Positions 1 to 34,040 of a stretch of DNA of 34,040 bases are shown piece by piece; position 1 is the first letter of the stretch; every line of letters begins with the position of its first letter. Position numbers and translations under genes: made by a program. Origin of the DNA: an uncultured Gammaproteobacteria bacterium (lineage in GTDB: Bacteria > Pseudomonadota > Gammaproteobacteria > Arenicellales > JAANXG01). Where the stretch lies: NCBI GenBank assembly GCA_947259875.1, contig CAMYNX010000028.1, positions 1-34,040 of the forward strand. The letters run 5' to 3'. The notes under the pieces were generated by a model. It worked only from the letters and a program-made list of their open reading frames with translations, had not been told where the DNA came from and did no database searches.

Positions 1-657
1 CGCTTTGCGCCGCGCGGGCGTATCGACAATCCATTTGCCCGCATACTGCGAGAACATGTACTCACCCATGTCATTCATCACTTGGATCCCCTTGACCTGC
101 GGATAAATGCTCAGCGTTTCCTCGACTTTTCTCAACATCAACTCCCAGGCGTAATTGAACATACTCCCCGACGTGTCGATGATGAATATGATGTACTCGC
201 TGTCCACCGGGATGCCGCCAACGGTGGTGTCCGCGGGCGGACGGCGGTAACTTTCGCCGAGCAGACGCCGCATCTCGGCGCTGAGTTCTTGCTTCGCTGA
301 CTGCAACCGGCCGCTGATCGCACGCTGCGCTTGCAGATCGCGTTGCGCGGATTCGAACTCACCGCGAACAGTTGCCAGATCTCCCATCAGCCGCGCGAGA
401 CTCTGTTTTATCTCGGACACCTGCTCCCGTTTGCTGTTGAATTGCCGGTTGAGGATCTGCGTGTCTCCGCGTATTTCGAAGATCTGTTCGGTGAGGTCGG
501 CGACCACTTCTTTGAGATCGGCGCGAATTGCCTCCAACACGCGGGGTTCAGCAGTCTTGGACAACACCAACACGAGGATAATGGCGCCGAATGCACAGCA
601 GATTACATCGAGGAAAGAGATACTGAACGCCTCCACGGCGCGGCGCCGGCGTCTCAT
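1..657 (-). CDS. Membrane-anchored VWA-domain protein, partial (runs off left edge)
   Basis: Open reading frame read directly from the minus strand; it is absent from the ORF track because it has no stop inside the window. The 219 visible residues start MRRRRRAVEAF. One hydrophobic helix follows (about residues 12-33, SFLDVICCAFGAIILVLVL) with an Asp at position 17. Residues 36-130 are charged and coiled-coil-like. A VWA domain then begins with the MIDAS motif DTSGS (161-165). The ATG overlaps the stop of the upstream VWA gene as ATGA, so translation is probably coupled. A short N-terminal helix with an Asp near its start resembles ExbD/TolR/MotB, and an ExbB-like gene lies two genes upstream. 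I infer a periplasmic VWA domain on a stator-like B subunit. The C-terminus is not visible. Confidence 0.85.
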   Translation of the reverse strand, partial: MRRRRRAVEAFSISFLDVICCAFGAIILVLVLSKTAEPRVLEAIRADLKEVVADLTEQIFEIRGDTQILNRQFNSKREQVSEIKQSLARLMGDLATVRGEFESAQRDLQAQRAISGRLQSAKQELSAEMRRLLGESYRRPPADTTVGGIPVDSEYIIFIIDTSGSMFNYAWELMLRKVEETLSIYPQVKGIQVMNDMGEYMFSQYAGKWIVDTPARRKA

Positions 658-1766
658 GGCCAGTCCCGCGACGGCGCCAGGAATGACCCCGTGGTCGATA
701 ACGCCAGTCTCCAGAACTCGCTGGCGGCAAACGGATCGCCTTCTATGGGAAATAATATGGTGTTGACCGGTATGTTGGCGGGCAGGCGGCCGATGGCCTG
801 GCGGAAAAACTTACGGCGTTGTTCGCCGGAAACGCGTGATCGTCCCGGCCTGGTCCTACCCTGGGTGGGCAGACCATCGCTGATGAGAAATATGTTGTCA
901 GGTCGCGGCGTCAGCGTGCGAGTCACATCGAACGCATGGTAAAGGCTGGTGCCGCCGTCCGGCACCACAGCGCGCAGCCGCGCGAATGCCTCATCGAGCA
1001 TGCCTTTGTCGCGGGTGTCCAACCATTTGCCATCGGTGCCCGCAATCACCGGCCGCGCGTTGGTATTGAACGCAAAGATTTGATACCGGCTTTCGACAGG
1101 TAGCTGGGCGAGCAGCCACTCTACCGTACGCACCGCGCGCTGCCATTTGGGAGCGTCTCGTTTTACCGCATCGGGAAGGTTGCGCAAGCGAATGATGTTG
1201 ACGATGGTTTCTTCCAGCATACTCGCGGAAGCATCCACCAGGATCAGTATGCGTTTGCCACCCATCTTCAGCCCGGTCAAATATTGACGATCCCCTTCGC
1301 CGACATAGCGCCTGACCTTGCTGCCTTGTGCTTTTTCCCTCTCCCGTTTCGCGGCCAGCTTCTGCCGGTCCTGATCGAGCTTGTTTACATCCGACTTGAG
1401 CCGGTTCACATGCTCACGCTGAGACCGTGTCTCCTTGGTAAACGTGGCAATCTCGGGTTGCATTTGCTGGATGCGATCCAATACCTCACGAGACCGGCCT
1501 TCGGTAACCACGCGTTCACGTTCGATCTCGTCAAGCACGTTTCGCAGTTCGGCCAGATAGCGCTCGCCCGCCACCACCTCGGTCTCGAGACGCGAGACCT
1601 CGCCGCGCAGATCCTGATGCACTTGCTTGCGGCGCGTCAGGGTGTCGGCATTCACGATCATCACCAACAGGATCACCGAGCCGAATCCACAGAACATCAC
1701 ATCCAGAAACGAGAGCCCGAAGACGCTGATGCCTCGCCGTTTGGTACGTGGACTGAGGGCGGCCAC
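654..1766 (-). CDS. Membrane-anchored VWA-domain protein (ExbD/MotB-like N-terminal helix)
   Basis: 370 residues with a GTG start. The N-terminus has basic residues, then one hydrophobic segment (about 17-39, FLDVMFCGFGSVILLVMIV) with Asp22 near its start. A long charged coiled coil follows (about 42-148). The VWA domain starts near 170 with the MIDAS motif DASAS (178-182); later VWA signatures are PDGGTSLYHAF and LISDGLPTQG. It is a paralogue of the downstream partial VWA gene, sharing the S-FLDV-C-FG helix pattern. It lies 21 bp after the ExbB-like gene and its TGA overlaps the next ATG. VWA domains usually bind protein partners through a metal ion. The start codon has no convincing ribosome site. 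Exact role unknown; a periplasmic effector of an energised complex is my inference. Confidence 0.85.
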   Translation of the reverse strand: MAALSPRTKRRGISVFGLSFLDVMFCGFGSVILLVMIVNADTLTRRKQVHQDLRGEVSRLETEVVAGERYLAELRNVLDEIERERVVTEGRSREVLDRIQQMQPEIATFTKETRSQREHVNRLKSDVNKLDQDRQKLAAKREREKAQGSKVRRYVGEGDRQYLTGLKMGGKRILILVDASASMLEETIVNIIRLRNLPDAVKRDAPKWQRAVRTVEWLLAQLPVESRYQIFAFNTNARPVIAGTDGKWLDTRDKGMLDEAFARLRAVVPDGGTSLYHAFDVTRTLTPRPDNIFLISDGLPTQGRTRPGRSRVSGEQRRKFFRQAIGRLPANIPVNTILFPIEGDPFAASEFWRLALSTTGSFLAPSRDWP

Positions 1767-1787
1767 AGGATGCCCGCAGTTAGATCG

Positions 1788-2600
1788 CTATCGTCTCAGG
1801 CGGCGGATCAGCCGCTGATCGCAATAGCCTTCGGTCTCGAGCACGACCCGCTCCTGGGCAAGTTGCAGCTGATGCACGAAGAACATGACGACGATGCTGA
1901 TCACCAAGGCAATAAACGTCGAATTGAACGCTACACCCAGGCTTTGGGTGACCCCGGTGATGTCACCTTCCACCGCCCGGTGCGCCTGTGCCAGCGCATC
2001 GCTGATGCCGCGCACCGTGCCAATGAAGCCAATCGAGGGAATGGCCCAGGCGATATAGCGGATGATCGACAGTTCCGACTCGAGACGCTCGGCTTCGGAC
2101 TGACACACCTCGCGTGAGGCGGTGGAAACACCTTGTACGTTGTCCGCGGCCGCAAATCGGTGCAAGGCAGCCGTCAACGCCCGCGGCAACAGCAGGTCCT
2201 TGGCACGGGCCGGCAAGGACTGAATGCGGCGCGACAGGCCCTGGGTGTCGTCCTGGGTAATCGGCGCATCGCTCGAGTCGTCGATGAGATCCGAGTTGAG
2301 CAGACGCCGTTCGCGATAGATCAATGTCCCCTTATAACCCATGATTGCAAATGCCCACAGCATGAGTACAAAACACGCTTCTTGCTCAAAGTCGCGTACC
2401 ACAACATATAACGACCGCTGCTGGACGTATTGGGGATCGGCCTGCATCCGCTCCGACTCGGCTTGCAGGAACGCCTCGGCGTTGGGTCTGATCATGGCGA
2501 CATAGAGCGCATGGATTAAGATAACGGCAACGAGTAGTGAAAATACTTGATAGATAAATTCCACTGGGATCGCCTTTTTCATGAAGTTCGCACTCATCAT
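1788..2600 (-). CDS. MotA/TolQ/ExbB-family proton-channel protein
   Basis: 270 residues. Predicted helices lie at about 14-36, 74-90, 179-200 and 222-243, with a long cytoplasmic stretch between the second and third. The third helix carries IPSIGFIGTVRGI, which matches the ExbB/TolQ/MotA signature (family form P.LGLLGTV.G). The fourth has SLGVAFNSTFIALVISI, with the conserved Thr region of the proton pathway. In this family five such subunits surround two single-helix B subunits and use the proton gradient. No ExbD, TolR or MotB is next to it; instead two VWA proteins with one Asp-bearing helix each follow. A GAGGA ribosome site precedes two adjacent ATGs; the second (2597) has the better spacing. 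Confidence 0.88.
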   Translation of the reverse strand: MMSANFMKKAIPVEFIYQVFSLLVAVILIHALYVAMIRPNAEAFLQAESERMQADPQYVQQRSLYVVVRDFEQEACFVLMLWAFAIMGYKGTLIYRERRLLNSDLIDDSSDAPITQDDTQGLSRRIQSLPARAKDLLLPRALTAALHRFAAADNVQGVSTASREVCQSEAERLESELSIIRYIAWAIPSIGFIGTVRGISDALAQAHRAVEGDITGVTQSLGVAFNSTFIALVISIVVMFFVHQLQLAQERVVLETEGYCDQRLIRRLRR

Positions 2601-2610
2601 TGATCCTCGT

Positions 2611-2838
2611 TTAAATATCAGAAGGAAATGAAATCACAGTATCCGGAGATATCTTATCCGTCGGCACAAACCGCTCGGGGAGTTTTCCCGCTCGTGGCGG
2701 GGGTCGGGACGGCGATTGGGGGATTGCCTCGGTCTGCGGCTTCTCAGGACCGGATTGTGACGTGGTCGATGGTGACTGACCCATCGCCGGCATCGCCAGC
2801 ATCAACACCAGCACCAAACTTAGCAGGCTATTCGGCAT
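2611..2838 (-). CDS. Small exported proline-rich protein
   Basis: I place the start at the internal ATG at 2838 rather than the track start at 2880, because MPNSLLSLVLVLMLAMPAMGQ is a clear signal peptide with an AMG-Q cleavage site. The mature part is about 55 residues, rich in Pro, Ser and Gln (SPSRPPPRAGKLPERF), with no recognised domain. The start overlaps the 3' end of the FHA/PEGA gene and the stop is 10 bp before the ExbB-like gene, so it is part of the same operon. It is presumably a periplasmic accessory piece. No good ribosome site is seen, which fits translational coupling. Function unknown. Confidence 0.65.
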   Translation of the reverse strand: MPNSLLSLVLVLMLAMPAMGQSPSTTSQSGPEKPQTEAIPQSPSRPPPRAGKLPERFVPTDKISPDTVISFPSDI

Positions 2839-5164
2839 AACGCGCGATCCGGAATCCAAGATCTTGCCTTGGTTTGTCACTGTAATCCCGAAAACTCAAT
2901 CGCAGTTCGCTGATGGTCGAGTGTTTCCAACCGGCACCGCGCACTACGTGGTGGCGCCCGGACGCTGGTCCGATCGGGTCTCGTACCACCCGCGCACCGG
3001 CCACGTGGACGTCGTAGAAGTCGTGGCACCATTCTGCCACGTTCCCACCGACGTCGTGGACACCCAACGAGTTCGGTAGGAAGCTGCCGACCGGGGCGGT
3101 GACCGCAAATTGGTCGTTATAGGTCGAGAGTGTATTGGGGAGCAAGCCGGTGGCTGCGCGGTCGGCGTAATTACCTGCCGAGCCGGTCGGCGGATAGTTG
3201 TTTCCCCAGTCATATTTGGTCGGACTCGGACGCTCGGCATGGCGCGCCGCGTACTCCCATTCCGCCTCGGTAGGCAGACGATAACCGTTGGTCGGCGGCC
3301 GCACAGCGACCAGCTTTTCGCCCTGTTTCGAGTATGCCGGGATCAACCCGTCCTTCTCGCTCAACCAATTCAGATAGGCGGCAGCCTCGTCCCAGCGTAT
3401 GTCGACCACCGGTTGTTGGTCGTCGTCGAGACTTCGGCCATAGGCGGAACCCGAATTGTGCTCGGCCTTGAAACGGCGGAATTGTCCATTGGTAACCTCT
3501 TTGACGCCGAGATAGAACGCCCGGGTCAGCTCCACCTGGCGCAATTGCTCGTTTGCCCGCCGGCCCTGTTCGCGACGCGATGCACCCATGGTGAACTGCC
3601 CGGGCTTGATCAACCGCAACACATGACCCTCGCCGGTGGTGACCGTCTTAGCGATTGCGGACCGTTGCGGGCTCGCGGTAGTTCTGTTTAGCGTCACCGT
3701 CACCTCTTTGCTCACTCCTGCCCGGGGCGTGACGGTCACCCGGTAAGGTTCGTAACCCGGCTTTTTGAATTCCAGCTGGTGCGGTTCGGTGGTCAACTGC
3801 AAGCGCTGGGCGCCCTCGCCACGATCCTTGCCGTCGACATACAGTTGTGCATCGGGGGGATCGCTGACAATGAATAGCGCGCCGTACTCGGCGGGTAGCG
3901 TGACGTCCAGAGACTCGGTAGCCGCGGCTTTCAAACTCACCGTCTTGGTGACCGTCTTACGGCCGGCCCTGGACAACACGATATGATGTTCTTGTTTCGG
4001 AGTGAGCGTGAGTTCGAGCGGTGTCACCCCGAAATATTGACCGTCCATTGTTACCGAAGCGCCAACCGGCTCGCTGTTAATGGCAAGCAGTCCGTGTGAC
4101 AGTTTGAGCACGAACGGCTCGAGTGTCATCGCCTCACCAGCAACCACGGTAAGCTGTGAGCGAAACGGGTCGTGCTCGTCCAACCGTAGTTCGACTGCGT
4201 GCTCCCCCGAGAGCAGGTCCATGGTTGCCGGCGTTGTACCAACCTCTTCGTTGTCAATCCATAGTGAGGCGCCGCTTGGACTCGATGCGAACGACACCGG
4301 AGCCCAATCGGGTTGCAATGTGACGTCGACCTCCTGCGAGCGGCCCATGCCTTCAACGTTCAGATCGAGTTCAATTGGTTGGTAACGAACCGCGGTTATC
4401 TGAATCTGATGCGCACCAGCACGCAGCTCGAGATCCCGAATCGGTGTCACGCCGACCTGCCGACCGTCGACACTTACGGTCGCACCGGCGACCGGACTGC
4501 TGATCAGCGAGATGCGACCGGGAAGCTTTTGCATGTCGAACGCAAACTCCTGATGCGGTCCGCGGCGGATGTCGGCCCCACGGCTGAGCGGCTGATAGCC
4601 AGGCTTGCTGGCGACGATCTCATAGCTGCCGGGATAGACCAGATACCGTTCCTGCAACTTCAATACCGGCAAGGTTCCACGCAATTCGAAGTATTCCGGT
4701 TCGGGGGTGATCGTCACCGACACCGGGGTAGCGGTAAACACAAACACCGCGACCAATAACAGAACCAGGAACATTGCCAACACACCGAGCCGCAGCATGC
4801 GGCGGCTACCGCGTTTCGCCGCCGGGGCAGTGGCAAAGGTTGCCGGTTCACCGGCGCTTTCCTGTAGTTGCAGCGTTTGTCCGGTGAACACACACGCGAG
4901 CGTCACCGCACCGATTCTTACATGGTCGCCATCCCGCAACGGCGCAGGATCTGTAAGACGGCGCTCATTGAGCAATACCGTGATTGTGGGCACACCGGGC
5001 ACCAACCACGGGTGGCCACTACGGCACTCTACGTATGCGTATTCATTTTGGCTGCGGTCCCCGGATAAGGGAATATCCGCGGCTTCACCGCCAATGCTGA
5101 GGCGCTCGCCGTCGGCACATCGCCGGTCTTTTGCATTGGTTCCAGTAATTGTAAACGCGTTCAA
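2828..5164 (-). CDS. FHA-like / TM / PEGA-repeat protein with a non-catalytic formylglycine-enzyme-type domain
   Basis: About 778 residues from a TTG start. I prefer TTG at 5164 over ATG at 5179: GAGGAG lies 5 bases before the TTG, and TTGA overlaps the stop of the TPR gene. Residues ~20-105 look like a degenerate FHA fold (SIGGEAADIPL, LRDGDHVRIGAVTL) lacking the usual SxxH and NG residues. One membrane helix is near 125-150. Four or five PEGA-type repeats follow (VSVDGRQVGVTPI, SLWIDNEEVGTTPA, VTMDGQYFGVTPL, LYVDGKDRGEG). The last ~255 residues are an FGE-sulfatase (SUMF1-like) domain (GYRLPTEAEWEYAAR, GGNVAEWCHDFYD). The catalytic Cys pair normally after the RGGSW motif is absent (RGAGWKHSTISELRLSFRD), so formylglycine synthesis is unlikely. 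Probably an inner-membrane scaffold with a periplasmic binding domain. Confidence 0.85.
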   Translation of the reverse strand: MNAFTITGTNAKDRRCADGERLSIGGEAADIPLSGDRSQNEYAYVECRSGHPWLVPGVPTITVLLNERRLTDPAPLRDGDHVRIGAVTLACVFTGQTLQLQESAGEPATFATAPAAKRGSRRMLRLGVLAMFLVLLLVAVFVFTATPVSVTITPEPEYFELRGTLPVLKLQERYLVYPGSYEIVASKPGYQPLSRGADIRRGPHQEFAFDMQKLPGRISLISSPVAGATVSVDGRQVGVTPIRDLELRAGAHQIQITAVRYQPIELDLNVEGMGRSQEVDVTLQPDWAPVSFASSPSGASLWIDNEEVGTTPATMDLLSGEHAVELRLDEHDPFRSQLTVVAGEAMTLEPFVLKLSHGLLAINSEPVGASVTMDGQYFGVTPLELTLTPKQEHHIVLSRAGRKTVTKTVSLKAAATESLDVTLPAEYGALFIVSDPPDAQLYVDGKDRGEGAQRLQLTTEPHQLEFKKPGYEPYRVTVTPRAGVSKEVTVTLNRTTASPQRSAIAKTVTTGEGHVLRLIKPGQFTMGASRREQGRRANEQLRQVELTRAFYLGVKEVTNGQFRRFKAEHNSGSAYGRSLDDDQQPVVDIRWDEAAAYLNWLSEKDGLIPAYSKQGEKLVAVRPPTNGYRLPTEAEWEYAARHAERPSPTKYDWGNNYPPTGSAGNYADRAATGLLPNTLSTYNDQFAVTAPVGSFLPNSLGVHDVGGNVAEWCHDFYDVHVAGARVVRDPIGPASGRHHVVRGAGWKHSTISELRLSFRDYSDKPRQDLGFRIARYAE

Positions 5165-6591
5165 ATCTGCTCCTCGCATCTAACATCTATGGTTTGCAAG
5201 GCCGGCCCGGCCGTGACCTTCCATTCCACGCGCACATCGCGGTATCCAACCCGCGTCCCGCGCACACGGTAAGTGCCAGGCAACAACATCATCCGCGATT
5301 CCGAGAATCTGCCGAAACGGCCGACCCGATCGATGGACACCTCGGTTTGGTTGTCGGAGCGTATCAACACCGCCACCGGGGTGCTGGCGAGCCTCACCAG
5401 ATCCTCGAGGGTATCGAGTTTTTGCCGCAGTCGCGGCCCTTGGTCCGACAGCGACACCGCACTCTGTAACAGACGGTCAGCGTTGGCCCGCGGTTCGGGC
5501 GATTGCAGGCGATCGGGGGCGTCAAGATAGGTATCCAACTGCGCATGCAATTCGGCAAGCCGCTCGGCGTGCCGAACACCCTGCAACGCAAATTGCGCTT
5601 GCGGATCGATCGCCAGCACCGCCTCGTACTCGGTAATTACGTCCCGCCAGTGCTCTTCGTGTTCGCTTCGCTGAGCGCGTGTACGATGATGTGCAATCTT
5701 TTGGGCCTGTATCGCCCGCGTCAGCCGCCGTTGCGTATCCACCACCTCCGCCGACTCCGGGTTCAGCATGCGTGCACGCTCCAGTGCGCGGCGCGCCTCG
5801 GGCAGTGCCCCACTTTCGATTGCGGTCAATGCATCAGACATGGCTTCACGGAATTCAATCTGCTTGATTGTCGCCGTTACCCGCTCCACACCCTCACGCG
5901 CTTCGCGCGAGTCGGGATCCAGGCGCCGCGCGGCGCGGTACTGTTCTTCGGCCAACGTCCATTTACGGTCCTGCTCGTGCTCGCGTCCAGACGCCAATAT
6001 AACTGCCAGGCGATCGAGGGTTTTTGCTCGTGCCGCGCCCCGTTGTGCTTGTGCATGCTGTGGGTCGATGGCGAGCGCGATAGTGAAATGTTTCTGCGCC
6101 GATTTGGCGTCGTAGCTCTCAACTGCTTGCGCACCCTGTTCCAGGGCCGTGGTCAGCCGGTCGGCCTTGGACGCTTCCAGTGCCATCAACATGGTCGAGA
6201 CATCGCGATAAGTGATGGCCGCCGCCGCAAAGTTCTGATTGGTAAACTCGGCATCGCCCTCGGCGAGGCGGGTGAGCACCGTTTCATAGTCCGCGCCGCC
6301 CCAAACCCGAACCTGCTGCGCCTCAAGCACAGTCTGATGTTCAAGCAGCTGCTGCAATGCCCGTTCTGCCTCGCGTTTTTCACGCGCGAGTCGTACCTGT
6401 TCGGCTTTTGGCGCCATCGGTTTGGCCGCCTCGGGAGCCGGCCGGTCGTTAGACTCTTCGACGACCGCGCGTTGGTCTACGAAATCCGGAAGCACCCACA
6501 CCACAATCACCACGGCAGTCAATAAGATCATGAGCGCCGCCAGCAGCGTAATCCGGACCCAAACGGGTGCGTGAATCCGAGCGCGGGTCAC
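5161..6591 (-). CDS. Membrane-anchored TPR-repeat protein with C-terminal PEGA-like domain
   Basis: 476 residues from a GTG at 6591, chosen over the track ATG at 6630 because AGAGGAAA sits about 6 bases upstream. A short basic N-terminus is followed by one membrane helix (about 12-37, LLAALMILLTAVVIVVWVL). The rest should be periplasmic: charged helical segments and TPR-like helix pairs (YRDVSTMLMALEAS, HFTIALAIDPQHAQAQRGAAR, YRAARRLDPDSREAREGVER). The last ~75 residues resemble a PEGA unit (LLPGTYRVRGTRVGYRDV), as in the downstream protein. The stop overlaps the next start as TTGA. It probably acts as a protein-interaction scaffold for the channel/VWA complex. It may be the first gene of its own transcript, because a repeat and MITE separate it from the lipoprotein gene upstream. 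Confidence 0.82.
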   Translation of the reverse strand: MTRARIHAPVWVRITLLAALMILLTAVVIVVWVLPDFVDQRAVVEESNDRPAPEAAKPMAPKAEQVRLAREKREAERALQQLLEHQTVLEAQQVRVWGGADYETVLTRLAEGDAEFTNQNFAAAAITYRDVSTMLMALEASKADRLTTALEQGAQAVESYDAKSAQKHFTIALAIDPQHAQAQRGAARAKTLDRLAVILASGREHEQDRKWTLAEEQYRAARRLDPDSREAREGVERVTATIKQIEFREAMSDALTAIESGALPEARRALERARMLNPESAEVVDTQRRLTRAIQAQKIAHHRTRAQRSEHEEHWRDVITEYEAVLAIDPQAQFALQGVRHAERLAELHAQLDTYLDAPDRLQSPEPRANADRLLQSAVSLSDQGPRLRQKLDTLEDLVRLASTPVAVLIRSDNQTEVSIDRVGRFGRFSESRMMLLPGTYRVRGTRVGYRDVRVEWKVTAGPALQTIDVRCEEQI

Positions 6592-6639
6592 GCCGTTTCC
6601 TCTACCGCACCTGGAGCCCGCATATTGCACCGAGGCGCC

Positions 6640-7090
6640 CCGCCCTTATTCATGGTACACAACTGGAGACACCCACAGAGCTTCATCCCGGTAATGACAA
6701 TATTGAACTCCTTAGGTTTCTTGGCAAGAATAAGGGCTGGGCTATCCCGACCCTGACTGGTCCTCGCACGCCTGCGCTTGGCCTTCACTCGATCCAACGC
6801 CCGCTATGGGTCTTATTCTGTTGAAAAACTCCAAATTTTTCGAAACGACAAAGTCATTTTTCCTACAGGCAATTTTAAATTCTGATACATGGGGGGGATC
6901 TTATAATTAACGATTTCTTCCTACCGAGTCACCGGCGAGCTTGTGCATAAAATACTACGCCAGGTTTAGGACGTATTAGTATTTACCAGAAAATTCGCCT
7001 TCCCAATTATTCGAGTTTTTCAACAGAATCGGTCTCGCTCCAGGCACCGCCCTCAGCTGCACGAATCCTGCGTCAGCATCCGGGATCCTG
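6640..7090. repeat. Dispersed ~229-bp repeat, copy A, split by a MITE-like insertion
   Basis: If 6814-7035 (the insertion plus one copy of its 5-bp duplication) is removed, 229 bp remain that align end to end with the reverse complement of 17901-18130 (230 bp). Shared blocks include CCGCC-TTATTC at one end, CTATCCC, CGCACGCCTG versus CGAACGCCTG, CTTCACTC, and CATCCGGGATCCT at the other end. The first ~100 bp are bounded by an inverted pair GCCCTTATTC / GAATAAGGGC. The copies are diverged, so the repeat is old. It fills most of the intergenic space between the lipoprotein and TPR genes. Small ORFs on the track here are repeat-derived. Confidence 0.7.
6814..7030. mobile_element. 217-bp MITE-like element with perfect 17-bp terminal inverted repeats
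   Basis: ATTCTGTTGAAAAACTC at 6815-6831 is repeated as its exact reverse complement at 7013-7029. The element is flanked by the 5-bp direct repeat GGTCT (6809-6813 and 7031-7035), as expected for a target-site duplication. It is AT-rich, unlike its surroundings, and has no ORF long enough for a transposase, so it would need one in trans. The interrupted target is repeat copy A; copy B at 17901-18130 is uninterrupted and gives the pre-insertion state. The parent IS family is not identified. Confidence 0.75.
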
Positions 7091-7122
7091 GTGAGAAATG
7101 CGGGCTCGATCACCACGTGGGG

Positions 7123-8355
7123 TCATTTCACCGGCAATGATTGGGGCTGATCGTCGTCCGCAATGTCGGGCGTCGGCGCGCCGGTTTCGGTTGCATACAT
7201 CTCACTGAGCAGAAGGCGCCACTGGTGAAACTGCTGTTCGGCCGAGCCGGTCAATTCCACCGTCTGTCCCTCGACGTTGAGTACCAATGGCGCCACCTCG
7301 GCGTTGAACGACTCGCCAAGCTCGCGAATCGCATCCTCATGGATCGCCTTCTGTGCACTGATGTCCATTCCGCGCTTGACGTTATACGCACCGCCGAGGA
7401 CCATCACATCGCGTACCGACTCGGTGCCAGAGTCTCCACCCAAGACCTCAACTGCGATGGCGCCAACGATCATCGCGGCGCCCAGCAAATAGCGATTGGC
7501 TGCCTTTTGTCTTACCTCGCGCAACGCCGCAGCCTCGTCGCTACGGGCCTTGCGCCAGTCGAAATAGGGGTCAGCCATCTCGGCATTGAACTTGTCGTAG
7601 TATCCGTTTACAACATCGATCAGCATATGTTCGCGCTCGCGGACCTTCAACACTCGATCGAGCATCGGATCGTCTTGGGCAGGCAGTCTTATAATGCGAT
7701 ATTGGCCGTCGTCGGTCGAGGTAACAAAGCCGTCGAACGCCTCCGGCGCCAGCGATTTACCAAATCTAAGTTTGGCGATACGTTGGATCTCCAAGATCCG
7801 GTCCGCCGACAATTTCGCTTTGTGGCGGTACAGGTCATTGGCGATGCGATTGTAGACATCCTGAAACACTTCGTTTTCGTTGGCGTCGAGGTAGGCTTGG
7901 GCATCAACCCGTTTCTCATACACAGAACTGAACCACCGATTTCCCGAGGAATCGGATACCTTTACCTCTAATTCCAAGACCTCACCGTCAGATTCTAAGA
8001 TCTTCCCTTCCACCAAGACATTGACGGCGTGGGTTTGCGCCGGCACCACGCGCACGGCGCCCCAGTGACTCGTTCTCTGCAATGTATCGCGCAGAACCAG
8101 CGGAATGAAACGCGCCTCGGCGGACCGGATCTCGGCAGTCAGGCCCTTCTTCTCACGGTCCTTTTCGCTGATCTCACCGGGATCGAAGACGCGAATGCCA
8201 ACGTCAAGGAGTTGTTGCTCCTGAAGCTCGGCCTGCGCGTTGATCACCGGCGTGTCTTCGACCTTTTCGGCAACGGTCATGGTCTGGCACCCCGCCACCA
8301 GCATGGCCGCGATCGCCAAAATGATCACCAAACCACTCGATCTCACCGCTGTCAT
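7123..8355 (-). CDS. Outer-membrane-type lipoprotein of unknown function
   Basis: 410 residues. Signal peptide with lipobox LVAGC (Cys23); the residue after Cys is Gln, so no Asp inner-membrane retention signal. Residues ~45-150 resemble the mixed alpha/beta fold seen in CsgG/TolB-N-type lipoproteins (LLDVGIRVFDPG, VNVLVEGKILESDGEVLELEV); this is a shape-level impression only. A hydrophobic stretch, YLLGAAMIVGAIAVEVLGG, lies near residues 285-305. The ATG overlaps the stop of the upstream gene as ATGA, so the two are co-translated. Its position upstream of the TPR, ExbB-like and VWA genes suggests it may be the outer-membrane partner of that complex. I do not recognise a named family. Confidence 0.8.
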   Translation of the reverse strand: MTAVRSSGLVIILAIAAMLVAGCQTMTVAEKVEDTPVINAQAELQEQQLLDVGIRVFDPGEISEKDREKKGLTAEIRSAEARFIPLVLRDTLQRTSHWGAVRVVPAQTHAVNVLVEGKILESDGEVLELEVKVSDSSGNRWFSSVYEKRVDAQAYLDANENEVFQDVYNRIANDLYRHKAKLSADRILEIQRIAKLRFGKSLAPEAFDGFVTSTDDGQYRIIRLPAQDDPMLDRVLKVREREHMLIDVVNGYYDKFNAEMADPYFDWRKARSDEAAALREVRQKAANRYLLGAAMIVGAIAVEVLGGDSGTESVRDVMVLGGAYNVKRGMDISAQKAIHEDAIRELGESFNAEVAPLVLNVEGQTVELTGSAEQQFHQWRLLLSEMYATETGAPTPDIADDDQPQSLPVK

Positions 8356-9233
8356 CGTGTCTGCACCTTGCCTGACTTATATCGCTTGTACTCTTGCCAC
8401 AGCTTTTCACGAAGTTCCGGGTCGGTCTCGTTTTCCGCCGCTTCGCGTAGTTGGCGGGCGACCACGTCGTCATCGCCGGCATCGGGTACATCGTCCCGGA
8501 CAACCGCGCCACTTCGTTTGGCATCTTTCTTCGCACCAGCTTGGTCAACCTTTGCCGTTTGACCCGTTTCAGGCACGGCCCCGGTGGTCGTCCGGCCGGA
8601 CGATTTGTCAGCCTTGGTCTTGGCACCGCTGTCTGTCGCGGTAGTTGTCTCGTCTCCCGGTTTTTCACTACGCGCCGATTGGCCGTCTCCCGCGTTCGCA
8701 CTACCCGACTGTTCCCCGGTTCCCGAGCCAGAACCGGTTCCGGCGTCGGGCGACCCGCTTTGCGTGCGCGCCAGTTGCTCCATCTCGCGCAGCAACATCT
8801 CGTCGAACTCTGAAAGCGACGAACCCAGTCGCCGTTCCAGTGCTGCCATATTTTCACCCTCGGTCTGTTCGTTGGGGAAAGACAGCGGCAATTCTTCCGT
8901 AATCACGCCGCGTTCACAGTTGGGTTCGGGGGAACTGTCGCCGGCGTTTGCCTTGAGTTGGGATACCGTTTGGCAATTCACTCTGACCACGCGGTCCAGG
9001 CGGGTCAGGAAAGTGCGGTAGTCATCCAATTCAGCCGGTGTTAATGTGCCCTTTTGCCGCAGCCTCTGGTATTCCGCCGTCGCACGCGCTTCGGCGGCAA
9101 GCGCCGCGTTCAGTGCCTGCCGCGCTGCCGACAAATCCGTGGACGTATCCTCCGCAGACGCCATGGCCGTGCCCCACCCGAAGAAGGGCAACAAAATCAC
9201 ACATAGCGTGGCTCGGTAAGATTTCTTGACCAT
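8352..9233 (-). CDS. Exported coiled-coil protein with Ser/Gly/Thr-rich linker
   Basis: About 293 residues from the ATG at 9233; the track start at 9302 adds residues before an obvious signal peptide (VKKSYRATLCVILLPFFGWGTAMASA). The mature protein begins with an Ala-rich helical region (LSAARQALNAALAAEARATAEYQRL). Two Cys (NCQTV and NCERG) could form a disulfide. A low-complexity linker (GTGSGSGTGEQSGSANAGDG) follows, then a charged helical C-terminus (LREAAENETDPELREKLWQEYKRY). AAGGG lies just before the ATG but with short spacing. It is the first gene of the set, overlapping the lipoprotein gene by ATGA. Probably periplasmic; no family recognised. Confidence 0.75.
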   Translation of the reverse strand: MVKKSYRATLCVILLPFFGWGTAMASAEDTSTDLSAARQALNAALAAEARATAEYQRLRQKGTLTPAELDDYRTFLTRLDRVVRVNCQTVSQLKANAGDSSPEPNCERGVITEELPLSFPNEQTEGENMAALERRLGSSLSEFDEMLLREMEQLARTQSGSPDAGTGSGSGTGEQSGSANAGDGQSARSEKPGDETTTATDSGAKTKADKSSGRTTTGAVPETGQTAKVDQAGAKKDAKRSGAVVRDDVPDAGDDDVVARQLREAAENETDPELREKLWQEYKRYKSGKVQTR

Positions 9234-9274
9234 GCCCTTATTCGAGAACTCTCTCGATTGGAAGTTCAGCTTGC

Positions 9275-9302
9275 CGCATAGCAAATTCGGGGCCCTTTTC
9301 AA
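9275..9302 (-). promoter_or_regulatory. Possible sigma-70 promoter for the envelope operon
   Basis: On the minus strand TTGAAA and TATGCG are separated by 16 bases, with TG just before the TATGCG hexamer, about 40 bp upstream of the ATG at 9233. The -35 is close to consensus and the -10 is weak. The rest of 9303-9543 shows no gene and no other clear signal. Confidence 0.25.
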
Positions 9303-9543
9303 ACAAGGGCGTTATCCTGATTAACGATGACCCAAGAATACCATCGGGCCCGACCGGAAAGCAGTGCGATGGGTCAAAGACTGTGAAAAACGTTGTCATC
9401 CACAGGCGCGGCACCGCCGCATATCGGCAGTAAATAATATATTTATTTCAAGTAGTTACGTATGGATCTGGCCCCTAATCACAGGCGGATCAGACCCCGA
9501 ACCAAGTTTGCGGCCAGCATCCGACGTGTCCGCCTAATCAGTG

Positions 9544-9981
9544 TCAGTAGCCCGCCGGGTAGTCGCGCCCGAAACCCCAGCGCCAGTGAAATGGAACGAG
9601 GCGATGACCGCCGATCCGTGTACCCAGATACATCAAGGTGCCCATCCACGCCGAAGAACGATTCGACACGCACGTCCGCAGCAACTTATCGGCATCCCTG
9701 CGTTGCTGAGCGCTACCGCCGCACCAATAGGGAATGTCGTGCGTCACGCAACACGCCACCCAACGCCCATTCGGCCACAGCGTGCAACCGTCGGTGACAA
9801 AGGGCTTGGCCGGAAGTCCGATGGTTACGCTTTGCTGGCAAATCTGCTCCGCGTTGCGCTCCAGTTGCGCCGCGCTTCGTGCATCGCTGCGGTAGGGTTC
9901 AACCGTGTGACGCGTGGGCGTGCAGCCGCTGAACACCATCACCAACACCAACAACGTTAACCCCGCATACCTTAGTTTCAC
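9544..9981 (-). CDS. Lipoprotein with a phospholipase A2-like CCxxHD motif
   Basis: 145 residues. Signal peptide with lipobox VFSGC (Cys20). The core has ACCVTHDIPYWCGG: adjacent Cys77-Cys78, then His81-Asp82. CCxxHD is the catalytic and disulfide signature of secreted phospholipase A2 folds. Further Cys (ICQQ, DGCTLWP, YWCGG, LRTCV) could form the disulfides. The usual calcium-loop motif is not obvious, so enzyme activity is uncertain. It is a single gene, and its 5' side faces the repeat at 10024. The call rests on one motif; a small Cys-rich structural lipoprotein is the alternative. Confidence 0.6.
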   Translation of the reverse strand: MKLRYAGLTLLVLVMVFSGCTPTRHTVEPYRSDARSAAQLERNAEQICQQSVTIGLPAKPFVTDGCTLWPNGRWVACCVTHDIPYWCGGSAQQRRDADKLLRTCVSNRSSAWMGTLMYLGTRIGGHRLVPFHWRWGFGRDYPAGY

Positions 9982-10023
9982 AAACTTTCAACTTTACTCA
10001 GATAAATCGAGATAACCGTCATG

Positions 10024-10274
10024 GCTGTCCCAATCACGATGACGTTTCGTGTTGTGGGCCCTTCGGCTCCGCTCAGGGCAGGCCTTTTTTAATTGTCATC
10101 CCGACAAGCGCAGCGCGGCTTGTCCTGCGCGCAGTTCCCCTGCTGTGCGGGGACAAGCACAGGAAAGGATCTCACCCTGTCAATATTACCACCACCATCC
10201 AACACGGTGAGATTCCTCGTTGCACTCGGAATGACATGTTAATGTTCGACACGACCAACAACAGGTCGGATTCC
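10024..10274 (-). repeat. Long inverted repeat, copy D (pairs with 11820-12020)
   Basis: Its reverse complement is nearly identical to 11820-12020 (for example CATTCCGAGTGCAACGAGGA and TGCCCTGAGCGGAG). It carries an additional ~45-50 bp GC-rich stretch near 10110-10155. The distal end runs into the truncated SDR gene. There is no ORF of its own. The internal ATTCCGAGTGCAACGAGGA type of sequence resembles short interspersed repeats common in many environmental bacteria. Confidence 0.75.
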
Positions 10275-10970
10275 TCGCGGCGCGAGGAACGCTAGTGAAC
10301 TGTTCCCGTCCCATGTTAGCGGAACAGCAAACGGCAGGCGTCGGATTTTGAAAAGTGTTTCCTCCGGCATCCCCAATAACATCGGCGTGGCGATGAATCC
10401 CGGCGCAATGGTCACCACACGGATTCCTTTTCCGGATAGATCGCGCGCCGCCTGGATGGTCAACGCCACCAACCCCCCTTTGGAAGCGGTGTACGCAGCC
10501 TGCCCCACCTGTCCCTCAAACGCGGCGACCGACGCAGTGTTGACAATTACGCCGCGTTCCCCAACGTCATCGAGCGGTTCCTCCGCATACAGGTCCGCTG
10601 CGACGAGGCGCAGCACATTGAACGAACCGATCAGGTTCACGTCGATGACTTTTTTGAAATCCTCCAATGGCATCGGCCCGTCGCGGCCCACGATGCGCTT
10701 TGCCGGCGCAATTCCTGCACAGTTGACCAGTACCCGGGCCGCGCCATGGGCGTTTCTCGCTGCAGCGACTGCGGCCTGTGCACTCTCGCTGCTGGAGACA
10801 TCGCATTCCACCGCCAGCCCACCAATTTCTTTTGCCACCTCGTCCAATGCTTCCTTGTTGACGTCCAAGATAGTGACCTTCGCGCCGGCCACGGCCAGGG
10901 CGTGGGCGGTCTCCGCCCCCATCCCAGATGCGCCGCCGGTGACTATCGCCGCGTGTCCCGATACGTTCAT
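10239..10970 (-). pseudogene. SDR dehydrogenase (3-hydroxyacyl-CoA dehydrogenase type II-like), 3' end replaced
   Basis: The first ~200 residues are a good classical SDR: TGGASGMG cofactor loop, NCAGIA, Ser in NTASVAAF, catalytic YTASK, and IAPGFIATPML. In 3-hydroxyacyl-CoA dehydrogenase type II the end should read on through a PEE(F/Y)A...GEV.RLDG segment. Instead the frame goes through PFAVPLTWDGNSS and then LAPRGIRPVVGRVEH, the last part being encoded by the inverted repeat at 10024-10274. The C-terminal substrate/dimer segment is therefore lost. The cofactor domain is intact, so it may still be translated, but I expect it to be inactive. The rearrangement breakpoint is near 10275-10340. 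Confidence 0.7.
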
Positions 10971-11056
10971 CGTTATGTTCTCCTAATTAACCAACCTGGT
11001 TAGTGATCGTTATTTGTCTGTTAGCGCTCACTGCGCGTTATTATCGCGGAACAAAA

Positions 11057-11202
11057 CCCCGTGCGTAAGCACGGGGATGGACGCGATGCCCGCACGGTAT
11101 CGTGCGGGCCACGGGCGAGGCCGGGTGCGGCTTTGCCGACAACCGGCCGAGTCCAGTGTATCCCGGCGTAGCCGGGATGATTCCCCGGGCATAAGCGCGG
11201 GG
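11057..11202. repeat. Cluster of five GC-rich hairpins
   Basis: Five palindromes lie within ~146 bp: 11057-11076 (8-bp stem CCCCGTGC, loop GTAA); 11088-11109 (9-bp stem GCCCGCACG, loop GTAT); 11119-11148 (GGCCGG/CCGGCC outer stem, inner CGGC/GCCG); 11160-11178 (8-bp stem ATCCCGGC, loop GTA); 11183-11202 (CCCCGGGC/GCGCGGGG, one mismatch, loop ATAA). They sit between the broken SDR and thioesterase genes. They look like REP/BIME-type palindromes. Spacing and sequence are not regular enough for a CRISPR array. The rest of 10971-11322 holds no gene. Confidence 0.65.
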
Positions 11203-11322
11203 AGATTCAATAACTCGTCGGGTGTTGCTCGTGCCTAATCACCCGAGCTTGCTATGGGTTCGCATATAGAATCATCTGCGTACAGCGAAACAAAGCGATT
11301 GTTTTATCGGTTTTTTCGTGTC

Positions 11323-11601
11323 TCACCACCGCGTCCCACACCTGAAATTGGCCTTGAGCTCGATCGTCGTGAAGCTATGTGCCCCCTCCGGCAGGCTGGC
11401 CAATGCGCCAAAACCACAACACGTGTCGGCCAACGCTATCACGCTCGCTGCGTGTAGGAAATTGTTGGGCGCAAGATGGGTTGTTTGTACGTCGATGTGC
11501 GCCTGGGCATGAGCCGGTTCGACTTGATCGAATTCAAGCCCCATGAGCTCTACCAGCGTCCCTCTGGCTCGCTCGGTGATATCTTCGAGGCTGTTTATCA
11601 A
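11323..11601 (-). pseudogene. PaaI-type hotdog thioesterase, C-terminally truncated
   Basis: The real start is TTG at 11601: AGGAG lies 6 bases upstream, and the protein then begins (L)INSLEDITERARGT. The hotdog core is clear (NNFLHAASVIALADTCCGFGA, FTTIELKANF), with the expected position for the catalytic Asp in LADT. Family members are ~135-145 residues, but this one stops after ~92 residues at LKANFRCGTRW, losing the last beta strands. The track's longer N-terminus (to 11805) is antisense to the ETF-QO stub and is not real. It is divergent from that stub. Probably a pseudogene. Confidence 0.7.
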
Positions 11602-11716
11602 CGCATTCTCCTTGTGGGTCGTAGCGCAGTAACTGAAAGTAATGTATTCGGCCCGGTGTGGGCGTCTCGCGCACGATATAATAAATCCGCCAACAACAAA
11701 AACAATCGAGGCGCCG

Positions 11717-11820
11717 GTGGAACGCGAGGCCATGGAATATGACGTTGTGATCGTGGGCGCCGGTCCCGCCGGGCTCTCCACCGCTATCCGTACAAAGCAG
11801 CTCACCCTCCGTGAGATGGG
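11717..11820 (+). pseudogene. 5' stub of electron-transfer flavoprotein-ubiquinone oxidoreductase gene
   Basis: From GTG at 11717 (or ATG at 11732) it reads VEREAMEYDVVIVGAGPAGL then STAIRTKQL. This matches the N-terminus of bacterial ETF-QO, including the GxGPAGL FAD-binding loop. After about 30 residues the frame enters inverted repeat C and the homology ends (LREMGNPNCCWS). Intact ETF-QO is ~550 residues, so this is a remnant. Its breakpoint is at the same end of the repeat as that of the SDR gene. Confidence 0.6.
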
Positions 11821-12020
11821 GAATCCGAACTGTTGTTGGTCGTGCCGAGCATTAACATGTCATTCCGAGTGCAACGAGGAATCTCACCGTATTGGATGGT
11901 GGTGGTAATGTTGACAGGGTGAGGTCCCTTCCTGCGCTGGTCGGGATGACAACTAAAAAAGCCTGCCCTGAGCGGAGTCGAAGGGTCAACCGCACGAAAT
12001 GTCATCCTGAAGGGGACAGC
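11820..12020 (+). repeat. Long inverted repeat, copy C (pairs with 10024-10274)
   Basis: About 200 bp, near-identical to the reverse complement of 10024-10274, from GAATCCGA(A/C)CTGTTGTTGG to GGGACAGC. It is shorter than copy D because it lacks a ~45-bp internal GC-rich block. It fills most of the gap between the ETF-QO stub and the sulfhydrylase gene at 12087. No ORF of its own and no clear terminal inverted repeats. Confidence 0.75.
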
Positions 12021-12086
12021 AATGACTTTCTTCCTTAAACTTTATACTCTCCACTTTGTTCCAACGACATCAAGACAGGGTACATT

Positions 12087-13379
12087 ATGGCTGGTCCGCG
12101 ATACCCCCGCTTCGACACCCTAACCCTCCACGCCGGGCAACGGCCTGATCCTACTACCGGTGCCCGCGCGGTGCCGATCTTTCAAACGACGTCTTATGTG
12201 TTCAAAGATACCGATCAGGCGGCAGCGATTTTCAACGGTGAGCGCCCGGGGCATGTCTATTCGCGCATCTCCAATCCGACCAACGCCGTGCTCGAAGAAC
12301 GCATCGCGGCTTTAGAAGGGGGGGTCGGCGCAATCGCCACCGCTAGCGGCCAAGCGGCGATGCATCTGGCGATCACCACACTAATGGGTGCCGGGTCACA
12401 CATCGTATCATCGCGGTCGTTGTACGGCGGCTCCCATAACCTGTTGTGCTACACCCTGCCCCGCTTCGGCATCGAAACCACCTTCGTCGATCCACGCGTG
12501 CCGGCGGCGTTTCGCGACGCACTGCGTCCCAACACCCGCTTGATCTTCGCAGAAACGCTGGGCAATCCGGGGCTGGATGTGTTGGACATTCCGGCCATCG
12601 CCGATATTGCCCATGACGCCGGCGTGCCGCTACTAATCGACTCGACATTCACCACCCCATACCTGTGCAAACCCTTCGAACACGGCGCCGATTTATTGTT
12701 TCATTCAGCGACAAAGTTCTTGGGCGGACACGGTGTCGCCATCGGCGGTTTGTTGGTCGACAGTGGCCACTTCGACTGGCTGGGGTCGGACAAGTTTCCG
12801 ACGCTCACCGAACCGTATGCAGGGTTTCACAACCTGGTGTTTGCGGAAGAGTTCGGGCCGGCTGCCTTCATCGCACGGGCGCGCAAAGAGGGCGTACGGG
12901 ATTTCGGCGCCTGCATGAGCCCGACCACGGCGTTTCACATCCTGCAAGGTATCGAAACCTTACCGTTGCGCATGCAGCGTCACATCGACAACACCCGTAA
13001 GCTGGTCGCCCATTTGCACACGCATCCGGCGGTGGACTCGGTGATCTATCCGGAGCTTGCCGGCCATCCCGATCACGAATTAACCAAGCGCTTGCTACCC
13101 AAAGGCGTAGGCGCGGTATTCAGCTTCATTATCAAAGGGGGTCGCGCCGCAGGACGCAAGTTCATCGAAGGCCTGCAGATATTTTCTCATCTCGCCAACG
13201 TCGGCGATGCGAAGTCATTGGTCATTCACCCGGCGAGCACCACCCATCACCGCATGGACGCAGACGCGCTCCGCGCCGCGGGTATCTCCGAAGGCATGGT
13301 ACGTTTATCGGTCGGGCTGGAAGACCCGGACGACTTGATGGAAGACCTCGATCGGGGCCTGCATGCGTCGCAAAAATAA
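12087..13379 (+). CDS. metY: O-acetylhomoserine sulfhydrylase-type PLP enzyme (copy 1)
   Basis: 430 residues, the usual length for O-acetylhomoserine aminocarboxypropyltransferase in the Cys/Met-metabolism PLP family. It starts FDTLTLHAGQ, as MetY does. The PLP lysine is K210 in HSATKFLGGHG; other family motifs are ALEGGVGAIATASGQAA, SRSLYGGSHNL, IDSTFTTPYL and the C-terminal HPASTTHHRMD. The reaction is O-acetylhomoserine plus sulfide to homocysteine (or with methanethiol to methionine). The ribosome site before the ATG is weak. A second, diverged copy lies at 18153-19439 on the other strand. Close relatives such as methionine gamma-lyase cannot be excluded by eye. Confidence 0.88.
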   Translation: MAGPRYPRFDTLTLHAGQRPDPTTGARAVPIFQTTSYVFKDTDQAAAIFNGERPGHVYSRISNPTNAVLEERIAALEGGVGAIATASGQAAMHLAITTLMGAGSHIVSSRSLYGGSHNLLCYTLPRFGIETTFVDPRVPAAFRDALRPNTRLIFAETLGNPGLDVLDIPAIADIAHDAGVPLLIDSTFTTPYLCKPFEHGADLLFHSATKFLGGHGVAIGGLLVDSGHFDWLGSDKFPTLTEPYAGFHNLVFAEEFGPAAFIARARKEGVRDFGACMSPTTAFHILQGIETLPLRMQRHIDNTRKLVAHLHTHPAVDSVIYPELAGHPDHELTKRLLPKGVGAVFSFIIKGGRAAGRKFIEGLQIFSHLANVGDAKSLVIHPASTTHHRMDADALRAAGISEGMVRLSVGLEDPDDLMEDLDRGLHASQK

Positions 13380-13522
13380 GCCAACATGTGGTCGCGGTAT
13401 TCACGCCGGCGCTAAAGTTTCTTTGCGAGCTGGCCGCATAGAAATTGATCCGAATTTGCCCGTACCCGTTTCCAACATGCAGGACCAGCGCTTGATCGTC
13501 AGACACCGGGACACGGGTTTAG

Positions 13523-14326
13523 ATGAAACTTAAAGTTAACAACAAAACCGTTTACGTATATACCGGCACCAAAGATTTGATCCCCGAACAGGACACCATT
13601 GTGTTCGTTCATGGTGCCGGACTCGATCATACGGTGTGGCTGCTCCAAAGCCGGTATTTCGCCCATCACGGATGGAATGTCGTGGCGTTGGATCTGCCGG
13701 GACATGGCCACTCACACGGACCGGCGCTGTCCCCTATCGAAACCATGGCGGATTGGGTGGTGCAACTAATGGACGGATTGGGTATCGAACAGGCCGCTGT
13801 GGTCGGGCACAGCATGGGATCGTTGGTGGCCTTGGAAACCGGCGCGCGACACCCGCAACGGGTGAAGCGGCTCGCGCTGCTGGGCACGTCGATACCACTG
13901 GCAGTCAGCGAACCGCTACTGAACGCCGCCAGAAACAACGATCACGCTGCCTTCGACATGATTACACTGTGGGGCCACGGCCACGCAGCGCAATTGGGAG
14001 GTCATCCAGTGCCGGGGATGTGGATGATTGGCAACACCGTGCGACTCCTGGAGCACTCTCCGCCGGGGGTGTTGTACGCCGATCTAACTGCCTGCAACCA
14101 ATACCAAACGGGTCTCGTTAGCGCGCGACAACTACACTGCCCGGTGCTGCTGGTGTTGGCAAGCCAAGATCGCATGACGCCGATTGCCATTGCCGAGGAG
14201 CTGATTCACAGTATCGGCGATGTGCACACGGTGATTTTGGACGATTGCGGTCACATGATGCTTGCCGAGCAGCCCAATCAGGTGCTCGATGCACTCAAGA
14301 CCTTTCTGTTCGGAGGACAAAACTAA
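13523..14326 (+). CDS. Alpha/beta-fold hydrolase
   Basis: 267 residues. Oxyanion region FVHGAGLDHTVW, nucleophile elbow VGHSMGS (Ser97), acid in ASQDRMTP, and His in DDCGHMML: a complete catalytic triad order. No signal peptide, so cytoplasmic. It sits ~140 bp after the sulfhydrylase and is convergent with the LysR gene. The 13380-13522 gap shows nothing definite. The substrate (ester, lactone or haloalkane) cannot be told from sequence alone. Confidence 0.85.
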   Translation: MKLKVNNKTVYVYTGTKDLIPEQDTIVFVHGAGLDHTVWLLQSRYFAHHGWNVVALDLPGHGHSHGPALSPIETMADWVVQLMDGLGIEQAAVVGHSMGSLVALETGARHPQRVKRLALLGTSIPLAVSEPLLNAARNNDHAAFDMITLWGHGHAAQLGGHPVPGMWMIGNTVRLLEHSPPGVLYADLTACNQYQTGLVSARQLHCPVLLVLASQDRMTPIAIAEELIHSIGDVHTVILDDCGHMMLAEQPNQVLDALKTFLFGGQN

Positions 14327-14370
14327 ATTCCGTCCTCGACCCACGAGACTCACAACCTGAATTCTGCTTA

Positions 14371-15282
14371 CTAAACCCCGCGTTCCCATGGAGGAACCGG
14401 CGTGAACTTCTCACTGAGAAAGTCCACGAACGCCCTCACCTTGGTAGACAAATGCCGGCGGTGGGGGTACACAACCAGCAACGAAGATTTTTCGTGCACG
14501 TAGTCGGTCAACAATGGCACCAGCTTACCGGTGGATAGATCGTGGCCAACCATAAATGTCGCCAGCCGCGCCACACCGATGCCCGCCAACACCGCCTCAT
14601 ACAACGCCATGGCACTGTTGGCCTCGAAGTTTCCGGCGACACGCATCACTTTGGTGCCGTTCGGGCCCTCGAACTCCCAGTCGTTAAAATGGACGAATGA
14701 TGAGTGGGTCAAGCAATTGTGATCGAGCAGATCCTCCGGCGTTTGGGGTATACCGTATCGATCGAGATAAGCAGGCGTCGCGCACACTAGGCGGCGATTG
14801 GTGAACAATTTTTTTGCCACCAGTGATTCGTCATCAATCATCTCGCTGAGCTGAAGCGCGACGTCGGCTCCGACATCGATCAAATCCACGGATCGTTCGC
14901 TGAGCCGGAGTTCAACCTTGAGCTCGGGGAAACGTCCCATAAACTCAGGGAACAGAGGCAACAGATGGGCACGCGCGAATGCCGCAACCGCCACTACCCG
15001 CAGCACGCCGCGCACCTGTCCACGTAGTTCAGATACCGCTTGCTCCGCTTGTTGTATCTCGTCCAATACCGCCACGCAGCGCTCGTAGAACGCGCGGCCT
15101 TCCTGGGTGAGATTCAATCGACGGGTGGTGCGGTGAAACAGGCGTGCTCCGAGCCGGTCCTCCAGACGGCTGATCTGTTTGCTGACCGCCGAGGGGGTAA
15201 GTTGCAATTCGCGCGCAGCTGCCGAGAACCCGCGATGCTCCACCGCATGCACAAAGGCGGTCATTTCCTCGAGTTTATTCAT
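14371..15282 (-). CDS. LysR-family transcriptional regulator
   Basis: 303 residues. N-terminal winged helix-turn-helix (about 1-60: FSAAARELQLTPSAVSKQISRLEDRLGARLF), then a periplasmic-binding-protein-like effector domain (VVAVAAFARAHLLPLFPEF, RLVCATPAYLDRYG). The closest general type is the LysR group with short C-termini seen in many Proteobacteria. It is divergent from the small gene at 15434. A palindromic T-N11-A box lies directly upstream. The effector ligand is unknown. Confidence 0.92.
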   Translation of the reverse strand: MNKLEEMTAFVHAVEHRGFSAAARELQLTPSAVSKQISRLEDRLGARLFHRTTRRLNLTQEGRAFYERCVAVLDEIQQAEQAVSELRGQVRGVLRVVAVAAFARAHLLPLFPEFMGRFPELKVELRLSERSVDLIDVGADVALQLSEMIDDESLVAKKLFTNRRLVCATPAYLDRYGIPQTPEDLLDHNCLTHSSFVHFNDWEFEGPNGTKVMRVAGNFEANSAMALYEAVLAGIGVARLATFMVGHDLSTGKLVPLLTDYVHEKSSLLVVYPHRRHLSTKVRAFVDFLSEKFTPVPPWERGV

Positions 15283-15294
15283 TACGGCTATTTA

Positions 15295-15307
15295 TGAATA
15301 TATTTCA
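15295..15307. promoter_or_regulatory. Candidate LysR-type operator (T-N11-A)
   Basis: TGAATATATTTCA is a 13-bp dyad (TGAA/TTCA) that fits the T-N11-A rule for LysR-family sites. It is 13 bp upstream of the regulator's own ATG, a position suited to autorepression. It also lies in the divergent promoter region shared with the small gene at 15434; a TATAAT hexamer is at 15333-15338 on the plus strand, without a good -35. Confidence 0.4.
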
Positions 15308-15433
15308 AAAGTCTTGTTACATTAGCGAGGATTATAATTCAGGCGGCAACAAACTACACTTTGATTCAGTCGATGCCACCTAAGCTCACACCGGTGGCCT
15401 TACAGGAAGAACCCTGATTAAAGGAGAACTTAT

Positions 15434-15637
15434 ATGAACACGATGCAAAACATGACACCCGACAAGCCGACCTTCGAAGACGTCGAGCGGATCATACAGC
15501 GCGCACGCAGGATGCGCAGCCAAGCGCTGGCCGATATGGGGATCGCGCTGCGGTCTTTCTTGAGGCGCTGGACAAAGTGCGCGCTGCTGCACATTGGCGC
15601 CGCGCTCAGGGGCAAAACCGCAGAACAATGCGCCTGA
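15434..15637 (+). CDS. Small basic protein, DUF1127-like
   Basis: 67 residues with a strong ribosome site (AAGGAG 7 bases before the ATG). Sequence features are ERIIQRARRMRSQALADMGIALRSFLRRW: an Arg-rich amphipathic helix like that in small DUF1127/YjiS-type proteins, which in other Proteobacteria are linked to stress and RNA turnover. The family match is by pattern only. It is divergent from the LysR gene, which may regulate it. Confidence 0.65.
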   Translation: MNTMQNMTPDKPTFEDVERIIQRARRMRSQALADMGIALRSFLRRWTKCALLHIGAALRGKTAEQCA

Positions 15638-15693
15638 TTACCAGGGCTGCAACCGGTGGTGGGCACGGCCACCCACATCAACAGATGGGATAG

Positions 15694-16182
15694 TCAGGAC
15701 TCGAGCGGCACCAGTAACACCGGCAGCCGACTCCGGTGGACGACCTGGTGGGCGACCGATCCCAGGAACATCTCGCTCACCCCGGTGCGGCCGTGGGTGC
15801 CCATGACGATCACGTCGGCGTTTACGTCGGCGGCCTGACTGAGAATGGTGGCCGCGATACGCCCCTCGATGACACGGGCATCTGCGATAACCCGGCAATC
15901 GTCGGGCTCCATGCCCAATTCGTCTTTGCAGAACATTTTGAGCCGATCCTCGATCTTTTCACGCACTCGCTGCATCCCCTCCTTGCGCAAGGATTCCGGC
16001 ATCCCGTCGGGAAGGACGCTGGCAACCAGTGACTGAGCCGACGGGCTGAGCGGCTCGATGACGTTAAGCAACACGATCTTCGCGGTGTATCGTTCGGCAA
16101 GACTGACCGCATAACGAAACACCGGCCGGGCATGCTTTTCCAAGTCGGTGGCATAGAGAATTGTTTGTATTTTAGGAAGCAT
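15694..16182 (-). CDS. Universal stress protein, UspA family
   Basis: 162 residues with one Usp domain. The N-terminus ILYATDLEKHARPVFRYA is typical. The ATP-binding signature G-2x-G-9x-G(S/T) is present as MGTHGRTGVSEMFLGSVAHQVV, so it is probably an ATP-binding Usp. It is convergent with the small gene at 15434 and stands alone. Likely induced by starvation or respiratory stress, as for the family; no regulatory site was recognised. Confidence 0.9.
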   Translation of the reverse strand: MLPKIQTILYATDLEKHARPVFRYAVSLAERYTAKIVLLNVIEPLSPSAQSLVASVLPDGMPESLRKEGMQRVREKIEDRLKMFCKDELGMEPDDCRVIADARVIEGRIAATILSQAADVNADVIVMGTHGRTGVSEMFLGSVAHQVVHRSRLPVLLVPLES

Positions 16183-16278
16183 CGTTTAATGTCTGTCCAT
16201 CTATTAAATGAGAATCGAATCCTTCCTTAAGGGAGGACCACTTCAGCGAACATGCTAGATTCACGCATAGCGCTATAT

Positions 16279-17061
16279 TTACTGCGCCACCCAACCACCG
16301 TCAATGTTGATTGCCGCGCCGCGCATCTGCGCGGCGTCCTCAGAGCAGAGAAAGACCGTTAATGCGGCGATTTGTGCGGGTGTCACGAACTCCTTCGAGG
16401 GTTGTTTTTCTGACAACAATAGTTCCTTGGCCCGCTCGAGCGAGACGCTGTCGCGCTCGGCCCGATCATCGACTTGCTTTTGAACCAAAGGAGTAAGCAC
16501 CCAGCCCGGGCAAATGGCATTACAGGTAACGCCGGTGGTGGCGGTCTCGAGTGCGACAACTTTGGTCAAACCCAACACACCATGCTTGGCCGCAACGTAG
16601 GCTGCCTTGGTTGCCGAGGCAACCAGACCGTGCGCTGATGCAACATTGACGATGCGTCCCCAGTTGCGTTTCTTCATCCCAGGCATCGCCGCACGGATCG
16701 TGTGAAAGTTCGAGGAAAGATTAATAGCAATAATCGCGTCCCATTTTTCGACCGGAAATTCCTCGATTACTGAGATATGTTGAATCCCCGCATTGTTAAC
16801 CAGGATGTCCACACTGCCAAATGCGGTGCCTGCCTGGTCAACCATGGCGTAAATCTCATTGGGCTTGGACATGTCGGCGCCGTTGTAAAGCACGTCCACA
16901 TTGTATGCTTCGGACATAGTCACTCTTGTCGTTTCGATCTGCTGCTCATCGCCGAATCCGTTGAGCATGATGCGTGCTCCCTGTTTCGCCAGGCCATGCG
17001 CGATCTCAAGACCGATGCCACTGGTAGACCCGGTTACAATTGCGTTTTTTCCGTTCAACAT
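16279..17061 (-). CDS. bdhA: 3-hydroxybutyrate dehydrogenase (SDR)
   Basis: About 260 residues from the ATG at 17061, which restores the usual start MLNGKNAIVTGSTSGIG; the track start adds 16 unlike residues. A GGGGTGG ribosome site is upstream. NAD-binding TGSTSGIG, NNAGIQH, catalytic Ser in NVASAHG and YVAAK are all present. The family-typical end is GAAINIDGGWVAQ. It interconverts (R)-3-hydroxybutyrate and acetoacetate in PHB/ketone-body use. It follows the SDR at 17137 with ~75 bp between. The length and the AHGLVAS segment favour BdhA over a generic SDR. Confidence 0.85.
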   Translation of the reverse strand: MLNGKNAIVTGSTSGIGLEIAHGLAKQGARIMLNGFGDEQQIETTRVTMSEAYNVDVLYNGADMSKPNEIYAMVDQAGTAFGSVDILVNNAGIQHISVIEEFPVEKWDAIIAINLSSNFHTIRAAMPGMKKRNWGRIVNVASAHGLVASATKAAYVAAKHGVLGLTKVVALETATTGVTCNAICPGWVLTPLVQKQVDDRAERDSVSLERAKELLLSEKQPSKEFVTPAQIAALTVFLCSEDAAQMRGAAINIDGGWVAQ

Positions 17062-17136
17062 GACGTTACCACCCCCCGGTAAGACTAGTGCACAATCGAA
17101 TGAAGACATATATCAAGACACGGAAACTGATAGCCA

Positions 17137-17877
17137 TTATTGCTCCTGCTGTGTCGGTCTGAGCACGATCTCATTGACATTGACGTGTGCCGGCGCCTGC
17201 ACGGCGTAGAGGATCGCGTTGGCGATATCTTCGGCCTGCAGCGCCTCGATGCCTTTGATATGTTTTTGAAATGACGCCAGATCTGGATCGGTGATGGCAT
17301 CGGCCAACTCGGTGGCGACAATGCCTGGTTGAATACAAGTCACGCGGATATTCTTTCTCGCGCTCAACTCCAGCCGCAGGGCATCACTAAATGCGTTAAC
17401 AGCAAATTTAGTGGCACAGTACACACTGCCCGAGGCAATGACCCTTTTGCCGGCGATGGAAGAGATATTCACAATGTGGCCGGTTCCTTGAGCGAACAGG
17501 TGTGGCAGTGCGGCGGCGGTACAGAACAACACCCCCTTGATGTTGACATCGATCATGCGCTCCCATTCATCGACCCGCAAGTTCTTCACAAAGCTCAACG
17601 GCATGATACCGGCGTTGTTGATCAGGATATCAACACGTCCCCAACGGTCGATTCCGGCTTGCAGCAACGCCTCGCACTCATCGCGCGCGGTGACGTCGCA
17701 ACGCACCGCAAGGGCCTCGCCGTGGCGTGCAGCAATCTCGTCTTGTATGGCATGCAGGCGATCCTCGCGCCGTGCACCCATCACCACCTTTGCCCCGGCA
17801 GCGGCCAATAAGCTCGCCGTTGCCGCGCCGATCCCACTGCTGGCGCCGGTAATTAGCGCGACTTTTCCGCTCAACAT
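17137..17877 (-). CDS. SDR-family oxidoreductase, YdfG-like
   Basis: 246 residues, a classical SDR: TGASSGIG loop, GARREDRL (the Arg after the second strand suggests NADP), NNAGIMPLS, and Ser in NISSIAGK with YCATK. It ends with the VNVNEIVLRPTQQEQ pattern usual for the YdfG/clavaldehyde-dehydrogenase-like group of short-chain alcohol/3-hydroxy acid dehydrogenases. Likely co-transcribed with bdhA downstream. Substrate uncertain. Confidence 0.88.
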   Translation of the reverse strand: MLSGKVALITGASSGIGAATASLLAAAGAKVVMGARREDRLHAIQDEIAARHGEALAVRCDVTARDECEALLQAGIDRWGRVDILINNAGIMPLSFVKNLRVDEWERMIDVNIKGVLFCTAAALPHLFAQGTGHIVNISSIAGKRVIASGSVYCATKFAVNAFSDALRLELSARKNIRVTCIQPGIVATELADAITDPDLASFQKHIKGIEALQAEDIANAILYAVQAPAHVNVNEIVLRPTQQEQ

Positions 17878-17900
17878 CGGGCTCGCCCGTGTGTTGCATC

Positions 17901-18130
17901 AAGGATCCCGGATGATGGCGAAGGTATCGGGCGGTTGGACGCCGCGGTGGAATGAAACGCATAGCCGTAGCTATGGGTTGAGTGAAGCGCAAGTCCAGGC
18001 GTTCGAGACCGAGCCAGCGCTGGGATAGTCCCGCGACTATTCATGGTACGGGACGGAGAGTTCCGCAGTTTCACTTCCATTAAATAGCAATATCAGATTC
18101 TCCAATTTGTCTAGCGAGAATAATGGCGGG
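17901..18130 (-). repeat. Dispersed ~230-bp repeat, copy B (uninterrupted)
   Basis: Reverse complement of the repeat at 6640-7090 once the MITE is removed there. It begins GGATCCCGGATGATGG on the plus strand and ends near AGAATAATGGCGGG. It fills the gap between the SDR and the second sulfhydrylase gene. No gene lies here; small track ORFs are repeat-derived. Confidence 0.7.
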
Positions 18131-18152
18131 ATGCCTTGGTGTAACACACTCG

Positions 18153-19448
<1,296 letters not shown>

Positions 19449-19456
19449 TCAAATTG

Positions 19457-19927
19457 CTAATACGGCACCCACAGCGGGCGTTTGGATGAAATCAACCCAG
19501 TGTTGACACCGACCAAGCTCAGCCCGCCGAACAGGCGCGCGTATTCAATCTTCATGCAACGATCCATCACCACTTCCAGTCCCGCCTCGCGGGCCTTGCG
19601 AGCCGCCTCCTCGTGAACGATACCGAGCTGCATCCATACCACCTTGGCGCCAATCTTGATCGCCGCATCGACATGTGGAGGTACGTCCTCAGGCCTTTGA
19701 AACAGATCCACCACGTCCACCGGCTCCGGGATGTCCTCCAACCGCGCATAGCATTGCTCGCCCAGGATCTGCGGATAGGTGGGCGTTACCGGGATTACGC
19801 GAAAACCATGATCTTGCAGGTACTTGGCGGCGAAGAAACTCGGGCGGTACCAGTTGGCAGATAATCCAACTATCGCCACGGTCCGGTTTTCTTTCAGTAT
19901 CCTGCGTATCGTTTGTATATCGGTCAT
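19457..19927 (-). CDS. CoA-binding domain protein (YccU-like)
   Basis: 156 residues, a single Rossmann-type CoA-binding domain as in succinyl-CoA synthetase alpha: VAIVGLSANWYRPSFFAAKYL near the start and VIPVTPTYPQILGEQCYARL. It ends IEYARLFGGL, typical of the YccU group. Function in the family is unclear. It sits just upstream of the second sulfhydrylase. The 19928-20132 gap has no gene. Confidence 0.88.
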   Translation of the reverse strand: MTDIQTIRRILKENRTVAIVGLSANWYRPSFFAAKYLQDHGFRVIPVTPTYPQILGEQCYARLEDIPEPVDVVDLFQRPEDVPPHVDAAIKIGAKVVWMQLGIVHEEAARKAREAGLEVVMDRCMKIEYARLFGGLSLVGVNTGLISSKRPLWVPY

Positions 19928-20132
19928 CGGTTAACTCAGTTAACTCGGTATCACAGCGTAAACAAAACCCCGGCAAGCGGCAACTTTATAGTGGTTTACA
20001 ATAGTGAAACCAGACCGTAGATTATCGCTCTGTTAACTTTTTCGACTGAAGGATTCCCCTTAGCTCGCGCCTAGGTCTGCTAATGCACGCAACAAGCCAG
20101 AACCACAACGCCACATCTATGAAGAATCGACA

Positions 20133-21098
20133 ATGAGCAAAAACCCGACTGTATTGGTTACACGAAAACTGCCGCCCGCAGTGGAGGGGCGTCTGACGCG
20201 GGACTATGAACCGCATCTCAATGCACAAGACCGGTTGTATAGCACCGAGGAACTGATAGCGCTTGCCAAAGATGCGCAAGCCCTGTTCGCCACACACACC
20301 GAGCATCTATCCGCGGATGTAATGGCACAGTTGTCCGGTACCATCAAGGTCATCGCCAATTTCTCGGTCGGTGTCGATCACTGTGATCTGGCAGCGGCCA
20401 AGAAGCATGGCATTATAGTGACCAACACACCGGACGTGCTCGCTGACGCCACCGCCGAACTCACGATGCTGTTGATACTCGGCGCTGCGCGGCGTGCGAG
20501 TGAGGGCGAACGACTGATCCGGGCCCGCAAGTGGGACACGTGGAGTCCGATGTTCATGCTGGGAACCCAAGTCACCGGCAAACGTTTGGGTATCATCGGG
20601 CTGGGCCGGATCGGACAAGTAGTCGCCCAACGCGCGCGCGGTTTTGGTATGGAGATCCATTATCACAATCGCTCGCGGCTGGATGCCGCAAGGGAAGCAG
20701 GCGCCCTCTATCACGACACACTGGACTCGCTACTCCCGCAGTCTGAGTTTCTCGCGCTACACTGCCCCAACACACCGGACACCCAGAATTTATTCAACGC
20801 CGAGCGCATTGCGCAATTACCGGACGGCGCGATCGTAGTGAATTCCGCGCGTGGCAATATTGTCGACGAAGACGCGCTGATCGCCGCGTTGCGCTCGGGA
20901 AAGATCAGGGCCGCAGGCTTGGATGTGTATAAGGACGAACCGTACATTCGCCGCGAATTCGCAGAACTCGATAACACCTTCTTGCTTCCCCATCTTGGCA
21001 GCGCCACCCACGAGACCCGGGACGCGATGGGCTTTCGGGCGCTGGATAATCTGGACGCCGTGTTCGCCGGTCAGGAACCCAAAGACCGCGTCGCCTAG
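20133..21098 (+). CDS. D-2-hydroxyacid dehydrogenase (glyoxylate/hydroxypyruvate reductase type)
   Basis: 321 residues. NAD(P)-binding GIIGLGRIGQVVAQRA, then HNRSRLDA. Catalytic Arg in NSARGNIVDEDAL, Glu in DVYKDEP and His in LPHLGSATHET are all present. The sequence pattern fits D-glycerate dehydrogenase/glyoxylate reductase of the D-isomer-specific family. HNRSR after the second strand favours NADP(H). Likely converts glyoxylate or hydroxypyruvate. The next gene, a CoA-transferase on the same strand, is ~165 bp away, and that gap holds no gene. Confidence 0.9.
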   Translation: MSKNPTVLVTRKLPPAVEGRLTRDYEPHLNAQDRLYSTEELIALAKDAQALFATHTEHLSADVMAQLSGTIKVIANFSVGVDHCDLAAAKKHGIIVTNTPDVLADATAELTMLLILGAARRASEGERLIRARKWDTWSPMFMLGTQVTGKRLGIIGLGRIGQVVAQRARGFGMEIHYHNRSRLDAAREAGALYHDTLDSLLPQSEFLALHCPNTPDTQNLFNAERIAQLPDGAIVVNSARGNIVDEDALIAALRSGKIRAAGLDVYKDEPYIRREFAELDNTFLLPHLGSATHETRDAMGFRALDNLDAVFAGQEPKDRVA

Positions 21099-21264
21099 CC
21101 AACGGTGCCGGAATCAACGATTACATAGTGATCAAGGAGCACCTCCTTGCAATCTGCTTCTTTTGAGCCGGCCCACTGACTGTCGCACGGCGAACTTGGG
21201 TATTCAATCTAGTGTCATACGGTAGTGCGGTTAACTGAGACACGGTAAGCGAGGAGTTAGCCTG

Positions 21265-23190
21265 ATGTATTCGAAAGTGGTCCCCATTGAGGATGCGATA
21301 GCGATTATTCATGACGGCGACACGCTCGCCACCAACGGATACGGCGGCAACGGGACACCCGAGAAGCTTTTCGCGGGTATTGAGAAGAGCTTCTTGGACT
21401 CCGGATCACCGAATGGTCTGACCTTGGTCTACGCCGGCGGACAAGGAGACGGCCGCGACAAGGGACTCAATCGACTTGCCCACGAGGGTCTGCTCAAGCG
21501 CGTCATCGGCGGCCACTACGGACTGATGCCGAAGGTGGAACGGTTGGCAGTTAACAATACGGTAGAGGCGTATAACTTGCCGGAAGGCGTAATCACCCAT
21601 CTATATCGGGATATTGCCGCCAACAAGCCAGGCACATTTTCCAAGGTCGGTCTGGGCACGTTTGTCGATCCGCGCGTGGAGGGCGGGAAAATGAACGCCG
21701 TCGCCAAGGAGGACATTGTCGAGGTGGTGACGTATGGAGGCGAGGAGTATCTGTTCTTCAAGGCATTCCCGATTCATGTCGCTTTCATTCGCGGCACCAC
21801 CGCGGATCCCGACGGCAACATTACGATGGAGAAGGAATCATTGACCTTGGAAAACCTGTCAATGGCCATTGCCGCCAGGAACTCAAGGGGTTGCGTGGTG
21901 TGTCAGGTCGAACGTGTGGCGGAAAGAGGATCTTTGGATTCACGACAAGTGAAGATCCCAGGCATCATGGTCGACTGCGTGGTGCTGGCTGAGCCGGAAT
22001 ATCACATGCAGACCTACGGCACGCAGTACAATCCGGCGTATTCGGGGGAGATTCGCGCGCCGCTGGAAACCCTCGACAAGCTCGCGCTCGATGAGCGCAA
22101 GGTCATCGCCCGTCGTGCAGCGCTGGAGCTGGCTGAAAACAGCGTCGTGAATCTCGGCATCGGTTTGCCCGATGTTGTGGGATCCGTCGCGCACGAGGAA
22201 AAGATCCACGACCTCATCACGCTGACTGTCGATCCAGGTATCATCGGCGGCGTTCCAATGGGGGGTCTTGACTTCGGTGCGGCCGTGAATTGTCAGGCCG
22301 TTATCGACCACTCCTATGAGTTCGATTTCATCGACGGTGGCGGTCTCGACGCGGCGTATCTCGGGTTCGCGCAGTGTGACCGACGCGGCAATATTAACGC
22401 CAGCCGCTTCGCCAACCGCCTGTCAGGGTGCGGTGGTTTCATCAATATCAGCCAGAACAGCCAAAAGGTGGTGTTCCTCGGCACGTTCACGTCGGGCGGG
22501 CTGGAGGTGGAAATTGCCGACGGCCAGCTCAAGATTCTCAAGGACGGCCGTTTTGGAAAGTTCCTGGAGTGCGTCGACCAGATCACGTTCAACGGAGAAT
22601 ATGCGGCGCACCGCGATCAAGAGGTTTATTACATCACCGAACGCTGTGTCTTCACGCTCGGCATGGACGGCTTGGTGTTGACAGAGATTGCGCCGGGGAT
22701 TGATCTCGAACGCGATGTGTTGGCGCTGTTGCCGTTTGAACCCGCTATCGACGGCCCGCAGTTGATGGATAGCGCCATCTTCCAGTCGCAACCTATGGAA
22801 CTTCGGGATCGGTTATTGGATATGCGCATCCAAGACCGGGTCAGCTACGACCCGGAAAAAAATATGCTGTTTCTCAATTACGCCGGGCTGCACGTGCGCA
22901 CACAGGCCGACCTGGATGAGATCAAGCAGGCCGTCGAGAAAGTGCTGAAGCCACTGGGCAAACGCGTGTATGCGGTGGTGAACTACGAGCGATTCGTCGC
23001 CGACGACGCCATCGCCGACGCATACATGGATCTCGTCAAGTATGTGGAAGAAAACTATTACCTCAAGGTGTCGCGTTACACGACCAGCGGGTTCCTGCGC
23101 GTCAAACTCGGTAAGGAGTTGGGAAAACGCGCCGTAACCTCGCAAGTGTTTGAATCCGACGAGGAAGCTCGTACCAATGTGAAGCGGTAA
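21265..23190 (+). CDS. Acyl-CoA:acetate/3-ketoacid CoA-transferase, fused-subunit type with C-terminal extension
   Basis: 641 residues with a strong GAGGAG ribosome site before the ATG. Alpha half ~1-270 (VPIEDAIAIIHDGDTLATNGYGG, VYAGGQGDG) and beta half ~271-520 (VVNLGIGLPDVVGSV, DFIDGGGLDAAYLG, GGFINISQNSQKVVFLGTF), as in YdiF/propionate CoA-transferase. About 120 more residues follow (NYAGLHVRTQADLDEIKQAV). The catalytic Glu is normally in a T(V/A)E.G..GG motif; here the motif reads TVDPGIIGGVP, with Asp323 (GAT at 22231) at that place. It moves CoA between short-chain acyl-CoAs and acids. Activity with Asp needs a test. Confidence 0.85.
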   Translation: MYSKVVPIEDAIAIIHDGDTLATNGYGGNGTPEKLFAGIEKSFLDSGSPNGLTLVYAGGQGDGRDKGLNRLAHEGLLKRVIGGHYGLMPKVERLAVNNTVEAYNLPEGVITHLYRDIAANKPGTFSKVGLGTFVDPRVEGGKMNAVAKEDIVEVVTYGGEEYLFFKAFPIHVAFIRGTTADPDGNITMEKESLTLENLSMAIAARNSRGCVVCQVERVAERGSLDSRQVKIPGIMVDCVVLAEPEYHMQTYGTQYNPAYSGEIRAPLETLDKLALDERKVIARRAALELAENSVVNLGIGLPDVVGSVAHEEKIHDLITLTVDPGIIGGVPMGGLDFGAAVNCQAVIDHSYEFDFIDGGGLDAAYLGFAQCDRRGNINASRFANRLSGCGGFINISQNSQKVVFLGTFTSGGLEVEIADGQLKILKDGRFGKFLECVDQITFNGEYAAHRDQEVYYITERCVFTLGMDGLVLTEIAPGIDLERDVLALLPFEPAIDGPQLMDSAIFQSQPMELRDRLLDMRIQDRVSYDPEKNMLFLNYAGLHVRTQADLDEIKQAVEKVLKPLGKRVYAVVNYERFVADDAIADAYMDLVKYVEENYYLKVSRYTTSGFLRVKLGKELGKRAVTSQVFESDEEARTNVKR

Positions 23191-23229
23191 CACACCCACC
23201 GCTGGCCTTGCATCATTCAATCATACTGC

Positions 23230-24168
23230 TCAAGTGCGGCGGTTCGTCAAGCGATCCCAGTTCATCTCCACCAGCACCGCACCGCAGATCACCGTTATTG
23301 CCGCCCATTGCATCAAGGTGACGGACTGACCGAGAAACATCAGCGTCAGGCCCACCGCAATCACTGGCTTCAAAAAGAACAGATAACTGCCGCGGGTGAT
23401 GTCCGGGACCGCAGCCAGCCCACCGATCCACAGGAACTGGGTGATGGTGGTATTCCAAAGGGCAATGGTGATCAGCGCGCCGACCTGCTGTGCCGGGCGT
23501 TCAAACAAGGTCGCCGGATTCACCCATACGTCCCAGCTGATGCCGACGACCAACCACAGCCCCACCGAGCCCAACGCCAAGGTGATGGCGGTGATGCGCA
23601 ACGCGCCGTATTCGGCAATCAACGGGCGCACCCACACCATGAATGCCGCGACGGTGGCGGCGCAGCCCACGGCCAGCAGGACGCCGAACAGGTTATTTAC
23701 ATCTCCCGCCAGTCTTGCCAGATAGCCGTCGGTGAGCAACAACGCCGCACCGATGACCGCGGCAATGCCGCTCAACCAACGGCCGCCAGATATCGGCTGC
23801 CGGTTGATCCACAGATTCGCCAGAGCAACGAAGATCGGAATCGTGGTGACAGTGGTGGCGACTTGAGGCACGGTGGCGAAATCCAGCGACCAGTGAAACA
23901 TGAGATAGCCGGTGGTGATACCCAGCAATGACAACCCGACCAGGCGCGGGCCATGGGCCCTGAGTGGCGCCAGCAGGTCGCGGCTGTCGGCGAACAACAG
24001 CGACAACACTATCAACCCAGCGCTGCCCAGCGTGAAACGCCATACCGACAGCTCCGGCCCCGCTACCCGCGACACCACCGCCACGAACTCGCTCGACGCA
24101 TGGCCGAGAACGCCGAGGAGCACCGCGAGGTAAGCCACCCAGGCATGCCGCCGCCACAGTGAGGTCAC
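23230..24168 (-). CDS. DMT-superfamily transporter (EamA domains)
   Basis: About 312 residues from a GTG at 24168; the track's first 105 residues are antisense to the neighbouring hydrolase and are not real. GTGA overlaps the hydrolase stop, indicating coupled translation. Ten hydrophobic helices form two EamA halves; RVAGPELSVWRFTLGSAGLI early and TRGSYLFFLKPVIAVGLTLMFLGQSVTLMQW late are typical. It is an inner-membrane metabolite exporter or importer; substrate unknown. It ends 40 bp from the convergent CoA-transferase gene. Confidence 0.85.
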   Translation of the reverse strand: MTSLWRRHAWVAYLAVLLGVLGHASSEFVAVVSRVAGPELSVWRFTLGSAGLIVLSLLFADSRDLLAPLRAHGPRLVGLSLLGITTGYLMFHWSLDFATVPQVATTVTTIPIFVALANLWINRQPISGGRWLSGIAAVIGAALLLTDGYLARLAGDVNNLFGVLLAVGCAATVAAFMVWVRPLIAEYGALRITAITLALGSVGLWLVVGISWDVWVNPATLFERPAQQVGALITIALWNTTITQFLWIGGLAAVPDITRGSYLFFLKPVIAVGLTLMFLGQSVTLMQWAAITVICGAVLVEMNWDRLTNRRT

Positions 24169-24974
24169 CGGCGCCCCGCGAAGTCCACCAGCGTACCGAT
24201 CAGCCACCGGGGACATTCGGCGGGCAACATATGCCCCGCATCGGGCTGGTCTTTGCGCTCGACGTTGGGGATGCGGGACGCCAACGCCGCGACGTCGTCC
24301 AAGTCCAGGAATACGTGGTCCTGAAGCCCGGTCAGCACCAGCGTCGGGACCGTCAAGTGCTCGTAGGGGAGGTCCCAGTCGGCGTCGGCCGCATGTTTCA
24401 ACAAATGATAGATACCGCTGGCACGATCGATCGGATGATAACTGTCTTGGACCAAGAACTTGGGCCGGTTTTCCGCTTGCCAACTTTCATTGAACAACAG
24501 CGGACAGAATAGATCGCGGAACAATTCCAGGCCGCCAAACTCCGCACAGCGCACCAGCGCGTCGTTGATCCAACGCAATCGCGGCCCGTCACGCCGTAAG
24601 GTGTTGATGAGCACTAAACCGTCGGCGCTGGCGCCGCGAATCACCGCATGCGCGGCAAACAATCCACCGATCGACAGTCCCACCAATATTGGTTGGTCCG
24701 GATCAATTTCGTTCAGCAGCCTCATCGCGTCGCCGATGATGTGGTCACAATCCAAAGACTGGGGATCACTGAACGAGCTGTTGGCCTGGCCCCGCAGATT
24801 ATAGGTCAACGTGCCATACCCCTGCTGGTTCAGCGCAGGAACCACATCCGCATTCCACATGCCGACATCGCCGGTCAGTGCATTGAAAAATACAAACGTG
24901 TTGCGTGCTCCCTGCGCCGGCGGCTGGTACTCGTAATAGAGGGTATCGCGCACGCCGAGTTTGACAACGCTCAT
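24165..24974 (-). CDS. Alpha/beta-fold hydrolase
   Basis: 269 residues. Nucleophile elbow VGLSIGG (Ser101), acid near LTGLQDHVFLD, His in PDAGHMLPAE. The oxyanion strand reads FVFFNALTGDVGMW, so the usual HG pair is replaced. It resembles 3-oxoadipate enol-lactonase-like hydrolases. It overlaps the DMT transporter by GTGA and follows the HAD gene by 57 bp, so HAD, hydrolase and transporter probably form one transcript. Substrate not known. Confidence 0.85.
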   Translation of the reverse strand: MSVVKLGVRDTLYYEYQPPAQGARNTFVFFNALTGDVGMWNADVVPALNQQGYGTLTYNLRGQANSSFSDPQSLDCDHIIGDAMRLLNEIDPDQPILVGLSIGGLFAAHAVIRGASADGLVLINTLRRDGPRLRWINDALVRCAEFGGLELFRDLFCPLLFNESWQAENRPKFLVQDSYHPIDRASGIYHLLKHAADADWDLPYEHLTVPTLVLTGLQDHVFLDLDDVAALASRIPNVERKDQPDAGHMLPAECPRWLIGTLVDFAGRR

Positions 24975-25031
24975 GGTCCTTGAATCCTCAACAACGCTAC
25001 GTCGCGTTCTGCACTGCTAAATTTCTGGATA

Positions 25032-25721
25032 TCACTCGAGCCCGAGCAAGGGCGGCAGCTCGTCCAGCGTACGCAATTCCGCGTCCGGCTGTGCCGTGAG
25101 GCGTTCGCGCCGCTGGCCGAAGCGATTGACCCACGCCACCCGCATGCCGAACGTCGCTGCGGCCACCGCATCCCAGGCATTGGACGATTGGAAGCTGATC
25201 CGCTCGGCGGTGACCCCGAGCCGGTCTACGGCCAATTGGTAGACGTGGGGATCGGGTTTGTAGATGCCGACATCTTCAACCGACAACACCGCATCAAGCA
25301 GCTCTGCGATCCCGGCGCTGGTCACCGCGGCATCCAACATCATCGGCGAGCCGTTGGAGAGAATCGCCGTGCGCATACCGTTTTGCTTCAGGCGTTGTAA
25401 CACCGACGTCACTTCCGGATAGGTGTTCAGATTGAGATACGCCTGTATCAGATCTTCGCGCAGCGCCGCATCATCCACATCATGGGCGTCCAGCGCATAG
25501 TCCAGGGCATCACCGGTGACCTGCCAGAAATCCACATGATGTCCCAGCAAGCTGCGCAGCCAGGTGTATTCGAGTTGCTTGGTTCGCCACAGTGCAGACA
25601 CCGCGTCGGCATGTGCCCCCAGGCGTTGTTTGTGCCGGCCCACCGCGGAATGGACATCAAACAAAGTGCCATAGGCGTCGAATACACACGCCTGAATGTT
25701 GGAAAACCGATCGTTCGCCAT
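25032..25721 (-). CDS. Haloacid dehalogenase, type II (HAD superfamily)
   Basis: 229 residues with a GAGGAAA ribosome site. Motif I FDAYGTLFDVHSAV (nucleophile Asp15), motif II LSNGSPMMLDAA, Lys in IYKPDPHVYQLAV, motif IV SSNAWDAVAAATFGMRVAWVNR. These are the hallmarks of (S)-2-haloacid dehalogenases, which hydrolyse 2-haloacids to 2-hydroxyacids. Some members act on other small acids. The neighbouring D-2-hydroxyacid dehydrogenase and CoA-transferase could use the products, but that link is speculative. Confidence 0.88.
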   Translation of the reverse strand: MANDRFSNIQACVFDAYGTLFDVHSAVGRHKQRLGAHADAVSALWRTKQLEYTWLRSLLGHHVDFWQVTGDALDYALDAHDVDDAALREDLIQAYLNLNTYPEVTSVLQRLKQNGMRTAILSNGSPMMLDAAVTSAGIAELLDAVLSVEDVGIYKPDPHVYQLAVDRLGVTAERISFQSSNAWDAVAAATFGMRVAWVNRFGQRRERLTAQPDAELRTLDELPPLLGLE

Positions 25722-25794
25722 CGAAGTTTCCTCTTCGTTAGAGATATAAAAATTTAAAATCGTAAACCGACGCGTGGCGATGTTTTGTTCAGCG

Positions 25795-26229
25795 TTAAGG
25801 CGTCTCGTCGCCGTATTCCGGCGGAATCGAGTAGGTCGCAGTCACATGAGCCACCATATCCTCATCGTCTTCGAGAAATAGCGCGACCTCGCCAACCGCG
25901 AGCCGTTTGCCCAATTTCAACAACTTGGCCTCCGCGATGATATCGGCCGGCAACGGGCGTCGGAGGAAGTTGATGTTCAAGTTGGTGGTGACCGCGAGTT
26001 CGACCGGGCCGATCTTACTCAGTACCGCGGCGTACAGCGCGAGATCGGCAAGCGCCATCATCACCGGACCGGAGATCGTGCCGCCAGGGCGAATAAAATC
26101 ATCACGAAACGGCAGCCGCAGTCGCGCGTCGCCCGCGCTGATATCCTCCACGATTACCCCCAGTTGCCCGACAAACGGCACTCGGTCCCGGGTGATATTT
26201 TCAAATTCTTCTGCGCTTATGCGCGACAT
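25795..26229 (-). CDS. PaaI-type hotdog thioesterase
   Basis: 144 residues, full length. Hotdog core with DDFIRPGGTISGPVMMALADLALYAAVL and VTTNLNINFLRRP; the Asp in ALADLAL is the usual position of the helix acid. It hydrolyses acyl-CoA or aryl-CoA thioesters. It is upstream of the HAD gene on the same strand and divergent from the isomerase at 26307. Compare with the truncated homologue at 11323. Confidence 0.88.
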   Translation of the reverse strand: MSRISAEEFENITRDRVPFVGQLGVIVEDISAGDARLRLPFRDDFIRPGGTISGPVMMALADLALYAAVLSKIGPVELAVTTNLNINFLRRPLPADIIAEAKLLKLGKRLAVGEVALFLEDDEDMVAHVTATYSIPPEYGDETP

Positions 26230-26306
26230 GAGTCGCCATCGTTTGACGTCTGTGACGTGGCCACGCAGTATAAACCCTGTCGCCCCTTGGATTACAACTT
26301 CATGCT

Positions 26307-26939
26307 ATGAAACAGGCCGAATGGTTCTTCGACTTCATCTCGCCGTACTCCTATCTCCAATGTGAACGCTGGGATCGACTGCCGGCGGAGCTGCAAGTCC
26401 AGTGCCGGCCGGTGCTGCTCGCGGGCTTGCTGGATCACTGGGGTCAGAAAGGCCCGGCCGAGATCACACCCAAAAGGATCTTCATCTATCGCCAGCTGCA
26501 ATGGCTGGCCGAAAAACAAGGCATTCCCTTGCGTTTCCCCAGTGGTCATCCTTTCAATCCGCTGCCGCTGTTGCGGCTCGCGATCGCGCTCGACAGCGAC
26601 ATCGCCGCCATCCGCGCGATGTTTCGTTTCGTCTGGCGCGATGGACACCTGCCATCGGACCAGCAGGCTCTGTCACGCCTACTGGACCAGTTGGCGGTGA
26701 CGGATGCGGAGACAAAACTGCAATCACCCATCGTCAAACAGCAACTTCGCGATAACAGCACACGGGCCATCGAGCTCGGCGTGTTCGGGGTGCCCACCTT
26801 CGTCGTCGACGGTGAATTATTCTGGGGTGCGGACGCGCTGGATTTTTTCCTCGATTACGTGCGCAATCCCGATCTTTTGAACGACCCCGAAATGAAGCGC
26901 ATCAGCAACCTTCCGATCGCTGCGGCCAGAAAGTCCTGA
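26307..26939 (+). CDS. DsbA-fold 2-hydroxychromene-2-carboxylate isomerase-like protein
   Basis: 210 residues. The start FFDFISPYSYLQCERWDRLPAE is the standard HCCA isomerase/kappa-GST opening, with the catalytic Ser in FISPYSY. The middle is helical, and the end FGVPTFVVDGELFWGADALDFFLDYV is the cis-Pro thioredoxin-fold motif. A glutathione-dependent isomerase in aromatic degradation or a related role. No other naphthalene-pathway gene is near, so the true substrate is open. Confidence 0.88.
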   Translation: MKQAEWFFDFISPYSYLQCERWDRLPAELQVQCRPVLLAGLLDHWGQKGPAEITPKRIFIYRQLQWLAEKQGIPLRFPSGHPFNPLPLLRLAIALDSDIAAIRAMFRFVWRDGHLPSDQQALSRLLDQLAVTDAETKLQSPIVKQQLRDNSTRAIELGVFGVPTFVVDGELFWGADALDFFLDYVRNPDLLNDPEMKRISNLPIAAARKS

Positions 26940-26958
26940 TCCTCCCGTCTGCACAAGC

Positions 26959-28371
26959 TCACGCTATCTCCAACCACGTGGTCATGCCCCCCGCCTGATG
27001 CTCGAGCATGTGACAATGCAGCAACCACTTGCCGGGGTTGTCAGCGACAAACGCAATACTCACGGATTCGCCAGGCTGCACAAGCTCAGTATCGCGCCAT
27101 GCGTCATCATCCACGACACTGCCCTTGCGTTCGATCACTTTGAAATGATGGCCATGCAAGTGCATGGCGTGGGGCCAACGGTTCTGGTTGCGCATGTCGA
27201 TGACAACCGTCTGGCCGCGTCGGGCGGAGACCAGCGGCGTGTCGGTCATGCCCACGGTCTCGTTGAACGCCCATACCGCGCCTTCTTTGATCAACTCCTG
27301 AATCGATAGCCGCTTGCCTTTCAGCATTGCGCTTTGCATCCCACCCATTGCCCCGCCCTCCATGAGCAGTCCGGACCGCACCGGACTGCCTAGATCGAGC
27401 GCCGCGGACAGTGGGTTAGGGGGTAATCCTGCAAATGGCGGAGCAGCCGGCCTGGTGACTTTTCCACTGGGTTGGTCAAACACAAACTCAGCCACCTGGA
27501 TCACTTCGCGGCGGGTGATCACATCAATGGAAGCGGATGCGCCGGGATCACCGGCCATATCGATGATCAGATCGGCCCTTTGTGCCGGCGCGATGGTTAA
27601 GAACTTACCGAGCGGCCGGGGCGTCACCGGCTGGCCATCGAAGGCAACCACATGCGGTTTGAGCTTGCCAAAACTGAGCGTGAAGACCCTGGCATTGGCG
27701 GTGTTCACCACCCGCAGCCGGACACGCTGTCCACCCGCCACCGGAAACTTCTCGAATGGCTTGCCGTTGACGGTCAGCCATTGGCCCAAGCGCCCACCGT
27801 GGGACCAATCGTGTAACGACTCGAGGCTGGCTTCGTGAATCTGCGCATCCTGGCCGAGCCGCCAGTCGTCGATGACCAATACATAGTCGCGATCCACGGA
27901 AACCGGCTCGGCCTCGTCAACGATCAGCACTCCGTAGAGGCCGCGCGCCACCTGTTCCCACGAACGGGTGTGTGCGTGATACCAAAAAGTACCCGCGTCC
28001 GGTACTTGAAACGCATAATCGAAGGACTGGCCGGGCGCAACCGCATCTTGGGTTAACCCGGCCACCCCGTCCATCGCGTTATCGATACGGATGCCGTGCC
28101 AGTGTATGGTTGTCGCGACCGGCAGGCGGTTCGTCAACCGAGCACGGACCCAGTCGTTCTGTTTCACGCGGATCGTCGGACCCGGTACTTGGCCGTTGTA
28201 GCCCCAGATACGTGTGCGCGGTCCCCCTTCATCCACGAGCTGAGCGGTGTCTTCTCGGGCGATTAGCTCGATCAAGGGTTTGCGGCTCGCGGGCAGCGCG
28301 GCGAAGGCCGGTGCGACCCACGGCAACGCGCCTAGAAGTGAAGTGTGTTTTAGAAAATCGCGACGATTCAT
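26959..28371 (-). CDS. Multicopper oxidase, Tat-exported
   Basis: 470 residues. MNRRDFLKHTSLLGALPWVAPAFAA is a twin-arginine signal. All four copper-binding segments are seen: TIHWHGIRID, FWYHAHTRSWEQ, WPHAMHLHGHHF and LLHCHMLEHQAGGM (type 1 ligands plus the HCH tripeptide). It belongs to the laccase/CueO/CopA-like group with three cupredoxin domains. There is no Met-rich insert, so it is unlike CueO in that respect. It is periplasmic, oxidising Cu(I), phenols or metals with O2. It lies 26 bp downstream of the exported ankyrin gene, probably in one operon. Confidence 0.92.
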   Translation of the reverse strand: MNRRDFLKHTSLLGALPWVAPAFAALPASRKPLIELIAREDTAQLVDEGGPRTRIWGYNGQVPGPTIRVKQNDWVRARLTNRLPVATTIHWHGIRIDNAMDGVAGLTQDAVAPGQSFDYAFQVPDAGTFWYHAHTRSWEQVARGLYGVLIVDEAEPVSVDRDYVLVIDDWRLGQDAQIHEASLESLHDWSHGGRLGQWLTVNGKPFEKFPVAGGQRVRLRVVNTANARVFTLSFGKLKPHVVAFDGQPVTPRPLGKFLTIAPAQRADLIIDMAGDPGASASIDVITRREVIQVAEFVFDQPSGKVTRPAAPPFAGLPPNPLSAALDLGSPVRSGLLMEGGAMGGMQSAMLKGKRLSIQELIKEGAVWAFNETVGMTDTPLVSARRGQTVVIDMRNQNRWPHAMHLHGHHFKVIERKGSVVDDDAWRDTELVQPGESVSIAFVADNPGKWLLHCHMLEHQAGGMTTWLEIA

Positions 28372-28396
28372 ATGGTGGCAGTTCTTAGAACAACAT

Positions 28397-29590
28397 CTAA
28401 AGTTCGCCGCTACCGGGATGTCTGACCCCGGTCCCGCGCAGCATGGCAGCGGTCGCCAAATCCCCGCTCGTCACCGCCGCGGCAAGTGCCGTCGTCCCAT
28501 CGCGCGCGCGGTAATCGACATCCGCCCCCGCTTTCAACAGCAGGCCTACGGCATCGCTAAGACCGCGTTCGGCGGCAAGTATCAGGGCCGTTTCCAAATT
28601 GCCGTCCGCCGCCTGGCCGTTGGCATCGGCGCCGTGGCCAAGCAGCGCGCGCAGGATTTCCGGGTGGTTTCCGCGTACCGCGAGCATGAGCGGTGTTTCG
28701 CCAAGGCGCGCCTTAGCGTTCGGGTCGGCGCCGGCGGCGATCAGGCGCTCGACCACCGCCGCTTGACCAAAAAACACCGCCGCGCCAAGCGGCGTATTAC
28801 CGTCGCGGGCGCGCTTATCGATCATGGCGTTTGCCTCCAGGAGCTGCTCTACGATCTCGACCCGGCCGGTCATCGCCGCCCGATGCAACGCGCTGCGGCC
28901 ATCATCGGACGTCGCGTTGGCATCGGCGTTATTCACTAACAGCGTCGCGGTAATATGCGCGTGCCCACGCACCGATGCCCCCATCAACGCGGTATAGCCA
29001 TCCGGCGCGGGTTGGTTGACGTCGGCGCCCCTAGCGATCAGCTCTATCACCGCCTCGATCCCGCTTGCCTGCCGTGCCGCCAAAATTAGCGGCGTACGGC
29101 CGTCTTTGGTGGAGACAATATTCGGGTTCGCGCCCCGCTCAAGCAGCCGGATCAGACTGCGTATATTTCCGCGCTGTACGGCCACGTGCAGTGGCGTGTG
29201 CCCGTAGCGCTTCTCGTAGGTGTTGGGATTGGCGCCGTGGTTAACCAGAAGATCCACGAGCCCGGCTCGATCGGCATCGACGGCATAAAACAAAGCGGTA
29301 AGCCCGCCCGCGGTGCGGCCATTCACATCCGCGCCATGAGCCAGCAGCCGCTCGATCACCCGAACATGACCGGCGCGGGTCGCAAGGATCAATGCCGTGT
29401 ATTTCTCGTCCGAGGTGTCACGAGTTTCGATATCGGCGCCCTCGGCGAGGGCGTATTCGACAAGGTCAGGGCGATCATTGGAGGCGGCCCATAGCAGGGC
29501 TTGATTCGCAACCGGGGGCGGTCCTTGCGACGCCCCAAAGGTATGCAGCGGCATCAACACAATTATAAAGGTTAGGATAGATGCGCGCAT
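28397..29590 (-). CDS. Exported ankyrin-repeat protein
   Basis: About 397 residues from the ATG at 29590, chosen because MRASILTFIIVLMPLHTFGASQG is a signal peptide; the track start at 29701 adds 37 unlike residues. Roughly eleven ankyrin repeats fill the mature protein (YTALILATRAGHVRVIERLLAHGADV, HTPLHVAVQRGNIRSLIRLLERGANP and so on). Periplasmic ankyrin proteins such as AnkB are linked to oxidative stress defence. It is upstream of the multicopper oxidase, which it may assist or bind. No strong ribosome site is seen. Confidence 0.85.
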   Translation of the reverse strand: MRASILTFIIVLMPLHTFGASQGPPPVANQALLWAASNDRPDLVEYALAEGADIETRDTSDEKYTALILATRAGHVRVIERLLAHGADVNGRTAGGLTALFYAVDADRAGLVDLLVNHGANPNTYEKRYGHTPLHVAVQRGNIRSLIRLLERGANPNIVSTKDGRTPLILAARQASGIEAVIELIARGADVNQPAPDGYTALMGASVRGHAHITATLLVNNADANATSDDGRSALHRAAMTGRVEIVEQLLEANAMIDKRARDGNTPLGAAVFFGQAAVVERLIAAGADPNAKARLGETPLMLAVRGNHPEILRALLGHGADANGQAADGNLETALILAAERGLSDAVGLLLKAGADVDYRARDGTTALAAAVTSGDLATAAMLRGTGVRHPGSGEL

Positions 29591-30070
29591 GCCGAGTAAT
29601 AGGCCTCTGGTGGTTATACAAATCAATGACAACGAGATGCTAACACAGGGTGTGGGCGGCGGAAGACATGGCATCTTGGAATTCCTGACACATCGCAACA
29701 TTGCTTACACATTTGTGATACTTCGTACTCAACGCATAACGACTCGGTAGTGTGCTGCTTTTTTCATCGTCTGTTCGAACCGGCCGCACCCTCGATCACG
29801 ATGTCTTCCTACATTCGTCACCGCACTCTTTATTCTATTTTCACTATGCTTGATGGCAACACGGGAACGGAAAAACCAAATTGGAACCATCGCGAACCAA
29901 GCAAACGAAAGACGTCGGCGCCGCAGTCATAGCGCCCAAAGAAGTCTTTTAAATGCAACGGAAACGCGAGCGAGCACTTCCGAATCTGGATCGTCAATGT
30001 TCTGCTGATATTGCGCACTCTGGGGATGTGCTCAGCCTGGGCTAAGGTGCGAATCAAGCATTACCTATTC
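29591..30070. other. Gap without a convincing gene, at the distal end of the cassette array
   Basis: The only minus-strand ORF of note (29830-30057, TTG start, 75 residues) has no ribosome site and no recognisable domain. The plus-strand ORF at 29750 is equally unconvincing. The stretch could be an ORF-less cassette or the junction between array and chromosome. I found no clear second attC here. Confidence 0.4.
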
Positions 30071-30154
30071 GGGCAACACGCAACTGTAGGGCGCGGCCCT
30101 TGCCAAGCACAGGGCGTGACAGGTAAGCACGGGTGCTCCAACGTGTTGTTAGGG
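30071..30154 (-). other. attC recombination site after the GFA cassette
   Basis: On the minus strand it starts CCCTAAC (R'', RYYYAAC type) followed by AACACGTTGGAG and ends GCGTGTTGCCC (R' GTTGCCC). The outer arms CAACACG and CGTGTTG pair, and inner GC-rich segments can fold. R' matches the GTT core but not RRRY. Confidence 0.6.
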
Positions 30155-30163
30155 CGCAATCCG

Positions 30164-30529
30164 CTACGATACAACTGACATCGATGCTCCATCACCAACA
30201 GGAACCTCCCCAAGTTCGTTTGGATCATATCCGTCCAGGCAACCCACATTAACACCGTACTCGTTCGGATCACTACGGCGCTGATGATGCGTATAGATAC
30301 CACACGTCCGGCAAAAATAGTGTTTCGCGATTTTCGTATTCCACTGATATAGCACCAAGTGTTCGATCCCCTTCGTAACTCGTAATCTTTCCACAGGGAC
30401 ACCGGCCATGATTGCTCCTTTTCGACGACACAACGAACAATTGCAACGTCGGAGATTCTCGAGGCCATTTTCAAGATCGACCTCAAACTCAACTGCACCA
30501 CAATGACAAGTACCCTTAACGGTTTCCAC
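30164..30529 (-). CDS. GFA-family (glutathione-dependent formaldehyde-activating enzyme-like) protein
   Basis: 121 residues, GTG start. Zinc-binding Cys pattern: TCHCGAVEF, CNCSLCRRKG, FCRTCGIYTHHQ. This is the Mss4-like beta-tent fold of the GFA/CENP-V family. Proven formaldehyde chemistry exists for few members, so the enzyme name should be read loosely. It is a cassette gene: an attC lies 10 bp downstream. The overlapping track ORF 30061-30501 is a shadow. Only 51 bp and no clear attC separate it from the zinc-ribbon gene upstream. Confidence 0.85.
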   Translation of the reverse strand: METVKGTCHCGAVEFEVDLENGLENLRRCNCSLCRRKGAIMAGVPVERLRVTKGIEHLVLYQWNTKIAKHYFCRTCGIYTHHQRRSDPNEYGVNVGCLDGYDPNELGEVPVGDGASMSVVS

Positions 30530-30580
30530 GATAAATCTTTATCGCTCTAAGGTTTAGCATCAGGCGCGAAAATCGCAGCA

Positions 30581-30898
30581 TTATTTGTCGCCTAAATCCT
30601 CTTGTACCCCGCTTGGCGTCCTCTTTTTTGCTTGATGTTGTTGAACAGCCTTGAGTGCTGCAATGACGAGAAAGAAAACAAGAATTCCAATGGCTACTCT
30701 GTTTGCCAGCTGAAAAAGAGCCGTTGCCATGAGAATGTAGAGCAGTATTCCGAGAATGGTAAACCCAAGCCATGAGAGCCCAACCCTGACATGGCATGCC
30801 TTGCAACGTTGTAAAAATTTTCGAGATGCTTCTTTTGGACTAGTAGGTACCCAGTAGCACCCACACGACGGACAGAATTGCATGCTGATTTTAGTCAT
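30581..30898 (-). CDS. Small zinc-ribbon membrane protein
   Basis: About 105 residues from the ATG at 30898. N-terminal zinc ribbon with CPSCGCYW and, 20-odd residues on, CKACHV. Two hydrophobic helices follow (LGFTILGILLYILMATALF and VAIGILVFFLVIAAL) and a charged tail. No named family recognised. It is a cassette gene directly after the attC at 30910. It may share a two-gene cassette with the GFA gene. Confidence 0.7.
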   Translation of the reverse strand: MTKISMQFCPSCGCYWVPTSPKEASRKFLQRCKACHVRVGLSWLGFTILGILLYILMATALFQLANRVAIGILVFFLVIAALKAVQQHQAKKRTPSGVQEDLGDK

Positions 30899-30909
30899 AT
30901 TACTCACAC

Positions 30910-31011
30910 GGAGAACGTTCTAGCTCAGCGGCAAAGGTAAGCTGACGTGGCTTTGGCGACAGCAAAAGGCACGACAGGTTGACTTTGTCCGACTGGAACG
31001 CATTGTTATGC
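30910..31011 (-). other. attC recombination site between membrane-protein and zinc-ribbon cassettes
   Basis: On the minus strand: GCATAAC (R''), then AATGCGTTCCAGTCGGACAA, ending GAGCTAGAACGTTCTCC (R' GTTCTCC). The central arms are imperfectly complementary over ~25 bp, as in long attC sites. ACTTTGTCCG and CAGCGGCAAA on the plus strand are shared with the attC at 31506. Confidence 0.75.
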
Positions 31012-31029
31012 GGCGCTGACGGTGTGTTT

Positions 31030-31464
31030 CTAGCTGACCCAACTTTTCTTCCTGGCCTGTATCGAATACCAGATCAAAAACACTGCTACCACCAGCGGCA
31101 TCAGAATCATCATAAAGATTTCGAAGGCACTGAAGTCGATTTTCGAACCGGCCACGCCAAGTGTATGGATCATTGTCACAATCACCCCAAGTACTGACGC
31201 GATGAACAAATAGTACGCAGCTGACTTCCTGAGCATAAGCAGCAGGCAGCCAAAAGCGCCGCCGATTACGGCTATCGCGAAACCGGCGGTGGCCCATGCG
31301 GGTCGGCCTTCGATGATTGCGCGGTGCGACTCGGGATATGAAGCAACCGCGTTTGGATTCATCTGCACGAAGAAATTTATGACACCCATAACATTCCAAA
31401 TCAGCGCGACAACGCCGATTGCCCAGAAACTCCAGTGAACACCACCTACGGTCTCATCGTTCAT
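31030..31464 (-). CDS. Small integral membrane protein (cassette gene)
   Basis: 144 residues with four hydrophobic helices (FWAIGVVALIWNVMGVINFF, WATAGFAIAVIGGAFGCLLLML, YYLFIASVLGVIVTMI, FMMILMPLVVAVFLIWYSI). A loop after helix 1 holds YPESHRAIIEGRPAW. Hypothetical membrane proteins of this shape are frequent in integron cassettes. It lies between two attC sites. Function unknown. Confidence 0.75.
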   Translation of the reverse strand: MNDETVGGVHWSFWAIGVVALIWNVMGVINFFVQMNPNAVASYPESHRAIIEGRPAWATAGFAIAVIGGAFGCLLLMLRKSAAYYLFIASVLGVIVTMIHTLGVAGSKIDFSAFEIFMMILMPLVVAVFLIWYSIQARKKSWVS

Positions 31465-31505
31465 CGCATTACTCTATACCTTGTGAGGCAATCGACACTT
31501 TTGCC

Positions 31506-31577
31506 ACATAACCTCCGCATCAGCGGCAAAATGCGAGCGCGACGAGTACTTTGTCCGGCCGCATGCGCGTGTTAAAT
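31506..31577 (-). other. attC recombination site after the VOC cassette
   Basis: On the minus strand: ATTTAAC (perfect RYYYAAC R'') to GTTATGT (R'). Pairing arms GCATGCGGCC and GCCGCTGATGC are present. The VOC gene's TAA stop overlaps R''. The 72-bp length is normal for attC. Confidence 0.75.
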
Positions 31578-32000
31578 GCCTTTACTAGACTTGCCGGATG
31601 ATACTTGTGACCTAAGCTCAACTGTGTTGCCTTCTGGATCTTTGATATATATTGACTTTCCAATTCCCTGTGCGCCATATCGAGCATCAAAATCCCCTGC
31701 GTTAATACCATGTGACAATAATTTTTTCTTGATATCATTTTCTGAAATAGGTTTCAGCTGAAGACAAAAATGATCCAGATTATTTTCAGTTTTGGTCGGG
31801 GCGCCACCGCCCATCTTTCCTAGACGGCTATCAACTTCAACTAGATCAATCAAAGCGTTTCCGGCGCGTAATTGAGTTAGCCCCATTTCAATTGAAGTTT
31901 CTCTTTCAACTGTACAGCCCAAAACATCGCAATAAAAATCAAGCATGTCTTTTAGCTTCGTTGTTCGTAAAACTATATGATCGATTCCCGCTATTTCCAT
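31572..32000 (-). CDS. VOC-superfamily (glyoxalase/dioxygenase-like) protein
   Basis: 142 residues. Two beta-alpha-beta-beta-beta modules: IDHIVLRTTKLKDMLDFYCDVLGC with a metal-ligand-position His, and LDHFCLQLKPISENDIKKKL; it ends IYIKDPEGNTVELRS, typical of the family. Possible ligands are His8, His in DHFCL and Glu in NTVEL. It is AT-rich compared with the chromosomal genes, in keeping with a cassette. The start follows GGGGGAG, and the intron's 3' end is 48 bp upstream. The role is lyase, isomerase or resistance-type, not resolvable by eye. Confidence 0.85.
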   Translation of the reverse strand: MEIAGIDHIVLRTTKLKDMLDFYCDVLGCTVERETSIEMGLTQLRAGNALIDLVEVDSRLGKMGGGAPTKTENNLDHFCLQLKPISENDIKKKLLSHGINAGDFDARYGAQGIGKSIYIKDPEGNTVELRSQVSSGKSSKGI

Positions 32001-32047
32001 TACTTAATCTGCTCCCCCAAAGTGCAATTTCATACTGGTGGAATTTA

Positions 32048-32121
32048 ATCGGGATAGGGGGATGCCTCACGGCATCCCTCCTCCCACACCACCGGGCATA
32101 CGGGTCACGTACCACGGCGGT
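32048..32121 (-). ncRNA. Group II intron domains V and VI
   Basis: Domain V at about 32088-32121 reads ACCGCCGTGGTACG ... CCCGGTGGT with a short apical loop. It has the CGC-type catalytic triad seen in IIC introns instead of AGC. Domain VI (32048-32087) has the stem GGGATGCC/GGCATCCC with loop GTGA. An unpaired A in CCTATCCC, about 8 nt from the 3' end, is the likely branch point. Confidence 0.7.
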
Positions 32122-32143
32122 TCGGTCGATTGAGTCAGATTGC

Positions 32144-33448
32144 TCATTGATACACACTCGGCAGACCTAGCCCAGCAAAGTATTTATTCGGTAAAGCATA
32201 ATACAATGCCGGACTTTTACTTAGTCGCCAAGGCCCATGTGCAGACTTGCAGGTATTCCAGGCAAGCTGCCGCTCAACACCTCGTCTGCGTAGCTCACGA
32301 TAACCGCGTCGCCCCCACTGTTTCCAAAGGTAACTCCGCAGTCGCCGTCGTATCCATTTATCGATATCTCGCAATGGCGAGACCACTTCCGCCAGCTGAA
32401 AATACGCTTTCCAACCGTGGAGGTACTTTCTCAGTTCCGCGATAATCGTATGGATGGTTCGACCTCGTGTTCTAACGCTGATGCTTCGTACTTTCTGTTT
32501 GAAGGCCGTTAACGCCTTGCCGCTCACCTTGAGTCGTTGGTCTTTCGGACTCATAGTAAAGCCAAGAAAGCATCGTCGCCAAGGCCGATCAACGGCGCTT
32601 TTGGCATCGTTGATCGTTAGTTTGAGTGTCGCGTGCAGGAACCGTTTCAGGTTGCCCAGCACACGATCACCCGCGCGTTTGCTTCTGACATAGATGTTGC
32701 AATCATCCGCGTAGCGCACAAAACAATGACCTCGCGCTTCCAGTGTTTTATCCAGTTCATCCAGTAGCAGGTTAGCCAATAGCGGCGATAATGGCCCGCC
32801 TTGAGGTGTCCCTGCCCGGTTCGCGTTCCGTTTGCCGTTGATGCTGATATCCGATTTAAGTATACGGTTAATCAGTATCAAAACATGCCGGTCTTCGATC
32901 CGTCGCTTGATGCGTTGCAGGAGGATGTCATGGTTTACACTGTCGAAGAACTTCTCTAAATCCATATCCACCGTCCAGCAGTAGCCTTCACGCACATAGT
33001 GTTGTGCTTGGCGCACCGCTTGATGGGCGGATCGTTTCGGACGAAATCCAAAACTGAATTCGGAGAAGCTGTCATCCCATTCACGTTGCAAGAGCTGTAA
33101 CAACGCTTGTTGGATGAAACGATCAATGACGGCAGGAACACCCAAGTGTCTTTTGCCACCATTCGGTTTGGGTATGCTGATACGCCGCACCGCTTGGGGA
33201 CGATAAGTGCCCGTGCGTAATTGATCTTTGAGGGTGAGCCAATGGTGTTTGAGGTAAACCGGGAGTTGTTCGACGGTCATGCCATCGACCCCCGGTGCAC
33301 CTTTATTGCGTATCACTTGCTTCAGAGCACGTCTTAGATTGTCCCGTTCTAATACCTGTTCCATGAGCGATATAACCGGAGTGTCTTCTTTGTTGACGCC
33401 AACCCCTGGTTCATCGGGTCTGATGCAATCCAAGGGTTCCGTTAACAT
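32144..33448 (-). CDS. ltrA: Group II intron reverse transcriptase/maturase
   Basis: 434 residues from the ATG at 33448, chosen because GAGAGGAG lies ~7 bases upstream; the track start at 33481 lacks one. RT motifs: GAPGVDGMTVEQL, FGFRPKRSAHQAV, AGTPQGGPLSPLLANL and the active site FVRYADDCNIYV (YADD). Then comes thumb/domain X (LRKYLHGWKAYF, RRRLRSYLWKQWGRRGYREL). No HNH endonuclease follows, as in IIC introns. It splices the intron RNA and copies it into DNA. Ending in ALPNKYFAGLGLPSVYQ, it looks full length and possibly active. Confidence 0.92.
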   Translation of the reverse strand: MLTEPLDCIRPDEPGVGVNKEDTPVISLMEQVLERDNLRRALKQVIRNKGAPGVDGMTVEQLPVYLKHHWLTLKDQLRTGTYRPQAVRRISIPKPNGGKRHLGVPAVIDRFIQQALLQLLQREWDDSFSEFSFGFRPKRSAHQAVRQAQHYVREGYCWTVDMDLEKFFDSVNHDILLQRIKRRIEDRHVLILINRILKSDISINGKRNANRAGTPQGGPLSPLLANLLLDELDKTLEARGHCFVRYADDCNIYVRSKRAGDRVLGNLKRFLHATLKLTINDAKSAVDRPWRRCFLGFTMSPKDQRLKVSGKALTAFKQKVRSISVRTRGRTIHTIIAELRKYLHGWKAYFQLAEVVSPLRDIDKWIRRRLRSYLWKQWGRRGYRELRRRGVERQLAWNTCKSAHGPWRLSKSPALYYALPNKYFAGLGLPSVYQ

Positions 33449-33941
33449 TGACTGCTCCTCTCGTTTATTCTCAATTTCCATCGAGAGACCGTTCGGACCT
33501 TCATGATAAAACGTTGCAGATTGGCTTATCTGTTTCTCTGTCTTTCAACATTGAGTGCCTAAATAGCCTCACCTGTTGTTATCACTAGTACGTCCTATGC
33601 TGACTTCTGCCCGCGGATCACATGAAATTGCTTCCATGTCAGTCCATCCCTGAACCACAGACAGATCTCCCGGGGTAAGACACAAAACTGTCGTTGCGTA
33701 AACGCCGAATTTATAAAACGTATCCCAATTGCAGATGGAAGACTTCGTGGTCACGTGCCCACTCGTCTCAGATACGTCACACCTCATATCCGGTTCTTGT
33801 TCATCGCCCCGCAACTTTGGATTGGGCTTCCTTCAGCTATCACCTCGCGGCGATAACCTTGCCCTTCTCCTAGCCTTCGGCTCTGCGATGACCTGGCAAG
33901 AGGACTTCCACCTCTCTAGTTTTGCGCCATGCCCGGCACAC

Positions 33942-34014
33942 ACGTCTGAATTGAGCGGCGCGCGTCTCTTGCGCGTCCGGCCCCGAAGGGGCGAACTCGA
34001 ATGATTTGTTATAA
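33942..34014 (-). other. attC site, 5' part (R' core completed at 32041-32047)
   Basis: On the minus strand: TTATAAC (R''), AAATCATTCGAG (L''), the central hairpin GCCCCTTCGGGGC, then CTCAATTCAGAC (L') and GT at the intron edge. L'' and L' pair as in classical attC sites with AACAATTCATTC / GAATTCAGGCGTT arms. The intron cuts R' as GT^TAAAT. Confidence 0.75.
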
Positions 34015-34040
34015 GGCATTTACCCCCTCAAAGAACACCT
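34009..34040 (-). CDS. 3' tail of an upstream cassette gene (partial)
   Basis: Minus-strand codons read VFFEGVNAL then TAA, with the stop overlapping R'' of the split attC, just as the VOC stop overlaps its own attC. Only nine or so residues are visible, so identity cannot be given and the frame itself is a guess. Confidence 0.35.
   Translation of the reverse strand, partial: VFFEGVNAL

Follow-up and report, generated by a model that had tools for sequence, protein, structure and literature searches.

The stretch of DNA analyzed here (34,040 nucleotides from an uncultured gammaproteobacterium; hereafter, the window) contains two copies of a dispersed repeat, one of which is interrupted by a short segment with inverted ends. 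The question raised by this locus is whether the segment was inserted into the repeat and, if so, what kinds of elements the two represent and in which order they arrived. We conclude, with high confidence, that two transposase-less mobile elements were inserted in succession, first a host element and then, into it, a MITE with ends of the IS1182 type. The locus is thus a MITE inside a MITE, and both are of known kinds, as both MITEs that carry the ends of insertion sequences and small elements that duplicate TA have been described (PMC2229807); it is the order of events that is unusually clean.

The first-pass annotation read the inner segment as an element of 217 bp that has perfect inverted ends of 17 bp and is flanked by GGTCT, and this description is confirmed. 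The element occupies positions 6814-7030 of the forward strand and carries no transposase; its left terminal inverted repeat (TIR), ATTCTGTTGAAAAACTC, lies at 6815-6831 (forward strand), and an exact inverted copy of it forms the right TIR at 7013-7029 (reverse strand). The flanking GGTCT copies are at 6809-6813 and 7031-7035. Folded as a single strand, the element is more stable than all 200 of 200 shuffled sequences (z = -3.97). A search with the 17-bp end, suggested earlier as a route to other copies and to the parent, returned 8 forward and 7 reverse matches at two or fewer mismatches in the genome of origin, compared with 2 for the control. Further copies of the MITE are present in contigs C323, C41, C121, C206, and C275 of this genome, and two more MITEs, in C244 and C249, have the ends of the window MITE and a different interior. 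The C244 copy (G000:C244:4806-5139, locus L045) belongs to a second group of MITEs whose ends are of the IS1182 type; its duplicated tail, joined by Ns, is probably an assembly artefact. Across the genome of origin and related genomes, relatives of the window MITE range from about 62% identity up to 99% for one partial copy.

Filled and empty versions of the repeat had been reported to coexist inside the window, which proved correct: once the insert and one GGTCT are removed, the remaining 229 bp can be aligned with the reverse complement of 17901-18130. This alignment has 226 columns, 7 gap positions, and an identity of 66.8%, and its score of 163 is far above that of shuffled sequences (mean -0.3, sd 9, maximum 31). 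The further claim that the empty copy fixes the insertion boundaries stands only after a change of reference. Judged by its sequence, the 17.9-kb paralogue by itself is too diverged for a base-exact breakpoint; the orthologous site in a related genome, G002, fixes the boundary far better. This site was found by joining the flanks of each of the two host copies and searching them against 13 genomes of the same family. At the site of the first host copy (site 1), G002 has a host repeat that lacks the MITE and shows only one GGTCT at the insertion point (..GCCATG-GGTCTCGCTCC..); its sequence across the junction reads ..CGCTCGCCATGGGTCTCGCTCC.., and its identity to the window is 85.6% over 396 columns. 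In G004, G005, and G003, site 1 contains no host repeat at all. Site 1 is thus known in three states, namely empty, with the host element, and with the host element plus the MITE.

These observations bear directly on the reading of the 217-bp segment as an original part of the repeat that was precisely deleted from the other copies. A deletion between the two GGTCT copies would indeed leave one, as in G002. We nevertheless regard such a history as extremely improbable: the segment has transposon ends and is found at other genomic places, 13 loci with other MITE copies having no host-repeat end within the flanks examined. The first-pass annotation had itself pointed to the other copies of the repeat as the place where an original segment should recur, and it is absent from every other host copy examined. 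The G002 empty site and this absence together support the nested insertion.

The target duplication is a more subtle matter. GGTCT is present on both sides of the MITE and only once in G002; its length cannot, however, be called fixed, as was claimed, given the rule followed by the family. Among 69 insertions with these ends, the duplication is mostly 4 bp, with GGCC, GGTC, or GACC on both sides; the outer neighbor of ATTCTG is usually G and that of CAGAAT usually C, with one of the same three tetranucleotides beyond. An apparent match of 5 bp results where the element's terminal G or C happens to be identical to the flanking base, which is about as frequent on one side as on the other. The window copy has TT between GGTC and ATTCTG; the duplication may therefore be read either as the 5-bp GGTCT flanking a 217-bp element or as the usual 4 bp, in which case the left copy at 6809-6813 would be GGTC plus one extra T.

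The kinship of the insert is indicated by its ends, which belong to elements of the IS1182 family. The end pattern GATTCTGTTGAAAAASTC was found in named genomes in at least 118 stretches, most of them from Pseudomonas and other Proteobacteria, and the paired ends form two size classes, one of about 118-218 bp (MITEs) and the other of 1.53-1.61 kb. Both long elements that were profile-tested encode IS1182 transposases (NF033551), and tblastn detected an NF033551-type IS1182 transposase in most of the remaining long end pairs as well; identical 17-18 bp ends thus occur on elements that bear an IS1182 transposase. A genome of the same genus also contains an insertion sequence (G005:C149) that measures about 1.59 kb, includes an open frame of 478 aa, and has ends matching those of the MITE. 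Because its ends are those of transposase-encoding IS1182 elements, including this same-genus one, we classify the insert, on sequence grounds, as an IS1182-type MITE. The assembly of the genome of origin yielded no intact IS1182 parent, only a fragment of 96 bp on the edge of a contig (C189:4-99).

The MITE shares with the IS1182 family, and with the MITEs that have its ends, the TIR ATTCTGTTGAAAAA(C/G)TC and the GGYC/GACC target, and it resembles transposase-less copies of 150-218 bp in Pseudomonas and other bacteria. It differs from full IS1182 elements in its interior and in the apparent 5-bp duplication of the window copy. As similarity to known IS1182 elements is confined to the TIR, with little shared beyond it, an origin of the MITE as their simple deletion product was rejected. 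The longer match in L181 lacks a transposase and appears to be related to the MITE rather than to be an insertion sequence. It should be noted that many Pseudomonas genomes (loci L076-L189) contain a MITE of 178 bp whose ends are of the same IS1182 type.

Since the MITE ends match those of the IS1182 family, we infer an IS1182-type transposase, acting in trans, as the most likely mover of the MITE. The family includes palindrome-targeting members, and for one member, IS1272, replacement of stem-loops has been reported (PMC5678879); the target considered here sits in a hairpin-rich element, so that insertion could be imagined to have replaced a stem-loop rather than to have produced a short duplication. 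This mode of entry is very unlikely, as the G002 empty site keeps the flanks and one GGTCT, nothing having been replaced, and most family copies show 4-bp duplications. Insertion with a short duplication thus remains our reading. Insertion sequences inside palindromic REP repeats are known (PMC1525189), and the window MITE is like them in lying inside a palindromic dispersed repeat; unlike the REP-targeting insertion sequences, it is represented in the host repeat by just one copy, with no sign of specific targeting.

Turning to the host element, the limits assigned to the repeat in the first-pass annotation (6640-7090, 230 bp) are too narrow, as its real inverted ends lie at 6616-6635 and 7087-7105. 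The first copy, recognized by its own TIRs and by its absent and present states in relatives, spans 6616-7105 on the forward strand and measures 490 bp as it stands, or 268 bp without the MITE and one copy of the duplication. Its left TIR (6616-6635, forward strand), GCCCGCATATTGCACCGAGG, matches at 6617-6635 with one mismatch; its right TIR (7087-7105, reverse strand) is a variant, GCCCGCATTTCTCACCAGG, matched at 7090-7106 with no mismatches, and the same variant end is found at both termini of another host element copy, at site L331:17046. The flanks of this first copy are degenerate, with GA/TC in place of TA, and the empty relatives at site 1 are too diverged to reveal the duplication of the host element there. 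Site 1 is an intergenic gap between two co-directional ORFs. Downstream of it lies a 783-aa ORF (2828-5179, reverse strand) that contains an FGE-sulfatase domain as well as PEGA domains and adjoins a TPR ORF. The second copy, uninterrupted and 269 bp long, occupies 17885-18153 on the reverse strand, with TIRs at both ends and orthologous empty sites (site 2) in G002, G004, and G007; its terminal TAG is the stop codon of an upstream PLP-enzyme ORF.

The TIR consensus of the host family is (Y)TARCCCGYATATTGCACCAAGG. The genome of origin contains 236 such ends at two or fewer mismatches, versus none for the reversed-pattern control, and the relatives contain from 0 to 284. In a sample of 776 kb, 62 paired elements were recovered, 61 of them 61-353 bp long and the last being the interrupted 490-bp copy, and most have TA flanking both ends. 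For 12 host elements, the flanks were joined minus one TA and searched in three relatives. Several of the empty sites found are equal in length across the junction and have one CTAG, TTAG, or CTAA in the position of the YTA..TAR of the filled copies (for example, L317:8636 and L321:7833, each in three genomes, as well as L321:2716 and L331:17046). Because orthologous empty sites carry a single YTAR at equal length, insertion with TA duplication at YTAR targets is established; this abundant repeat of the bacterial family is thus a mobile element.

One might instead regard the repeat as a structured RNA or a REP/BIME-type palindrome that spread by other means. Its fold is better than that of 200 of 200 shuffled sequences (z = -3.2), and its few covarying pairs and mosaic interior could be taken in the same sense. 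We find this unlikely in view of the long, near-identical TIRs at both ends, the TA duplication, and the same-length empty sites, which are classic signs of insertion; moreover, covariation is weak, with double changes in just 2 of 33 predicted pairs, and an Rfam scan of the window returned only a group II intron and no match to the host element.

As a TIR-bounded mobile element, the host repeat is comparable to ERIC/RU-1, Correia/NEMIS, and RUP (PMC2229807), being likewise short, TIR-bounded, with TA ends, intergenic, hairpin-forming, and present in a hundred or more copies, and it differs from ERIC, Correia, and RUP in being mostly longer and in its strongly mosaic interior (61-353 bp). It resembles this class in kind only, by general features and not by direct comparison of sequences. 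RUP has a matching transposon, IS630-Spn1, whereas a PF13358 search found no such partner for the host element: the sole IS630-type gene of its own genome has no host TIRs beside it (about a sixth of the genome was read) and was rejected as a parent. Host ends were likewise absent from IMG/VR, and the element was not found in plasmids. A Tc1/mariner-IS630-type or other TA-specific transposase would be compatible with the TA duplication at YTAR.

The proposed history, the simplest one for this site, draws on what is observed, namely boundaries, a multicopy nature, shared ends, and three site states in related genomes. In the first step, an element of about 270 bp, bounded by TIRs (ends YTARCCCGYATATTGCACCAAGG) and duplicating TA, entered the intergenic gap in a common ancestor with G002; in the second, after the split from G002, the 217-bp MITE entered the host element at GGTC(T), duplicating its target. 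In our opinion, the significance of the locus is that an ordered three-layer history can be followed within one genus, with boundaries, duplication, and order read rather than assumed. Three features of the host family, its missing transposase, its frequent position at stop codons, and its mosaic interior, thereby become concrete questions.

With regard to the second feature, 17 of the 62 host elements end in a TAR that serves as the stop codon of a neighboring gene; among background YTAR sites, the proportion is 13% (p = 0.002). Targeting of stop codons is not claimed, as the enrichment is about two-fold and the ORF calls are rough. The stop codon is already present in empty relatives, for example at L317:8636; TA duplication together with a TIR that begins with R restores it.

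The third feature is that host elements have common ends and differing inner hairpins, some with short nested inserts such as CTTGTCCCCGCACAGCAGGGGAA. L264, L260, L273, and others carry an alternative inner module, AGAAAA..AGGGGTCGGAGTCACAGACTCCG..CCTATTTTTC, in place of the CATAGCTACGGCTATG hairpin. At site 2, empty in the three genomes named above, G005 has a related element (L303, about 1808-2110) that agrees with the window copy in its ends and left arm and differs in its inner module (AAAAAATGGGGTCGGGGTCACAGACTCCG..). The difference may reflect either independent insertion at one target or in-place exchange of the module. From this one site, we offer, as a tentative and rather doubtful proposal, that members of the host family are mobile hairpins of modular build, which keep their ends but exchange interior modules in place, perhaps through hairpin-replacing transposases. 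If true, in-place module exchange would constitute a distinct route of bacterial repeat evolution.

The group II intron of the window lies at 32144-33854 on the reverse strand. The D1-D4 RNA of the intron is recognized by RF02001 at 33680-33854. Its ORF, at 32144-33481 on the same strand, encodes domains of a reverse transcriptase and a maturase.
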